Of a stretch of 64,000 nt of DNA, positions 1 to 64,000 are shown in pieces. A program made the translations under genes and the position numbers. Location of the stretch: assembly GCF_036199905.1 (NCBI RefSeq), contig NZ_CP108109.1, positions 558,001-622,000 of the forward strand. Reading direction: 5' to 3'. A model generated the notes under the pieces. The model did no database searches. It saw only the letters and a program-made list of their open reading frames with translations, and was not told where the DNA came from. The DNA is from Streptomyces sp. NBC_00223. GTDB taxonomy: Bacteria; Actinomycetota; Actinomycetes; Streptomycetales; Streptomycetaceae. Numbering within the stretch: position 1 is the first letter of the stretch; the number at the start of each line of letters is the position of its first letter.

Positions 1-234
1 GGCGTCGGACCAGCGCGGGCCACCCGGCACGGCGCCTGTCCCGACGGGTTCCGCTTCGTCCTCTTCGGCCCGGGCGGTCGGCTGCGCGCCGACGCCGAGC
101 ACATCGCCCCACGCGCATCCCTCGACGGCCGCGTCCGGCAGCGCCTTCGCCAGTCCTCGGCGCACCTGCTCCAGGGTCACGTCATAACTGTCCGCACGCA
201 CACCTGTGCCGTGCACGAAAAGAATGGTCGTCAT
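1..234 (-). CDS. alpha/beta-hydrolase-like protein, N-terminal part (runs off the window)
   Basis: The first 78 codons are present. The protein starts MTTILFVHGTGVRADSY, and the FVHGTG segment is the usual first strand and oxyanion-hole turn of alpha/beta hydrolases. A later segment reads CAWGDVLG, and the visible end is acidic and Pro/Gly-rich. The catalytic Ser, Asp and His would lie outside the window, so substrate and activity cannot be stated. The start is ATG at 234, preceded on the reverse strand by a G-rich ribosome site (GGGGG). It is divergent from the paa operon. Confidence 0.6.
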   Translation of the reverse strand, partial: MTTILFVHGTGVRADSYDVTLEQVRRGLAKALPDAAVEGCAWGDVLGVGAQPTARAEEDEAEPVGTGAVPGGPRWSDA

Positions 235-651
235 CCCCGCCCCCTGGTCCCCACCCGGTCACCGCCTGCGATGAGGCGGCGGACAGCTCACTGTAGCGGC
301 AGAGCGTGACGAGAATTTCCCGTTCGCGAAAACCTCCGGCGGTCGGCCGCGCACACGTTCCGCAAGCGGCGAACGGGACAGGTGGGGCGGCTTCACCAGG
401 GGCTTTCCGCTCGGGTGGGGCCGGTCGGGCGGCGGACACGGGCGGCCAGGTCCGGGCGGCAGCGGACTGTACGGCGTGCGGCGGGCGATTCGGGCGCGGA
501 CCCGGCGGGCGGGTCCGGCCGGTGGCGGGACGTACGGCGCGGTGGGGGGCCGGCGCCGGCGGACTCACGGTTCACCCGGTCGGCGCTGTTGCCAGGGGCG
601 GCGGAATCGGTCAGACTTAACACCGAACGAACGGTCGGTTGGGAGGGTGTC
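235..651. other. divergent intergenic region upstream of paaA
   Basis: This 417-bp spacer separates the divergent hydrolase-like gene and paaA. Apart from the palindrome next to paaA (622-639), I see no coding signal with good start context, no RNA gene and no clear terminator. Long open frames here lack ribosome sites and look like GC-driven noise. Confidence 0.5.
622..639 (+). promoter_or_regulatory. palindromic operator before paaA, PaaR/TetR-type
   Basis: The sequence ACCGAACGAACGGTCGGT contains a perfect dyad of the form ACCG-NN-CG-NN-CGGT followed by NNGT. It sits directly upstream of the GGGAGGG ribosome site of paaA. As I recall it, the operator of the TetR-family phenylacetate repressor PaaR of actinobacteria (Corynebacterium) has the core ACCGNNCGNNCGGT, which this site matches. 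The outer left flank does not match. No paaR gene is in the window, so the regulator is inferred. Confidence 0.55.
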
Positions 652-1659
652 ATGGCCGCAGGCCCCGTCAGCAGCGCGCCGGGAGCGGAGGAAGAGCTCC
701 AGGCGCAGTTCGACGCCACCATCGGGAGGGACCAGCGCGTCGAGCCGCGGGACTGGATGCCCGACGGCTACCGCAGGACCCTGATCCGGCAGATGGCGCA
801 GCACGCGCACTCGGAGATCATCGGCATGCAGCCGGAGGGCGAGTGGATCACCCGGGCGCCCTCGCTGCGCCGCAAGGCGATCCTGTTCGCGAAGGTCCAG
901 GACGAGGCGGGCCACGGGCTGTATCTCTACTCGGCCGCCGAGACCCTGGGCGCGGACCGCGCGGACCTGACCCAGCGGCTGATCGACGGCCGCCAGAAGT
1001 ACTCGTCGATCTTCAACTACCCGACGCCGACCTTCGCCGACGTCGGAGTGATCGGCTGGTTCGTGGACGGCGCCGCGATCTGCAACCAGGTGCCGCTGTG
1101 CCGCAGTTCGTACGGCCCCTACGCCCGTTCCATGGTCCGGATCTGCAAGGAGGAGTCCTTCCACCAGCGGCAGGGCTACGAGTTGCTGATGACGATGATG
1201 CGCGGCACCCCGGCGCAGCGGGAGATGGTGCAGGACGCGGTGAACCGCTGGTGGTGGCCGTCGCTGATGATGTTCGGCCCGCCCGACGGCGACTCCCCCA
1301 ACTCCGCGGCCTCCATGGCCTGGAAGATCAAGCGGCACAGCAACGACGAGCTGCGCAGGCGGTTCGTGGACATGACGGTCCCGCAGGCCGAGCGGCTCGG
1401 TGTGACCCTCCCCGACCCCGAGCTGCGGTGGAACGAGGAGAGCGGCCGGCACGACTTCGGCACCCCCGACTGGTCCGAGCTCAAGCGGGTGATCAGCGGC
1501 GACGGTCCGTGCAACGAGGAAAGGGTGGCGCGGCGCAGGGCCGCCCACGAGGAGGGCGCCTGGGTACGCGAGGCGGCCACCGCCCACGCGGCCAAGCAGG
1601 CGGCGCGGGCCGAGCGGTCCGCCCGGGCGGCGCGGACACAGGAAGGGAGCGCGGCATGA
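652..1659 (+). CDS. paaA: 1,2-phenylacetyl-CoA epoxidase catalytic subunit PaaA
   Basis: PaaA is the diiron catalytic subunit of the multicomponent monooxygenase that converts phenylacetyl-CoA to the ring 1,2-epoxide, the first oxygenation step of aerobic phenylacetate breakdown. The 335-residue product has the ferritin-like core with ligand segments [13 protein letters not shown] (E..H) and [15 protein letters not shown] (E..H), and family-typical blocks such as [20 protein letters not shown]. The ATG at 652 is chosen over upstream in-frame starts because GGGAGGG lies just before it and homology begins there. The stop overlaps paaB (ATGA). It is first in the paaABCDE operon behind a PaaR-like palindrome. 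Confidence 0.96.
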
Positions 1660-1964
1660 GCGAGACCACGGCGGCGGGCGCGAAGGGCGAATGGCCGCTC
1701 TACGAGGTGTTCGTCCGCGGCAAGCGCGGGCTGAACCATGTGCATGTCGGCTCGCTGCACGCCGCCGACGACAACATGGCGCTCACCCACGCCCGGGATG
1801 TCTACACCCGGCGCAACGAAGGGGTGTCCATATGGGTGGTGCGCTCCTCGCACATCGCCGCGTCGACCCGTGACGAGAAGGACCCGTTCTTCGCGCCGAG
1901 CGCCGACAAGGTCTACCGCCACCCCACCTTCTACGACATCCCCGACGATGTCCCGCACATCTGA
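1656..1964 (+). CDS. paaB: 1,2-phenylacetyl-CoA epoxidase subunit PaaB
   Basis: This is the small structural subunit of the phenylacetyl-CoA epoxidase. The 102-residue product matches the PaaB family over its length: [48 protein letters not shown] and a C-terminal block containing [10 protein letters not shown]. PaaB has no catalytic residues. It is known to join PaaAC heterodimers into the larger complex. The start overlaps the paaA stop by four bases (ATGA), which indicates translational coupling, and paaC follows 13 bp downstream. Confidence 0.95.
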
Positions 1965-1977
1965 GGAGAGGGACGGC

Positions 1978-2904
1978 ATGAGCGACGCTTCCGACGACCA
2001 CGTCTATCTCTCCCTGGCCGACGGGCAGGAGGACGGCGACGCCCAGTGGGCGTTCGGCACGGGCTTCGAGGACCCGCTGCACGGCGTCGACCAGTCCGTG
2101 CGCCCCGGGACCGACACCGCCGCGCTGACCGCTTGCCTGCTGGCGCTCGGGGACGACGCCCTGGTCGGCGCCCAGCGGCTGGCCCAGTGGTGCACCCGCG
2201 CCCCGGAGCTGGAGGAGGAGGTGGCGCTGGCCAATATCGGCCTCGACCTCCTGGGCCAGGCCCGGCTGCTGTACGCGCGCTGCGGGCAGGTGGACGGCAC
2301 CGGCCGGAGCGAGGACGCGTACGCCTACTTCCGCGACCCGGCCGAATTCCGCAATGTACGGCTGACCGAGCTGCCCAACGGGGACTTCGCCTTCTCCGTC
2401 ACCCGGCTGCTGGCGCTGTCCGCCTGGCGGCTGGCGCTCTTCGGGCAGCTCGCCTCGGCGGCTGACCCGGTGCTGGCGGCGGTCGCCGCGAAGGGTGTGC
2501 CCGAGCTGACCTACCACCGCCAGTTCGCCGCCGAGTGGGCGATACGGCTGGGCGACGGCACCGAGGAGTCGCACCGCCGGATGCGGGCGGCGGTCGACGC
2601 GGTCGCGCCCTGGCTCGACGAGCTCTTCGCCGACGGCCTGTTCACCGGCCACCCGGAGTTCGCGGTGGACATGGCGGCCGTGCGCGAGGAGACGGAGGCC
2701 GTGCTGCGGCAGGTGCTGACGGCCGCCGGGCTGGACCGCCCGGAGGACCGCCCGGCGCCGGACCCGATGGACCCGGCGCCGTCCGGGGCCGAGGGCGGCC
2801 GGCCTCACGGCGGTGGGCGGACCGGTGAGCACACCGAGCATCTGGCCCCGCTGCTGGCCGAGTTGCAGAGCGTGGCCCGCGCGCACCCGGAGGCGACATG
2901 GTGA
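1978..2904 (+). CDS. paaC: 1,2-phenylacetyl-CoA epoxidase structural subunit PaaC
   Basis: PaaC is the ferritin-fold partner of PaaA. It holds the structure of the epoxidase but lacks a functional diiron site. The 308-residue product carries the family segments LGDDALVGAQRLAQWC, EEVALANIGLDLLGQARLLY, LTELPNGDFAFSVTRL and KGVPELTYHRQFAAEW. A Pro/Gly-rich insert (about residues 255-285, PEDRPAPDPMDPAPS and a GGG stretch) breaks the C-terminal region and is longer than in the E. coli protein. GGAGAGGGACGGC precedes the ATG. The 3' end overlaps paaD by 7 bp. Confidence 0.95.
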   Translation: MSDASDDHVYLSLADGQEDGDAQWAFGTGFEDPLHGVDQSVRPGTDTAALTACLLALGDDALVGAQRLAQWCTRAPELEEEVALANIGLDLLGQARLLYARCGQVDGTGRSEDAYAYFRDPAEFRNVRLTELPNGDFAFSVTRLLALSAWRLALFGQLASAADPVLAAVAAKGVPELTYHRQFAAEWAIRLGDGTEESHRRMRAAVDAVAPWLDELFADGLFTGHPEFAVDMAAVREETEAVLRQVLTAAGLDRPEDRPAPDPMDPAPSGAEGGRPHGGGRTGEHTEHLAPLLAELQSVARAHPEATW

Positions 2905-3431
2905 CCACCCTTTCCCGGATCGACGCACAGCTCGAGCGCGCCCGTGCCCGGCGGATCGCCGCGCAGGTGCCCGACCCCGAGCTGCCCATGCTGACGCTGG
3001 CCGACCTCGGCGTCCTGCGCGACGTGGAGGTCGGCCCCGACGGCACCGTGACCGCGAGCCTGACACCCACGTACTCCGGCTGTCCCGCGATAGCCGAGAT
3101 GCGCGCCGATGTCGACGCGCGGCTGCGCAGGGCGGGCTTCGCGCGGGTGGAGATCCGTACGGTGCTCGACCCGCCGTGGACCAGCGACTGGATCACCCCG
3201 GACGGACACCGCAAGCTCCGCGCGTACGGCATCGCGCCGCCCGGCCCGGCGCCCCGGCACGCGCCGGGACCCGTACCGCTGGTGCTGGGTGCCGTGCGGC
3301 GGGCCGTGGAGTGTCCGCGGTGCGGCTCGGCGGACACCGAGGAGACCTCGCGGTTCTCCGCGACCGCCTGCAAGTCCCTGTGGCGCTGCCGCGCCTGCCT
3401 GGAACCCTTCGAGCACGTCAAGGAGCTGTGA
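2898..3431 (+). CDS. paaD: 1,2-phenylacetyl-CoA epoxidase subunit PaaD (DUF59/MIP18-type assembly factor)
   Basis: PaaD is needed for phenylacetyl-CoA epoxidase activity and is thought to assist iron-sulfur or diiron maturation. Residues about 20-110 form the DUF59 domain (VPDPELPMLTLADLGVLRDV, TPTYSGCPAIAEM with the conserved Cys). A C-terminal zinc-ribbon-like part follows with two Cys pairs, CPRCGS and CRACLEPFEH. Length is 177 residues, normal for the family. The GTG/ATG region overlaps the paaC end, and the stop shares one base with the paaE start (TGATG), so all five subunits are coupled. Confidence 0.94.
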   Translation: MVTTLSRIDAQLERARARRIAAQVPDPELPMLTLADLGVLRDVEVGPDGTVTASLTPTYSGCPAIAEMRADVDARLRRAGFARVEIRTVLDPPWTSDWITPDGHRKLRAYGIAPPGPAPRHAPGPVPLVLGAVRRAVECPRCGSADTEETSRFSATACKSLWRCRACLEPFEHVKEL

Positions 3432-4546
3432 TGGCCCCGACCCCGAGCACCGGCGCGCGCCCCGCCGCCACCGCCCGGCCGCGGCGCCGGCCCGCGTTCC
3501 ACCGTCTGCGGGTCGCCGACGTCCGGCCGCTGTGCGAGGACGCCGCGGTCGTCAGCTTCGAGATACCCGGTGAGCTGGCCGGGGAGTTCGCCCACCGGCC
3601 GGGTCAGTCGCTCACCCTGCGCCGGGAGATCGAGGGCCGCGACGAGCGCCGCTCGTACTCCATATGCTCGCCCGCGGGCGCCGCGCCGCGCATCGGTGTG
3701 CGGGAGGTGCCCGGCGGGCTGTTCTCCTCGTGGCTGGTGCACGAGGTGCGCCCCGGCGACATGGTCGAGGTGATGGCGCCGACCGGCTTCTTCACCCCGG
3801 ATCCGGGCACGCCCGGCCACCATGTGCTGATCGCCGCGGGTTCCGGGATCACCCCCATGGTCTCGATCGCCGAGTCCGTGCTGGCCGCCGACCTCCGTTC
3901 GCGGGTCACCCTCTTCTACGGCAACCGGCGCACGGCCACGGTGATGTTCGCCGACGAGCTGGCCGACCTCAAGGACCTCTACCCGGACCGGCTGCAGATC
4001 GCGCACGTGCTGTCGCGCGAGCCCCGCGAGGCCGAGCTGTTCTCCGGCCGACTGGACGCCAGGCGGCTGAGCGCGCTGATCGACGGCCTGGTCGACGTGG
4101 GCAGCGCCGACCACTGGTGGCTGTGCGGCCCGCACGGCATGGTCACCGACGCCCAGAAGGTGCTGGCCGAACTGGGCGTACCGGAGGAGCGGGTGCACCA
4201 GGAGCTGTTCTTCGCCGACGACGAGCCCGTCACGGAGACCCGGCACGAGGACCGCGCCGCCGACGGCCCGGTCAGTCAGGTCACCATCGTCCTCGACGGC
4301 CGGGCGACCACCGCCGCGCTGCCGATGGACGGCACCGTCCTGGAGGGTGCCCAGCGCACCCGCCCCGACCTGCCGTTCGCCTGCAAGGGCGGGGTCTGCG
4401 GCACCTGCCGGGCCCTGGTCACCGAGGGCGCGGCCGACATGCGGCGCAACTTCGCCCTGGAGGCGGCCGAGGTCTCCGCCGGTTATGTGCTGACCTGCCA
4501 GTCCTTCCCGGCCTCCGACACCCTCACCGTCGACTACGACAGCTGA
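3431..4546 (+). CDS. paaE: 1,2-phenylacetyl-CoA epoxidase reductase PaaE
   Basis: PaaE passes electrons from NADPH to the PaaA diiron site. Domain order in the 371-residue product is an FAD-binding barrel (about 20-125, with RRSYSICSP), an NADPH-binding domain (about 130-250, beginning LIAAGSGITPMVS and ending with the LCGPHGM motif), and a C-terminal plant-type 2Fe-2S ferredoxin (about 285-371, CKGGVCGTCRALV plus a distal Cys in LTCQSFP). All four cluster cysteines are present. It is the last gene of the operon and is followed 18 bp downstream by a strong hairpin terminator. Confidence 0.96.
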   Translation: MAPTPSTGARPAATARPRRRPAFHRLRVADVRPLCEDAAVVSFEIPGELAGEFAHRPGQSLTLRREIEGRDERRSYSICSPAGAAPRIGVREVPGGLFSSWLVHEVRPGDMVEVMAPTGFFTPDPGTPGHHVLIAAGSGITPMVSIAESVLAADLRSRVTLFYGNRRTATVMFADELADLKDLYPDRLQIAHVLSREPREAELFSGRLDARRLSALIDGLVDVGSADHWWLCGPHGMVTDAQKVLAELGVPEERVHQELFFADDEPVTETRHEDRAADGPVSQVTIVLDGRATTAALPMDGTVLEGAQRTRPDLPFACKGGVCGTCRALVTEGAADMRRNFALEAAEVSAGYVLTCQSFPASDTLTVDYDS

Positions 4547-4563
4547 CGCGGGGCCGTACAAGC

Positions 4564-4605
4564 CGGTCCGGGGCCCGTGTGTTCGCCGGGCCCCGGACCG
4601 TTGTT
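4564..4605. terminator. hairpin terminator between paaE and the convergent CBM56 gene
   Basis: A perfect 14-bp GC stem (4564-4577 pairing with 4587-4600, CGGTCCGGGGCCCG) with a 9-nt loop is followed by TTGTT on the forward strand. It sits 18 bp after the paaE stop and about 100 bp after the end of the convergent gene. It fits a rho-independent terminator, possibly acting in both directions. Confidence 0.75.
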
Positions 4606-4708
4606 CCGTTGTCGTACGGTGCGCCGCCGCACTTACGTGCGGCGCCGCTGTTCCGTACCGGCGGCTCGCCCGCCACCGCCGGCACAGCGCCTCATCGGCG
4701 CCGCCGCG

Positions 4709-7102
4709 CTACGGGTAGGAGACCACGTAGCTCGGTGTGGTGTCGCTCGATGTGACGGCGCCCGTGTCGTTGATGACATGCGTGATGGTGCCGACGTTGC
4801 CGAGCGAGACGGTCAGCAGGTCGTGGAACTTCACGCCCGAGGTGTTGGGCACCTCGAACGCGTGGTAGCTGTTGACCGCCGGATTGACGTTGAAGTAGCA
4901 GTAGCTGCCCAGGCCCCAGGCCTCATGGGTGGTCACGCCCGTCCCCACCTTGTAGGCGGCGTAGCCGTTGACCCCCGAGGCGCTGTTCCACGACGCCTGG
5001 TTGGGCACGTCATAGGGCATCTCGTTCTGGAAGAAGATCGTCTTGCCGCCCTGCCCGTTCCACACCACCTCGTACTTCTGGTAGTGCTCGACGAACAGGC
5101 CGGTCGCCTCGACGTTGGCGCCGTTGACGATCAGGCCGGTGTCCGCGGTGTTGATGGTCCAGCCGACCGTGCCCGCGTTGCCGTGGTCGGCGCGCCAGGC
5201 CCAGATGTGGTCGATGATCGTATTGCTGCTGTTGACGATGAGGCTGGTGGTCGCCTTGCCCACCTTCTCACCGCCGATCCGGAAGAAGACGTCCTGGATC
5301 GTGGTCGGGTTGGACGCGTGGCTCGCGGACGACCCGGAGGGGCCGACCGTCAGCAGCGCGGCGGAGTTGGTGGTGCCCGCGTCGAAGAGCAGGCCCTTGA
5401 GGCGCACGCCGTCCACGTCGGCGACCTGCATCGCGTTGACCCCGTTGTCCGGGACGAAGGTCGGGTAGCCGATGCCGAGGACGGTCGTGTTGGCCTTGGT
5501 GATGTTGAGCGTCTGGTTCAGGTGGTAGACGCCCGGGGTGACGAACAGGTTGCAGCCCTGGGAGAGCGCGGTGTTGATGGTCGCGGCGGTGTCACCGGCC
5601 TTGACCACGTAGAACTGGCTCATCGGCAGCGAGGTGCCCGCGGTGCTGCCGTTGGCCCAACTGGGGCCGGAGGCGTTGGTGCGCAGCGACGGCAGGAAGA
5701 CCCGGTACTTGCCGGAGCCGTCCACATACAGGTAGGGCACGTCGCGGGAGACCGGGGTGGAGGACAGGGTGGTCTCGGGCGGGTTGGGGAAGGTGTTCGC
5801 CGGGGCGCCGTTCACCCCGGAGAAGACCATGTTCCACACGCCGCCGTCCCAGCTGCCGAAGTTGCTGTCGCGGGTGTACCACTGCTGCTGGGAGATGGAC
5901 GCGGCCTGGCCGCTGACCTTGGTGTCCGCGACATAGCCGCCGCTCGCCCAGCCGTAGCTGGCCGGGTAGAGGGCGAGCCCGCCGTGCACGTCGATCCGGC
6001 GGAAGGGGGCGGCCTGTGCCACCGCCCACCGGTCGGTTCCGCCACCGGGGTTGATGGCCAGGTTCTCCGCCGAGCGCCAGAAGTTCTGCGTCGCGTTGCC
6101 CGCGTCCGAGGCGTTGAAGGCGTCCACGGTGATGTTGCCGTTGATCGTCACGTCGTCCGGGTTCTGGCCCAGGCCGGCCACCGAGGTGTAGAAGCCGACG
6201 TTGTCGTTGACGTTGTACGTGCCCGGCTTGAACAGGTCGGCGACCCGGTTCTCGCTGAACTGGGCGCTCTGGGTGTCCTTCATCTGGTTGAAGTGCGCGT
6301 CGAGCTGTCCCTGGATCGTGGCGGCCGACATGCTCGGGTCGTAGATGTGCACGTTCGGCCCGAAGTTGGGGGTGTCGGACTGCGCGGGGCAGCCGCCCGA
6401 CGTCGTGCCGATCGTGAAGGTGGCGCTCGCCACGGCGGAGTTGGTCAGCCCGGACTTCACCGCGATGGCCTGCACCGTGGTGGTGGCAGAGATGGTGAGC
6501 GCTCCGCCGTAGGTGGCCGAACTCGCCGTCGGCGTGGAGCCGTCCAGGGTGTAGTGGACGGCCGCGCCGCTGGTCGCGTCGGAGATCGTCACGGACTGCG
6601 CCGAGGTGAAGGAGCCGCCGGCCGGGCTGAAGGTCGGGGTGGCGACCGTACCGCCGGTCCCGCCCGTACCGCCGCCGGTGGTGGTGGTCCCGCCGCTGCC
6701 CTGGGTGTACGTGAAGTGCGGGGTGTCGTACTGCGGGCCGCTCTTCTCGTAGGTGAACCAGTACTCCAGCACCGTGCCCGTGGTCAGCGAACTGACGGTC
6801 TGCGTCCAGGTGCCGGAGGTGTTGGTCATCCGGAAGTTCTGCTGGTTCGCGCCGTTGACCAGGTAGTGCACATCGACGTAGGCCGCGGCCGTGGTGGGCT
6901 TGAAGGTGATCTGCGCCTGCGTCGAGCTGAGCTGGGAGACGCTCTGGGTGTAGTCGGAGGAGTCCGCCGAGGCGGTCCCGGCGGCCCCGAGCAGGCCCAG
7001 CAGTCCGGCCAGGGCGAGCACGAGTGCGCCGAACAGGGCGACGGTACGCCGGTACGGGTGCTGCCGGGGCTCTGCGGCACCCGGCGGAAGGAGTGTGCGC
7101 AT
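4709..7102 (-). CDS. secreted CBM56 / beta-helix protein, GH55-like, probably beta-1,3-glucan active
   Basis: This is a 797-residue exported protein. It has an Arg-containing signal peptide (about 18-46, hydrophobic AALFGALVLALAGLLGLLG-type core, AXA-like cleavage). A CBM56-like beta-1,3-glucan module follows (about 48-135, YTQSVSQLSSTQAQITFKP and VLEYWFTYEKSGPQYDTPHF), then a Gly/Thr linker and a CHB_HEX-like Ig domain (about 155-235, VHYTLDGSTPT). A large repeat-rich catalytic-type domain ends the protein (about 240-797; FGPNVHIYDPSM, LFKPGTYNVNDNVGFYTSVAGLG, FWRSAENLAI, DHIWAWRADHG). Such domains are often labelled adenylyl cyclase in databases but look like GH55 parallel beta-helices. GAAAGGA precedes the ATG. 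A LacI-type operator lies about 128 bp upstream. Confidence 0.75.
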   Translation of the reverse strand: MRTLLPPGAAEPRQHPYRRTVALFGALVLALAGLLGLLGAAGTASADSSDYTQSVSQLSSTQAQITFKPTTAAAYVDVHYLVNGANQQNFRMTNTSGTWTQTVSSLTTGTVLEYWFTYEKSGPQYDTPHFTYTQGSGGTTTTGGGTGGTGGTVATPTFSPAGGSFTSAQSVTISDATSGAAVHYTLDGSTPTASSATYGGALTISATTTVQAIAVKSGLTNSAVASATFTIGTTSGGCPAQSDTPNFGPNVHIYDPSMSAATIQGQLDAHFNQMKDTQSAQFSENRVADLFKPGTYNVNDNVGFYTSVAGLGQNPDDVTINGNITVDAFNASDAGNATQNFWRSAENLAINPGGGTDRWAVAQAAPFRRIDVHGGLALYPASYGWASGGYVADTKVSGQAASISQQQWYTRDSNFGSWDGGVWNMVFSGVNGAPANTFPNPPETTLSSTPVSRDVPYLYVDGSGKYRVFLPSLRTNASGPSWANGSTAGTSLPMSQFYVVKAGDTAATINTALSQGCNLFVTPGVYHLNQTLNITKANTTVLGIGYPTFVPDNGVNAMQVADVDGVRLKGLLFDAGTTNSAALLTVGPSGSSASHASNPTTIQDVFFRIGGEKVGKATTSLIVNSSNTIIDHIWAWRADHGNAGTVGWTINTADTGLIVNGANVEATGLFVEHYQKYEVVWNGQGGKTIFFQNEMPYDVPNQASWNSASGVNGYAAYKVGTGVTTHEAWGLGSYCYFNVNPAVNSYHAFEVPNTSGVKFHDLLTVSLGNVGTITHVINDTGAVTSSDTTPSYVVSYP

Positions 7103-7229
7103 GGCGGTGTCCTTTCACCCGGGTTCATGGAGTGAACGCCCGGGTCAGCGCGGAGTTGTGGGGGTGGATCGCGCTTGAAACTACGCATTCAGGCCACAGA
7201 TCGGGCCGTGAGCCTTGGATTGTGCGAAT

Positions 7230-7243
7230 TGAGAACGCTCTCA
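7230..7243 (-). promoter_or_regulatory. LacI/CebR-type operator upstream of the CBM56 gene
   Basis: TGAGAACGCTCTCA is an inverted repeat centred on CG with one mismatched pair. It resembles the 14-bp operators of LacI-family sugar repressors of Streptomyces such as CebR and BglR (TGGGAGCGCTCCCA). It lies 128 bp upstream of the CBM56 gene start, where sugar-controlled repression of a polysaccharide-degrading enzyme would be expected. Which regulator binds it is not shown. Confidence 0.6.
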
Positions 7244-7345
7244 GTCTGCGTATCAGGGACTCTCTGGATCCGTTAGGCAGTGTCAAGTCATGACGGGGTA
7301 CAGTCAAGACAGCGCGCAGGATTCATCTCTTGAACGCCGGACATG

Positions 7346-7390
7346 CCTCGGGGGGCGGGCGGTGGTGAAGTCTCCGCCCGCCCCCCGAGG
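7346..7390. terminator. 17-bp perfect hairpin downstream of idh
   Basis: Positions 7346-7362 pair perfectly with 7374-7390 (CCTCGGGGGGCGGGCGG arm) across an 11-nt loop. It lies about 120 bp beyond the reverse-strand idh stop and upstream of the divergent CBM56 promoter region. A second, shorter hairpin (7477-7484 with 7493-7500) is closer to the stop. No T run follows, as is common for actinomycete terminators. Confidence 0.65.
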
Positions 7391-7512
7391 GGCAGTTCAG
7401 CCGGTACGCGGGGGCCGGGGCCCCGGTGCTGTCGGGTCCGGCGGACCCGCGCGCCCGGCGTTGCCGGGCCCGGGCGCCGGCGGCTTCAGCCGGCCGCCGG
7501 CGCTCCCGCGGC

Positions 7513-9779
<2,267 letters not shown>

Positions 9780-9830
9780 CGCACCCGCCGTCTTCTCGAC
9801 AGCGCCCGCCCCCGCACCCGCCCGCGGCGC

Positions 9831-9861
9831 TCCGATCAGGCCGGACCCGGCCTTGATCGGA
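9831..9861. terminator. hairpin between the LacI gene and idh
   Basis: TCCGATCAGGCCGG pairs with CCGGCCTTGATCGGA (14 bp with one bulged base, very short loop). It lies about 190 bp after the reverse-strand LacI gene and upstream of idh, so it probably insulates the two. No other gene is evident between 9733 and 10048. Confidence 0.5.
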
Positions 9862-10048
9862 GCGCCCGCGACCGTACGGCGGGAAGCGCCGGTACCGGGT
9901 GAAATGGGTTGATCCTCATCGGCGCCGGGTACGACTCGCGCGGGCGAAGGCGCGGAGGCTGCGCCTGGGCACGAGGTGCGGGTTCTGGCGGACATCCGCG
10001 AGCTGGACCTCGCCGACGTCGTTACGCCTCGGGCGGTGCGGGAACGGC

Positions 10049-11074
10049 TCAGCGCGACGGGCGGGGCGGTGGGGCGGAGCTGTGGCGGACGACCAGGTGC
10101 GTGGCCAGTTCGACGCGGAGCACGTCGGGGGACTCGCCCTGGACCAGTTGAAGGAGGGTGCGGGCCGCCGCCAGGCCCATCTCGGCCAGCGGCTGGCGGA
10201 CCGTGGTGAGCGGGGGCGGGGACCAGCGGGCCTGCGGCAGGTCGTCGAAGCCGACCACGCTGAGGTCGTCGGGGACCCGCAGACCGTGCTGCCGGGCGGC
10301 CTCGTAGACGCCCAGGGCCATCTGGTCGCTGGAGGCGAAGACGGCGGTCGGCGGCCGGTCGAGGTCCAGCAGCGCCGTGCCCTGGGCGAAGCCCGACTCG
10401 TGCGAGAAGTCGCCCTGCCGGACGAGCGCGTCGTCGGTTTCGGCCCCGGCCACGTCGAGCGCGGCGCGGTAGCCGTCGAGCCGGGCCCGGCTGCACAGCA
10501 GGGTCGGCGGCCCGGCGATCATGCCGATCCGGCGGTGGCCGAGCGACAGCAGGTGCTCGACGGCGCTGCGGCCCCCGGCCCAGTTGGTCGCGCCGATCGT
10601 CGGGATGTCGAAGGTGGGTACGCCCGCCGGGTCGATGACGACCGTGGGCATGCCCAACCGGCTAAGTTCCGCGTGCAGTTGGGGAGCGAGTTCGGAGGTG
10701 ACGAGGATCGCGCCGTCGGAGTTGCGGGCCCGTACGCCGGCCAGCCACTGCTGCGCCGAGGTGGCTCGATGGTGGACCGCGGAGACGATGGCGCCCACCC
10801 CGGCCTCGTGCGTCACCTTCTCCACGCCGCGCAGGATCTCCACCGCCCAGGGGCTGTCGAGGTCGTTGAAGACGAGGTCGATCAGATTGGCCCGGTTCTC
10901 GGCCCTGGGCGCGCGGCGCCGGTAGCCGTGCCGGGCGAGCAGTTCCTCGACCCGGCGGCGGGTGGCCGGCGACACGTCGTTGCGGCCGTTCAGCACGCGG
11001 GAGACGGTCGGCAGCGAGACACCGGCCTCACGCGCGATGTCGGCGATCGTCACGCGACCCGCGCGCTCTGTCAC
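10049..11074 (-). CDS. LacI/GalR-family transcriptional regulator
   Basis: This is a sugar-responsive DNA-binding repressor of 341 residues. The N-terminal lacI HTH and hinge helix are clear ([44 protein letters not shown]). They are followed by a periplasmic-binding-like ligand domain ([82 protein letters not shown]). The start is a GTG at 11074 (or 11077) 5-8 bases after GGAGGAGG. It is divergent from a palindrome at 11270-11287 that is a likely operator, but no intact catabolic gene lies on the other side. Confidence 0.92.
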
Positions 11075-11269
11075 CACCTGTGCCTCCTCCGCAGACTGCC
11101 CCCAGCATAGGCAGCCGCGGCGGACCGGTCCGCCGCCCACCGGCCGAACGCCCGTACCGGCACCGCGCGGGCCGTACCCTCTCAGTCCACGGTCGGCGTC
11201 GGCGCTCCCCCGATTCCACCGGCGACCCTTGACGCCGGCCCACCGCCCCTCCTACGGTCGGCTGCAACT

Positions 11270-11287
11270 TTCCGGAACGTTCCGGAA
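11270..11287. promoter_or_regulatory. 18-bp perfect palindrome, likely operator of the adjacent LacI regulator
   Basis: TTCCGGAACGTTCCGGAA is a perfect dyad centred on CG, the hallmark of LacI-family operators. It lies about 195 bp upstream of the LacI gene start. On the forward side only a 27-codon reading frame follows before the convergent LLM gene. Autoregulation and/or control of a lost neighbour is the simplest reading. Confidence 0.65.
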
Positions 11288-11412
11288 CTTGCACCGAAGC
11301 CCTACAGCCACCGCGTCCACCACCCCCGGCCGCGCTCCCGGCACCGACGCGGGAGACCGCGCGCCCGCTCCCCCGGCCACAAGCCGTCCCCCTTGACCTC
11401 AATGAGGACGGT

Positions 11413-11496
11413 ATGGACAGGTACTTCGCACACCAGGACGCCGCGGGCACGCGGGTCGACCCGTTCTCGGGCCTCACCGCGTCCGGCCTGCCGTGA
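11413..11496 (+). CDS. 27-residue reading frame downstream of the LacI operator, possible gene remnant
   Basis: ATG at 11413 follows GAGGACGGT at good spacing and encodes 27 residues (it starts MDRYFAHQDAAGTRVDPF and ends SGLP) before TGA. I recognise no family. A proper ribosome site, the operator 125 bp upstream and a truncated length suggest the 5' stub of a gene once controlled by the LacI regulator, or a small peptide. The 11141-11412 stretch otherwise shows nothing coding. Confidence 0.25.
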   Translation: MDRYFAHQDAAGTRVDPFSGLTASGLP

Positions 11497-11600
11497 GCCG
11501 GCCGACCGCCGACGGCGGCCGAGGCCGCGTCACCGGCCCGGTCCGCGCCGCGCTGCCGACGGGCCGCCCCCGCGTGCCCGGCCGGAGGCCCGCGGACGCC

Positions 11601-11630
11601 GGGGCCGGGCATCCGGCGACGCCCGGCCCC
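11601..11630 (-). terminator. hairpin after the LLM oxidoreductase gene
   Basis: GGGGCCGGGC (11601-11610) pairs perfectly with GCCCGGCCCC (11621-11630) across a 10-nt loop. The structure begins 8 bp beyond the stop codon of the reverse-strand LLM gene. Confidence 0.6.
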
Positions 11631-11638
11631 TGGCCGGT

Positions 11639-12526
11639 CTACCGCGCCAGGGGAAGCGTCTCGGCCAGCCGGCGCCAGGCGTCCCGTGGCAGATCGCGCC
11701 GGGGGTCGCCGGTGACCACCTGGATCGCGAGATGATCCGCGCCCGCCGCCAGGAACGCGTCCGCCCGCGCGGCGATGTCCTCGGCGTCCCCGAGCGCGAA
11801 CAGCGCCCCGACCAGCCGCTCGCTGCCCCCGTCGCGGAAGTCGTCCTCGTCGAAGCCGAGCCGGACGAGGTTGGCCGTGTAGTTGGGCAGCGACAGATAG
11901 AAGCGCAGATAGGTCCGCGCGGTCTCGCGGGCCCGGTCCAGGTCGGCGTCGAGCACGACCTTGAACTCGGGCGCGAGCAGGGCGTCCGGTCCCAGGATCT
12001 CGCGGGCCCGCGCGGTGTGCTCCACGGTGACCAGATACGGGTGCGCGCCCGCCGCCCGGTCCCGGGACAGCGCCAGCATGCGCGGCCCGAGGGCCGCCAG
12101 CACCCGCCCGCTCACCGGCACGGGCTCGGCGGCCGAGTCCAGCCCGGTCAGATAGTCGCGCATCGCCGAGTACGGCCGCGCGTACTTCTCCGTGGCGCTG
12201 CTGTGACTGACGCCCAGGCCCAGCAGGAAACGCCCGGGGTGCCGCCGCTCGACCTCGGCGCGCTGCTCGGCGACCTCGGCGGCCGGGTGCTGCCAGATGC
12301 TGAGGATGCCGGTGGCCACCGTGATGCGCGCGGTCGCGTCGAGCACCCGGGCCGCGTGGGCGACCGAGGGGCTGCTGCCCAGCCACAGGGTGCCGTACCC
12401 CAGCGCGTCCAGCTCGGCCGCCGCGTCGTCGAACTCGCCCGTGTACGGCGGTCCGTCGCCGCGCAGGGCGTTGCTCCAGACCCCGCTCCAGATGCCGATC
12501 CTGCCCAACCCGACGTGCCGCTCCAT
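11639..12526 (-). CDS. LLM-class F420-dependent oxidoreductase
   Basis: This is a 295-residue luciferase-like monooxygenase-fold protein of the F420-dependent group, close to the actinomycete MSMEG_4141-type subfamily as judged by the start MERHVGLGRIGIWSGVW. The barrel strands DALGYGTLWLG, TARITVATGILSIWQHP, HPGRFLLGLGVSHSS and LLAPEFKVVLDAD are visible, and the C-terminus has AGADHLAIQVVTGDP. The natural substrate is unknown. The ATG at 12526 follows GGAGAAGGTGTG, and a longer in-frame extension lacks homology. It is divergent from pntA, a neighbouring cofactor-balancing system, but a functional tie is only inferred. Confidence 0.88.
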   Translation of the reverse strand: MERHVGLGRIGIWSGVWSNALRGDGPPYTGEFDDAAAELDALGYGTLWLGSSPSVAHAARVLDATARITVATGILSIWQHPAAEVAEQRAEVERRHPGRFLLGLGVSHSSATEKYARPYSAMRDYLTGLDSAAEPVPVSGRVLAALGPRMLALSRDRAAGAHPYLVTVEHTARAREILGPDALLAPEFKVVLDADLDRARETARTYLRFYLSLPNYTANLVRLGFDEDDFRDGGSERLVGALFALGDAEDIAARADAFLAAGADHLAIQVVTGDPRRDLPRDAWRRLAETLPLAR

Positions 12527-12747
12527 CACACCTTCTCCGGACTCGGGGAACTCTCCCGCGGCCCACCGTACGGTTCCGCGGCCCCGCGGGCCGCGCCGAC
12601 ATGCGGGCTTCCGTACGGACGACCGTCGACCAATGATCGTGTGGCAGAGCTTGTGCGGCGGGTTCGGCTCCTCCAGTGTCTTCTGGGTACGCCTTGCACC
12701 ATGTCCACCGCCCTTTTTTCGGTTGTCCGAATACGCAGGTGAGAGGG

Positions 12748-14298
12748 ATGACGATGTCAGATGTGCCGGCCCAGCGAGTGGGCGTCGCCGCGGAGTCCAG
12801 CGCGGGGGAGACCCGGGTGGCGATCGCTCCCCCGAGCGTCCGCCAGCTCCTCGCGCTCGGTTACGAGGTCGTGGTCGAATCAGGGGCGGGGGCGGCCTCC
12901 GGCTTCTCCGACGACGCCTACGCACAGGCCGGGGCGGAGATCGGTGACGCCTGGGACGCCGATGTGGTCCTGAAGATCAACGCGCCCTCGACCGAGGAGA
13001 CCGCCCGGCTGCGCGAGGGCGCGACCCTGGTCGCGCTGATCGCCCCGGCGCTCAACCCGGAGCTGCTGGACGAGCTGGCCCGCCGGCCGATCACCGTCCT
13101 GGCCATGGACGCGGTGCCGCGGATCTCCCGGGCCCAGTCGCTCGACGTGCTCAGCTCGATGGCCAACATCGCCGGTTACCGGGCGGTCATCGAGGCCGCG
13201 CATGTCTTCGGCCGGTTCTTCACCGGCCAGGTCACTGCGGCCGGCAAGGTGCCGCCCGCCAAGGTGCTGGTCGCGGGCGCGGGCGTGGCCGGCCTCGCGG
13301 CGATCGGCGCGGCCGGCTCACTGGGCGCGGTGGTCCGCGCGACCGATCCGCGCCCGGAGGTCGCCGACCAGGTGCGCTCGCTGGGCGGCGAGTTCCTGGC
13401 CGTCGAGGTCGAGCAGGAGGGCGGCTCCGACGGGTACGCGAGGGCGACCTCCGAGGACTACGACCGGCGCGCCGCGGAGATCTACCACGAGCAGGCCGCG
13501 GACGTCGACATCATCATCACCACCGCGCTGATCCCCGGCCGGCCGGCCCCGAAGCTGATCACGGCCGAGGACGTGGCCGTGATGAAGCCGGGCAGCGTCA
13601 TCGTGGACATGGCGGCGGCCCAGGGCGGCAACGTCGCGGGCACGGTCGCCGGCCGGGCGGTCGTCACCGACAACGGGGTGACGCTGATCGGCTACACCGA
13701 CCTCCCCGGGAGGCTGCCCGCCCAGGCGTCGCAGCTGTACGGGACCAATGTGGTCAGCCTGATGAAGCTGCTCACGCCCGCCAAGGACGGCCGGCTGCAC
13801 CTGGACTTCGACGACATCGTGCAGCGCTCGGTGACCGTGGTGCGCGACGGCGAGAAGACCTGGCCGCCGCCGCCCGTACCGGTCTCCGCGGCGCCCGCGC
13901 AGCCGGCCGCCGCTCCCGCCGCGCAGGCGCAGCCGGAGAAGAAGCGGGGCCTGTCGCCGGTCGCCCGCTACGGTCTGATCGGTCTCGGCATGGCCGCGCT
14001 CTTCCTGCTGATCGGCTTCTCCCCCGCCCAACTGGCCGAGAACTTCACGGTGTTCGCGCTCGCGGTGGTCATCGGCTACTACGTCATCGGCAAGGTCCAC
14101 CACGCCCTGCACACCCCGCTGATGTCCGTGACCAACGCGATCTCCGGGATCGTGGTCATCGGCGCGCTGCTGCAGATCGGGCGCGGGCAGACGGTCGTCA
14201 CGGTGCTGTCCTTCGTGGCGATCCTGCTGACCAGCATCAACATCTTCGGCGGATTCGCCGTCACCCGCCGCATGCTCGGCATGTTCTCGAAGGGCTGA
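12748..14298 (+). CDS. pntA: proton-translocating NAD(P) transhydrogenase subunit alpha
   Basis: With PntB it couples proton entry to hydride transfer from NADH to NADP+, supplying NADPH. The 516-residue chain has an AlaDH/PNT-type domain I (about 8-380; [26 protein letters not shown], GxGxxG in [34 protein letters not shown]). A Pro/Ala linker (about 385-415) and four membrane helices (about 420-510) follow. This is the fused E. coli-like architecture rather than the split PntAa/PntAb form. The start may be ATG 12748 or 12754, both after GGTGAGAGGG. pntB follows after 4 bp. Confidence 0.95.
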
Positions 14299-14302
14299 GG
14301 TC

Positions 14303-15787
14303 ATGAACGCCACTACGGGCACCCAGGCCGCGGACATCGTCGCCGCGCTGCTGTTCATCCTGAGCCTCGCCGGGCTCTCCCAGCACCGCACCTCCCGCGC
14401 GGGGGTGGTCTTCGGCGCGTGCGGGATGGCGCTGGCGCTGATCGCCACCGTCGGCTTCGCCGCGCACGACATCTCCGGCACCGGCATCGCGCTGATCGTC
14501 GTCGCGATGGCGATCGGCGCCGCGCTCGGCCTGTGGCGGGCCCGCGTGGTGGAGATGACCGGCATGCCGGAACTCATCGCGGTCCTGCACAGTTTCGTCG
14601 GCCTGGCCGCGGTCCTCGTGGGCTGGGACAGCTACTACCAGGTCGAGGCGCGCGGCTCCGCGCAGACCGAGGTGGTCCACTCCCTGCTGCGCATCCACCA
14701 CGCCGAGGTCTTCATCGGGATCTTCATCGGCGCGGTCACGTTCACCGGCTCGATCATCGCCTTCCTCAAGCTGTCGGCGCGGATCAAGTCCCGCCCGCTG
14801 ACGCTGCCGGGCAAGAATCTGCTCAACATCGGCGCCCTCGCCGCCTTCGTGGCGCTGACCGTCTGGTTCGCCGTGAGCCCCAACCTGGGGCTGATGATCG
14901 CGATCACCGCGGTGGCGCTGCTGCTCGGGCTGCATCTGGTCGCCTCGATCGGCGGCGGCGACATGCCGGTCGTGGTCTCCATGCTCAACAGTTACTCGGG
15001 CTGGGCGGCCGCGGCGGCGGGATTCCTGCTCAACAACAATCTGCTGATCGTCACGGGCGCGCTGGTCGGCTCCTCGGGTGCCTATCTGTCGTACATCATG
15101 TGCAAGGCGATGAACCGGTCGTTCGTGTCGGTCATCGCGGGCGGCTTCGGCATCGAGGCGGTGGCGAGCGGCGACACGGATCTCGGCGAGTACCGCGAGA
15201 CGACCGCCGAGGAGACCGCCGACCTGCTCGCCGACGCGACCTCGGTGATCATCACCCCCGGGTACGGGATGGCCGTCGCCCAGGCCCAGCACCCGGTGGC
15301 CGAGCTGACCCGGGTGCTGCGGGCGCGCGGGGTCGAGGTCCGGTTCGGCGTCCACCCGGTCGCCGGACGGCTGCCCGGCCATATGAACGTACTGCTGGCC
15401 GAGGCCAAGGTGCCGTACGACGTGGTGCTGGAGATGGACGAGATCAACGACGACTTCGCCGGCACCACGGTCGTCCTGGTCATCGGCGCCAATGACACGG
15501 TCAACCCGGCGGCGACCGATGACCCCTCCAGTCCGATCGCCGGGATGCCGGTGCTGCGGGTGTGGGAGGCCGGGACCGTGATCGTCTTCAAGCGCTCGAT
15601 GGCCTCCGGGTACGCCGGGGTGCAGAATCCGCTGTTCTTCCGCGACAACAGCCGGATGCTCTTCGGGGACGCCAAGCAGAGCGTGGACGACATCCTGCGC
15701 GCGCTGGCCTCCTCCTCCCCGGCGGACGGGCCCTCCTCCGGCCGGGCTCAGCCGTCGGCCGCGGCCGCGTCCTCCGGGAACGGCTGA
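14303..15787 (+). CDS. pntB: proton-translocating NAD(P) transhydrogenase subunit beta
   Basis: PntB forms most of the membrane channel (about eight or nine helices in residues 8-290) and the NADP(H)-binding domain III. Domain III is evident from [70 protein letters not shown] and [17 protein letters not shown]. Length is 494 residues, close to E. coli PntB plus a short Ser/Ala-rich tail. It is co-transcribed with pntA (4-bp gap). Its last 40 bp overlap the 3' end of a convergent regulator remnant. Confidence 0.95.
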
Positions 15788-16140
15788 CGCAGTTCGACGC
15801 AGCACTGGCCCGGCCCGGGGGCCAGTGCTGCTTCGATTCCGGTGGTCTGGAGACCGTGCAGCAGTCCGTCCACGAAGGCCAGGTTGAGCGAGCAGACCAG
15901 TTCGGGCGAGCGGGCGGCCAGTGGGCGGAAAGGGCAGTTGAGCAGGCGCAGCCGGGTGGGCGTCCGGCGTTCGGGCACGAATCCGTGGGCCGCGAGCAGG
16001 CTCTCGCCGGCCCCGATGGACCGCTCGGGTCCGAGCCGGCCGGGGCGGGTACGGGCCCGCTCGGCCGCGCCGGTCTCCTCACCGCGCCGGCGCGCGGCGC
16101 GCAGCGCGGCGGCGCGGGCCCGCTCTCCGGGCTGCGCACC
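15748..16140 (-). pseudogene. 5'-truncated ArsR/HTH-type regulator, C-terminal half only
   Basis: On the reverse strand, from about 16122-16164 down to the stop at 15748, the frame encodes the C-terminal half of a Streptomyces helix-turn-helix regulator. It shows an Ala/Arg helix ([11 protein letters not shown]), [43 protein letters not shown] and the distal [10 protein letters not shown] cysteines. The N-terminal winged-helix DNA-binding domain is absent. Upstream the frame runs into the antisense of folE, so the gene ends at a junction. Convergent overlap with pntB is 40 bp. The product would not bind DNA, and function is probably lost. Confidence 0.7.
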
Positions 16141-16617
16141 GCGCGCCGGCGCCGACGGCCGGCCCGCGCCTACGCCGAACTGTTCAGCCCCCGGCCGTTC
16201 GACCTGACGACCTTCCCCAACGACGAGGGCTACGACGAACTCGTGCTGGCCCGTTCCATTCCGGTGCGGTCGGTCTGCGAGCACCATCTGCTGCCCTTCG
16301 TCGGCACCGCGCATGTCGGCTACCTGCCCGGGCAGCGCATCCTCGGGCTGTCCAAACTGGCCCGTGTGGTCGAGCACTTCGCGTGCCGGCCGCAGGTGCA
16401 GGAGCGGCTGACCAAGCAGATCGCGGACTGGCTGCGGATCCAACTCGACCCCAAGGGCGTCGGCGTGGTGGTCGTCGCCGAGCACACCTGCATGACACTG
16501 CGGGGTGTACAGGCCACGGGTTCCACCACCATCACGTCCACCTTGCAGGGCACCCTGCGCGACGACCCCCGCTCCCGCGCCGAATTCCTCTCCCTGGCCA
16601 CCCCCACCACCCCCTGA
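16141..16617 (+). pseudogene. folE: 5'-truncated GTP cyclohydrolase I (folE-like), C-terminal catalytic part
   Basis: GTP cyclohydrolase I makes dihydroneopterin triphosphate for folate/pterin synthesis. Homology starts near [13 protein letters not shown] and continues to the natural end. It includes the zinc ligands (Cys and His in [10 protein letters not shown], Cys in EHTCMTLRG), [39 protein letters not shown] and [13 protein letters not shown]. About 40-60 N-terminal residues usual for the family are missing. Upstream the frame stays open into antisense of the regulator remnant, with no plausible start or ribosome site near the homology start. A distant GTG in that frame could still give a fusion protein, so loss of function is likely but not certain. 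Confidence 0.65.
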
Positions 16618-16673
16618 CCCCGCCCACGGCGGCGCGGAAAGCACCGTGTACCGGGCGGGCATGGCCGCCGCCC

Positions 16674-17351
16674 CTACCCCGTACCCCCGCCCGCCGCCGT
16701 GAGTACGTCCCTCATCGCCGCCAGCCGGTCCCGCACCTCGTCCTCGGCGAAGGCGGGCAGCGCCTGGACCCTGGCCCTGTCCCGGGACCGCTCCACGATC
16801 TCGGACCGCTCCTGCGCGGTCGGCCCCTGCACCGAGAAGGTGATCGTCGTCGTGTCGGGAAGGGCCGTGACCGAATGGAGTTGACGGTGGTGCAGGAAGT
16901 AGCGGGTCCCGGCGGGCAGGGCCGCCTCGAACGTGCCGGTCAGCCCCACCTCCCCCAGCCGGACGAACTCGTCGCGGCGGCCGAAGCCCAGCACCCGGAA
17001 GCGGTGGAATCCCCGGCCGCCGGGGTCGACGTCGTAGTGACGGACGTCGAGCCGCCCGGCCAGGACCCGCGACTCGAAATCCCAGCGGTGATTGTGCGGC
17101 GCCTCGTCCACCCGGGCGTCACCGGCCCACCACACGTCGAACTTCACCAGATACTCGCCGCGCTCCACCGCGATGACCATCTTGTCGAATCCGTTGGCAT
17201 GCCGATAGGAGCGCTCGGCGATCCGCCGCACCCACAACTCGTCGGCCAGTACGTCTTCCAGAAGTCGTACCGCTCCTGGTACATCACTCGGCAGAGTGAA
17301 TGGGAGCGATGCGTTCCGCCCGGTTTCGAGCCACAGTTGTCCGATTCCCAC
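16674..17351 (-). CDS. cupin-fold protein, cysteine-dioxygenase-like, function unknown
   Basis: This is a 225-residue soluble protein. The central part carries a metal-cupin-like pattern: HNHRWDFESRVLAGRLDVRHY (HxH..E-type first motif) and a second motif GTRYFLHHRQLHSVTALP with further histidines, as in small thiol-dioxygenase-like cupins. The N-terminus is alpha-helical (VPGAVRLLEDVLADELWVRRIAERS) and the C-terminus Arg/Glu-rich. The substrate cannot be told. A GTG at 17351 is preferred since GAGGAGGG precedes it by 9 bases. It is divergent from the membrane/PP2C group, with an inverted repeat between them. Confidence 0.6.
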   Translation of the reverse strand: MGIGQLWLETGRNASLPFTLPSDVPGAVRLLEDVLADELWVRRIAERSYRHANGFDKMVIAVERGEYLVKFDVWWAGDARVDEAPHNHRWDFESRVLAGRLDVRHYDVDPGGRGFHRFRVLGFGRRDEFVRLGEVGLTGTFEAALPAGTRYFLHHRQLHSVTALPDTTTITFSVQGPTAQERSEIVERSRDRARVQALPAFAEDEVRDRLAAMRDVLTAAGGGTG

Positions 17352-17448
17352 GCCGTCCGCCCTCCTCGCACCCGAACCCACCGGCGCGCGCCGGGCTGCC
17401 ACCGGTACGTACGCTGACCTGCGCCCTTCAGAATTCCGCCGAACCCGG

Positions 17449-17465
17449 CCTGACTTGACGTCAGG
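17449..17465. promoter_or_regulatory. inverted repeat between the cupin gene and the membrane-protein operon
   Basis: CCTGAC-TTGAC-GTCAGG (6-bp perfect arms, 5-bp spacer) lies 53 bp before the ATG at 17519 and about 100 bp from the divergent GTG at 17351. Its place in a divergent promoter makes it a candidate operator. TAGAGT (17507-17512) could be a -10 box very close to the ATG, which has no ribosome site. Confidence 0.35.
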
Positions 17466-17518
17466 TACACCGTACTCAACCTCTTACCCCGCCGATAGCC
17501 GCTTGCTAGAGTGCCGTC

Positions 17519-18262
17519 ATGATTCGGTCTCTCGGGGACCAGATCTTCAGTGCCTTGATCGGCGCCCTTGTCACACTCGTGCTGACCTGGATCGGTCGAC
17601 GCATTCAGATCAATGGGACCAAAAGAATGTGGCGGCTCCGTCGGCCGGACAGGCTGCGCATTGTGCTGTCGACAAGTGCCCGTATCGAGACGCCCACCTA
17701 CTTCCGTCCGGTCACCGGCCTCGGCGGCGCCCGCGCCCTGAGTCTTCTCACCCCGTCCCTGGCCCGCGCCTACCGGATACCCGACGGTGTCGCCATGCTC
17801 TCCAGCCTGGTCGAGGACCGGGACAGGGAAGGCGATCTGATACTTCTGGGCGGGCCGAAGAACAACGAGGTGACCAGGGAGGCGCTGGCCCGGCTCGACC
17901 GCAGGCTGCCCGTGACCATGCGCACCGAGGGAGACGAGAAGATATACCGGCGCACCAGCTGGAACAGTGAGGACGAGGCGCTTCCGCCACCGAGCGGCCA
18001 GGCGCCCTCACACGGCCGGGCGGGCGCGGACTACGGTCTGATCATCAGGGCGCCCAACTGCTTCAACAGCGAGACCACGCTCATGATATTCGCGGGGCAG
18101 CACACCTATGGAATCATCGCCGCAGCCCAGTACTTCCTGACACACCAGCGCGAAATGCGCAAGATGTCGCACCGGAATTTCGCACTGGTCGTAAAATCCG
18201 CCGTCACGGCCAAGGAGCATGTTGAGCCCCCGGAACTCTATTGCGGCCCGTTCTTTTTCTGA
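17519..18262 (+). CDS. membrane-anchored protein with GGPxxN domain, function unknown
   Basis: I do not recognise a named family. The 247 residues start with one membrane helix (about 8-25, IFSALIGALVTLVLTWIG) and a basic juxtamembrane stretch (RRIQINGTKRMWRLRR). A soluble domain follows with LILLGGPKNNEVTREAL, then YGLIIRAPNCFNSETTLMI and FAGQHTYGIIAAAQYF. A GGPxxN turn followed by a PNxxN segment and a G..TYG..AAA helix looks like a nucleotide- or ligand-binding alpha/beta fold. Codons such as AAA, AGA, GTA and ATA are more frequent than in neighbours. No ribosome site is visible, so translation may be leaderless. The PP2C gene follows after 10 bp, suggesting an operon. Confidence 0.6.
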   Translation: MIRSLGDQIFSALIGALVTLVLTWIGRRIQINGTKRMWRLRRPDRLRIVLSTSARIETPTYFRPVTGLGGARALSLLTPSLARAYRIPDGVAMLSSLVEDRDREGDLILLGGPKNNEVTREALARLDRRLPVTMRTEGDEKIYRRTSWNSEDEALPPPSGQAPSHGRAGADYGLIIRAPNCFNSETTLMIFAGQHTYGIIAAAQYFLTHQREMRKMSHRNFALVVKSAVTAKEHVEPPELYCGPFFF

Positions 18263-18272
18263 TGGGCATGTG

Positions 18273-19076
18273 ATGCATGAGATCATCGCGCACTACACGG
18301 AAGCCAAGTCCTCCGAAGGACCCAACGAGGACCGGCTGGTCGTGACGGAATCCTTTGTCGCGGTGGTGGACGGAGCCACGGCCAAGGCGCCTTATTCGGC
18401 GGAGGAATTCGGCGACTCCACACCGGGAGCGGTCGCCGCGCGACTGATCGCGGAGACCGTCGAGGGGCTGCCCCCCGGCGCGAGCGAGCGGGAAGCGGTC
18501 GACGCGTTCACCGAGAGCCTTTCGGGCTGGAAGGATCTGGCCGCGCCGCCCACCGCCTCGGTGACGGTCTACTCCTCGGCACGCCGGGAGATCTGGGTGG
18601 TGGGATCGGCCATGGTGCGGGTCGACAGCAGGAATTACGCATTCGAACCGCTGCACGAGAAGTACGCGGCCGGCACCCGGGCCTCGTATCTGATGTCGCT
18701 GCTCTCCCAGGGGCACGACCCCGACGAGCTGCGCCGCACCGACCCCGGACGGGAGTTGATCCTGCCCCTTCTCCGCAACGAGAAGGCGCTGCGGAATGTG
18801 GACACCGAGGCACCCTGGCATTTCGGGGGCATCGACGGGCGCCATGTCCCGGACCGGTTCCTGTCGTGCGTGCGGGTTTCGGCCGGAGCACGGGTGACCC
18901 TGGCGAGCGACGGCTATCCGGAGCTCTTCGGGACTTTCGAGCAGACCGAGGAAAACCTCGCACACGTACTGGCCGCCGATCCCCTGATGGTCGGCGCCTA
19001 TCCGAAGACCAAACCGCTGCGGCCGGGGGCGGGGAGTTTTGATGATCGGACGTATGTTCAGTTCCTGGTGAGGTAG
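18273..19076 (+). CDS. PP2C-like protein phosphatase family protein
   Basis: This 267-residue protein has the metal-binding order of the PP2C/SpoIIE fold: GPNEDRLVV, VAVVDGATAKAP, ARVTLASDGYPELFG and SFDDRTYVQFLVR at the C-terminus. These give the expected acidic residues for a dinuclear metal site. It would dephosphorylate Ser/Thr (or another phosphate ester), but the partner is unknown. The ATG at 18273 is chosen because homology begins at MHEIIAHYTEAK. An upstream in-frame ATG at 18219 lies inside the previous gene with a badly spaced ribosome site. The epimerase-like gene follows 12 bp downstream. Confidence 0.72.
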   Translation: MHEIIAHYTEAKSSEGPNEDRLVVTESFVAVVDGATAKAPYSAEEFGDSTPGAVAARLIAETVEGLPPGASEREAVDAFTESLSGWKDLAAPPTASVTVYSSARREIWVVGSAMVRVDSRNYAFEPLHEKYAAGTRASYLMSLLSQGHDPDELRRTDPGRELILPLLRNEKALRNVDTEAPWHFGGIDGRHVPDRFLSCVRVSAGARVTLASDGYPELFGTFEQTEENLAHVLAADPLMVGAYPKTKPLRPGAGSFDDRTYVQFLVR

Positions 19077-19088
19077 CGGAGGGGCGGG

Positions 19089-20132
19089 GTGGACATGGCG
19101 GACGGCAGGGGCAAGGCGCTCGTGACCGGGGGCGCCGGGATGATCGGGCGGCGGCTGGTACGGCACCTGGCACGGGGCGGGTACGAGGTCGTCGTGCTCG
19201 ATCTCACCGGGCCGCGTTCCGAAGTCGCCCGGCGGAACCCGGAATTGCGGTCGATGGCCCGCGATGTGCGATGGATTCGCGGGGACACCCGCAAGGAATC
19301 GGATGTCCGCGCGGCCATGGCGGGTGTCGGGACGGTTTTCCATCTCGCGGCCGGCCCCTCCTTCGTGCATTACAGCCGCAGCCCGGTGGCCGAGACCTCC
19401 AACGCGATCACGGGATTTCTCACCGTGCTCGACGCGGCCCGTCACGCGGGTGTGCGGCGGGTGGTCCACGCGAGTACGAGCGCGGTGTACGAGGGAAATC
19501 CCGTGCCGTACCGCGAGGACATGCCGCTCAGCCCGCCGGACCTGAAATCCCTGGCGAAACGCACGACCGAGGACATCGCCGGGATATACGCCGCCCGGTA
19601 CGGCATGACGACGATCTCGCTGCGCCCGTTCAGTGTCTACAGCGACGACGAGACCGAAAAGGGCCCGCTGGCCAACGTCGTGTCGCTGTTCGTGTGGGCC
19701 GTGCTGGCCGGACGCACGCCGGTGCTGTGGGGCGACGGCCGGCAGACCCGGGACTTCGTCTACGTGGACGACGTGGCCAGGGCCTTCGCCCTGGCCGCCG
19801 AGGTGCCGGAGCCGGCGACGCAGCCGGTCAATGTGGGCACGGGTGTCGAGACGACCCACCGGGAGCTGGTGCGCCTGATCGCGGCGGCCTGCGGCGTCGA
19901 GGCGGAGTTCCGTTTCAGCGGGGTGCCGGTCGAGCCGTACGCGAGCCGGCTGCTGGCGGACACCACGCGGGCGGAGAAGGTGCTCGGATTCCGCGCGGAG
20001 ACGGCGCTGGCCGCCGGGGTGGCCAAGGTGGTCGAGCAGGCACGCGTCTCGGGGTCGTACGGCCGGGCGGTCACCGGGCTCGCCCTGGCACAGGAGCCGC
20101 CCGCGTTCTCGGACGCCCTGCGCGGGGAGTGA
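19089..20132 (+). CDS. NAD-dependent epimerase/dehydratase family protein lacking the usual catalytic Tyr
   Basis: This is a 347-residue extended SDR. The Rossmann motif is intact (LVTGGAGMIGRRLVRHLARGG), as are VFHLAAGPSF, VVHASTSAVYEG, the C-terminal substrate half (GDGRQTRDFVYVDDVARAF, VNVGTG) and TRAEKVLGFR. The YxxxK pair is altered. Where YGxSK is expected, the chain reads DLKSLAKRTTED, so Lys is kept but Tyr is replaced (by Lys if aligned on the second Lys). The enzyme may be non-redox, use another base, or act as a binding protein. The start is GTG 19089 or ATG 19095 after GGAGGGG. It is in one run with the membrane and PP2C genes. Confidence 0.8.
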   Translation: MDMADGRGKALVTGGAGMIGRRLVRHLARGGYEVVVLDLTGPRSEVARRNPELRSMARDVRWIRGDTRKESDVRAAMAGVGTVFHLAAGPSFVHYSRSPVAETSNAITGFLTVLDAARHAGVRRVVHASTSAVYEGNPVPYREDMPLSPPDLKSLAKRTTEDIAGIYAARYGMTTISLRPFSVYSDDETEKGPLANVVSLFVWAVLAGRTPVLWGDGRQTRDFVYVDDVARAFALAAEVPEPATQPVNVGTGVETTHRELVRLIAAACGVEAEFRFSGVPVEPYASRLLADTTRAEKVLGFRAETALAAGVAKVVEQARVSGSYGRAVTGLALAQEPPAFSDALRGE

Positions 20133-20325
20133 CGGTCCGCGGCGGGTCCGCGCAGGACGCCGACCCGAACGGCCCGCGCGGCAGCCGCCGATCACCGGAC
20201 GGCCCCGCGTGTCCCGCCGGAGCGTCGCGGCCCCGGAGAGCGGAGAGTCCGGGCCGGGTGCGACACTGCCGCTGAGTCCGACGGCGTACCCGCAGGTCGG
20301 ACAGGATGCACCGGACAGGAGGAAC

Positions 20326-21273
20326 ATGCCGGACACGGTGATCATCGGCAGTGAGCGCAGCGAGGTCGGCCTGCCGACCGGAATGGACGTATTGCGGCGC
20401 GGCGGCTCGGCGCTGGACGCGGTGGAGGCCGCGATGCGCCGCTGCGAGGACAACCCGGCCGACCACTACGTGGGCACCGCGGGCCTGCCCAACGCCCAGG
20501 GCGTGGTCGAGCTGGACGCGTCCCTGATGCTCGGCTCGGGGCGGCGGTTCGGCGCGGTGGCCGCGCTGCGCGGCTACCCCAACCCGATCTCGGTCGCCCG
20601 CGCGGTCCTGGAACGGCTGCCGCAGCACAGCCTGCTGGTCGGGGAGGGCGCGGAGCTGTTCGCGAAGGAGTGCGGCTTCACCACGGCCGAGCTGCTGACC
20701 GACGAGTCACGGGCGAAGTGGCGTGAGCAGGTCACGCTGTCGCGGGAGTCGGTGGAGGGCGAGAACACCGCCGCGACCGAGGGCGACCAGCGGTACCGGG
20801 AGAGCGCGCTCGCCCTGATCCGCAGGCTCGCGCCGCACGACGGCCCGTGGGGCACGATCAACATCATCGCCCTGGACGCCTCGGGCGAGATGTGCGTCGG
20901 GGTCTCCACCTCGGGCTTTCCGTACAAGTACCCCGGCCGGGTGGGCGACTCCGCGCTGCCGGGCGCGGGCAACTGGTGCGATCTGCGGGCCGGCGGCGCC
21001 GCCTGCACCGGCCGCGGCGAGCTGAGCATGCGCGGCAACACGGCCCGTACGATCGTGGACCTGCTCGCGGCGGGCGCGGACCCGTCCGACGCGTGCCGGG
21101 CCGGGCTCGCCGACGCGGCCACGCTGCCGGACGACTTCCGCTCCGAGCTGCGCGCCCTGGCGCTGACCCCCGACGGTCGGCACGGCGGCGCGGCCGGACA
21201 GCAGGGCAGCGTGTACGCGCTGATGACCGAGGCGTCCACCGAACCCGAGTTCCGCCCGCGGAGCGTGCTGTGA
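20326..21273 (+). CDS. isoaspartyl peptidase/L-asparaginase-type Ntn hydrolase
   Basis: This 315-residue protein belongs to the glycosylasparaginase/plant-type asparaginase family, which self-cleaves to expose an N-terminal Thr. The autocleavage site is visible as GPWGTINIIALDASGEM (G|T). Downstream residues that shape the site are GVSTSGFPYKYPGRVGDS and the late ACTGRGE glycines. The N-terminal half has GSALDAVEAAMRRCEDNP and GTAGLPNAQGVVELDASLMLG. It may cleave isoaspartyl dipeptides, asparagine or N4-glycosyl-Asn. The ATG at 20326 follows AGGAGG. The stop overlaps the M55 peptidase gene (GTGA), so both are made together. Confidence 0.88.
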   Translation: MPDTVIIGSERSEVGLPTGMDVLRRGGSALDAVEAAMRRCEDNPADHYVGTAGLPNAQGVVELDASLMLGSGRRFGAVAALRGYPNPISVARAVLERLPQHSLLVGEGAELFAKECGFTTAELLTDESRAKWREQVTLSRESVEGENTAATEGDQRYRESALALIRRLAPHDGPWGTINIIALDASGEMCVGVSTSGFPYKYPGRVGDSALPGAGNWCDLRAGGAACTGRGELSMRGNTARTIVDLLAAGADPSDACRAGLADAATLPDDFRSELRALALTPDGRHGGAAGQQGSVYALMTEASTEPEFRPRSVL

Positions 21274-22100
21274 AGATCTTCCTCTCCTCCGACATGGAGG
21301 GCACCGCCGGAGTCGTGGACTGGGCGCAGTGCCGGCCGGGCCAGCCCGAGTACACCTACTACCGCTCGCTCCTCCAGGACGAGGTCAACGCGGCGATCAA
21401 GGGGGCGCTCGCGGGCGGCGCGAGCGAGTTCCTGGTCAACGACTCGCACTCCACGATGGCCAATCTGCGTCCCGACGCCCTCGCCGGACGGGCGCGCTAT
21501 CTGTCGGGGCGGCACAAGCCGTTCTACATGATGCAGGGCCTCGACCCGTCCTTCGACGCCGTCTTCTTCGTCTCCTACCACGGCTCGATGTCGAGCGAGC
21601 GGGCCACGCTGTCGCACACCTACAACCCGGCGGCCATCGCCGAGGTGCGGCTGAACGGCGTCGTGGCGGGCGAGAGCGGCATCAACGCGCTGGTCGCCCT
21701 CGGCCACGGGGTGCCGGTGGTGCTGATCACCGGGGACGACACCACGGTGGCCGAGGCCGAGCCGTTCTGCCCGGGGGTGGTCGGCGCGGTGGTCAAGTCG
21801 TCGGTCTCCCGCTTCGCCGCAGACAGCCTGCACCCGGCCGACGCGCGCGAGGTGATCCACGACGCCGCACGCCGGGCGATCGAGTCGCTGCCGTCCGCCG
21901 CGGCGCCGGCCATCACGCTGCCCGCCACGCTCACCGTACGGATGCGCAACCCCGATCTGGCCGAGATGGCCACCTGGGTCAGCGGGGTCGAGCCCGAGCC
22001 CGGCGACGCGGTGACGGTCCGGATCACCGACGAGGACCCGATCCGGCTCTACCGCACGTTCATCACCGTCGTGCTGCTCACCCGGGGCATCGCGGAGTGA
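21270..22100 (+). CDS. M55-family D-aminopeptidase (DppA-like)
   Basis: This is a zinc aminopeptidase of the DppA type, known in Bacillus to release D-Ala from D-Ala-peptides. The 276-residue product begins VKIFLSSDMEGTAGVVDW, giving the Asp and Glu metal ligands. The metal-binding His residues are in VNDSHSTM and VSYHGSM, and the proposed nucleophilic His is in LSHTYNP. It reads on from the asparaginase-type gene through a 4-bp GTGA overlap. The pair looks like a small-peptide salvage unit for iso- or D-amino-acid peptides such as peptidoglycan stem fragments. That role is inferred. Confidence 0.88.
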   Translation: MKIFLSSDMEGTAGVVDWAQCRPGQPEYTYYRSLLQDEVNAAIKGALAGGASEFLVNDSHSTMANLRPDALAGRARYLSGRHKPFYMMQGLDPSFDAVFFVSYHGSMSSERATLSHTYNPAAIAEVRLNGVVAGESGINALVALGHGVPVVLITGDDTTVAEAEPFCPGVVGAVVKSSVSRFAADSLHPADAREVIHDAARRAIESLPSAAAPAITLPATLTVRMRNPDLAEMATWVSGVEPEPGDAVTVRITDEDPIRLYRTFITVVLLTRGIAE

Positions 22101-22180
22101 GCGGGGGCGCGGGCCCCAGCGGGGATACGGCGGCGTAGCGCGGGCCCCGCGGCCGTGGCCCGGGCGTCCGCTTGACGGCG

Positions 22181-22265
22181 GGGTCCGGGCCGCGGGTCCA
22201 CGGAGGTCAGACCCGCGGTCCACGCGGGGGTCCGGGCCGCGGGTCCACGGAGGTTAGACCCGCGG
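22181..22265. repeat. two direct copies of a 38-bp GC-rich repeat
   Basis: A 38-bp unit beginning GGGTCCGGGCCGCGGGTCC occurs at 22181-22218 and 22228-22265, with one base difference, 47 bp apart. The second copy runs into TAGACCCGCGGGTCTA (22255-22270), a perfect 16-bp palindrome covering the stop codon of the next, reverse-strand gene. The unit lies between two convergent genes and probably ends transcription from both. Confidence 0.75.
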
Positions 22266-22267
22266 GT

Positions 22268-22741
22268 CTACGCCGGATCGGAGCCGCGGCGGTCGGGGGC
22301 GCGGTCGGTGACCGGGACCGGCGCCGAGCCGGAGTGGAAGCTCCCGATGGAGTAGTTCTGGCCCTGGAAGACCGGGCCGTTCGCCACCCCGCTGAACGAG
22401 TTGTTCACCACATTGACCTGCCCGCCGCCTGCCGCCGGGTCCAACTCGGCCAGCAGCGCCCGCAGTTCGCCCGCGGCGGCCGGGTCGGCCCGCAGGACGC
22501 GGCGCAGTCTCGTCCGCCACTCGGCCTCGATGTCGGCGGCGGCGCCCTCGTCCCCGGCGGCCCTGGCGGCCACCAACTCCTCCTGGGACAGCTGGAGTTC
22601 TCGGGCCGCCGCGCTGCCGTCACCGCCCCGGGCGAGGAAGCGCTCAAGCCGCTGCCTGGTACGGGCCCACGCGTCCGACACCATCAGCCCCACCAGCGTC
22701 GTCGCCCCCGACGCCGCCAGCGCCGTCAATTCGGCCTCCAC
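22268..22741 (-). CDS. small protein with C-terminal NxFxGxxxGPVxQ motif
   Basis: This is a 157-residue protein of a type frequent in Streptomyces but without assigned function. The first 110 residues are helical and Ala/Glu/Arg-rich (LMVSDAWARTRQRLERFLARG, ELQLSQEELVAARAAG, RTRLRRVLRADPAAAGELRALLAEL). A short beta segment follows, VNVVNNSFSGVANGPVFQGQNY. That Asn/Gly/Gln motif recurs next to NTPase, TPR and caspase-like conflict proteins in actinomycetes as I remember it. No such partner is adjacent here. The GTG start at 22741 follows GAGGGGG. Confidence 0.65.
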   Translation of the reverse strand: MEAELTALAASGATTLVGLMVSDAWARTRQRLERFLARGGDGSAAARELQLSQEELVAARAAGDEGAAADIEAEWRTRLRRVLRADPAAAGELRALLAELDPAAGGGQVNVVNNSFSGVANGPVFQGQNYSIGSFHSGSAPVPVTDRAPDRRGSDPA

Positions 22742-23157
22742 GAAACCCCCTCAACCCGCGCGAATCCGCTGCGACCACCGTAGGGAGCGCGCGACCGCTT
22801 GGGTAGACGGCCTCGGTACGTGTCGCTCACCACGTGATTGAAGGGCCTCCACCCGACTATTGCGCCCGTTCAGGGACTATGCTTCGAATCAGATGCTCCC
22901 GACCCGGCCGTTCACCGCGCCGAGGTCCAGGCGCGCGGGCAGGGCGGATTCCCGTCCGGTCGCCCCGCCCGTCACCGAAGAGACCGATCAGGACCGCGAC
23001 CGCCCGCCGGATTCCCGGGGCGGCCACTCTTCCTTTCCGCACCGATATCCGATTTCCGCACCATCATCCGACCGTTTGTCGGCAGCGCGTACGCGGAGCC
23101 GGAAGTCCGGCACCCGTACGGGCCGCTGCCGCATACGGTCTCCCGAACCGAGGGGCC
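22742..23157. other. intergenic region upstream of the STAS gene
   Basis: These 416 bp separate divergent genes. I see no convincing gene, hairpin or RNA. An A/T-richer patch at about 22871-22892 (GGACTATGCTTCGAATCAGA) could hold a promoter of the STAS gene. Confidence 0.35.
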
Positions 23158-23682
23158 ATGCCCATCTCACACCTGCTGCACATCTCCCGGCGCGACGAGG
23201 GCGACCGGGCACTGATCACCGTGACGGGCGAGATCGACCTGGAGACCGCGCCCGAGCTGCGCCACTCGTTGCAGGGCTGTCTGCTCGACGGCATCCGCGT
23301 CATCGACGTCGACCTCACCGCCGTCCCGTTCTGCGACTGCAGCGGGCTCAACGCGTTCCTGGCCGCGCGGGAGTCGGCCTCGGCGTCCGGAGCCGTACTG
23401 CGGCTGTACTCGCCGACCCGTACGGTGCTCCGGCTGCTGACCGTCGTGGGGGTCGGACGGATCCTGCTGGGCATCCCGGCGGCCGAGCCTGCGGGCGTCG
23501 GGCTCGTCCGGGGCCGGACGTCGCTGCTGCGCAACGCCGGGAGCAAGGCCGCGAGCGCGGCGGTGGGCACGGTGGTCGGCCCGGCGGCGGCTACGGTCAC
23601 AGGTACGGCCGCTGGTCCCGGCGTCGCGCCGGGCATCTCGCCGGGCCGTTACGCGCTGGCGTGCGCGGGGAGCACGAGCTGA
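23158..23682 (+). CDS. STAS-domain anti-anti-sigma factor
   Basis: This is a 174-residue SpoIIAA/BldG-like protein that would bind an anti-sigma kinase and be controlled by phosphorylation of a conserved Ser. The STAS domain occupies about residues 8-110 (ALITVTGEIDLETAPELRHSL, VIDVDLTAVPFCDCSGLNAFLAARE with the Ser before GLN). A 60-residue Ala/Gly/Thr-rich tail (ASAAVGTVVGPAAATVTG and on) has no known fold. No anti-sigma or sigma gene is adjacent. The stop overlaps the following acetyltransferase start (TGATG). Confidence 0.85.
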   Translation: MPISHLLHISRRDEGDRALITVTGEIDLETAPELRHSLQGCLLDGIRVIDVDLTAVPFCDCSGLNAFLAARESASASGAVLRLYSPTRTVLRLLTVVGVGRILLGIPAAEPAGVGLVRGRTSLLRNAGSKAASAAVGTVVGPAAATVTGTAAGPGVAPGISPGRYALACAGSTS

Positions 23683-24332
23683 TGGCGCCCACCGGGCCGG
23701 GCCAGGCCCAGCGCATCGACGACTACGAACCCTCCGCCGGGGGCGTGATCTATCTGCGTGGCCTCAGCCGCTGGCAGGCGGAGGACCAGCGCGAGGAGAT
23801 CGCCGATCTGTACGTCGAGTCGTCCCCGGTGACGGCGGGCGACGAGTACGACAGCCGAGCGGCCTTTCTGCACCGCCTCACCGAGGACGTACGACGGCCG
23901 GGCTTCGACATGCTGATCGCGGAGGCGACGGTGTCGGGTGAGGCGCCCGTGCTGGTGGGCGCGGTGTTCGGGTGCCCGGTCGCGCGCGACGGCGGCTGGT
24001 GGCAGGGCTTTCGGGGGACGCTCCCGCCGCACATCGACCAACTCACCGCGTCCGGCCATGTCTTCGCGATCACGGACGTCGTGGTCCACCGCGCTGAGCG
24101 CGACCGCGGGCTGGCGGGGCGGCTCCAGCACCGGTTGATCACCGATCACCAGTCGTCCCTGGGTGTCACGACGGTCCCGGCGTCGAACCGGGCCGTGCTG
24201 GCGGCGTTCCAGGGCTGGGGCTGGCAGGACGTCGGCGAGATCGTCCGCCCCCCACGGGAGTTCGACGACACCCCGCCGGTCACCCTGCGCGCCCTCTCCT
24301 TCCCCCTCCCCGAACCCTCACCGGCGGTCTGA
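23682..24332 (+). CDS. GNAT-family N-acetyltransferase-like protein
   Basis: This 216-residue protein has a GNAT-like core near residues 85-190. It shows FDMLIAEATVSGEAPVLVGAVFGCPV as strands beta2-beta4, and HVFAITDVVVHRAERDRGLAGRLQHRLI as motif A, with an R-x-x-G-x-A-type acetyl-CoA loop. TVPASNRAVLAAFQGWGWQDVGEI follows as the motif B helix. The acceptor is unknown. Translation is coupled to the STAS gene by TGATG, suggesting the two act in one response. Confidence 0.75.
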   Translation: MAPTGPGQAQRIDDYEPSAGGVIYLRGLSRWQAEDQREEIADLYVESSPVTAGDEYDSRAAFLHRLTEDVRRPGFDMLIAEATVSGEAPVLVGAVFGCPVARDGGWWQGFRGTLPPHIDQLTASGHVFAITDVVVHRAERDRGLAGRLQHRLITDHQSSLGVTTVPASNRAVLAAFQGWGWQDVGEIVRPPREFDDTPPVTLRALSFPLPEPSPAV

Positions 24333-24614
24333 CTCCGCCGGAAACACCGCCGCCGGCTGTGCCGTGGAAGGCGTACGCCCGTCTGTCGTACCTCGTGGCG
24401 AACGCGTGCCCTTGAGGCGGTGGACGATATGGCTGGTCCACCGCCCGCGCGGGCGGACTCGACCGCGGCGCGCGGCGACCATGTCCCTTGCCGGGCAGGG
24501 GAGTTGCTGTGCATCGGCCGTGCGCGGGGGCGCGGCATGATCGTATGATGCCCGTCCCGCGGATGATTCCGCGCGGTCACAGGGCGGCACGCGCCGCGCA
24601 GGTCGGGGGGGCTC

Positions 24615-25073
24615 ATGAACAGGTACGGGGTCGGCGGGGTGCTGCTGCTCGCGGCCGTGATCGGGACGGCGGCCACAGCCTGCGGGCCGGCGGACCACAC
24701 GTCCCCCGCGCACGCGGCGGGGACGACGGCTGCGGGGAACACCGGGAGCACAGCGGATGCGGCCTCGCCGTCAGCGGCCGCCGGGAAGCCCTCCCAACGG
24801 GCGCGGCAGATCTTCCTGAAGCTGACGCATGCCATGTATCCCGACATCGGTGACCGGTCCGATGCCGACCTTCTCTCCCTGGGCGACCAGGCGTGCGCCG
24901 AGCTGCGCCGCGGCGACGACTACGACGACGTCGTGGCCGATCTTCGGATGCACTTGATCAGCGAGTGGGACGCGATGGGCGTGATCACCTCCGTCTCCAT
25001 GCCGGATGACGGCCTGTGCCCCGACGTGCACGACGTCGTCGCGAAGAAGCTGATGGAAGGCCCCAAGCGCTAG
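24615..25073 (+). CDS. DUF732-like secreted lipoprotein
   Basis: This is a 152-residue exported protein. The signal segment GVGGVLLLAAVIGTAATACG ends with a lipobox-like Cys (residue 23). A Thr/Ala/Ser-rich spacer follows, then a small domain (about 60-150) with two cysteines (QACAELRRG and DGLCPDVHD) that likely form a disulfide. The pattern ARQIFLKLTHAM, LLSLGDQACAEL matches the DUF732 fold common in mycobacteria and streptomycetes. The molecular role is unknown. The ATG at 24615 follows a GGGGGGG run. It is an isolated gene. Confidence 0.7.
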   Translation: MNRYGVGGVLLLAAVIGTAATACGPADHTSPAHAAGTTAAGNTGSTADAASPSAAAGKPSQRARQIFLKLTHAMYPDIGDRSDADLLSLGDQACAELRRGDDYDDVVADLRMHLISEWDAMGVITSVSMPDDGLCPDVHDVVAKKLMEGPKR

Positions 25074-25311
25074 GTTCTGTCCGGCACCTTCGCCGAACCG
25101 GCCGGGATCTGCCCGCCCGGCAGGGTCGGGGTCGGAGACCGCATGTCGGGCGAGCCGCGCGGCACCGCGCAGCCCGTCGACAGCCGCGAGGGCGTCCCTC
25201 AAGCACGGGCGCGCGGGGGCACGACGTGGGGTCGCGGCAGGGCGGGTGACGCGCAGGCCACGGGGTGGCCTCGTCTGACCCCTGCGGGGAGGCGGGGCGA
25301 GGCGGGCGGAA

Positions 25312-25352
25312 GGGCCCGGCGGGGACGTCATGACGAGGTCTCCGCCGGGCCC
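25312..25352 (-). terminator. hairpin after the signal-less binding-protein gene
   Basis: GGGCCCGGCGGGGAC (25312-25326) pairs with 25338-25352 (15 bp, one mismatched pair) around an 11-nt loop, 35 bp past the TAA stop at 25387. The remainder of the 25074-25386 spacer shows no gene. Confidence 0.6.
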
Positions 25353-25386
25353 TCGGGCCTTCGGGCCTTCGTAGCGGTGGGCCGGC

Positions 25387-26277
25387 TTACCGCGTTCCCG
25401 GGAGCGCGGCCGCGACCGCGCGGAGGAAGTCCGCGCAGGCCGCCGGCGCCGGCGGCAGCTCGGGGTTCCACGGCACCACGGCCGCGCCGGCCGTCAGCTC
25501 CCGCCACGCGGGCAGTTCGGCCAGCGCGTCCGGCCCGGAGGCGTGCGCGCGCGAGTCGGCCAGCACGAGGTCGGCGCCGCGGCCCAGCTCGACCGCGTGC
25601 GCCCAGTCCGTGGTCAGCCAGTTGGCCCCGGGGCCCGGGCCGGGGTCCGCGAGGTCGACGCCGAGCCCGGTCAGGTGGCGCAGTTCGGGCCACGCCTCGG
25701 GCCTGGCGACATGGACCTGCTCGGTCCCGGCCCCCGACAGCACCAGCGCGCGCGGTGCTCGGACCGCCGCGACGGCACGCAACTCCTCCTCCACAGCGGC
25801 CAGTTCGGCGGCCGCGCCCCCGGCGGACCCGCCCAGCGCGGTGGCCAGCTCGCCGAACCGGCCCAGGATGCCGGTGAGCGAGGACCCGCCCGCGACCGAC
25901 AGCACCACCACCGGCACCCCGGCGGCCTCCGCCTCCGCGAGGAGCGGTTTCCCCACGGCGTAGGCGTGTTCACCGTCGTAGGTGACGTCCACCAGGAGAT
26001 CGGGGCGCAGTTCGCTCAGCGTGTCCTCGCCGAGGTCCGATCCCTGGCCCAGGTACGGCACTTCGGCGCTGTCCAGGGCGCCCGCCTTGACCGGGTCGAC
26101 CTCCGTGCCGCTGTCGTGCGCGGAGCCGTAGACGCCCACCGGCCGGAGGCCGTACTCCCACAGCCCGGCGCCGGCCCGTACATACGCCAGCACTCGCCGC
26201 GGTCTGCGCCCCGCGGTCACCGTGGTACCCCGGTCGTCGGTGAACTCCCAAGGCCGCTCCGCTTGTTCCGTCGTCAT
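25387..26277 (-). CDS. FecB/BtuF-like periplasmic-binding-fold protein without signal peptide
   Basis: This 296-residue protein has the helical-backbone metal-receptor fold of siderophore-binding proteins. It shows RRPRRVLAYVRAGAGLWEYGLRPVGVYGSAH, LSELRPDLLVDVTYDGEHAY, VVVLSVAGGSSLTGILGRFGELA, VLSGAGTEQVHVARPEAW and GADLVLADSRAHA. The start at 26277 (ATG after GGGGGAG) gives MTTEQAERPWEFTDDRG, with no hydrophobic segment or lipobox. It is therefore likely cytoplasmic, perhaps handling a ferri-siderophore or metal ligand inside the cell. It is followed upstream by an iron-boxed MFS exporter in the same orientation, which supports the siderophore context. Confidence 0.78.
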   Translation of the reverse strand: MTTEQAERPWEFTDDRGTTVTAGRRPRRVLAYVRAGAGLWEYGLRPVGVYGSAHDSGTEVDPVKAGALDSAEVPYLGQGSDLGEDTLSELRPDLLVDVTYDGEHAYAVGKPLLAEAEAAGVPVVVLSVAGGSSLTGILGRFGELATALGGSAGGAAAELAAVEEELRAVAAVRAPRALVLSGAGTEQVHVARPEAWPELRHLTGLGVDLADPGPGPGANWLTTDWAHAVELGRGADLVLADSRAHASGPDALAELPAWRELTAGAAVVPWNPELPPAPAACADFLRAVAAALPGTR

Positions 26278-26400
26278 GCGTCGCTCCCCCTTCCCGGTGT
26301 CGGGGCGTTCGCACGCCCCCGATTCGCGCCCCCGTACGCCGCCCAAGCTCCCAGCCTCCGCCCGTACCCGTCCCGGGACAAGACCCCAACTGCCCCTGGA

Positions 26401-27888
26401 TCAGGCTTCTTCGGCCAAAGCGCGGGCCGGGGCGGGGGGTTGCGCGGTGGCGGTGGGCCGTGGCGTACGGGGCAGCAGCAGGGCCGCGGTGACCGCGCCG
26501 GCCGCGATCAGTACGGCGCCGACCAGGAACGCCCGGTCGTATCCGGCGGTGAGCGCCACCCGGCTCGCGGGGCCCGCGGAGTGATGGCGGGTCACCGCGT
26601 CGGCGACGGTCACCAGGACGGCGAGGCCGATGCTTCCGCCGCTCTGACGGCAGGCGTTGAGCAGTCCGCTGGCGAGCCCGGCCTCGTGGACGGGGATGCC
26701 GGCCGTCGCCGCGGTCGTGTTCGCGACCAGGCAGACCCCGAGGCCGACGCTGGCCACCAGCGACGGCCCGAGGAAGTCCCCGAGGAACGTGCCGTCCGCG
26801 CTCACCAGACCGAACCACGCCATGCCGACGGCGGCCAGCGCCAGTCCGGCGACCAGCGGCAGCCGCGGCCCGAGCAGGCGGATCAGCCGCGCGGCGACGA
26901 TCGTGCCCGCCACGATGCCGAGGCTGAACGGCACGAACGCCAGCCCGGTGCGCACCGGGCTGTAGCCGAGCACGCCCTGGAGGTAGAGCGAGGCGAAGTA
27001 GAAGGCGCCGAACTGGGCGGAGGCGATGAGGAAGACCACCACGTTCGCCACCAGGACCGGCCGTTGGCGCAGAATGCCGAATCTGACCAGCGGCGCAGTG
27101 GCGAACCGCCGCTCGACCAGCACGAACAGGCCGCCCAGGACGACCGTAAGAGCCAGCGTCCCGAGGGTCTGGGCCGAGCCCCAGCCGTGGTCGCCGGTAC
27201 GGACCACCGCGTAGACCAGGGTGATCATCGCCGCTGTGACCAGCACCGCCCCCGGCAGGTCGAGCCGGGGCCGGGCAGCCGCCTTGTGCACCGGGATCGC
27301 GCGCAGCGCCAGCGGTACGGCCACCGCGACCACCGGCAGGTTGACGAAGAGCACCCAGCGCCAGTCGAGGTACTCGGTCAGCACCCCGCCGAGCAGCACA
27401 CCGACCGCGCCGCCCGCGCCCGCGACGGCTCCCCACGCGGCCAGCGCGCGGCTGCGCGCCGGCCCCTCCGCGAAGTTGGCGGAGATCACGGTCAGGCTGA
27501 CCGGCAGGAGTACGGCCCCGGCCACGCCCTGGGCCGCGCGGGCGGCGATCAGCTCGCCGGGGTTCTGGGCGAGGCCGCCGAACAGCGAGGTCACGCCGAA
27601 CAGGACCAGCCCCAGCAGCATGGCGAGCCGGTGCCCGAACAGGTCCGCGAGCCGCCCGCCGAGCAGCAGCAGCCCGCCGAAGGTCAGCGTGTAGGCGTTG
27701 ACGACCCATTGCAGATCGCCGGGGCTGAAGCCGAGGTCGGTGCGGATCGCGGGCAGGGCGACGTTGACCACGGTCATGTCGAGTACGACAACGAGCTGGC
27801 ACAGGCAGACGACGAGCAGCAGCAGGCCGGGGCCCGCCGTCCGGCCGCCGGTGCGGGCGGACGCGCCGCCGCTTTCCGCGTCGGGCAT
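26401..27888 (-). CDS. MFS drug/siderophore exporter, DHA2 (14-helix) family
   Basis: This is a 495-residue transporter with the EmrB/QacA layout. Helix 1 carries VVVLDMTVVNVALPAI, and the motif-A loop is GRLADLFGHRLAMLLG. Helix 5 motif C lies around GAVAGAGGAVGVLLGGVLTEYLDWRWVLFVNLP, and the protein ends in a Pro/Ala-rich tail. It probably uses the proton gradient to export a small molecule. An iron box and an 19-bp palindrome lie upstream between it and the divergent TetR gene, so a siderophore or xenosiderophore is a sensible substrate. The ATG at 27888 is chosen over 27924 because GGAG lies 7 bases before it. Confidence 0.9.
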   Translation of the reverse strand: MPDAESGGASARTGGRTAGPGLLLLVVCLCQLVVVLDMTVVNVALPAIRTDLGFSPGDLQWVVNAYTLTFGGLLLLGGRLADLFGHRLAMLLGLVLFGVTSLFGGLAQNPGELIAARAAQGVAGAVLLPVSLTVISANFAEGPARSRALAAWGAVAGAGGAVGVLLGGVLTEYLDWRWVLFVNLPVVAVAVPLALRAIPVHKAAARPRLDLPGAVLVTAAMITLVYAVVRTGDHGWGSAQTLGTLALTVVLGGLFVLVERRFATAPLVRFGILRQRPVLVANVVVFLIASAQFGAFYFASLYLQGVLGYSPVRTGLAFVPFSLGIVAGTIVAARLIRLLGPRLPLVAGLALAAVGMAWFGLVSADGTFLGDFLGPSLVASVGLGVCLVANTTAATAGIPVHEAGLASGLLNACRQSGGSIGLAVLVTVADAVTRHHSAGPASRVALTAGYDRAFLVGAVLIAAGAVTAALLLPRTPRPTATAQPPAPARALAEEA

Positions 27889-27929
27889 CGGATCTCCAAA
27901 AAGGTGGACAGGGCGATTGGACACCGTTC

Positions 27930-27948
27930 AATTGGACAGTGTCCAATT
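27930..27948. promoter_or_regulatory. 19-bp palindromic operator in the TetR/MFS divergent promoter
   Basis: AATTGGACAGTGTCCAATT is a perfect dyad with a central G. An imperfect copy (ATTGGACACCGTTCAAT, 27916-27932) overlaps it. Its position between divergent MFS and TetR genes makes it the likely site of the TetR protein encoded at 28051-28728. Confidence 0.75.
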
Positions 27949-27965
27949 AACTTAGCCTTACCTAA
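27947..27965. promoter_or_regulatory. DmdR/DtxR-type iron box before the MFS exporter
   Basis: TTAACTTAGCCTTACCTAA matches 16 of 19 positions of the actinobacterial iron box TTAGGTTAGCCTAACCTAA. It directly abuts the TetR-type palindrome, so iron and ligand signals would meet at this promoter. Confidence 0.75.
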
Positions 27966-28050
27966 GTTCTCGGGCAACCCCTCGGCCGGCCCGAGGGGTT
28001 GCCCACCGGCGGACGCCCTGCTCAGACGGCGAATATGGCAGTCTGGCGAC

Positions 28051-28728
28051 ATGGCCAGGCGAACCAACGACACTCCGCTCACGCCCGCCCGAGTGGTCGA
28101 CGCGGCCGTGGAACTCACCCGTCTGCACGGGACCGAGGGCTGGAGCATCCGCGATCTGGCCGCCGCGCTCGGCTCGTGGCCCAACAGCGTCTACCACCAC
28201 GTCGGCGACCGCGACGCGGTGCTCCGGCTGGTCCTGGACCGGGTCGTGGCCGAGCTGCCCAACCCCTCGGCCGACCTCAGCTGGCAGGAGTGGTTCCGCG
28301 GCTTCCTGTTCGGCAGCCGCCCGGTCTTCCTGCGGTACGTCGGCGTGGCGCGGCTGCTGTGCCGCGACGGGCCGACCGTGCCCGCCGCCCTGCCGATCAT
28401 CGACCGCGGGGTCGGGCTGCTGCTGCGGGCCGGCTTCGGCGAGCGGGCGCCGCGCGCGTACGGGGTCCTGGTCGACAGCGCGTTCCTGGTGATCGCCCTG
28501 GACGAGGACCGCACGCTGGCCGGGAGCGGCCGCGACGCCACGGCGGGCGCGATGCTCGCGATGGCCGAGCCCTCGGACGCCGGGCCGGGCTGGCAGGCCA
28601 TGCACGGCTACGTCTCGCAGTGGATCGCCGACGCCGAGACGCACCGGGAGAAGCTCTACACGTACTCGGTCGAGGCCGCGATCGCCGGCCTGGAGGCGGA
28701 TCTGGCCGGGCGGCACGAGCCACACTGA
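28051..28728 (+). CDS. TetR/AcrR-family regulator, probable repressor of the MFS exporter
   Basis: This is a 225-residue regulator. The HTH occupies about residues 10-60 (LTPARVVDAAVELTRLHGTEGWSIRDLAAALGSWPNSVYHHVGDRDAVLRLVLDRV). The C-terminal ligand domain is all-helical with a TetR_C-like FLFGSRPVFLRYVGVARLL region. It is divergent from the MFS gene, with a perfect palindrome between them, the classic arrangement for a TetR repressor that responds to an exported compound. Whether the ligand is a siderophore is inferred from the adjoining iron box. Confidence 0.88.
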   Translation: MARRTNDTPLTPARVVDAAVELTRLHGTEGWSIRDLAAALGSWPNSVYHHVGDRDAVLRLVLDRVVAELPNPSADLSWQEWFRGFLFGSRPVFLRYVGVARLLCRDGPTVPAALPIIDRGVGLLLRAGFGERAPRAYGVLVDSAFLVIALDEDRTLAGSGRDATAGAMLAMAEPSDAGPGWQAMHGYVSQWIADAETHREKLYTYSVEAAIAGLEADLAGRHEPH

Positions 28729-28940
28729 GCGGGCAGAGCCGGGGGCCGCCGCCGACCGGCGGGTGGGCAGCGACGGAGTCACGGCCGCGCAGGCGCGAGC
28801 CGCGACCCGGGAGGGGCGGCGCCGGCCCCGGCCGCCGGATGGCAGGCCGCGCGCGGCGTAAGCCGTCACTGAGCGGGCCGAGCCGCCTGCCCACGGCCCG
28901 GGGCCCGGGCCGTGACCGGAATGCGCTATGTTGCTGAACC

Positions 28941-29723
28941 ATGCCGCGAGACAGCCACACCAGCGAGGGCGGCCCGGCCGCCGAGGGGCTGCGGGTCGTC
29001 AACTTCGACATGGCCCGCGGCCAGCGCTTCGGCGAGCACGACCACGACACCCACCAACTGGTGTGGGCCCCCGCCGGCGTACTGACCGTGGACATCGGCG
29101 ACCACTCGTGGGTGCTGCCGCCGACGCTCGCGCTGTGGATCCCGGCGGGGGTGCCGCACGCGACCGGAGCCACCCGGCCCGCGCAGATGCGCAGCGTCTA
29201 CGTGGTGCCCGAGCACTGCCCGGTGCGCTGGGCACAGCCGACCGTGGTCGCCGTCGGACCGCTGCTGCGCGAGCTGGTGACGCATCTGGCCGTGCCCGGC
29301 CCCGACCCGGCCGCGAAGGCCAGGGCCGAGGCCGTGATGTTCGATCTGCTGCGGCCGGTCGGGGTGACCACGATCGAGCTTCCGATGCCGGTGGACGAGC
29401 GGGCCCGCCGGGTGGCCGAGGCGCTGGTGGCCGGGCCCGCGGACCAGCGTTCGCTGGAGGAGTGGGGCCGGATGGTCGGCGCCAGCTCCCGTACGCTGGC
29501 CCGGCTGTTCGGCGCGGAGACCGGTATGTCGTTCGGCCGGTGGCGGACAAGGGCCCGGCTGCGGGCGGGACTTGAGCACATGGCGGCGAACCGGCCGCTG
29601 GCGGCGGTGGCGCACCACGTGGGCTACACCACCCCCAGCTCCTTCATCGCCGCCTTCCGGCAGGAGACCGGCCGCACCCCGGGCGCGTACTTCGCGGTGC
29701 CGCCGCAGCGTGGGCGCGGCTGA
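28941..29723 (+). CDS. AraC-family regulator with N-terminal cupin
   Basis: This 260-residue protein has an AraC-type cupin sensor (about 20-90: FGEHDHDTHQLVWAPAGVLTVDI, LALWIPAGVPHATGA) and a C-terminal double HTH (about 160-255: RSLEEWGRMVGASSRTLARLFGAETGMSFGRWRTRARLRAGLEHM and VAHHVGYTTPSSFIAAFRQETGRTPGAYF). No ribosome site is evident before the ATG, so it may be leaderless. It sits among siderophore transport genes, so regulation of iron uptake by a ligand is possible but not shown. Its end is convergent with the binding-protein gene, 50 bp away. Confidence 0.88.
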   Translation: MPRDSHTSEGGPAAEGLRVVNFDMARGQRFGEHDHDTHQLVWAPAGVLTVDIGDHSWVLPPTLALWIPAGVPHATGATRPAQMRSVYVVPEHCPVRWAQPTVVAVGPLLRELVTHLAVPGPDPAAKARAEAVMFDLLRPVGVTTIELPMPVDERARRVAEALVAGPADQRSLEEWGRMVGASSRTLARLFGAETGMSFGRWRTRARLRAGLEHMAANRPLAAVAHHVGYTTPSSFIAAFRQETGRTPGAYFAVPPQRGRG

Positions 29724-29773
29724 GAGCCGAGACCCGTACAGCCACAGCCAACGCCCGCCCGGCCCTCGTCACA

Positions 29774-30808
29774 TCAGAGGGACCGCAGCGCCTTCTCGAA
29801 GTCGTCCAGCGCGCCCAACGCGTCCTCGTAGCCGCCGGGCAGGAAGAAGATGCTGCCGAACAGGTGCTTGGCCTTGGTGGCGGCCAGCTGCTGGAAGGAC
29901 TTCTGGGCGAAGAGCTTCGGGCCGAGGTTGGCGGGCTTGCCGTCGTTGGTCGTGTAGTAGAAGAGCGCGTCCGCGTCGGCGAGCTTGGAGGTGACCAACT
30001 CGTAGGAGACCGGCTGCTGTTCGTCCAGCCGGGTGCTCGCGGTGGCGAACTGCGCGCCGGCGTCGCCGAGGATGCCGCCGATCGGCGACCCGTGGCCGTA
30101 CAGCCACCACTGGCCCTCGTCGAAGCCGCCCTGGAGGAGGTCCCAGCGGATACGGCCGAGCACGGCGGCGTGGTTCTTCTTGATCTCCGCGGTGCGCTCG
30201 GCGTAACGCTGCTTGAGCTTGTCGAGCGCGTCCGGGACGCCGAGCACCTTCGCGGTCTCGTCGGCCACGTCCCGCCAGGGGGCACGGGACTTGTTGAACG
30301 ACAGGACCACGGTCGGGGCCAGTTCGCTGAGCTGCTTGTACGGGAGGTCGGCCTGGGCGTCGATGGCGAGGATCAGGTCGGGGCGCAGCTCGGCGACCTT
30401 CTCGACCTGGATGGCGCCGCCGACGCCGTTGGAGACCTTGGGGACCGTGCGCCAGCGGTCGAGGTAGCGCTGCGCCACGTACTGCTCGCCGGCGTTGAAC
30501 AGGCCGGCGGGGGTGAGGCCGAGGTCGAACATCGCGGACATCGGGAAGTCGTTGAGGGCGACGACCCGCTGCGGGCGGTCGGGGATCTCCAGCGGTCCCT
30601 TGGCGGTGTCGACGGTACGGGTGCCGCCGCTCTTGCCGCCCGAGCCCTTGCCCGCGCCCTTGGCGTCCGTACTCCTGCTGTCGCTCTTGCCGCCCGACCC
30701 GCAGGCGGCGAGGCCGAGGAGTGCGGCGCCCGCGGCTCCAACGCCGAGCAGTCCGCGGCGGGTCGGGGTGGACAACCTCGGCCGGGAGGGATCGGGCGAC
30801 AGGGACAT
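29774..30808 (-). CDS. iron-siderophore ABC transporter substrate-binding lipoprotein
   Basis: This is the extracellular receptor of a FecCD-type importer. The 344-residue product has a twin-Arg-like signal (TRRGLLGVGAAGAALLGLAAC) with lipobox LAAC, a Gly/Ser/Lys linker, and the PBP2-like siderophore fold (RVVALNDFPMSAMFDLGLTP, VEKVAELRPDLILAIDAQAD, LSELAPTVVLSFN, LLQGGFDEGQWWLYGHGSPIGGILGDAG). The ATG at 30808 is chosen because GGAGG precedes it, and further upstream ATGs have none. It is transcribed divergently from the permease genes, with an iron box 63 bp before the start. It probably replaces the truncated receptor at the end of the permease operon. Confidence 0.92.
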   Translation of the reverse strand: MSLSPDPSRPRLSTPTRRGLLGVGAAGAALLGLAACGSGGKSDSRSTDAKGAGKGSGGKSGGTRTVDTAKGPLEIPDRPQRVVALNDFPMSAMFDLGLTPAGLFNAGEQYVAQRYLDRWRTVPKVSNGVGGAIQVEKVAELRPDLILAIDAQADLPYKQLSELAPTVVLSFNKSRAPWRDVADETAKVLGVPDALDKLKQRYAERTAEIKKNHAAVLGRIRWDLLQGGFDEGQWWLYGHGSPIGGILGDAGAQFATASTRLDEQQPVSYELVTSKLADADALFYYTTNDGKPANLGPKLFAQKSFQQLAATKAKHLFGSIFFLPGGYEDALGALDDFEKALRSL

Positions 30809-30870
30809 GGGGACCTCCGGAAGTGCGCGGGGACGCGGGACGGGTGGCTGAGCGCCCACCCGAACCGAAC

Positions 30871-30889
30871 TTAGGTTTACCTAACTTTG
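30871..30889. promoter_or_regulatory. iron box before the siderophore-binding lipoprotein
   Basis: TTAGGTTTACCTAACTTTG contains the dyad TTAGGTTTACCTAA and matches 14 of 19 positions of the DmdR/IdeR consensus. It is 63 bp upstream of the ATG at 30808 on the reverse strand. The 435-bp divergent spacer (30809-31243) holds this box and another at 31191, and no gene. Confidence 0.7.
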
Positions 30890-31190
30890 GACACCCTAAG
30901 TCGCGCTTTGGCCACCGAAATCGAGGTGCGGACAGCCGATAGCTCGAACACGCCACCGCGATACCCGACCCCAGGGACCGCCGCCCCCTCCCCGATTCCG
31001 ACAACTCCCCCGCCCCGCCGCGCACTTCCCCCGCCCGAGGCGTTCCGGACGTGCCGCGTCCCGCCGCGCGGACCGGGCGGACGCACCCGCCGGACTGTCC
31101 GTTCAGCGATACAACTTGTCCGCCTCACGCCCATCGGACGCGGCCAGGAGGTGCGATTCACATCAAGAGACGACAGATGGGCGAGCAGTT

Positions 31191-31209
31191 TTAGGTTAGC
31201 CTCCCCTTA
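31191..31209 (+). promoter_or_regulatory. iron box before the FecCD permease operon
   Basis: TTAGGTTAGCCTCCCCTTA matches 16 of 19 positions of TTAGGTTAGCCTAACCTAA, with a perfect left half. It lies 35 bp upstream of the permease start, where a bound iron repressor would block transcription. Confidence 0.8.
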
Positions 31210-31243
31210 CTTTCCCTGCCGGGAAGTCCGCCGAGGAGTACCC

Positions 31244-32407
31244 ATGAACGTCTTGCGAGCCCGTGGTGGGCCCGCTCAGGTGGCCGGTGCGTCCGCGCCC
31301 GGCGCGCCCGCCGCAACGGCCGCCGAAGCATCCACGGTCGGCGCGTCCACAGCCGGCACGTCCGCCTCCGGTACGACCGGCAGGCCCGCGCCGGGCCGCG
31401 ACCGGGCCGCCGCGCTCACCGCGGGTCTGCTGGTGTGCGCGGCCGTCCTCGTGGTGGCCGTCGCGGCGAGCCTGGCGGTGGGCACCAAGTCCGTACCGCT
31501 GGACACCGTGTTCAACACGGTCTTCCACCACGACCCGGACAACGGCGACCAGATCATCGTCACCTCGCTGCGGCTGCCGCGTACGGTGATCGGGCTGCTG
31601 GCCGGTGCCGCGCTCGGGCTCGCCGGGACGGTGATGCAGGGGCTGACCCGCAATCCGCTCGCCGACCCCGGGCTGCTCGGCGTCAACTCCGGTGCCGCGC
31701 TGGCCGTGGTGACCGCGATCAGCGTCTTCGGGATCACCTCCTTCACCGGCTATGTGTGGTTCGGCTTCCTCGGCGCCGCGGCGGCCGCGCTGCTGGTCTA
31801 CGCGATCGGTTCGCTCGGCCGGGAGGGCGCGACCCCGGTGAAGCTCGCGCTCGCGGGCGCTGCGGTCAGCGCCGGGCTCTCGTCGTTCACCACCGCCGTG
31901 CTGCTCACCGACAGCGCGACCTTCGACCGGTTCCGGTTCTGGGAGGTCGGCGCGCTGGCCGGGCGCGATCTGTCGGTGGCGTACCAGGCGGGGCCGTTCG
32001 TCCTGGTCGGCGCGGTGTGCGCGCTGGGCTCCGGACGGCTGCTCAACACGCTCGGCCTCGGCGACGACACCGCGCGCGGCCTCGGGCTGAACATCGCCGG
32101 GGCCCGGATCTTCTGCGCCGTCTCCGTCGTGCTGCTGTGCGGCGCGGCGACCGCGCTGGCCGGGCCGATCGGCTTCGTCGGGCTGACGATCCCGCATGTC
32201 GTACGGTTCTTCACCGGCCCCGACCACCGGTGGATCCTGCCGTACTCCCTGCTGCTGGCCCCGGCGCTGCTGCTGGTCTCGGACATCGTCGGGCGGCTGG
32301 TGGCCAGGCCCGGGGAGATCCAGGTCGGCATCGTCACCGCGGTGATCGGGGCGCCGGTGCTGATCGTCCTGGTACGGCGGAGCAGGCTGGCGGGGGCGGG
32401 GCTGTGA
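31244..32407 (+). CDS. iron-siderophore ABC transporter permease (FecCD family), first subunit
   Basis: This is a 387-residue membrane protein of the BtuCD/FecCD fold. An Ala/Ser/Thr-rich cytoplasmic N-terminus (about 1-55) is longer than usual. About nine or ten helices follow. Conserved segments are LRLPRTVIGLLAGAALGLAGTVMQGLTRNPLADPGLLGVNSGAAL, RFWEVGALAGRDLS, and the C-terminal GPIGFVGLTIPHVVRFFTGPDHRW with the coupling region. GAGGAGTACCC precedes the ATG. It pairs with the second permease through a 1-bp overlap. Confidence 0.94.
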   Translation: MNVLRARGGPAQVAGASAPGAPAATAAEASTVGASTAGTSASGTTGRPAPGRDRAAALTAGLLVCAAVLVVAVAASLAVGTKSVPLDTVFNTVFHHDPDNGDQIIVTSLRLPRTVIGLLAGAALGLAGTVMQGLTRNPLADPGLLGVNSGAALAVVTAISVFGITSFTGYVWFGFLGAAAAALLVYAIGSLGREGATPVKLALAGAAVSAGLSSFTTAVLLTDSATFDRFRFWEVGALAGRDLSVAYQAGPFVLVGAVCALGSGRLLNTLGLGDDTARGLGLNIAGARIFCAVSVVLLCGAATALAGPIGFVGLTIPHVVRFFTGPDHRWILPYSLLLAPALLLVSDIVGRLVARPGEIQVGIVTAVIGAPVLIVLVRRSRLAGAGL

Positions 32408-33501
32408 TGACGACGCCGTCCGACACGCGGACGCCCGCCTCGGCGCTGCCGCAGAAGGCGGCGCTGCCCGAGGGCACGCTGCGCGCGCTGCGGGCCGCCC
32501 GGCTGCGGCCCAAGGCGCGCAGCTCGGCGGTCGCGGCCGTCCTCGTCCTTGTCCTGTTCGTGCTGCTGTGCGCGTCGCTGTCCGTCGGCAGCTTCCGCAT
32601 CCCGGTGCCGGACGTGCTGCGGACGCTGGCCGGGCACGGGGACGCGAGCACGGACTTCATCGTGCTCAAGGTCCGGATGCCGCGGGCCGTCACCGGGATC
32701 GCCGCGGGGGCCGCGTTCGGGCTGTCGGGCGCGATCTTCCAGACGCTGATCCGCAATCCGCTGGCCAGTCCTGACGTCATCGGCATCACCGCCGGGGCGA
32801 GCGCCGCCGCGGTGACCGCCATCGTCGTCTTCGGGCTGAGCGGGTCCTCGGTCTCCGTGGTGGCCGTGACCGGCGCGATCGTCACCGCGCTCGCGATCTA
32901 TCTGCTGGCCTGGCGGCGCGGGGTGACGGGCTATCGGCTGGTGCTGGTCGGGATCGGGGTGTCGGCCGCGCTGTCCAGCGTGGTGTCCTTCCTGCTCACC
33001 CGGGCGGACATCTACACCGCGGAACAGGCGCTGCTGTGGCTGACCGGCAGTCTGAACGGCGCGGACTGGACCCGGGCCCGGACCCTGCTGCTGTGTCTGG
33101 CGCCGCTGCTGCCCGCGGCCTTCCTCGCGGCGCGCGCCCTGCCCGCGCTCGGCCTGGGCGACGACACGGCCAAGGGTCTTGGCGTACGGGTCGAACGCAG
33201 CCGGCTGCTGCTGATCGTGACCGGGGTCTGTCTGGCCGCGGTCGCCACGGCGGCGGCCGGGCCGGTCGCGTTCGTCGCCTTCCTCGCCGGGCCGGTGGCC
33301 CGGCGGCTGGTGCACGGCCGGGGGCCGGCGCTGGTGCTGTCCACGCTGACCGGCGCGGTCATCATGCTCGGCTGCGACTTCGCCGGGGCGCATCTGTTGG
33401 GACCGACCGAGTTCCCGGTCGGCGTGATCACCGGGGTGCTGGGCGCTCCCGGACTGCTGTGGCTGCTGGCCCGGGCGAACCGGGTCGGGCAGGGAGGATG
33501 A
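32407..33501 (+). CDS. iron-siderophore ABC transporter permease (FecCD family), second subunit
   Basis: This 364-residue permease forms the other half of the membrane channel. It shows KVRMPRAVTGIAAGAAFGLSGAIFQTLIRNPLASPDVIGITAGA, LLWLTGSLNGADWTRA, LGLGDDTAKGLGVRVERSR, and the C-terminal AGPVAFVAFLAGPVARRLVHGRGP and LLGPTEFPVGVITGVLGAPGLLWLL. The start shares a base with the previous stop (TGATG), giving 1:1 coupling. The ATPase gene follows 11 bp later. Confidence 0.94.
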   Translation: MTTPSDTRTPASALPQKAALPEGTLRALRAARLRPKARSSAVAAVLVLVLFVLLCASLSVGSFRIPVPDVLRTLAGHGDASTDFIVLKVRMPRAVTGIAAGAAFGLSGAIFQTLIRNPLASPDVIGITAGASAAAVTAIVVFGLSGSSVSVVAVTGAIVTALAIYLLAWRRGVTGYRLVLVGIGVSAALSSVVSFLLTRADIYTAEQALLWLTGSLNGADWTRARTLLLCLAPLLPAAFLAARALPALGLGDDTAKGLGVRVERSRLLLIVTGVCLAAVATAAAGPVAFVAFLAGPVARRLVHGRGPALVLSTLTGAVIMLGCDFAGAHLLGPTEFPVGVITGVLGAPGLLWLLARANRVGQGG

Positions 33502-33511
33502 GGACACCCCG

Positions 33512-34465
33512 ATGAACACGCTCCCTCCGGCCGGGACGGCGAATCCGGCCCCGGACACGGTCCCCGGGCCGATACCCGGACCCGTCACCGCGACGCCCCC
33601 GCTCGCGGGCGCCGAACCCGCCCCGACACCGGCCGGCCCCGATCCCGGTCCGGACGCCGGGGCGCTTGCCGCGCGCGGGCTGCGGCTGGGGTACGAGCAG
33701 CGGACCGTCGTCAGCGACGTCACCGTGGAGATCCCCCCGGGCCGCGTCACCATGATCGTCGGCCCCAACGCCTGCGGAAAGTCCACGCTGTTGCGCGGTC
33801 TGGCCCGCCTGCTCGCGCCCGCGGCGGGCGAAGTGCTGCTGGACGGCCGGGACATCCACTCCCTGCCGACCAAGCAGGTCGCCGCCCGCCTCGGCATCCT
33901 GCCGCAGACCCCGGTCGCCCCTGACGGCATCCGGGTGATCGACCTGGTCGGCCGCGGCCGCTACCCCCACCAGGGCTGGTTCCGCCGGTGGACCGCGCAG
34001 GACGAGGAGGCCGTCGCCGAGGCGCTGACCGCGACCGACACCCTGGACCTCGCCGAGCGTTCCGTGGACGAACTGTCCGGCGGCCAGCGCCAGCGCGTGT
34101 GGATCGCGGTCGCCCTCGCCCAGCGCACGGGCGTCCTGCTGCTCGACGAGCCGACCACGTATCTCGACCTCCCCCACCAGGTCGAAGTCCTCGACCTGGT
34201 CACGGACCTCAACCGCGACCGGGGCGCGACCGTCGTCACCGTGCTGCACGACCTCAATCTGGCCTGCCGCTACGGCGACCACCTGATCGCCATGAAGGAC
34301 GGCCGGATCGCCGCCGAGGGCCCACCGGCCGAGATCGTGACCGAGGAGACCGTACGGGAGATCTTCGGCATCGAGTGCCGGATCGTCGACGACGAGGTCT
34401 CGCACACCCCGCTGGTGCTCCCGATCGGCCGGCACCGCGTCCACCGGCCCGCCGCCGCGAACTGA
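33512..34465 (+). CDS. iron-siderophore ABC transporter ATP-binding protein
   Basis: This 317-residue ATPase powers siderophore import. Walker A is VGPNACGKSTLLRG, the Q-loop lies in LGILPQTPV, the signature is DELSGGQRQRVWIAVALAQ, Walker B is GVLLLDEPTTYLDL, and the H-loop is VLHDLNLACR. The first 50 residues are a Pro/Ala-rich extension (NPAPDTVPGPIPGPVTATPP) not needed for the fold, so the true start might be further in. A truncated receptor gene begins at once after its stop, so the original operon was permease-permease-ATPase-receptor. Confidence 0.94.
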   Translation: MNTLPPAGTANPAPDTVPGPIPGPVTATPPLAGAEPAPTPAGPDPGPDAGALAARGLRLGYEQRTVVSDVTVEIPPGRVTMIVGPNACGKSTLLRGLARLLAPAAGEVLLDGRDIHSLPTKQVAARLGILPQTPVAPDGIRVIDLVGRGRYPHQGWFRRWTAQDEEAVAEALTATDTLDLAERSVDELSGGQRQRVWIAVALAQRTGVLLLDEPTTYLDLPHQVEVLDLVTDLNRDRGATVVTVLHDLNLACRYGDHLIAMKDGRIAAEGPPAEIVTEETVREIFGIECRIVDDEVSHTPLVLPIGRHRVHRPAAAN

Positions 34466-35244
34466 CCCCCCAGGCCCGCCGCCGCCCGCCGGTCGGCGGC
34501 ATCGACTACACCGGCACGGACGCGTCGAACATGTACCCGGACTATGTCGCGCCGCTGCTCAGGATCGCGGACATCGGCAAGATTACCGCGACCGACATCG
34601 AGCGGATCGCCGCCCTCCACCCGGACCTGATCCTCGGCCCCACCCCGGGCAGCCGGTACGACAACTCCCCCGGCGCGATGCGGAAGGCGAAGGAACTGGC
34701 GCCGGTCTTCCCGGTCGACTTCGGTACGAGCGGCGACTGGCGCGGCCCGCTCGCCGACACCGCCCGCGCGGTCAACCGCACGGCCGTCCACGACAAGCTC
34801 AAGGCGGACTACGAGGCCGACGCCACCCGGCTGCGCGGCGCGTACACCGGACTGCTGGGCCGCACGAGAATCGGTGTGCTCAGCTACGCGCAGAACGGCA
34901 ACTACTCGCTCGACCTGCCCGACGGCAGCGACGGCGTGGTGCTGCGGGACACCGGCGTGACCTGGGGCCGGGCCGGCAAGGCCAACGGCGACAACGGCGT
35001 CGAGCTGTCCCTTGAGGAGATCGGCCGCCTCGACGACTGCGACCTGCTGCTCTACCGCGCCGACGCGAAGGGCGCGCCCGCCGGTGGACTGGCCGACGTG
35101 CTGAGGCTCCCCGGCTGGGCGCACCTGCCCGCGGTCAGGGCGGGCCACGCGTACCCGATCACCTGGAACGACGTGTGCAGCTACCGCTGGGGCCAACTGG
35201 CCCTGCGGGACTTCGAGTCCAAGCTCAAGCAGTACGCGGCCTGA
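34466..35244 (+). pseudogene. 5'-truncated siderophore-binding protein gene
   Basis: From about 34495 to the TGA at 35242-35244 the frame encodes the middle and C-terminal lobes of a FecB-type receptor. It shows MYPDYVAPLLRIADIGKITATD, IERIAALHPDLILGPTPG, AKELAPVFPVDFG, RTRIGVLSYAQNG, LSLEEIGRLDDCDLLLYRAD, WNDVCSYRWGQLALRDFE. The signal peptide, lipobox and roughly the first 80-100 residues are absent. The sequence joins the ATPase stop without a ribosome site or start (the first ATG, 34531, lies inside the domain). Transport now probably depends on the intact divergent receptor. A loss by internal deletion is inferred. Confidence 0.75.
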
Positions 35245-35402
35245 CCACGGCGGACGGACATCGGGAAGGACGGAACAGCGCGCACAGGCGGGCGGGGTCG
35301 GCGAACCGGCGGGTGCCGGGTGAAAGACGATCAGCGAGGAGGTGACTCCGGAGCTGTCGGGCCGCCCCCGCCCGACACCATGTTGCTGCACACCCGATGT
35401 TG

Positions 35403-35419
35403 TTGCAAGCTCTTCGCAA
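35403..35419 (+). promoter_or_regulatory. Nur box (nickel-responsive Fur-family operator) before sodF
   Basis: TTGCAA-GCTCT-TCGCAA fits the S. coelicolor Nur operator form TTGCAA-N5-TTGCAA with one mismatch. It lies 60 bp before the sodF ATG. Nickel-bound Nur is known to repress sodF so that nickel SOD replaces the iron enzyme, and this site suggests the same switch here. Confidence 0.75.
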
Positions 35420-35478
35420 TAGCGGTCTAGGGTGGGTCGCGACATGATCCGCGCACCGTTTGAAAGGGGCCGTGCCTG

Positions 35479-36084
35479 ATGGGCACCTACGCGCTTCCCG
35501 ACCTGCCGTACGACTACTCCGCCCTCGCACCGGCGATCACCGGCGAGATCCTGGAGCTGCACCACGCCAAGCACCACGCCGCGTACGTCAAGGGCGCCAA
35601 CGACACGCTGGAGCAGATCGCCGAGATCCGCGACAAGGACGCGATCACCCCGACCGGTCTTGTCGGTCTGGAGAAGACCTTCGCGTTCAACCTGTCGGGC
35701 CACGTCCTGCACTCGATCTTCTGGCAGAACCTGTCCCCCGACGGCGGCGACCGCCCCGACGGCGCCCTGGCCACCGCGATCGACGAGCACCTCGGCGGTT
35801 TCGAGGCGTTCAAGAAGCAGCTCACCGTCGCCACCGCGTCCGTCCAGGGCTCCGGCTGGGGTGTGCTGGCCTGGGAACCGCTGGGCAAGCGGCTGATCAT
35901 CGAGCAGGTCTACGACCACCACGGCAACGTCGGCCAGGGCACCACCCCGCTGCTGGTCTTCGACGCCTGGGAGCACGCGTACTACCTCCAGTACAAGAAC
36001 GTCCGCCCCGACTACGTCACCAAGCTCTGGGACCTGGTCAACTGGTCGGACGTCAGCGCCCGTTACGCCGCCGTCGCGGGCTGA
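35479..36084 (+). CDS. sodF: iron superoxide dismutase (Fe/Mn family)
   Basis: SodF disproportionates superoxide to peroxide and oxygen in the cytoplasm. The 201-residue product has the four metal ligands: His in [13 protein letters not shown], His in [11 protein letters not shown], and Asp/His in [23 protein letters not shown] and family-typical ends are also present. It starts [16 protein letters not shown] after GAAAGGGG. It is a single gene, controlled by the Nur box upstream and closed by a strong hairpin downstream. Fe versus Mn use cannot be told with certainty from sequence alone, but the nickel switch favours the SodF role. Confidence 0.95.
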
Positions 36085-36092
36085 CCCCCTGG

Positions 36093-36140
36093 GCGCCCGG
36101 CGGCGCGGACCGATCTGCGCACGGTCCGCCCGCCGGGCGC
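36093..36140. terminator. bidirectional hairpin between sodF and the HAD gene
   Basis: GCGCCCGGCGGCGCGGACCG (36093-36112) pairs with 36122-36140 (19 bp with one bulged C) over a 9-nt loop. It sits between convergent stops at 36084 and 36184. Confidence 0.7.
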
Positions 36141-36183
36141 GGGGGCGTACGGGCGGCCCCGGCGGGCCACGGTCACGGCGCGC

Positions 36184-36858
36184 TCACGGCGCGCCGAGCA
36201 TGCTGTGGTCGAGGTGCGCGAGCAGGTCGGCCGGGCCCGTGTACACCTGGTCCGCGCCCCCGTCGAAGAGTTCCTGGCGCGAGGTGCCGCCGGACAGCAG
36301 CCCGATGCAGCGGACCCCGGCGCGGCGGGCGGCGACCGCGTCCCACACCGCGTCCCCGACGAACAGGGCGCGCTCCGGCGGCACGTCGGCGAGCTCCAGC
36401 GCCCGCCGGACGAGATCGGGCTCGGGCTTGCCCTCCTCCACGTCGTCGGCGGTGGTCGCCGCGTCGATGGCGTCGTCCGCGCCGAGCGCGTCGGTCATGA
36501 CCTTCAGCTCCGCCGCCGACGCGGAGGACGCCAGCACCACCTTCAGACCGCGCCCGGCGCAGGCGCGCAGCAGGTCGGCGGCGCCGTCGAGCGGGGTGAG
36601 CCGGGTCCAGAACTGGGCGTAGAGCGCGTCGTGCGCGGAGCCGATGGCCTCGTCGCGGCTGTGGTCGCGGTGCTCGCCGAGCAGGCCGTCGAGCAGCGGT
36701 CCGCCGCTCTTGCCGACCGACCGGTGGACCTCGGCCATCGGCACGTGCTCGCCGTGCTGCCGCAGCGCCTCCCACCAGGCGACGGTGTGCAGATAGACGG
36801 TGTCCATCAAGGTGCCGTCCACGTCGAAGAGCACCGCGCTGTCCTTGCCGGCCGCCAT
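36184..36858 (-). CDS. HAD-superfamily phosphatase (beta-PGM/GPH-like)
   Basis: This is a 224-residue Mg-dependent hydrolase. HAD motif I is VLFDVDGTLMDTVYLH, motif II is VVLASSASAAELKVM, motif III is the Lys in EEGKPEPDLVRRALEL, and motif IV is ALFVGDAVWDAVAARRAGV. A helical cap lies between motif I and II, as in phosphoglycolate phosphatase and phosphosugar phosphatases. The substrate is unknown. Its ATG shares a base with the upstream formate dehydrogenase gamma stop, and GGAGG precedes it, so it is the last gene of the fdh operon. Confidence 0.9.
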   Translation of the reverse strand: MAAGKDSAVLFDVDGTLMDTVYLHTVAWWEALRQHGEHVPMAEVHRSVGKSGGPLLDGLLGEHRDHSRDEAIGSAHDALYAQFWTRLTPLDGAADLLRACAGRGLKVVLASSASAAELKVMTDALGADDAIDAATTADDVEEGKPEPDLVRRALELADVPPERALFVGDAVWDAVAARRAGVRCIGLLSGGTSRQELFDGGADQVYTGPADLLAHLDHSMLGAP

Positions 36859-37898
36859 CAGCCCGCCTCCTGTTCGCGTTCGCCCTGCTCGTACTCGGCG
36901 GCGTCGAGGCCCGCGCGCTGCGGTACGACCGTGTACGCGGGGTCAAGCGCCGAGGCGACGCCCGCCGCGAAGATCCCGAACCGGGTGCAGGCCGACCCCG
37001 CCAGCAGCGCCAGCCCGCCCGCGACAGCGGCGGCGCGACTGCGGTGCCCGAACAGCGCGGCCGTCGCGGCGCCGCCCGCCGTCAGACACTTGGCCGTACG
37101 CAGCAGCGTCCCGGCCCGGCCCTCGCGGTAGGTCTCGGCGACCATGCCGAGCCGCCGTTCGGCCGCCCGGGTCGCGGCGCCCTCGCCGGCCGCCGCGAGG
37201 ACGGCGGCGGCGCGGGCGGGCGCGTTCTCGTACCCGGGGCCCACGACGAGCGCCATCCCGGCCGCGGCCGCCGTCGCCGACGCGGCGAACAGGTACGGCA
37301 GTTCGCGGTGGGCGCCGTGCCAGGCGGGCACCGCGGTGTCGGCGGCCAGGACGGCGGTGTAGGCGGCGAGCGCCGGGCCGAGTACGGCCGCGGCGCCGGT
37401 CGCGGCGGCCCCGATCCTGGGGGTGCGGCCGGTGACCGCGCACAGCGCGGCCGCTCCGGCGGCGGGCCCGTAGACCGACAGCAGCCAGGAGCCGACGCTC
37501 ATCGGCGAGGTGGGCTTGAACACCCGCAGCATGTGGTGGAAGCGGGCCGGCCGGCCCAGGTCGTGCACGAGCGCGGCGGCCGACAGCGAGACGGCCGTGA
37601 GGGAGGAGACCTTCATCGCGGTCGCCGTCGTGCCCCGGCCGGTCGCGTGGGCGCCGGCCGCGAGCACCGAGCCCGCTCCGGCCAGGCCGCCGAGGAAGAA
37701 GTACCCGGCGATGTCGAGGGCGGACCAGGACGGCGGTTTGATCACGGGCTTGCCGTAGTAGGAGCCGAACTCGGCGCGCGGGACCATCAGTTCCTCGCCG
37801 CCGCGGCGACGGCCCCGGCGCCGCCCGCCGGTTCCGGCGGTTCCGGCGGTACCGCCGGTTCCGGCGGCCTTCCGCGCGGTCTCTTCGAAGGCGCTCAT
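36858..37898 (-). CDS. NrfD/PsrC-type membrane subunit of formate dehydrogenase
   Basis: This 346-residue integral membrane protein probably anchors the dehydrogenase and passes electrons to quinone. A Gly/Ala/Arg-rich N-terminus (RRRGRRRGG) precedes GSYYGKPVIKPPSWSALDIAGYFFLGGLAGAGSVLAAGA, the usual NrfD opening. About eight helices follow, including HDLGRPARFHHMLRVFKPTSPMSVGSW, the typical NrfD quinone-site segment. It has no heme-binding histidine set like FdnI. The start overlaps the Fe-S subunit stop by 4 bp. Ribosome site GGAAGGGGTCGCG (weak) precedes the ATG at 37898. Confidence 0.88.
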   Translation of the reverse strand: MSAFEETARKAAGTGGTAGTAGTGGRRRGRRRGGEELMVPRAEFGSYYGKPVIKPPSWSALDIAGYFFLGGLAGAGSVLAAGAHATGRGTTATAMKVSSLTAVSLSAAALVHDLGRPARFHHMLRVFKPTSPMSVGSWLLSVYGPAAGAAALCAVTGRTPRIGAAATGAAAVLGPALAAYTAVLAADTAVPAWHGAHRELPYLFAASATAAAAGMALVVGPGYENAPARAAAVLAAAGEGAATRAAERRLGMVAETYREGRAGTLLRTAKCLTAGGAATAALFGHRSRAAAVAGGLALLAGSACTRFGIFAAGVASALDPAYTVVPQRAGLDAAEYEQGEREQEAG

Positions 37899-38926
37899 CG
37901 CGACCCCTTCCACCGGGTCAGTGCGGGCAGGGCGAAGGACAGCGCGCAGGCGCCGACCAGGGAGAGCGCGGCGGCGCCCGCGTGCTTCCACATCGTAGGC
38001 AGGTCGCGGGTGGTGACGACGGGGTCGGGCGGCAGACCGTACACCTCGGGCCGGTCGAGCAGCAGAAAGAAGGCGCCGTCGCCGCCCACGCCGTCGTCCG
38101 GGTCGTGGCCGTAGAGGCGCGCGTCGGCCACGCCCGCCTCGTGCAGCTGCTCGACCCGCAGGGCGGCCCGTTCGCGCAGTTCGTCCAGCGGGCCGAACTG
38201 GATGGACTCGGTCGGGCAGGCCTTGGCGCAGGCCGGTTCCTGGCCGTCGCCGAGCCGGTCGTAGCACAGGGTGCACTTGAACACCCGCCCGTCGGAGGGC
38301 CGTTGCTCGATCACACCGTACGGGCAGGCCGGGACGCAGTAGCCGCAGCCGTTGCAGATGTCCTCCTGGACCACGACCGTGCCGAACTCGGTGCGGAACA
38401 GCGAGCCGGTCGGGCACACGTCCAGACAGGCGGCGTGGGTGCAGTGCTTGCACACGTCGGAGGACATCAGCCAGCGCAAGTCGCCCCCGGCGCCGGGCAG
38501 TCCGGGGGCGGTCGGCGCCGTGTCGGCCGATTCGGTCCCGGCGAGCGGGAGTTGAGTGCGGCCGTCGGGTGCCGGGACGCTCGCGGAGTCGGGTGCGGGG
38601 ACGCTCGCGGAGTCGGGTGCGGGGACGCTCGCGGAGTCGGGCGCGGGGACGCTCGCGGGAGGGGCCGCCGCCGGTGTCGACTGCTCGATGAAGGCCACAT
38701 GCCGCCACGTCGAGGCGCCCAGGCTCTGCGTGTTGTCGTAACTCATCCCGCTGAGGGTCAGCCCGTCCTCGGGGACGGCGTTCCACTCCTTGCACGCCAC
38801 CTCGCACGCCTTGCAGCCGATGCAGACGGAGGTGTCGGTGAAGAAGCCGACGCGCGGCGGGGCCTGCGGGTGGCCGGCGTCCCGCGCGGGGTCCGGCTCG
38901 GGGCCGCTGAGCGGGTGGCCGGTCAT
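37895..38926 (-). CDS. formate dehydrogenase iron-sulfur (beta) subunit with internal PAPDSASV repeats
   Basis: This is a 343-residue ferredoxin-like electron-transfer subunit. Four [4Fe-4S] motif groups are visible: CIGCKACEVACKEW, VCKHCTHAACLDVCP, CNGCGYCVPACPYG and CTLCYDRLGDGQEPACAKACP. A C-terminal helix (about 315-335, AALSLVGACALSFALPAL) anchors it to the membrane. Between cluster groups I and II sits a low-complexity insert made of four near-identical PAPDSASV units encoded by a 24-bp tandem repeat, absent from usual homologues. It is one base from the alpha-subunit stop and overlaps the gamma start. Confidence 0.93.
   Translation of the reverse strand: MTGHPLSGPEPDPARDAGHPQAPPRVGFFTDTSVCIGCKACEVACKEWNAVPEDGLTLSGMSYDNTQSLGASTWRHVAFIEQSTPAAAPPASVPAPDSASVPAPDSASVPAPDSASVPAPDGRTQLPLAGTESADTAPTAPGLPGAGGDLRWLMSSDVCKHCTHAACLDVCPTGSLFRTEFGTVVVQEDICNGCGYCVPACPYGVIEQRPSDGRVFKCTLCYDRLGDGQEPACAKACPTESIQFGPLDELRERAALRVEQLHEAGVADARLYGHDPDDGVGGDGAFFLLLDRPEVYGLPPDPVVTTRDLPTMWKHAGAAALSLVGACALSFALPALTRWKGSR
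38574..38660. repeat. 24-bp in-frame tandem repeat inside the Fe-S subunit gene
   Basis: The unit (starting GGGACGCTCGCGGAGTCGGG, 24 bp) occurs at 38574-38597, 38598-38621 and 38622-38645, plus a partial copy to 38660. The copies are nearly identical, so the array is recent or homogenised. Each unit adds eight residues (PAPDSASV) to a loop, so copy number can change without a frameshift. Confidence 0.9.
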
Positions 38927-38927
38927 G

Positions 38928-41900
38928 TCAGACCTCCGTTCCTGTGGTCTCGGTGATGCCCGCCCTGCGGCGGTAGGCGGCGACCAGCTCCGGGAGGTCG
39001 CGGCCGCGCGGCCGGCGGCCGGGGCGGATGTCGGCGGTGAGCGCCTTGTCCTCCTGGATCAGGGAGTTGGGGTCCAGCGCCATGGCGACGAGTTCATTGG
39101 CCGCGTCGCCGGTGGCGATCCCGTTGGGCCCCCAGTGGAACGGCAGTCCGATCTGGTGGACGGTCCGCCCGTGCACGGTCAGGGTTCTGATCCGCTCGGT
39201 CACCAGCACCCGCGCCTCGACCGCGTTGCGCGCGGTCACGATGGTGGCCCAGCCGCCGTGCGCGAGGCCTCGTTCGGCGGCCAGCGCCGGGGAGATCTCG
39301 CAGAAGAACTCCGGCTGGAGTTCCGACAGATACGGCGACCAGCGGCTCATCCCGCCCGCCGTGAAGTGCTCGGTCAGCCGGTGGGTGGTGACCACGTACG
39401 GGTACACGCCCGCGCCGGGCTCGTCGCCGCTGGGGTGGTAGCGGTTGCCCTCGCGGGCCACGAGCCTGCGCACGGGCGAACGCGGCCGGCGGGGGTGGAG
39501 GGCGTTGCCGAACGGCGAGTCCTGCGGCTCGTAGTGCGTGGGCAGCGGCCCGTCCTCCAGCCCGGCGGGCGCGTACAGCCACCCCTTGCCGTCCGCCTGC
39601 ATGATGAACGGGTCGTCGCCGCGCAGCGCGTCGGGCCCGGTGGCGCCCTCGGCCGGTACGAAGTCCGGCGCCCGGTCGGGGATGAAGTCGGGTACGTCGC
39701 GGCCGGTCCACCGGCCCGCGTCCGGGTCCCACCACACATACGCCTTGCGGTCGCTCCACGGTGTGCCGTCGGGCGCGGCGGAGGCGCGGTTGTAGAGGAT
39801 GCGGCGGTTCGCGGGCCAGGCCCAGGCCCACTCGGCGGCCACCCAGTCCTGCTCGGTGTGCGGCTTGCGGCGGGCCGCCTGGTTGACGCCGTCCGCGTAG
39901 ACCCCGCAGTAGATCCAGCAGCCGCAGCGGGTGGAGCCGTCGTCCTTGAGTTCGGTGTACGCGCTCAGCGGCGTGCCGTCCGGGCCGTGTCCGTTGATCT
40001 CGGCGAGCACGGCGGCGGCGACCGGTTCGCGCAGCGGGCCGTCGACCGGGTAGTCCCAGGTGAGGTCCTGGATCGGCCGGTCCATCGGGTCGGTCGAGGC
40101 GGCCAGCCGCTCCTTGATCCGGCGGCCGAGGTGGTACATGAACCACAGGTCGCTGCGCGCGTCACCCCCGGGTTCCACGGCCGCGTGGTGCCACTGGAGC
40201 CAGCGGTTGGTGTTGGTGAACGACCCGGACTTCTCGGTGTGCGCGGCGGCCGGGAAGAAGAACACCTCGGTGCCGATGTCCTCGGTGCGCATCTCGCCGG
40301 TCTCGATCTCGGGGCCGTCCTGCCACCAGGTCGCGGACTCGATGAGCGAGAAGTCCCGGACGACGAGCCATTCGAGCTTCGCCATGCCGAGGCGTTGCAG
40401 CCGGGTGTTGGCCGAGCCGACGGCGGGGTTCTCGCCCATCAGGAAGTAGCCCTTGCAGATCCCGTCCAGTTGGGCGAGCACCGTGTCGTACGTGGAGTGG
40501 GAGCCGGTCAGGCGCGGCAGGTGGTCGAAGCAGTAGTCGTTGCCGGCGGTGGCCGCGTCGCCGTAGTACGCCTTGAGCAGGCTGACGAAGTACGCCCGCA
40601 TGTTGCCCCAGAATCCCTTGTCCGTACGGCTGGCGGCGATGAACGTGTCCAGGTTCTGGTGGGCGTGGGCGTGTGGCATGGGCAGATAGCCGGGCAGCAG
40701 GTTGAACAGCGTGGGGATGTCGCTCGACCCCTGGATCGAGGCATGGCCGCGCAGCGCCTGGATGCCGCCGCCCGGACGGCCGATGTTGCCGAGCAGCAGT
40801 TGGAGCACGCTGGCGGCGCGGATGTACTGCGAGCCGGTCGAGTGCTGGGTCCAGCCGACCGCGTAGACGAAGGCGCTGGTGCGGTCGCGGCCGGAGTTGC
40901 GTGTGAGAGCGTCACACACTTGTGAGAGGGTCTCACGCGGGACGCCGCAGGTGGTCTCGACGAGTTCGGGGGTGTAGCGGGCGTAGTGCCGTTTCAGCAC
41001 CTGGTAGACGCAGCGCGGGTGTTGGAGGGTGTCGTCGCGGCGGGGACGGCCCTCGGCGCGGGCGCCGCCGGAGCCGTGGCTCTCCGAGCCGGCCGCGGAG
41101 TGGACGCGGGCGAGGGTGTCGGGGTCGAGGTTCTCGGCGCCCTCGACGCCCTTGCCGTCGCCGTCCTTGGTGTCCGGGGCTGCGCGGCGGTCGTACTGCT
41201 CGTCCACCTCGCCGGCCGGGGACTGCACCTCGGCGCCGTCGTACTGCCAGCTCGCCGGGTCGTAGTGGTGCCGCTCCTCGTCCAGGCCGGAGAAGACGCC
41301 GTCCAGGTCCTCGGTGTCCCGGAAGTCCTCGCCGACCAGGGTGGCGGCGTTGGTGTACGCCAGCACGTACTCGCGGAAATCCTTGCCCTCGCTGAGCACG
41401 TGGTTGATGATCGCGCCGAGGAACGCGATGTCGCTGCCCGCGCGGATCGGTACGTGCAGGTCGGCCAGCGCGCTGGTGCGGGTGAAGCGCGGGTCGACGT
41501 GGATGATCCGCGCGCCGCGCGCCTTGGCCTCCATCACCCACTGGAAGCCGACCGGGTGGGCCTCGGCATAGTTGGAGCCCTGGATGACGATGCAGTCCGC
41601 GTGCTGGAGGTCCTGCATGAAGGTCGTGGCCCCGCCGCGTCCGAAGGACGTGCCCAGTCCGGAGACGGTCGAGCTGTGGCAGACCCGCGCCTGGTTCTCC
41701 ACCTGGATCACGCCGAGGCCGGTCAGCAGCTTCTTGATCAGGTAGTTCTCCTCGTTGTCGAGGGTGGCGCCGCCGAGGCTGGCGATGCCCAGGGTGCGGG
41801 CCGTGCGCAGTCCGTCCTGCTCCCACTGCCAGGTCGCGCGCCGGGTCTCGATCACCCGGTCGGCGACCATGTCCATGGCCGTCTCCAGGTCGAGCGGTTC

Positions 41901-42245
41901 CCAGTCCGCCGCGTACGGGCGGCGGTACAGCACCTGGTGGCGACGGGCGTCGCCGGTGGTGAGCTGGAGGGTCGCCGAGCCCTTGGGGCACAGCCGGCCG
42001 CGGCTGATCGGCGAGTCGGGGTCGCCCTCGATCTGGACGACCTTCTCGTCCTTGACGTACACCTGCTGGCCGCAGCCGACCGCGCAGTACGGGCAGATCG
42101 AACCCACCACCCGGTCGGCGGTCGCGGTGCGGGGGGTCAGCTCCTCGGTCCGCCGCGACATGGCGGCTCGGCCGCGGCCGAGCCGGTCGGCGCCGGTCAG
42201 CTGGCGGTACACCGGCCAGCCCCGGATCAGTTTGCGCGCGCCCAT
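38928..42245 (-). CDS. formate dehydrogenase major subunit, molybdopterin, Cys type
   Basis: This is the catalytic subunit of a membrane-linked formate dehydrogenase (formate to CO2). The 1105-residue product has an N-terminal [4Fe-4S] domain (SICPYCAVGCGQQVYV, GRLCPKGSATLQL), the molybdopterin core, and the C-terminal Mo-binding domain (SPYLSELQPEFFCEISPALAAERGLAHGGWATI, GLPFHWGPNGIATGDAANELV). The metal ligand is Cys (about residue 190, QARVCHSSTVSGLG), not selenocysteine. A low-complexity acidic insert lies at about 350-400. No Tat signal is visible at the N-terminus (MGARKLIRGWPVYRQL), unlike E. coli FdnG. AGGAGGACGCG precedes the ATG. Confidence 0.94.
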   Translation of the reverse strand: MGARKLIRGWPVYRQLTGADRLGRGRAAMSRRTEELTPRTATADRVVGSICPYCAVGCGQQVYVKDEKVVQIEGDPDSPISRGRLCPKGSATLQLTTGDARRHQVLYRRPYAADWEPLDLETAMDMVADRVIETRRATWQWEQDGLRTARTLGIASLGGATLDNEENYLIKKLLTGLGVIQVENQARVCHSSTVSGLGTSFGRGGATTFMQDLQHADCIVIQGSNYAEAHPVGFQWVMEAKARGARIIHVDPRFTRTSALADLHVPIRAGSDIAFLGAIINHVLSEGKDFREYVLAYTNAATLVGEDFRDTEDLDGVFSGLDEERHHYDPASWQYDGAEVQSPAGEVDEQYDRRAAPDTKDGDGKGVEGAENLDPDTLARVHSAAGSESHGSGGARAEGRPRRDDTLQHPRCVYQVLKRHYARYTPELVETTCGVPRETLSQVCDALTRNSGRDRTSAFVYAVGWTQHSTGSQYIRAASVLQLLLGNIGRPGGGIQALRGHASIQGSSDIPTLFNLLPGYLPMPHAHAHQNLDTFIAASRTDKGFWGNMRAYFVSLLKAYYGDAATAGNDYCFDHLPRLTGSHSTYDTVLAQLDGICKGYFLMGENPAVGSANTRLQRLGMAKLEWLVVRDFSLIESATWWQDGPEIETGEMRTEDIGTEVFFFPAAAHTEKSGSFTNTNRWLQWHHAAVEPGGDARSDLWFMYHLGRRIKERLAASTDPMDRPIQDLTWDYPVDGPLREPVAAAVLAEINGHGPDGTPLSAYTELKDDGSTRCGCWIYCGVYADGVNQAARRKPHTEQDWVAAEWAWAWPANRRILYNRASAAPDGTPWSDRKAYVWWDPDAGRWTGRDVPDFIPDRAPDFVPAEGATGPDALRGDDPFIMQADGKGWLYAPAGLEDGPLPTHYEPQDSPFGNALHPRRPRSPVRRLVAREGNRYHPSGDEPGAGVYPYVVTTHRLTEHFTAGGMSRWSPYLSELQPEFFCEISPALAAERGLAHGGWATIVTARNAVEARVLVTERIRTLTVHGRTVHQIGLPFHWGPNGIATGDAANELVAMALDPNSLIQEDKALTADIRPGRRPRGRDLPELVAAYRRRAGITETTGTEV

Positions 42246-43116
42246 CGCGTCCTCCTGTGCGAGGCGATCACGGACATGGGGGGTTCGGGGGCGCGTGCCC
42301 CCTCAAGGCATACCTCCGCCCCGGCAGCCCCGCGACCGGACGCCCACCCGGAGCCCCGACTCCCGGAGGATTCCCCCGGCCCCCGCACCGCGGCGAGAAC
42401 CGCCCTGCGGGAGGACCGCTTCGACCCCCGCAACTCCGGTCGGCGCGGACCGCATCCGCAGGCCCGTTCGGCCCTCTCGAACCCGCCCCAATCCGGGCCC
42501 CGGCCTGCGCCCATGAGCCTGGCGGCTGCGGCGAACATGGCACGTCCCCGTAAAGCCCGCGAGCTCCGCCGGACCTGGCCTGCACCCGCAAGCCCGGGCG
42601 GGCTTGGCACCGGCTCCCACTCGTCGGTCCAGCCCGCCCGTGAGTCGACGGGCTGCGCCTGGACCGCTCCGGGGCCCCGATCCCGCGACTGCCGAGTGCT
42701 GCGGTCGGACCCGCCGCCTCCGCCCAGGGCGATCGCCGAGGGCCCCACGGCCACGCAGCACCAGCGGGCGGCCCCACGGGCCGGTGGGTGAAGCCGGGGC
42801 CACTTCCGTATGCCCAAGCCGCACCGGCGTGCGGGCGGCGAGCCCCCGTGAGCCCGGAGGGCTCCGGCGAACCCGTCCCGCCCGTGAGCCGGCCGACGGA
42901 TCCGGCGAAACGGCCGTACAGGACGACGCCCTCGCCGCAGGCGGCGTCGTAGTCCAGGCTGCCCGCGCGGAGCTGACAGGCCCAGCCGTGTTTGCCTGAA
43001 ACGGCTGCCAAGGGCCGTGGCGACGACCATGCGCACCAGAGGTACCCGCCGCAGGCGGTCAGCGGAATCGGCCGCCCTCGCAAGTCCGGCGTGCTGCGGC
43101 CGGTTCAGGACCCTGG
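42246..43116. other. gene-poor 870-bp spacer with decayed sequence
   Basis: No reading frame here has a credible start, ribosome site and family match, although several stay open because of GC content. The stretch is rich in short dyads of GCC and CGG. It includes a 59-bp second copy of part of the ATP-grasp gene (42915-42973). The fdh operon promoter should lie near 42246-42320, and the 3' end of the ATP-grasp transcript at the other side. Confidence 0.6.
42915..42973. repeat. 59-bp ectopic copy of the 3' part of the ATP-grasp gene
   Basis: Positions 42915-42973 match 43221-43279 at 56 of 59 bases in the same orientation, offset by 306 bp. Read on the reverse strand both encode LRAG-x-LDYDA-xx-GEGVVLY. 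Homology stops sharply on both sides, so this is a partial duplication or a remnant, not a second gene. Confidence 0.85.
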
Positions 43117-44400
43117 TCAGCCGAGCGCAGCGGAGAGGCGGGATTCCACCTCCGCGAGGTGGGGCCGGTCGGGGGCCACTGCCACGTAGCGCCAGCCGGT
43201 GCCCTCCGCCGGGCGGTCGGCGTACAGGACGACGCCCTCGCCGCGGCCGGCGTCGTAGTCCAGGCCGCCCGCGCGGAGCCGGTCGAGCGCCTGGGCGAAG
43301 GTGAGGCTCGGGCCCGGGGCCGCCGTGGCCATGATCCACGCCGGGGCCGGGTGCCCCGCGGACGCGGTGAGCCGGCCGACCATCGCGTGCGGGGTGGTCG
43401 TCGCGGTCCGCCGCACGTTGCACTCGGTCGCGTACAGCAGGCCGTCCTCGGCCACGACGGCGTCGATGTCGTACGGCCCGAAGTACCCGCCCCGCGCCAG
43501 GCGGTGACCCAACTCCCGCCCCCAGCCGTGCAGTTCACCGCGCACCCGGTCGGTGTCGGTGCCCGGCGCGGGCGAGTGGTAGCCAGTGAAGGCGCCGTCG
43601 ACCGTACGCATCTCGCCGTCGAACCGGAAGCGCGGACCCGCGGGCGTCGCCTCGAACTGGGCGCTGACCGACGCGGTGTGCGCCACGTACTCCTCCACGA
43701 TCCACCGGCTGCCCGCCGGCTCGGGCCCGGGCAGGGGCTCGTCGCGCCCGACGAACCGCAGCCCGTGGCCGCCGGCCGCCCGGTCCGGCTTGACGACCAC
43801 CCGGGCGTACCGGGCAAGCACGTCCCTTACGGTACTCGGCAGTTCGGCGCCGTCGCAGACCCGGCCGTGCGGCAGCCGCATGCCCAGTTCCTCGGCGGTC
43901 GCGCGGAAGCCCGCCTTGGTGTTGTGGTGGGCGACCCCGGCCAGCGCCTCGGGGCCGATCGCCGGTCCCGACCTGCCGAGGGTGCACACGGGCGTGCCGA
44001 GATCGGCGGCCAGCGCCATGGTGGGCGCGTCCAGGACGATGGGCAGCAGCCGGGTCCCGGGCCGGCGGGCACCGTACTCGCGCAGCCGGTCGACGAGCCC
44101 GTCGTGGTGGTGGACCGTCTCAGCGGTCGACACCCCCAGGTCGTCACGGAGAGTGATCGTATGGACGGAGTCCCGCCGGATACCAAGCGCCGCGCAGGCG
44201 TAGCGGGTGAAGGGCTCCGACAGCGGCACGGAGGTGAGCAGGACATCACCCGGCCGGGTCAGCCAGATCTCGCGGGGCGCCTGCTCGGCCCACTTCCGGG
44301 CAGGGGCGTGTTCGCGCAGGTCGAGCGCGGTCGGCGAGGCGAAGTTGGCGAGGATGATCAGGGCCGCGTCATCGTGGGAGGTCAGCGCCATGCCTCCCAT
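43117..44400 (-). CDS. ATP-grasp family protein (carboxylate-amine ligase-like)
   Basis: This is a 427-residue probable ATP-dependent ligase. The N-terminal part is a pre-grasp-like alpha/beta domain (ALIILANFASPTALDLREHAP). The ATP-grasp core includes the Lys strand VVVKPDRAAGGHGLRFVGRDEPL, RWIVEEYVAHTASVSAQFEA, and the metal-binding acidic segment GYFGPYDIDAVVAEDGLLYATECNVRRTATTTPHAM (D, E and N). A C-terminal segment LRAGGLDYDAGRGEGVVLY ends the fold. It resembles actinomycete ligases that join amino acids to small peptides or natural products, but the substrate is unknown. The ATG at 44400 follows GGGGGAA, and the inner ATG at 44391 is too close to its GGAGG. Confidence 0.8.
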   Translation of the reverse strand: MGGMALTSHDDAALIILANFASPTALDLREHAPARKWAEQAPREIWLTRPGDVLLTSVPLSEPFTRYACAALGIRRDSVHTITLRDDLGVSTAETVHHHDGLVDRLREYGARRPGTRLLPIVLDAPTMALAADLGTPVCTLGRSGPAIGPEALAGVAHHNTKAGFRATAEELGMRLPHGRVCDGAELPSTVRDVLARYARVVVKPDRAAGGHGLRFVGRDEPLPGPEPAGSRWIVEEYVAHTASVSAQFEATPAGPRFRFDGEMRTVDGAFTGYHSPAPGTDTDRVRGELHGWGRELGHRLARGGYFGPYDIDAVVAEDGLLYATECNVRRTATTTPHAMVGRLTASAGHPAPAWIMATAAPGPSLTFAQALDRLRAGGLDYDAGRGEGVVLYADRPAEGTGWRYVAVAPDRPHLAEVESRLSAALG

Positions 44401-44592
44401 GTTCCCCCGATTCGCGCGCGCAGCCATTCAGGGGCGGGAGGACCGATGACGCGTGAATCGCCGCGCTCGGGGCACACGCCGAGGGACAGGGCGCAGTGCC
44501 GCGCCCGAAGCCCCGGGGCGCGGCGGCCACCGTACGTCACCGCCCGCAGAACCCCGGGAGCCCGCGGAACCCTGAGTACGAGGTGATGTCCT

Positions 44593-45261
44593 GTGGTCGC
44601 AGCACTGACCGGTGAGCGCGGCATGCTGACCCTGCCGGGCGTCTACGCACCCCAGCACGACACGCGCATCCTGATGCGGGCCCTCCACCGCGAGCGCATC
44701 CGCCCGGGGGCGGACGTACTCGACGTCGGGACGGGCAGCGGCGCCCTGGCCGTCTGCGCCGCCCAACTCGGCGCCCGGGTGACGGCGGTCGACATCGCGT
44801 GGCGGGCGGTGCTGTGCGCCCGGGTGAACGCGGCGCTCAGCGGCCAGCGGGTGACCGTACGGCGCGGCGACCTGTCCGTCGCGGGTGGCGGATACGACCT
44901 GGTGATCAGCAATCCGCCGTATGTGCCCGCGCCCGACCACGAGTTGCCCCGGCGCGGGCGGGCCAGGGCCTGGGACGGCGGGCCCGACGGGCGGGACGTG
45001 GTGGACCGCGTCTGCCGGTCGGCGGCGCGGTCACTGCGGCCGCGCGGTGTGCTGCTGATGGTCCACTCCGAGCTGTGCGACACCGAGACCACGCTCCGGC
45101 AACTGCGCCGGGCGGGGCTGCGCGCGACGGTCAGCGACCGTGAACTGATCCCGTTCGGACCGGTGTTGCGGTCACGGCTGGAGTGGCTGCGCCGGCGGGG
45201 GCTGGTGGCGGAGAGCCAGGACAAGGAAGAGTTGGTGGTCATCCGTGCCGAACGTCCCTGA
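44593..45261 (+). CDS. HemK-like SAM-dependent methyltransferase
   Basis: This 222-residue Rossmann-fold methyltransferase has the glycine-rich SAM loop DVLDVGTGSGALAVCAA, the acidic end of strand 2 (VTAVDIAWRAVL), and the NPPY motif (YDLVISNPPYVPAP), which marks N-methylation of glutamine, adenine or similar amide/amine groups. It lacks the N-terminal helical domain of true PrmC/HemK. The start is GTG at 44593. The C-terminal 17 bp overlap the CDGSH gene, so the two are coupled. Partners suggest a dedicated redox maturation or natural-product step rather than release-factor methylation. Confidence 0.85.
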   Translation: MVAALTGERGMLTLPGVYAPQHDTRILMRALHRERIRPGADVLDVGTGSGALAVCAAQLGARVTAVDIAWRAVLCARVNAALSGQRVTVRRGDLSVAGGGYDLVISNPPYVPAPDHELPRRGRARAWDGGPDGRDVVDRVCRSAARSLRPRGVLLMVHSELCDTETTLRQLRRAGLRATVSDRELIPFGPVLRSRLEWLRRRGLVAESQDKEELVVIRAERP

Positions 45262-45520
45262 ACGCCATGATGAAAGTTCCCCGACACACCCCGGCGCGCG
45301 CCCCCGCCGGATCTCGGTCGAGCGCGACGGCCCCCTGCTGGTGGAGGGCCCGGTGACGGTCGTGGGCGAGGACGGCACGGAGGTCACGTCCGACCGCTTC
45401 ACGGTCGCGGTGTGCGTGTGCCGGCGCAGCCGTACGTATCCCTGGTGCGACACGAGCCACCGGCGGCGTACGAGGCCGGCGCCGGATACGGACGCCGCCC
45501 GCGACGGGGACCCGCGATGA
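45245..45520 (+). CDS. CDGSH iron-sulfur domain protein
   Basis: This is a 91-residue protein with the [2Fe-2S] mitoNEET-type binding motif C-x-C-x(n)-C-x-x-(x)-H, seen as VCVCRRSRTYPWCDTSHRR. The three Cys and one His ligands are intact. An N-terminal strand-rich part (RRISVERDGPLLVEGPVTVV) precedes it. CDGSH proteins donate electrons or clusters to partner oxidoreductases. Here the partner is probably the diiron-type protein encoded next, which starts within its stop codon (ATGA). The GTG start at 45245 overlaps the methyltransferase. Confidence 0.88.
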   Translation: MPNVPERHDESSPTHPGARPRRISVERDGPLLVEGPVTVVGEDGTEVTSDRFTVAVCVCRRSRTYPWCDTSHRRRTRPAPDTDAARDGDPR

Positions 45521-46539
45521 CGACCGCGCCGGCCCGCGAGTCGCGCCGTACGAGCCCGGAACTCCCGCCGCCCCGGGGCGAGTTGTCCTCGGCGGTGATC
45601 TCGTCGCTGCGCCGGGGCGGGGGCCCGCTGCCGGAGCGGATCGGCGACATGGACCCGTACGGCGACGACCTCCAGCTCGCGCTCTACGTCCTGTACGAGC
45701 TGCACTACCAGGGCTTTCTCGGCGTGGCCGACGACCGTGAGTGGGACGTGGGCCTGCTGGGCCTGCGGCAGCAACTCGAAGCGCGTTTCCTGGACGCCGT
45801 ACGGGCGCAGGTCCCCGGGGTCGCGGGCGTGGACGAGGCGCTGGCCGGGCTGCTGGTCGAGCCGGTCTCGGACGACGGGACCGGGGTGAGCCACTTCCTG
45901 CGGCGCGAGGGCGACCTCGGGCACCTGCGCGAGTACGCGGCGCTGCGTTCGCTCTACCACCTCAAGGAGGCCGACCCGCACGCCTGGGTCATCCCCCGGC
46001 TGCACGGTCGCGCGAAGGCCGCGATGGTGGCGGTGGAGTACGACGAGTTCGGCGCGGGCCGGGCCGAGGACATCCACGCGCGGCTCTTCGCCGACCTGAT
46101 GGACGACCTGGGCCTGGAGACCGCCTACGGCCACTATCTGGACGCGGCGCCCTCGGCGGCGCTGGCCACGGTCAATCTGATGTCCCTGCTCGGGCTGCAC
46201 CGCGCGCTGCGGGGCGCCCTGGTGGGGCACTTCGCGTCGGTGGAGATCACCTCCTCGCCGGGGTCGCGCCGGATGGCCGAGGCGATGCGGCGTACGGGGG
46301 CGGGTCCGGCCGCCGAGAGGTTCTACCGCGAGCACGTGGAGGCGGACGCGGTCCATGAACAGGTCGTACGGCACGAGGTGATCGCGCCTCTGCTGGCGGC
46401 GGAACCGCGACTGGAACCCGATGTCGTCCTCGGCATCGAGGCGACGGGGCTGCTGGAGGAACGCCTCGCCGCGTATCTGCTGCCCGCCTGGCGCGCGGGC
46501 GTCAGCTCCCTGCGCGTGCCCCTGCCGCCGGCTCCGTAG
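45517..46539 (+). CDS. iron-containing redox enzyme family protein (heme-oxygenase-like diiron oxidase, HDO)
   Basis: This 340-residue helical protein belongs to the HDO superfamily of nonheme diiron oxidases/oxygenases. Ligand-bearing helices look intact: LYVLYELHYQGFLGV (E..H), VAVEYDEFGAGRAEDIHARLFADLM (E...D..H) and FYREHVEADAVHEQVVRHE (E/H...D..H). HDOs desaturate, cleave or N-oxygenate amino-acid and fatty-acid derived substrates. The product here is unknown. A coupled CDGSH protein could serve as reductant. It is last in the methyltransferase-CDGSH-HDO operon (ATGA overlap). Confidence 0.85.
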   Translation: MTTAPARESRRTSPELPPPRGELSSAVISSLRRGGGPLPERIGDMDPYGDDLQLALYVLYELHYQGFLGVADDREWDVGLLGLRQQLEARFLDAVRAQVPGVAGVDEALAGLLVEPVSDDGTGVSHFLRREGDLGHLREYAALRSLYHLKEADPHAWVIPRLHGRAKAAMVAVEYDEFGAGRAEDIHARLFADLMDDLGLETAYGHYLDAAPSAALATVNLMSLLGLHRALRGALVGHFASVEITSSPGSRRMAEAMRRTGAGPAAERFYREHVEADAVHEQVVRHEVIAPLLAAEPRLEPDVVLGIEATGLLEERLAAYLLPAWRAGVSSLRVPLPPAP

Positions 46540-47054
46540 GTACGGGCGCCGGCGGGCTGCCCGGCGGGCCGGCGGCCGGGCGGGATCTAGCCGCTCGGCC
46601 GACGGGGGCGTTTCCCCGGAGGAACCGTGCGGCCGGCGCGCCCGAAGCGACGGTCGCCACGCGCCACGGCCGCACCCACCCGCACGATCCCCCGGGGAAA
46701 ATCTGTTAGTTAACTTTCCTATCCACATAGGACTACCAGCCCCGCCGAGCCGCCGTCAACCCCCCGTAAGAGATCCCCGCACCCCTGTTGACAGGGACTC
46801 GTCGGGCCGCGTAGGAATCCGGTCAGCGGCTCGGCGCGGACGTTCCGAACCCGACGCGCTCACCTGCATTTCGCCGATGCAGCTGACCCGGCCGCCCGCG
46901 GCCGTATGCCGCTCTGCCTGTTGCCGCAGCGACGGCCCGCCGCCCGCACCCCGCGGGCCCGGCCGGCCCGCCGTCTGCCGCAAGTCGCCCAGGTGTTGCT
47001 CAGGTCTGACGCACCGACGGCACTTCAGCCTGTCCTGTCAAGGAGATCACCAGC
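46540..47054. other. 514-bp upstream region of the phosphoesterase-chitosanase gene
   Basis: I see no gene here. At about 46703-46731 an A/T-rich block (TCTGTTAGTTAACTTTCCTA) stands out. Runs of GTTAACTTTCCTA-type sequence recur before secreted polysaccharide-active enzymes in Streptomyces, and this block could hold the promoter or operator. AAGGAGATCACCAGC precedes the ATG. Confidence 0.45.
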
Positions 47055-49328
47055 ATGACGCCTCCCTACCCTCCCCTGTCCGCAGGGCGCGCCGCCTCCC
47101 CACCGGGGACCCGCGCGGCGCACGCGGCACACGGCCGGCGGACCCGCCGCGCACTCGTCGCGGCCGGCCTCAGCGTGGCCGTGAGCCTGCTCGGCCTGAC
47201 CGCCACCGCCATGGCGTCCACCAACAACGCCGCCGCCACGGCGGCCCCGGCCGGCGTGACCGCCAACGGCATCCCCCAGTTCGACCACGTCGTGGTCGTG
47301 ATGGAGGAGAACAAGTTCTACGAGGACATCGTCGGCAGCAGCAATGCTCCGTACATCAACTCCCTTGCCACGCAAGGCGCGTCCTTCTCGAACTTCCACG
47401 GCACCACGCACCCCAGCCAGGGCAACTACATCGCCCTGTTCTCCGGCTCCACCCACAGCGTCGCCGACGACGACTGCCCGCACGACTTCAGCGCCGACAA
47501 CCTCGGCAACCAGCTCCTGACGCACAGTCACTCCTTCGTCGGCTACTCCGAGGACCTGCCGGCCGACGGCTCCAAGGACTGCGGCGACGACGGCGACAGC
47601 GGCTACGCCCGCAAGCACAACGGCTGGGTCGACTTCGCCAACGTCCCGGCGGCCTCGAACCTGCGCTACAGCCGCTTCCCGACCGACTACACCAAGCTCC
47701 CCGACGTGTCGTTCGTGACGCCCAACCTCGACAACGACATGCACGACGGCACCGTCAAGCAGGGCGACACCTGGCTCAAGAGCCACTTCGACGGCTACGT
47801 CCAGTGGGCCAAGACGCACAACAGCGCCCTCGTGCTCACCTGGGACGAGGACGACGGGGACGACTCGACCAACCAGATCGCGACCATGATCGTCGGCGCG
47901 CACGTCAAGACGGGCGCGAAGTCCAAGACCAAGTACAACCACTACTCGGTGCTGCGCACGCTGGAGGACATGTACGGGCTGCCCGCCCTCGGCAGCGCGG
48001 CCTCGGCGACCCCGATCACCGACATCTGGGACCTGAGCGGCACCACGCCGACCACGCCTCCGACCACACCGCCCACCACCCCGCCCACCACGCCGCCGAC
48101 GACCCCGCCGGCCGGGACGGTGAACCTCGCGCTCGGACGTCCGACGACGACCTCGTCCACCGAGAGCAGTTCGTACAGCGGCGCCAAGGCCGTGGACGGC
48201 GACACGTCCACCCGCTGGGGCAGCAAGGAGGGTTCCGATCCGCAGTGGATCTCGGTGGACCTCGGCGCCGACACCGCGCTGAGCCGGGTGAAGCTCAACT
48301 GGGAGGCGGCGTACGGGAAGTCGTACACGATCGACACCTCCCCTGACAACAAGACCTGGACGACGGTCTACAGCACGACCAAGGGTGACGGCGGCACCGA
48401 CGACCTGACGGTGAGCGGCCACGGGCGCTATGTGCGGATGAACGGCACCAAGCGCGGCACGTCCTACGGCTACTCGCTGTACGAGTTCGAGGTGTACGGC
48501 GCCGGTACGACCACGTCCCCGACAACTCCCACGACGACTCCGCCCACGACTCCCCCGACCACCCCTCCCACCACCCCGCCGACCACTCCGCCGACCACCC
48601 CGCCCGCCGGGACCGGCGCCGACCTGACGGACTCCCACAAGCGGGAGATCGCGATGGAGCTGGTCTCCTCCGCGGAGAACTCCTCGCTCGACTGGAAGGC
48701 CCAGTACACCTACATCGAGGACATCGACGACGGCCGCGGCTACACCGCCGGGATCGTCGGCTTCTGCTCGGGCACCGGCGACATGCTCGACCTCGTCCAG
48801 CACTACACCGACCTCAAGCCGGGCAATGTCCTCGCCAAGTACCTGCCCGCGCTGAAGAAGGTCAACGGCACCGCCTTGCACTCCGGCCTCGACCCGAACT
48901 TCGTCGCCGACTGGCACACCGCCGCCAAGGACGGTGTCTTCCAGCAGGCGCAGAACGACGAACTCGACCGGGTGTACTTCAACCCGGCGGTCACCCAGGC
49001 CAAGGCCGACGGCCTGCGCGCGCTCGGGCAGTTCATGTACTACGACGCGATCGTGATGCACGGCCCCGGCGACGACGCGACCAGCTTCGGCGGCATCCGC
49101 AAGGCCGCCATGAAGAAGGCCAAGACGCCCGCGCAGGGCGGCAACGAGACCACCTACCTCAACGCCTTCCTCGACGCCCGCAAGGCCGCGATGAAGACCG
49201 AGGCGGCACATGACGACACCAGCCGGGTGGACACCGAACAGCGCGTCTTCCTCACCGACGGGAATCTCGACCTCAAACCGCCGCTGAAGTGGAAGACCTA
49301 CGGCGACTCGTACCGGATCGACAGCTGA
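47055..49328 (+). CDS. secreted phosphoesterase / F5-8C (CBM32-like) / GH46 chitosanase fusion protein
   Basis: This is a 757-residue exported three-domain protein. After a long signal peptide (about 1-60) comes a phosphoesterase domain of the AcpA/phospholipase C type (about 75-330: FDHVVVVMEENKFYEDI, NFHGTTHPSQGNYIALFSG, VLTWDEDDGDD). A TPPTTPPTTPP linker follows, then a discoidin/F5-8C binding module (about 355-482: NLALGRPTTTSSTES, GDTSTRWGS, QWISVDLGAD), a second Pro/Thr linker, and a complete GH46 chitosanase (about 520-757: MELVSSAENSSLDWKAQYTYIEDIDDGRGYTAGIVGFCSG). The catalytic Glu (about 541) and Asp (about 559) are present. It should hydrolyse chitosan and a phosphate ester at the same surface. 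The chitosanase part is close to Streptomyces sp. N174 CsnN174. Confidence 0.9.
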   Translation: MTPPYPPLSAGRAASPPGTRAAHAAHGRRTRRALVAAGLSVAVSLLGLTATAMASTNNAAATAAPAGVTANGIPQFDHVVVVMEENKFYEDIVGSSNAPYINSLATQGASFSNFHGTTHPSQGNYIALFSGSTHSVADDDCPHDFSADNLGNQLLTHSHSFVGYSEDLPADGSKDCGDDGDSGYARKHNGWVDFANVPAASNLRYSRFPTDYTKLPDVSFVTPNLDNDMHDGTVKQGDTWLKSHFDGYVQWAKTHNSALVLTWDEDDGDDSTNQIATMIVGAHVKTGAKSKTKYNHYSVLRTLEDMYGLPALGSAASATPITDIWDLSGTTPTTPPTTPPTTPPTTPPTTPPAGTVNLALGRPTTTSSTESSSYSGAKAVDGDTSTRWGSKEGSDPQWISVDLGADTALSRVKLNWEAAYGKSYTIDTSPDNKTWTTVYSTTKGDGGTDDLTVSGHGRYVRMNGTKRGTSYGYSLYEFEVYGAGTTTSPTTPTTTPPTTPPTTPPTTPPTTPPTTPPAGTGADLTDSHKREIAMELVSSAENSSLDWKAQYTYIEDIDDGRGYTAGIVGFCSGTGDMLDLVQHYTDLKPGNVLAKYLPALKKVNGTALHSGLDPNFVADWHTAAKDGVFQQAQNDELDRVYFNPAVTQAKADGLRALGQFMYYDAIVMHGPGDDATSFGGIRKAAMKKAKTPAQGGNETTYLNAFLDARKAAMKTEAAHDDTSRVDTEQRVFLTDGNLDLKPPLKWKTYGDSYRIDS

Positions 49329-49340
49329 CCAGCTGCTCAC

Positions 49341-49376
49341 GGGCCCGCCGGCCGGTATGTCCCGGCCGGCGGGCCC
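49341..49376. terminator. hairpin terminator after the chitosanase fusion gene
   Basis: GGGCCCGCCGGCCGG (49341-49355) pairs perfectly with 49362-49376 over a 6-nt loop, starting 12 bp after the stop codon. Confidence 0.8.
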
Positions 49377-49411
49377 CCTCCCCGTGAGTGATTCCGTCAG
49401 AGAGGACAGTC

Positions 49412-50737
49412 ATGTACATCTCGTCGAGCCGGGCCGGCGGCCACCCGGAGTCACCGGCGCCGCCCGTGTCCGCCAAGTCCCCGGCCGCCTCCGACACCGC
49501 CTCGGACACCGCCTCCCCGGCCGGCCGCCGCGCGCGCGGGACGTGGTGGCGGGCGGGCGTGGACGCCAATGTGCTCGCGCTCGGATCGGTCAGCATGGTG
49601 ACGGACATCTCCTCCGAGATGATCACCGCGGTGCTGCCGATGTACGTCATCTTCACCCTCGGCCTGAGCCCGCTCCAGTTCGGCGCGCTCAACGGCATGT
49701 ACTTCGGCGTCACCGCACTGGTCCGCGTCGCCGGCGGCCACGCGGCCGACCGCTGGCAGCGCCGCAAGCTGGTGGCGGGCAGCGGATACGCGCTGTCGGC
49801 GGCCTGCAAGCTGGGCCTGCTCGCGGCCGGCGCCTCCGTACCGGTGCTGGGCGCGGTGATCGCCGCCGACCGTACGGGCAAGGGCCTGCGCACCGGGCCG
49901 CGCGACGCGCTGATCTCGCTGAGCAGCACCCCGGAGACGCTGGGGCGTTCCTTCGGCGCGCACCGGGCGCTGGACACCACCGGCGCGTTCCTCGGTCCGC
50001 TGGCCGCCTTCGGGCTGCTGCTGGCCACGCCCGGCCACTACGACACGGTGTTCGTGGCGAGCTTCTGCGTCGCCGCGCTCGCGGTGATGATCCTGGTCCT
50101 GTTCGTCCGCGACCGGCGGCAGCCGATGGAGCAGGGCGAGCGGGCGACCGTACGCGCGGTGCTCGCGCTGCTGCTCCGGCCGGGCTTTCGACGGGTGGGC
50201 GTCGGCGTCCTGCTGCTGGGCACGGTGACGCTCAGCGACTCGTTCGTCTATCTGCTGATCCAGCAGCGGCTGGACATCTCCGAGGAGTACTTCCCGCTGC
50301 TGCCGCTGGGCACCACGGGCGCGTATCTGCTGCTCGCCATGCCGCTCGGCCGGTTCGCCGACAAGGCCGGCCGGCTGCGGGTGTTCGTGGCGGGTTACGC
50401 CGCCCTGCTCTGCGCGTATCTGCTGCTGTTCGGCCCGGTGGGCGGTCCCCTTCTGGTGGTCCTCACGCTCGTGCTGCACGGCGTGTTCTACGCCGCCACC
50501 GACGGGGTGCTGATGGCCGCCGTCGGGCCGATGGTGCCGGCGCATCTGCGGGCGGCGGGTATGTCGCTGATTCAGACCGGTCAGTCGATGGCCACTTTGG
50601 CGTCCTCGGTGCTGTTCGGCGCGGCCTGGTCGATGTGGGGGCTGCACACCGCGCTCGCCGTGGCCCTGGCCGTCCTGGTCGTCGCGGTCGCGGCGGCGTT
50701 GATCATCCTTCCGCTGCGTGAGGAGCACACCGCGTGA
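49412..50737 (+). CDS. MFS transporter
   Basis: This 441-residue transporter has about 12 helices after a long polar N-terminus (about 1-50). Helix 1-2 reads VLALGSVSMVTDISSEMITAVLPMYVIF, a segment typical of a bacterial MFS group whose members are often annotated as drug or hydrophobic-compound exporters. The loop 2-3 motif is GGHAADRWQRRKLVAG, and DRTGKGLRTGPRDALIS is a further family mark. No specific substrate is suggested. GAGAGGACAGTC precedes the ATG at 49412. Its GTGA overlap couples it to a beta-propeller gene. Confidence 0.88.
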   Translation: MYISSSRAGGHPESPAPPVSAKSPAASDTASDTASPAGRRARGTWWRAGVDANVLALGSVSMVTDISSEMITAVLPMYVIFTLGLSPLQFGALNGMYFGVTALVRVAGGHAADRWQRRKLVAGSGYALSAACKLGLLAAGASVPVLGAVIAADRTGKGLRTGPRDALISLSSTPETLGRSFGAHRALDTTGAFLGPLAAFGLLLATPGHYDTVFVASFCVAALAVMILVLFVRDRRQPMEQGERATVRAVLALLLRPGFRRVGVGVLLLGTVTLSDSFVYLLIQQRLDISEEYFPLLPLGTTGAYLLLAMPLGRFADKAGRLRVFVAGYAALLCAYLLLFGPVGGPLLVVLTLVLHGVFYAATDGVLMAAVGPMVPAHLRAAGMSLIQTGQSMATLASSVLFGAAWSMWGLHTALAVALAVLVVAVAAALIILPLREEHTA

Positions 50738-51717
50738 ACACCAGAAGCCGGCTGCTGACCCTGGTGGTGGTCGCCCTCGTCGCCGCCTGCGCCGTCACCG
50801 GATACGTCCTGCGCACCCGTGACAGCGGCTCAGGAGGCGCGAGCGGCACCGTACGGCTGGACACGGCCGGGCAGATCCTCTTCCGCGACACCGCGCCGGG
50901 GGCGGGCTTCGGCCGTATCGCCTCGGTGCCCCTGGACCGCCCGGGCGCCGCGCGGACCACCGGCAGCGTGCTGTGCGACCGGCTCTACGCCGCCGACGGC
51001 ACCGGGATCTGCATGCAGCGCAAGGGCCCGGTGCCCTCCACGCATGTCACGGTCCTGGACCGCTCGCTGCGGCGGGTGCGCGAGGTCAAGGCCGAGGGCT
51101 TCCCCAACCGGGCGCGGGTCTCGGCGAGCGGGGCCATGCTCTCCTGGACCACCTTCGTCCAGGGCGACTCCTATCTGCGGGACGACTTCTCGACCCGTAC
51201 GTCGATCCTGGACACCAGGACCGGGCGGCTGGTCGACACCGTCGAGCAGATCCCGCTGACCCTCGACGGGAAGCCGTACCACGCGGCCGACGTGAACTAC
51301 TGGGGTGTCGGATTCGCCGCCGACGACAACACCTTCTACGCCACGGTCCGCACCTCGGGCCGTACGTACCTGGTCAAGGGCGACTTCCGGAAGTGGACCG
51401 CGCGCACGCTGCGGACGAACGTCGAGTGCCCGTCGCTGTCGCCCGACAACACCCGGATCGTCTTCAAGAAGCGGGTCAACGCCAGCGCCAACCGGCCGTG
51501 GCGGCTGTACGTCCTGGACCTCGCGACCATGCGGGAGACGCCGCTCGCGGAGGAGCACAGCGTCGACGACCAGGCGGCCTGGCTGGACGACCGCACGGTG
51601 ATGTACGGGTTGCCGCGGCACGGCGGCGGCTGGGACGTGTGGGCGGCGCCGGCCGACGGGAGCGGGGCGCCGCGGCTGCTGATCCACGACGCGAATTCGC
51701 CCGCGGCGGTGCGGTGA
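50734..51717 (+). CDS. membrane-anchored TolB-like beta-propeller protein
   Basis: This 327-residue protein starts with one N-terminal helix (about 5-26, LLTLVVVALVAACAVTGYVL) that anchors or exports it. Repeated WD40/TolB-like blades follow: ILFRDTAPGAGFGRIASVPLD, ICMQRKGPVPSTHVTVLDRSLRRVREV, CPSLSPDNTRIVFKKRVN, RLYVLDLATMRETPL, AAWLDDRTVMYGL, DVWAAPADGSGAPRLLI. It has no enzymatic motif. It begins with GTG overlapping the MFS stop (GTGA), so the propeller is probably a partner or sensor of that transporter outside the membrane. Confidence 0.8.
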   Translation: MNTRSRLLTLVVVALVAACAVTGYVLRTRDSGSGGASGTVRLDTAGQILFRDTAPGAGFGRIASVPLDRPGAARTTGSVLCDRLYAADGTGICMQRKGPVPSTHVTVLDRSLRRVREVKAEGFPNRARVSASGAMLSWTTFVQGDSYLRDDFSTRTSILDTRTGRLVDTVEQIPLTLDGKPYHAADVNYWGVGFAADDNTFYATVRTSGRTYLVKGDFRKWTARTLRTNVECPSLSPDNTRIVFKKRVNASANRPWRLYVLDLATMRETPLAEEHSVDDQAAWLDDRTVMYGLPRHGGGWDVWAAPADGSGAPRLLIHDANSPAAVR

Positions 51718-51752
51718 GGCGCCGCGGGCGGCGGTGCGGGTGATGCGGTGGG

Positions 51753-51805
51753 GGCCGTGCCCCTGGCCGGGCGTACGTGTGTACGGCCGTGCCCCTGGCC
51801 GGGCG
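51753..51805. repeat. two direct copies of a 21-bp sequence, 32 bp apart
   Basis: GGCCGTGCCCCTGGCCGGGCG occurs at 51753-51773 and 51785-51805, each followed by GTACGTG-like bases. It lies in the spacer after the propeller gene and before the convergent zinc-ribbon gene. Confidence 0.8.
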
Positions 51806-51854
51806 GGCGTACGTGCCTACGCGGGCGGATGTCGGGGCAGGGGCCGTCCGGGGC

Positions 51855-52052
51855 TCAGCGGATGCGGGTCTTGCCCTTGCACGCGCTGTCGGGGCAGAAC
51901 CAGTCGAGGGTGTACGCCGGGTCGGGCCGCTCCTCAAGGGCCTCGACCTTGACGGCGGCCGGGTAGATCGTCTTCCTGCAATAGGGGCACGTGCGGGACA
52001 GGCCGGCCAGCTCACTCTCGTGGCACCGCCGGGGCAACGCTTGCGTTTCCAT
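51855..52052 (-). CDS. 65-residue zinc-ribbon protein
   Basis: This small soluble protein carries two Cys pairs, CPYCRKTIYP and CPDSACKGK, plus an N-terminal Cys (RRCHES). The pattern suits a zinc ribbon or rubredoxin-like knuckle. Function is unknown, and no nucleic-acid-binding feature beyond a basic C-terminus (GKTRIR) can be named. The ATG at 52052 is not preceded by a strong ribosome site (GGTGGGGGT). It is a single gene. Confidence 0.55.
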   Translation of the reverse strand: METQALPRRCHESELAGLSRTCPYCRKTIYPAAVKVEALEERPDPAYTLDWFCPDSACKGKTRIR

Positions 52053-52138
52053 ACCCCCACCGTGTCATGGATCCGTCCCGGGCGGCGTTTCCCCCCGCTC
52101 GGGCCCCCGCGGCCGCGCCGCTTTCCCGGGGCGGGGGG

Positions 52139-52555
52139 CTACTTGGGGAGGGGCTGGGTGAAGCGCAGGAGGTTGCCGGCCGGGTCGCGGAACGCGCAGT
52201 CGCGGACACCGTAGGGCTGGTCCACCGGCTCCTGCACCACCTCGCCGCCCGCGGCGCCGACGCGCCGGAACGTGGCGTCGCAGTCGTCCGTCGCGAAGAT
52301 CACGCCGCGCAGCAGCCCCTTGGCCAGCAGCTCCGCGACGACCTGCCGGTCGGCCGGGGACGCGCTCGGATCGGCGAGGGGCGGTTCCAGGACGATGTTC
52401 ACATCCGGCTGCGACGGCGACCCGACCGTCACCCAGCGCATCCCCTCGAACCCGACGTCGTTGCGCACCTCAAGGCCGAGCGCGTCACGGTAGAAGGCGA
52501 TCGCCTTGTCGGGGTCGTCGACGGCGAGGAAGCACTGGGAGAGCCTGATGTCCAT
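52139..52555 (-). CDS. VOC-family (glyoxalase/bleomycin-resistance fold) protein
   Basis: This 138-residue protein has two beta-alpha-beta-beta-beta modules. It starts MDIRLSQCFLAVDDPDKAIAFYRDALGLEV, with NIVLEPPLADPS in the middle and VIFATDDCDATF and RDCAFRDPAGNLLRF (the C-terminal Asp/Asn turn) at the end. It may bind a metal or sequester a small molecule. The ATG at 52555 is chosen over a longer upstream frame because homology begins there. It lies 10 bp downstream of an AraC-type gene in the same orientation, so the regulator probably controls it. Confidence 0.85.
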   Translation of the reverse strand: MDIRLSQCFLAVDDPDKAIAFYRDALGLEVRNDVGFEGMRWVTVGSPSQPDVNIVLEPPLADPSASPADRQVVAELLAKGLLRGVIFATDDCDATFRRVGAAGGEVVQEPVDQPYGVRDCAFRDPAGNLLRFTQPLPK

Positions 52556-52565
52556 GCCGGTCACG

Positions 52566-52994
52566 TTACGGCCGGGCGGCGGGGCTCGCGTCCGCTTTCC
52601 TGACCGGCCGCGTGTGGATCTTGGCGATGCACGCCGGGATGACGGCGCCGTGCTCATGGCTCCGGGCCCGGTAGGCGCTCGGGCTCTCGCCGACCAGCTG
52701 GGTGAAGCGCGAGCTGAACGACCCCAGCGAGGTGCAGCCGACCGCGAGGCAGACCTCGGTCACCGTGAGGTCGCCGCGCCGCAGCAGCGCCTTGGCCCGC
52801 TCGATACGACGGGTCATCAGATAGCCGTACGGCGTCTCGCCGAAGGCCGCGCGGAAGCTGCGGGAGAAGTGGCCCGCCGACATCAGGGCGTCCCGCGCCA
52901 GCGCGGGGACGTCCAGCGGCTCGGCGTAGTCGCGGTCCATCCGGTCGCGGGACCGCCGCAGCCGGACGAGGTCGTCGAGGTCCGGTCGTCTCAC
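52566..52994 (-). CDS. AraC-type regulator, HTH domain only
   Basis: This 142-residue protein consists of little more than the AraC double HTH. It shows MDRDYAEPLDVPALARDALMSAGHFSRSFRAAFGETPYGYLMTRRIERAKALLRRGDLTVTEVCLAVGCTSLGSFSSRFTQLVGESPSAYR. No sensor domain is present. It is a short regulator of the type often paired with a VOC protein. Start at GTG 52994 (VRRPDLDDLVRLRRS) is preferred. The upstream frame has no support. The VOC gene follows after 10 bp. Confidence 0.85.
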   Translation of the reverse strand: MRRPDLDDLVRLRRSRDRMDRDYAEPLDVPALARDALMSAGHFSRSFRAAFGETPYGYLMTRRIERAKALLRRGDLTVTEVCLAVGCTSLGSFSSRFTQLVGESPSAYRARSHEHGAVIPACIAKIHTRPVRKADASPAARP

Positions 52995-53064
52995 CCGCCC
53001 AGTTTCCCACAGCCCCCGCGGCCGGCGGCGGGACGGACGTACTGCGCCCGGCGCGACCGGCCCC

Positions 53065-55464
<2,400 letters not shown>

Positions 55465-55637
55465 GGTGTCTCCATCTGTTGCGCGGGGCCGCCCGCGCGG
55501 TCTCCGTCGGCGTCGCCCGGCTCGAAACCGGGTCACCCGGCCCGGTTCACGTCACCCGACGCGATCCGAGTCGCCCGGGCCGATTCAACCAGCTCCGGGC
55601 GGCACTCCTGCTGCCCCCTCCGGTCCGGGGGCCGCGC

Positions 55638-55994
55638 TCAGCTGTCCTGGAGCAGCCCGAGCACATTGCCGTCGGGGTCGGTGAAGGTGGCCACCAGGCG
55701 GCCGCCGCCGACATCGTGCGCGGCCTCCTTGACGGTGGCGCCCGCGGCGGTGACCTCGGCGAGCTTCGCCTCGATGTCCGGCACGTGCCAGTAGGTCACC
55801 GGCGAGGTCATGCCCTGCGGTCCGCCGCCGGGCACCAGCCCGATGTGCTGGCCGGCGGCCTCGAAGCCGACGTAGTAGGGCGCGTCGGCCTGCGGCTCCA
55901 CGCCGAGCAGGGCGGCGTACACCGCCTTGGCCGCCGCCAGGTCGGACACGGGGTGCAGCACGGTCTTGATGCCCTGGGTGGGAGAGCCGGTCAT
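55638..55994 (-). CDS. VOC-family protein
   Basis: This 118-residue glyoxalase-fold protein starts TGSPTQGIKTVLHPVSDLAAAKAVYAALLG, continues with VGFEAAGQHIGLVPGG and VTYWHVPDIEAKLAEV, and ends TFTDPDGNVLGLLQDS. The last block is the standard VOC C-terminal strand with the DPDGN turn. Substrate is unknown; detoxification or binding of a small molecule is possible. ATG 55994 has GGAGCGACC before it. An AraC-type regulator lies upstream in the same orientation (147 bp gap), mirroring the VOC/AraC pair at 52139-52994. Confidence 0.85.
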   Translation of the reverse strand: MTGSPTQGIKTVLHPVSDLAAAKAVYAALLGVEPQADAPYYVGFEAAGQHIGLVPGGGPQGMTSPVTYWHVPDIEAKLAEVTAAGATVKEAAHDVGGGRLVATFTDPDGNVLGLLQDS

Positions 55995-56141
55995 GGTCGC
56001 TCCTGAAGTCGTGGTTCCGGTCGGGACGGGCGGGACGGCCATGGGAACGTCCTCCGGGTGGCACGGCGTCCGGCCCGGGAGGTGCCCGGGTCGCCGTGCG
56101 GGAGGAAGGTCCCGTGGACGGTGACGCCCATGACGATCACG

Positions 56142-56945
56142 CTAGTCGCGGCTCGTGACCTGTGCTTCTCCATTCCTGACCGGTCCGGCCGCCCCTTCGG
56201 TCGCGTCCTCGCGCGCGTAGGTGCCCGGGGTCGTGCCGAAGGCGCCGCGGAAGACCTGGATGAAGGGGCTCGGCCCGCTGTAGCCGCAGGCGACGGCCGT
56301 CTCCGTGACCGAGGCGCCCGCCGCGAGCAGGGTGAGCGCGTGATGCAGCCGCAGCTGGGTGCGCCACTGCGGGAAGGACATCCCGGTCCGGTCGCGCAGC
56401 AGCCGGCTCAGCGTGCGTTCGGACGCCCCGACCGCCCGGCCGAGTTCGGCGAGCGTCCGGGGTTCGGCGGGGTCCTCGCGCAGCAGCGCCATGACGTCCT
56501 GGAGGCGCGGGTCGTCCGGGAGCGGCAGATGCACCCTGAGCACGTCGACCCGGCGCAGCTGGTCGAGCACGACCCGCTCGATGTTGCGGCGCTGGCCGGC
56601 GGTCAGCCCGGTGTCGTCGGTGAGGGCCGCCACCGCCTCCCGCAGCAGCGGGGTGACGGCGAGCACGGACGGCTGGGCCGACCCCAGCGGGTCGACCGGG
56701 CCGTCGAACTCCAGGGCCCGCATGTCGGTCGCGCCGTACGCCCGGTGGGCGTGCTCGGTCCGCGCGGGCACCCACACCGCCCGGTGCGGCGGAACGATCC
56801 AGTCGCCGGCGGGCGTGGAGATCTGGAGCACCCCGCGCAGCGGATGGATGAACTGGTGGAACGTGTGGTGGTGCCAGGCGATGCGCTCCCGGTGGGCGAG
56901 CAGCACCCGGACGGCGCCCTGGGCACCTTGGCGGGTTGTGGACAT
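56142..56945 (-). CDS. AraC-family regulator with cupin sensor
   Basis: This 267-residue regulator is built as an N-terminal cupin (about 20-85: HHHTFHQFIHPLRGVLQISTPAGDWIVPP, AVWVPARTEHAHRAYG) and a C-terminal double HTH (about 160-250: RTLAELGRAVGASERTLSRLLRDRTGMSFPQWRTQLRLHHALTLL, VTETAVACGYSGPSPFIQVFRGAFGTTPGTY). It is divergent from the fosmidomycin-resistance-like MFS gene 79 bp away and is the likely local regulator of that exporter. Confidence 0.9.
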   Translation of the reverse strand: MSTTRQGAQGAVRVLLAHRERIAWHHHTFHQFIHPLRGVLQISTPAGDWIVPPHRAVWVPARTEHAHRAYGATDMRALEFDGPVDPLGSAQPSVLAVTPLLREAVAALTDDTGLTAGQRRNIERVVLDQLRRVDVLRVHLPLPDDPRLQDVMALLREDPAEPRTLAELGRAVGASERTLSRLLRDRTGMSFPQWRTQLRLHHALTLLAAGASVTETAVACGYSGPSPFIQVFRGAFGTTPGTYAREDATEGAAGPVRNGEAQVTSRD

Positions 56946-57023
56946 GATGAGGCAGACTATCGCTAGCCCGCCGCCCGTGCGGACCGGAATCCTCGAAGCG
57001 CATCAGCAACGAGGAGTCCCACC

Positions 57024-58202
57024 GTGACACAGACGTCCCGTCCCCCCGAAGCACCTGAACGCGCCGCCGTGAGCGGCGGGTCGGCCCTGCGGCGCATGTG
57101 GCTGTGGGCCACCGCGCACGCCGTCGACGACCTGTACCAGGGCCTGGTACCGGCCTGCGTGCCGTACTTCGTGCTCGACCGGCACTACAGCTATCTGGCG
57201 GCCTCCGGTCTGACGATGGCCGCCGCGCTGGGCAGTTCCGTGCCGCAGCCGTTCATCGGCGTCCTGGTCGACCGCCACCGGCTCGCGTGGCTCGCCTCGG
57301 CGGGTGTCGCGACCGCCGGTCTCGGCCTGGGCCTGTCGGGTCTCGCGCACTCCTACGCCCTGGTCTGGACGCTGATCCTGCTCTCGGGTCTCGGCGTGGC
57401 GATGTTCCACCCCGCCGCGGGCAGGGGCGCCCGGGAGACGGCCGGGGAGAGCACCGCGGCCATGAGCGTCTTCGCCGCGGGCGGCAGCGTCGGCTTCTTC
57501 CTCGCGCCCGTCCTGGCCACTCCGGCGCTGGTCGCGCACGGCGTCGGCGCGACCGTCTTCTTCATCCCGCCGGCCCTGCTGATCGCGTTCGTGCTGATCA
57601 GACACCGGCCCGCCGCCGCTCCCGCCCGGGCGAAGGCGGGCACCGGCACCGACCGGTGGGGCCCGTTCATGGTCCTGACCTCCATCGAGGTGGTCCGCTC
57701 GGTCGCCTTCTTCGGCGTCATCACCTTCATCGAGCTGTTCTGGATCAGGCATCTGCACGCCGGCCGGCTGGTCGCCGGTACGGCGCTGGCCGTGTTCCTC
57801 GTCGGCGGGGTGGCCGGCACGCTGCTCGGCGGGCGGATCGCCGACCGGATCGGCCTGGTGCGGACCGTCCAACTGGGCGCGCTGCTGGCCGTACCGATGC
57901 TCGTCGGCCTGCGGGTGACCCCGGGGGCGGTGGCGCCGCTGCTGTTCGCCCTGCTGGCCGGGGTCGCGCTCAACATCCCCTTCGGGGTGCTGGTCAAGCT
58001 GGGGCAGGACTATCTCCCCACCCGGCCCGGCACCGCCGCCGGGGTCACCCTGGGCCTGGCGGTCAGCATCGGCGGTCTGGTCGCGCCCGCCCTGGGCGTC
58101 GCGGCCGAGGCATGGGGCCCGCAGGGGGTGTTCACCCTGCTGTGCGCGCTGCCGCCGGCGGCACTCGCGCTGGGCCACTTCCTGTCCGACCCCGAGGGCT
58201 GA
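57024..58202 (+). CDS. MFS exporter, fosmidomycin-resistance (Fsr)-like
   Basis: This 392-residue transporter has about 12 helices. It starts RRMWLWATAHAVDDLYQGLVPACVPYFVLDRHYSY, the AHxxxDxxxGxxPA-type signature of the Fsr group. GLTMAAALGSSVPQPFIGVLVDR, MFHPAAGRGAR and GGSVGFFLAPVLATP are further blocks of the family. Fsr proteins export small phosphonates or related compounds in a proton-driven way. The actual substrate is unknown. The GTG start is at 57024 after GAGGAGTCCC. It is divergent from an AraC regulator, which probably senses the inducer. Confidence 0.88.
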   Translation: MTQTSRPPEAPERAAVSGGSALRRMWLWATAHAVDDLYQGLVPACVPYFVLDRHYSYLAASGLTMAAALGSSVPQPFIGVLVDRHRLAWLASAGVATAGLGLGLSGLAHSYALVWTLILLSGLGVAMFHPAAGRGARETAGESTAAMSVFAAGGSVGFFLAPVLATPALVAHGVGATVFFIPPALLIAFVLIRHRPAAAPARAKAGTGTDRWGPFMVLTSIEVVRSVAFFGVITFIELFWIRHLHAGRLVAGTALAVFLVGGVAGTLLGGRIADRIGLVRTVQLGALLAVPMLVGLRVTPGAVAPLLFALLAGVALNIPFGVLVKLGQDYLPTRPGTAAGVTLGLAVSIGGLVAPALGVAAEAWGPQGVFTLLCALPPAALALGHFLSDPEG

Positions 58203-58257
58203 CGGCCCGGGGGCCGCGACGGCGGTCCGGGACTCCGGCGATCCCGGGGTCCCGGCG

Positions 58258-59037
58258 TCAGTAGTGGATCGGCCCCAGGACGCCACCGCCGGCCACGACC
58301 GGATCGCCGTTGAGGGCGACGCTCAGGGGGCTGGCGAGGAAGGCGACGACGGAGGCGACCTCCTCCGCGGTGACCATACGGCCGATGGACACCCCGGACT
58401 CCATGACCCGCAGGGCCTCCTCGACGTCCGTGCCCCGCGCCTCGGCCAACTCGGCGAGCACCTGCGGAGTCCGTTCGGTACGGGTCACGCCGGGGTGGAC
58501 GACCGTGACGTTGACCCCCTGCGGGCCGAGTTCGTCCGCGAGGTTCTTGCTCAGCGCGGCCACGGCGACGTTCCGCACCGAGCCCACCACCGAGCCGGTC
58601 TGCCGCGCGGCGAGACCGCTGATGTTGACGATCCGGCCCCAGCCCTGAGCGGTCATCAGCGGCGCGAACGCCCGGGCGGTCCGCAGATAGCCGCGGACCT
58701 TGACATTGATCTGGTCCTCCAGCGCGCTCTCCGGGAAGGCGCCGCGGTTCGCGGGGGCGGCCGCGTTGACCAGGATGTCCACGCCGCCGAACCTCCGTAC
58801 GACCTCCTCGGCCATCGCCGCGACCGACGCGTCGTCCCCGGTGTCCGCCGGTACGCCGATCGCCCGCCCGGCGCCGATCGCCGCGACCTCCTCGGCGGCC
58901 CGGGCGAGTGCCTCCGCGTCGCGGGCGACGAGCGCGACATCGGCGCCCTCGGCGGCCAGCGCCCTGCCGACGGCCAGCCCGATGCCACGGCTCCCGCCGG
59001 TCACGACGGCCCGGCGGCCGATGAGTTGAAGATCCAC
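58258..59037 (-). CDS. short-chain dehydrogenase/reductase (SDR)
   Basis: This 259-residue classical SDR has TGGSRGIG (about 14-21) for NAD(P) binding, VDILVNAAAPANRG for the second conserved block, and GRIVNISGLAARQTGSVVGSVRNVAVAALSKNLADELGPQGVNVT. The catalytic Ser is in NISGLAA. In the expected YxxxK position the sequence reads SVRNVAVAALSKNL, so the Lys is kept but the Tyr is not obvious. This places it with atypical SDRs. GTG start 59037 has GAAGGGACGTACA before it. The gene is convergent with the MFS gene. Confidence 0.78.
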   Translation of the reverse strand: MDLQLIGRRAVVTGGSRGIGLAVGRALAAEGADVALVARDAEALARAAEEVAAIGAGRAIGVPADTGDDASVAAMAEEVVRRFGGVDILVNAAAPANRGAFPESALEDQINVKVRGYLRTARAFAPLMTAQGWGRIVNISGLAARQTGSVVGSVRNVAVAALSKNLADELGPQGVNVTVVHPGVTRTERTPQVLAELAEARGTDVEEALRVMESGVSIGRMVTAEEVASVVAFLASPLSVALNGDPVVAGGGVLGPIHY

Positions 59038-59269
59038 TGTACGTCCCTTCGGTGATCGTTCCCCCTCCTCAATCCCCGGGCCCGCGCGGTTGTTCCCCGC
59101 CCTGACCGCCCGGAACACCCGTGTGCGCCGTTCGAACCGTGGCCGGAAGGAACCGTTCGGGTACGGGCGGGCGCGGGGCGTGGTGGACAACTCGCCCCGC
59201 AGCGGCGTTAATCGAGACAGACGGTCCCTGCGGCCGTCCGAGCGGTGAACCAGCGGGGGGAGCGGTCCG

Positions 59270-59791
59270 ATGAGCGGCTTCGGCAAGGGGACGGAGAAGG
59301 TCGAGGTCCGGGTCAAGTGGGACCCGAGCCCGCTGGGCGCGCCCGCGAGCGATCTCGACATCATCGCGGCGACCTACTACGCGCGCGAACCCGCCGGCCC
59401 GCCCGCGTATCTCGTGCACTTCGACAGCAGGTCGCCGGACGGCACGATCACCCTCAACCGGGACAGCCAGAACGGCCAGGGCTTCGGCTACGACGAGGTG
59501 ATCACCCTCGAACTCGACCGGCTGGGCTCCCAGTACGGCCGGGTCGTGGTAGGCGTCGCCATTCAGCAGCGCGGCGGGCGGATGGTGTTCGGCGACGTGG
59601 CCGGCACCGGTTTCGTGGTCGTGGAGGGCTACACGGAGCTGGCCGGGGGCGACTTCGCGGCCGTCGCCGACTCGACGGCCGCGACCGTGGCGGAGTTCAC
59701 CCGCAACGGGTCGGGCGCGTGGGAGTTCCACCCGTTCCTGCGCGGCTTCGACGCCGACCCGGACACCTTCGCCCGGACGATGGGCGCCTGA
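59270..59791 (+). CDS. TerD-family protein
   Basis: This 173-residue TerD/CABP-type protein shows VRVKWDPSPLGAPASDLDIIAATYY, HFDSRSPDGTITLNRDSQNGQGFGYDEVITLELDRL and the C-terminal strand pair. The paired Asp-rich loops (DLDI and GFGYDE) are the calcium-binding sites of the family. TerD proteins are linked to tellurite and stress responses and cell differentiation in Streptomyces. No other ter genes are nearby, so its partner is unknown. GGGGGAGCGG precedes the ATG. It ends 100 bp from convergent aceB, with a strong hairpin between. Confidence 0.88.
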   Translation: MSGFGKGTEKVEVRVKWDPSPLGAPASDLDIIAATYYAREPAGPPAYLVHFDSRSPDGTITLNRDSQNGQGFGYDEVITLELDRLGSQYGRVVVGVAIQQRGGRMVFGDVAGTGFVVVEGYTELAGGDFAAVADSTAATVAEFTRNGSGAWEFHPFLRGFDADPDTFARTMGA

Positions 59792-59818
59792 CCGGCCGGG
59801 GCCGGTCCCGTACGACCG

Positions 59819-59860
59819 CCGGCCGCAGGGGGCACGCACCTACGTGCCCCCTGCGGCCGG
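59819..59860. terminator. 18-bp perfect hairpin between terD and aceB
   Basis: CCGGCCGCAGGGGGCACG (59819-59836) pairs perfectly with 59843-59860 over a 6-nt loop, midway between the convergent stops at 59791 and 59892. It probably ends both transcripts. Confidence 0.8.
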
Positions 59861-59891
59861 TCACCAGCGCACCCCGGGGCCGGCCCCGCGC

Positions 59892-61478
59892 TCACTCCCC
59901 CACGCGGCGCACCAGATGACAGGCGTAGGCGTCGGTGGTGAAGAAGTCCGGCAACTCCCTGGCGAGGGCGGTGCGTTCGAAGATGCCGCGGGCCTGCGCG
60001 ACCAGGGCGTCCGGCCGCTCCCGGGCCAGCGCGTCGCACTCCTCGTCGAGCAGCGCGACCACGCCGGCCCGGTCGACGGCGCCGTGCCGCAGCCACTGCC
60101 AGATCTGCACCCGGGCGATCTCGGCGGTGGCGGCGTCCTCCATCAGCCCGCCCAGCGCCACGGCCCCCTGACCGCGCAGCCAGGCGTCGAAGTACCGCAG
60201 GGCGACGGCGACATCGGCCCGGACGCCGTCGGGTGTGGGGGCACCGCCGGTCCGCCGTACGGACAGCAGGTCGGCGGCGGTCACGGCCACGTCGTCCCGG
60301 GTGCGGGCGATCTGGTGCGGCCGTTCGCCGAGCACGGCGTCGAAGACGTCATGGCAGACCGGGACGAGGCCGGGGTGGGCCACCCAGGAGCCGTCGAAGC
60401 CGTCGGCGGCCTCGCGTTCCTTGTCGGCCCTGACCTTGGCGAGCGCGGCCTCGTTGGCGGCGGTGTCGTGGCTGGGGACGTGCGCGGCCATGCCGCCGAT
60501 CGCGTGGGCGCCGCGCCGGTGGCAGGTGCGGACGAGCAGTTCGGTGTAGGCGCGCATGAAGGGCGCGGTCATGGTGACCTCGGCCCGGTCGGGCAGGACG
60601 AAGTCCGGGCGGTGGGAGAAGTTCTTGATCAGGCTGAACAGATAGTCCCAGCGGCCCGCGTTGAGCCCGGCGCTGTGCTCGCGCAGCTCGTAGAGGATCT
60701 CCTCCATCTCGAAGGCGGCGGTGATCGTCTCGATCAGCACGGTGGCCCGGACGGTGCCGCGCGGGATGCCCAGCAGGTCCTGGGCGAGCACGAAGACGTC
60801 GTTCCACAGCCGGGCCTCGTAGCGGTTCTCCAGCTTGGGCAGGTAGAAGTACGGGCCGTACCCGGCGTCGATCTGCCGCTGGGCGCAGTGGAAGAAGTAC
60901 AGGCCGAAGTCGACCAGCGAGGCGGGCACCGGGCGGCCGTCGACCTGGAGGTGCCGCTCGGTCAGATGCCAGCCACGGGGGCGTACGAGGACGGTGGCGA
61001 GCCGGTCGCCGAGCCGGTACTCCTTGCCCTCGGGGGTGGTGAAGTCGATCCGGCGCTCGATGGCGTCGAGCAGGCTGAGCTGGCCGCCGATGACGTTCTC
61101 CCAGGTGGGCGAGGTCGCGTCCTCGAAGTCGGCCATCCACACCCGGGCCCCGGAGTTGAGGGCGTTGACCGTCATCCTGCGCTCGGGCGGGCCGGTGATC
61201 TCCACCCGGCGGTCGGTCAGTCCGGGCGCGGGCGGCGCCACCCGCCAGTCGGGGTCGGCGCGCAGCGCGGTGGTGGCGCGTGAGAAGTCCAGCGGGTCGC
61301 CGGAGGCGGTGCGGGCCGCGCGGCGGCCGCGTTCGGCGAGGAGTTCCCGCCGCCGGGCGGCGAAGGCCGCGTCGAGCCGGCCGATGAACTCCAGCGCGGC
61401 GGGGGTCAGGATCTCGTCGAAGCGGTCGCCGGGCGGCCCGGACACCCGGACACGGCTGGTCGTTTCTGTGGAGGACAT
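59892..61478 (-). CDS. aceB: malate synthase A
   Basis: AceB condenses glyoxylate with acetyl-CoA to malate, the second step of the glyoxylate shunt. The 528-residue length identifies the A form. Conserved parts are NSGARVWMADFEDATSPTWENVIGGQLSLLDAI, VRPRGWHLTERHLQVDG, GPYFYLPKLENRYEARLWNDVF, TVLIETITAAFEMEEILYELREHSAGLNAGRWDYLFSLIK and TMTAPFMRAYTELLVRTCHRRGAHAIGGMAAHVPS (catalytic Arg, Asp, Glu region). AGGAGATCCGT precedes the ATG. It lies 47 bp downstream of aceA in the same orientation and is likely co-transcribed. Confidence 0.97.
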   Translation of the reverse strand: MSSTETTSRVRVSGPPGDRFDEILTPAALEFIGRLDAAFAARRRELLAERGRRAARTASGDPLDFSRATTALRADPDWRVAPPAPGLTDRRVEITGPPERRMTVNALNSGARVWMADFEDATSPTWENVIGGQLSLLDAIERRIDFTTPEGKEYRLGDRLATVLVRPRGWHLTERHLQVDGRPVPASLVDFGLYFFHCAQRQIDAGYGPYFYLPKLENRYEARLWNDVFVLAQDLLGIPRGTVRATVLIETITAAFEMEEILYELREHSAGLNAGRWDYLFSLIKNFSHRPDFVLPDRAEVTMTAPFMRAYTELLVRTCHRRGAHAIGGMAAHVPSHDTAANEAALAKVRADKEREAADGFDGSWVAHPGLVPVCHDVFDAVLGERPHQIARTRDDVAVTAADLLSVRRTGGAPTPDGVRADVAVALRYFDAWLRGQGAVALGGLMEDAATAEIARVQIWQWLRHGAVDRAGVVALLDEECDALARERPDALVAQARGIFERTALARELPDFFTTDAYACHLVRRVGE

Positions 61479-61525
61479 ACGGATCTCCTGGGATGTCGGC
61501 TCTCCGGCGCCGGGGGCGCGGCGGT

Positions 61526-62809
<1,284 letters not shown>

Positions 62810-62835
62810 GACCGTCTCCCGGTGTCGGATGCGGG

Positions 62836-62858
62836 CTGTCGGACGGGATGTCCGACAG
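62836..62858 (-). promoter_or_regulatory. inverted repeat upstream of aceA
   Basis: CTGTCGGAC-N5-GTCCGACAG has perfect 9-bp arms and lies 27-49 bp upstream of the aceA start. A related half site, GTGTCGGAT, lies at 62823. Three TGCGA-containing elements (62867, 63091, 63121) are scattered over the 354-bp aceA/ramB spacer and recall RamB-type half sites. No further gene is seen in the spacer. Confidence 0.55.
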
Positions 62859-63163
62859 CGAAGTCTGCGAAGGGGGTTCACGCTGCGGTGGGTGCGCGGC
62901 CCGCCGTGCCGCTCCCGGTGCGTGAGGCGGGGTACGGCCACGGGCTGTCCGGCCGGAGATGCCGGGGTGTCCGACGTCAGGGCGGAAATCGTGCCCGGTC
63001 TCCGGTCCGGCCGCCGGGGCTCCGGCGGGCCGCACGACGACTGTGACAGTGGCACTGAGTGCCAGCAAGTGTGTCCGTCTGCCAACTTCTGCGAGTCTTC
63101 CGGCGACAATTCGCCAAGGTTGCGAAGCTTCCGTTCCGCCCGATCCGGCTTAGGCTGTGCGGC

Positions 63164-64000
63164 GTGAGCGGGACAGCGGGCAGGGCGGGCAGGGCCGTGG
63201 GCTCCGCGGGCCGGGCGGCGGGCGGCGCGGGCCGGGCGGCGGGCGGCGCGGGCCGGGCGGCGGGTAAGGCGACGGGCAAGACGTACGCCGGCGGGCGGCT
63301 GCGCCGGTTGCGCGAGGAACGGCGGCTCAGCCAGGCCGAGTTGGCCCGGATGCTGGCCATCTCGCCCAGCTACCTCAACCAGATGGAACACGACTCGCGG
63401 CCGCTGACCGTGCCCGTACTGCTCCGGCTGACCGAGGTGTTCGGCGTGGACGCGGGCTTCTTCTCCGAGCGCGACACCAGCCGGGTGCTGGCCGATCTGC
63501 GCGAGGCGCTGGCCGACGAGATCGCCGCCGCCCGGGTCTCGCCGTCCGATCTGTCGGACCTCGCCTCCCGGCTGCCCGCCGTCGCGGCCGTCCTGCTGGA
63601 CCTGGGCCGCCGCAATCTGGCGCTGACCGAACAGCTCGCGGAGAGCGACGAGCAGCGCGGCACCGGGCTCCCGGGCGGGCCGCGCTCCCCGCACGAGGAG
63701 ATCCGGGAGTTCTTCTACCGGCGGCAGAACTACCTGCACGACGCCGACACCGCCGCCGAGGAGCTGGCCGCCGGGATCGGGCTCCGCCGCGGCGAGGCGC
63801 TGCGGGCGCTGGCCGTCCGCCTCGACGAGCGGCACGGCGTACGGGTGGCCGCCGACTCCGACCGGCTGCACCACTACGACCCGGCCACCCGGATGCTGCA
63901 CCTGTCCAACCGGCTGAGCCCGGGCCAGCAGGCGTTCCGGATGGCCACCCAGCTCGCCCTGCTCGAATACGGCGACGAGCTGTCCCGGACCGCCTCCCAG
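63164..64000 (+). CDS. RamB/ScfR-type regulator (XRE-family HTH, short-chain acyl-CoA responsive), N-terminal part
   Basis: The visible 279 codons run off the window. After a Gly/Ala/Arg-rich N-terminus (about 1-40) with three AGRAAGG repeats comes an XRE-type HTH (about 45-105: [58 protein letters not shown]). A helical middle follows ([24 protein letters not shown]-like) and then the start of the DUF955/ScfR domain ([53 protein letters not shown]). RamB represses or activates glyoxylate genes in corynebacteria and mycobacteria. Here it is divergent from aceA, which supports the same role. GTG 63164. Confidence 0.9.
63206..63268 (+). repeat. 21-bp tandem repeat in the RamB-like N-terminus
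   Basis: GCGGGCCGGGCGGCGGGCGG plus one C forms a 21-bp unit at 63206-63226 and 63227-63247, with a partial third copy to 63268. Each unit adds seven residues (AGRAAGG) to the unstructured N-terminus in frame. Similar Ala/Gly/Arg units flank it, so the whole arm grew by slippage. Confidence 0.85.

Follow-up and report, generated by a model that had tools for sequence, protein, structure and literature searches.

A predicted secreted phosphoesterase-CBM32-chitosanase fusion protein of Streptomyces and its possible part in releasing phosphate from fungal chitosan

Why should a chitosanase be joined to a phosphoesterase in one polypeptide? The question is raised by a gene of Streptomyces sp. NBC_00223 at positions 47055..49328 (+) of a 64,000-nucleotide stretch of its genome, hereafter the window. 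The gene is open from ATG to stop and encodes a predicted secreted protein of 757 amino acids, consisting of a phosphoesterase, a CBM32 module and a GH46 chitosanase. The answer that we favour, with moderate confidence, is that this protein is a secreted bifunctional enzyme that mines phosphate from the chitosan-(poly)phosphate of Mucoromycota-type walls, under the control of the repressor CsnR.

The phosphoesterase-CBM32-GH46 fusion is real and lies in a single intact frame. The ribosome-binding site AAGGAG (47040..47045, +) and the ATG are in register across an upstream alignment of ten fused loci. The frame opens with an N-terminal export signal (RRTRRALVAAGLSVAVSLLGL) and a spacer (47055..47264, +); the signal, judged by eye, is hydrophobic and arginine-rich, in keeping with the secretion proposed in an earlier note on this DNA. 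It is followed by an AcpA-fold phosphoesterase domain (residues 71-328; 47265..48038, +) recognised by Pfam, a structural model and a fold match; a first Pro/Thr linker (48045..48122, +); a chitosan-type CBM32 (residues 357-482; 48123..48500, +) recognised by its identity to module DD1 of Paenibacillus sp. IK-5 chitosanase; a second Pro/Thr linker (48501..48614, +); and a GH46 chitosanase domain (residues 521-757; 48615..49325, +) recognised by Pfam and by alignment with 1chk. Both linkers, delimited by sequence and repeat analysis, are 12-nt-type tandem repeats. The Pfam matches are PF04185 at residues 96-310 (128.6 bits, cut-off 23, covering only positions 105-356 of the profile), PF00754 at residues 365-477 (84.9 bits, cut-off 28.2) and PF01374 at residues 535-744 (337.8 bits, cut-off 27). 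A split frame, which the earlier note had asked to be checked, or an assembly artefact in the window was ruled out, as the chromosome is a single contig and the identical three-module frame is found in six relatives (L004, L005, L006, L007, L114 and L145).

When the phosphoesterase alignment was run against the sequences of the PDB, only weak matches resulted, and the fold was assigned by fold search. The AlphaFold2 model of the domain, built from 47 aligned sequences (pLDDT 93.5, pTM 0.93), matches AcpA (2d1g) with Z 27.0 and 2.6 A over 253 residues, at 19% identity in the structural alignment, RePLC (8k3g) with Z 27.0 and 2.1 A over 242 residues, and PLC N (9gy2) with Z 23.6. Its fold neighbours are acid phosphatases, phospholipases C, phosphodiesterases, nucleotide pyrophosphatases and sulfatases. 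Ten candidate active-site residues, in domain numbering E15, N16, S51, H118, N157, D158, H160, D161, D194 and E195, do not vary among the 47 sequences; from the range of the structural alignment, some of them may be the counterparts of AcpA residues 43, 44 and 175. By profile and predicted fold the domain is a PF04185 phosphoesterase of the AcpA-phospholipase C group, as the earlier note had proposed. The scores against the NCBIfam models for phosphocholine-specific phospholipase C (TIGR03396, 14.4) and acid phosphatase (TIGR03397, 20.4) lie below the curated cut-offs of 580.25 and 362.75.

That AcpA-fold relatives include both phospholipases C and phosphodiesterases counts against a firm assignment of the substrate class, and it opens another reading: the protein could be a weapon that lyses fungi, in which the GH46 domain opens the wall and the phosphoesterase acts as a membrane phospholipase C, the aim being the prey cell and not its phosphate. 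The presence of RePLC and PLC N among the best fold matches agrees with this. The modelled domain has 258 residues, against 399-686 in the phospholipase C chains, and both the calcineurin-like phosphoesterase of the parallel operons and the PHO-box-like sites of some unfused relatives (see below) point to phosphate. We consider the weapon reading unlikely.

The GH46 part is more readily assigned. Residues 521-757 align with CsnN174 (1chk) over 237 residues, and its E22 and D40, which we take to be the catalytic residues, map to E541 and D559 of the fusion. With PF01374 and both catalytic residues present, the domain belongs to GH46, in agreement with the earlier note, and is predicted to hydrolyse chitosan. 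The F5/8C module of that note is likewise present: in the PDB search the middle part of the protein matched the CBM32 modules of the IK-5 chitosanase, and 76 of 126 residues (60%) are identical to DD1. Since DD1 and DD2 of Paenibacillus sp. IK-5 are chitosan-specific (PMC5635096), the fusion CBM32 is of the chitosan type by kinship, and chitosan binding is predicted. Ten other proteins carrying this type of CBM32 were scanned, and it accompanied GH8 in seven of them and GH5, PF00149 and a sugar dehydrogenase in one each. The statement that GH46 enzymes are usually single-domain needs correction, as GH46 with CBM32 alone is already known from Kitasatospora setae Csn2 (PMC5635096) and from a review of GH46 modules (PMC4663542). 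That review names CBM32, peptidoglycan-binding and viral domains, and its main text holds no word starting with 'phosph' (PMC4663542).

How widespread is the arrangement? The search for other instances of this domain order yielded ten distinct Streptomyces loci with the fusion: the window, L003, L004, L005, L006, L007, L008, L010, L114 and L145. A whole-protein scan of one genome per species covered 84,980 species, and the best 80 of its 347 confirmed stretches represent 79 distinct loci; among these best 80, the three modules are in-frame in L004, L005, L006 and L007, and L003, L008 and L010 also come from this set. L114 and L145, both with three modules in a single frame, were added from genome searches, while L007 and L003 recur in the genome set as G007 and G020 and were counted once. 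Seven of the ten loci thus have three modules in a single frame, one (L010) joins the phosphoesterase to GH46 without the CBM, one (L003) is interrupted by an in-frame stop where phosphoesterase and CBM meet, and in one (L008) the frame ends at the contig end. Among 394 genomes of the family, five, including the split G020, have a phosphoesterase domain with an identity of 78% or more to that of the window, and always in the fusion locus; the next best phosphoesterase is 63% identical. GH46 is common, being present in 297 of the 394, and the fusion is therefore conserved but rare. Unfused phosphoesterases of the fusion's family are common, and no GH46 gene was found beside the phosphoesterase in the lower loci L146-L160 (15 read) or L168-L176. 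The long GH46 frames of L112, L115 and L161-L164 were rejected as fusions, as they contain the GH46 domain only, the rest resembling upstream open frame by eye. Spread by plasmids was also rejected: none of 16 matching plasmid records covers 80% of the fusion protein.

The modules of these loci appear to differ in their histories. In the tree, the fusion CBM32s group together as a single clade (8 rows, support 99/95). The GH46 modules (9 rows) do not group in this way; the starred branches require two changes or more, so that one common origin of this part is not supported. The chitosanase domain may have been replaced at some later time, or acquired on more than one occasion. Exchange between the fusions and resident csnA-type genes could account for the scatter.

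The fusion gene heads a conserved three-gene unit. It is followed by a gene for an MFS transporter (49388..50737, +; PF07690) and, overlapping the latter by 4 nt in the window, one for a TolB-like beta-propeller protein (50734..51717, +), which matches no Pfam family and gives a weak TolB-propeller match far below the cut-off. The order fusion, MFS, TolB-like is kept wherever the sequence continues beyond the fusion gene, as it does in nine loci including the window but not in L008, with identities to the window proteins of 69.5-82.3% for the transporter and 74.6-90.5% for the TolB-like protein. On the 5' side, the window has genes for a methyltransferase and a PF14518 redox enzyme, and these were unmatched in the fetched stretches of the other fused loci. 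Nine further loci with unfused phosphoesterases were read (L168-L176, five chosen by proximity of phosphoesterase and TolB matches and four from the phosphoesterase list). Seven show the order phosphoesterase-MFS-TolB, in L172 the order is phosphoesterase-TolB, and in L175 both partners are missing. The phosphoesterase of L171 carries added Ig-like and jelly-roll-like parts, judged by eye. No CsnR box was found in the seven unfused phosphoesterase-MFS-TolB operons, where plus-strand scores are 9-11. It is possible that a CBM32-GH46 tail and a chitosan operator were later added to a phosphate-type operon.

Such an operator is predicted upstream of the fusion gene in the window. A published CsnR site, quoted in PMC4856308, provided an 18-base core as the query, and the CsnR-type (ROK) site TTAGTTAACTTTCCTATC (46706..46723, +) is its best match in the 64-kb window, at 15 of 18. 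The canonical box, with at most three mismatches, occurs at seven places in the 8-Mb genome, and the reversed-pattern control gave none. Of the other six boxes, one lies before a ROK repressor/solute-binding protein pair, which is the layout of the csnR cluster, and one before the second GH46 gene; the remaining four precede GH18-like+CBM35, GH8+CBM32, GH9 and GH75+CBM35 genes. A CsnR-type box is aligned in all ten fused loci, with plus-strand scores of 12-15 of 18; the 12 of L006 only equals its own shuffle maximum, and its box still aligns with the others. Plus-strand scores at 32 unfused phosphoesterase genes are 9-12. In the window and in six relatives, the left half of the operator (TTAGTTAA) deviates from the canonical sequence. 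The site precedes the predicted -35 by 64 bp and the start codon by about 330 bp, while the other six boxes of the genome are much nearer their genes. In known chitosanase genes, too, the CsnR operator is nearer, either overlapping the transcription start (PMC3048496) or situated between promoter and ribosome-binding site (PMC5635096). By its predicted box, in this unusual position, the fusion gene would be a member of the CsnR regulon and CsnR would bind here. Between operator and gene lie a promoter-like TTGACA-N18-TAGGAA (46788..46817, +), whose TTGACA is found in nine of ten aligned fused upstream regions (absent in L003) and whose -10 part varies, and a leader block (46822..46864, +) strongly conserved in the alignment of the ten loci and without an Rfam match. 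A riboswitch or other known RNA was rejected for 46300-49900, where the single Rfam match (49341-49409) is 3' of the gene and below the gathering score.

The earlier note had expected phosphate release under starvation and a PhoP box upstream. This box was searched for, as two GTTCACC-type repeats, with a simple consensus scan that could miss a degenerate operator. The best site upstream of the window fusion reaches 11 of 14, a score that occurs eight times on both strands of the 64-kb window; the fused loci reach 9-11 at best and none stands out. PHO-box control of the fusion is therefore not supported. Sites of 12-13 of 14 are present in three unfused operons (L169, L170 and L173), above a shuffle maximum of 11, and one of 11 in a fourth (L174), and no site above shuffles was found in L168, L171 and L176. 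Since the proteins of the first four are closely related by eye, their sites amount to nearer one case than four. These unfused sites favour the idea that the fusion is a chitosan-anchored scavenger induced by phosphate starvation under PhoP control, as does a GCTCACC half-site that the window and L004 have in common within the conserved leader block, where each of them scores 11. That L007, L114 and L145 reach 11 at other positions, together with the low scores and the frequency of 11 in the window, makes this idea very unlikely in our view. Lacking a convincing PHO box and having a CsnR-type operator, the gene is likelier to respond to chitosan than to phosphate starvation, and the starvation part of the earlier proposal is not upheld.

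Another set of operons bears on the purpose of the joining. At E 1e-60, 207 of the 394 genomes contain a TolB homologue, and 15 further MFS-TolB loci were read, 14 from the upper part of the TolB list and one being the second copy in the genome of NBC_00223 itself. In 13 of the 15, the pair is preceded by a gene for a secreted calcineurin-like phosphoesterase (PF00149), which in 9 of these 13 carries an N-terminal CBM32 (in L207 the CBM32 is in another frame). L210 encodes a PhoX besides the calcineurin-like enzyme. In L196 and L206 the MFS-TolB pair is accompanied by neither a phosphoesterase nor a CsnR box, and MFS-TolB was rejected as a constant phosphoesterase marker, on these two loci and on the counts: the calcineurin-like phosphoesterase occurs in 59 of the 394 genomes, against 207 with TolB, so that many lower-listed TolB homologues must have other neighbours. 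From the side of the phosphoesterase the association is close: all but one of the 59 PF00149 genes are followed, within 4.5 kb and in the same orientation, by a TolB homologue. The best 30 of these 59 have an MFS gene in 30 cases, a CBM32 in 25 and a CsnR-type box in 30 (12-18 of 18), each box outscoring all 30 shuffled versions of the upstream region in which it lies. In a separate scan of the 13 loci, L207 and L210 being left out, 10 score 14-17, and L205, with a CBM32-phosphoesterase, scores only 10. In the tree, 27 of 29 labelled metallophosphoesterase CBM32s are in one clade (99/92) apart from that of the fusions, and those of L074 and L200 fall outside it. As the two groups are mostly apart, the tree indicates that a phosphoesterase has been joined to a chitosan-type CBM32 at least twice. 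In L074, of Nonomuraea soli, a CBM32-CBM35-phosphoesterase gene is divergent beside a CBM32-GH8 gene, and the interval between the two genes contains a pair of CsnR-type boxes, which score 15 and 14 of 18.

The independent joining of CBM32 to a second phosphoesterase fold suggests that physical attachment to chitosan matters. It thereby speaks against the view that the protein is two separate enzymes in one chain, the linkers being cut after export and the fusion merely coupling their expression, and so does L010, which without a CBM keeps phosphoesterase and GH46 joined. In favour of cutting are K. setae Csn2, which is cleaved in the linker in recombinant cultures (PMC5635096), the stop at the phosphoesterase/CBM junction of L003, and the abundance of unfused phosphoesterases of this family. 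On balance we regard cutting as improbable.

We return to the favoured reading, that of phosphate mining from chitosan. From the domain make-up, gene order, conservation and operator-like site, as read in the sequence, and from the predicted phosphoesterase fold, we infer enzyme activities, CsnR binding, substrate and partner roles as follows. Glucosamine oligomers would probably release the CsnR repressor, so that the fusion is transcribed and the enzyme appears during chitosan digestion. The CBM32 would anchor the protein to chitosan, the GH46 domain would cleave the chain, and the AcpA-fold phosphoesterase would strip phosphate from phosphorylated material on the chitosan, most likely the polyphosphate of Mucoromycota walls; removal of the polyanion would also lay the chitosan bare. 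The two proteins encoded downstream, the MFS transporter and the TolB-like propeller, would probably deal with a product. Chitin, chitosan and polyphosphate are major parts of Mucoromycota walls (PMC7307774). In Rhizomucor pusillus, phosphate makes up at least 17% of the wall fraction that alkali does not dissolve, which was interpreted as a possible complex of chitosan and phosphate in which the chitosan may be shielded (PMC2996746). The fungal-wall target of the earlier note is thus plausible, and chitosan-bound (poly)phosphate seems to fit better as the substrate than the phospholipid or phosphomannan named there. Several observations count against the favoured reading: the distance of the operator from the gene and its deviating left half, the low box scores of L006 and L205, the GH46 modules that fall outside a single clade, the MFS-TolB pairs without a phosphoesterase, the stop in L003, and the range of activities among AcpA-fold relatives.

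Taken more broadly, the data lead us to suggest, tentatively, an actinobacterial operon for mining chitosan-phosphate that is switched by CsnR, comprises a chitosan-anchored phosphoesterase with MFS and TolB partners, and was assembled at least twice, with AcpA-type and calcineurin-like enzymes and with PhoX in one version. If so, the window protein would be its most integrated form, combining phosphate release, chitosan binding and chitosan cutting, and the chitosan-polyphosphate of Mucoromycota would be a regulated phosphorus source for soil bacteria. The use of two unrelated phosphoesterases for the same coupling suggests that a real substrate lies behind it, namely chitosan-bound phosphate in fungal walls. 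The CsnR-type operator would place phosphate release inside the chitosan response, linking carbon/nitrogen and phosphorus acquisition. As bound phosphate is a known impurity of fungal chitosan (PMC2996746), the fusion might also provide an enzyme for obtaining phosphate-free fungal chitosan.

GH46 enzymes, the CBM32-GH46 pairing of Csn2 and CsnR regulation are already known. In the literature searched, mainly the titles and abstract openings of open papers, no description was found of a phosphoesterase-chitosanase architecture, of phosphoesterase members of the CsnR regulon, or of a metallophosphoesterase arranged with chitosan or CBM32.

Among known systems, Francisella AcpA (2d1g) and RePLC (8k3g) share the fold of the phosphoesterase domain, and their chains have 481 and 433 residues against 258 in the domain. 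We know of no CBM or GH module in either of them. Streptomyces sp. N174 CsnN174 (1chk) shares the aligned GH46 domain and its catalytic residues with the fusion, and its solved chain is GH46 only. The Paenibacillus IK-5 chitosanase/glucanase (4zxe, 4zz5, 2rv9), whose DD1 resembles the fusion CBM32 so closely, differs in bearing two CBM32 modules, DD1-DD2, on a GH8 enzyme. The Streptomyces CsnR regulon (csnA, csnREFGHK) has the operator-like site in common with the fusion gene, and the other boxes of the genome precede genes of this kind; the accessible part of its description mentions no phosphoesterase, MFS or TolB-like member (PMC6097792). Kitasatospora setae Csn2 resembles the fusion in its IK-5-type CBM32 placed N-terminal to GH46, its Ser/Ala/Pro-rich linker and its putative CsnR operator, and differs in having no phosphoesterase, in flanking the csnR cluster and, in the accessible part of its report, in the absence of any mention of MFS-TolB partners (PMC5635096).

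A 43-bp block (46822-46864), situated 3' of promoter-like sequence ahead of the fusion gene, is strongly conserved by alignment in all ten fused loci; an Rfam search across 46300-49900 returned no match within it. Broken or decaying forms of the unit were also encountered. At L003:5839-8217 (the same locus as L116, genome G020), an in-frame stop between the phosphoesterase and the CBM32 leaves a lone secreted phosphoesterase. At the locus of another relative (L167, genome G003), the TolB-like gene (86%) is kept beside an apparent MFS gene remnant and the fusion gene was not found, which looks like decay of the fusion-MFS-TolB unit in this one relative.

Genes combining CBM32 with a phosphoesterase were found as well. 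In Nonomuraea soli (L074:4008-7827), a CBM32-CBM35-PF00149 phosphoesterase gene is divergent from a CBM32-FN3-GH8 gene, and the stretch separating the two contains a pair of CsnR-type boxes. In genome G019 (locus L210), a PhoX gene (PF05787) is added to the CBM32-phosphoesterase operon, 5' of MFS-TolB; the PhoX-containing operon was seen in this locus, with G007, G020 and G021 as candidate further cases. The fusion locus is also present in G007, G019 and G020. Within the strain's own genome, a GH18-like+CBM35 gene and a GH9 gene (L192, L194) have CsnR-type boxes, and both may also belong to the chitosan response.

GH46 was additionally met in other settings. The GH46 of L014, a record titled as a Patescibacteria MAG, is 76% identical to that of the window, and the record is probably misbinned actinobacterial DNA. 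A different secreted GH46 fusion, carrying a right-handed beta-helix domain N-terminal to GH46, occurs in L110 (G031) and L111 (G032), the helix being assigned to PF13229 by Pfam in the former and recognised by eye in the latter.
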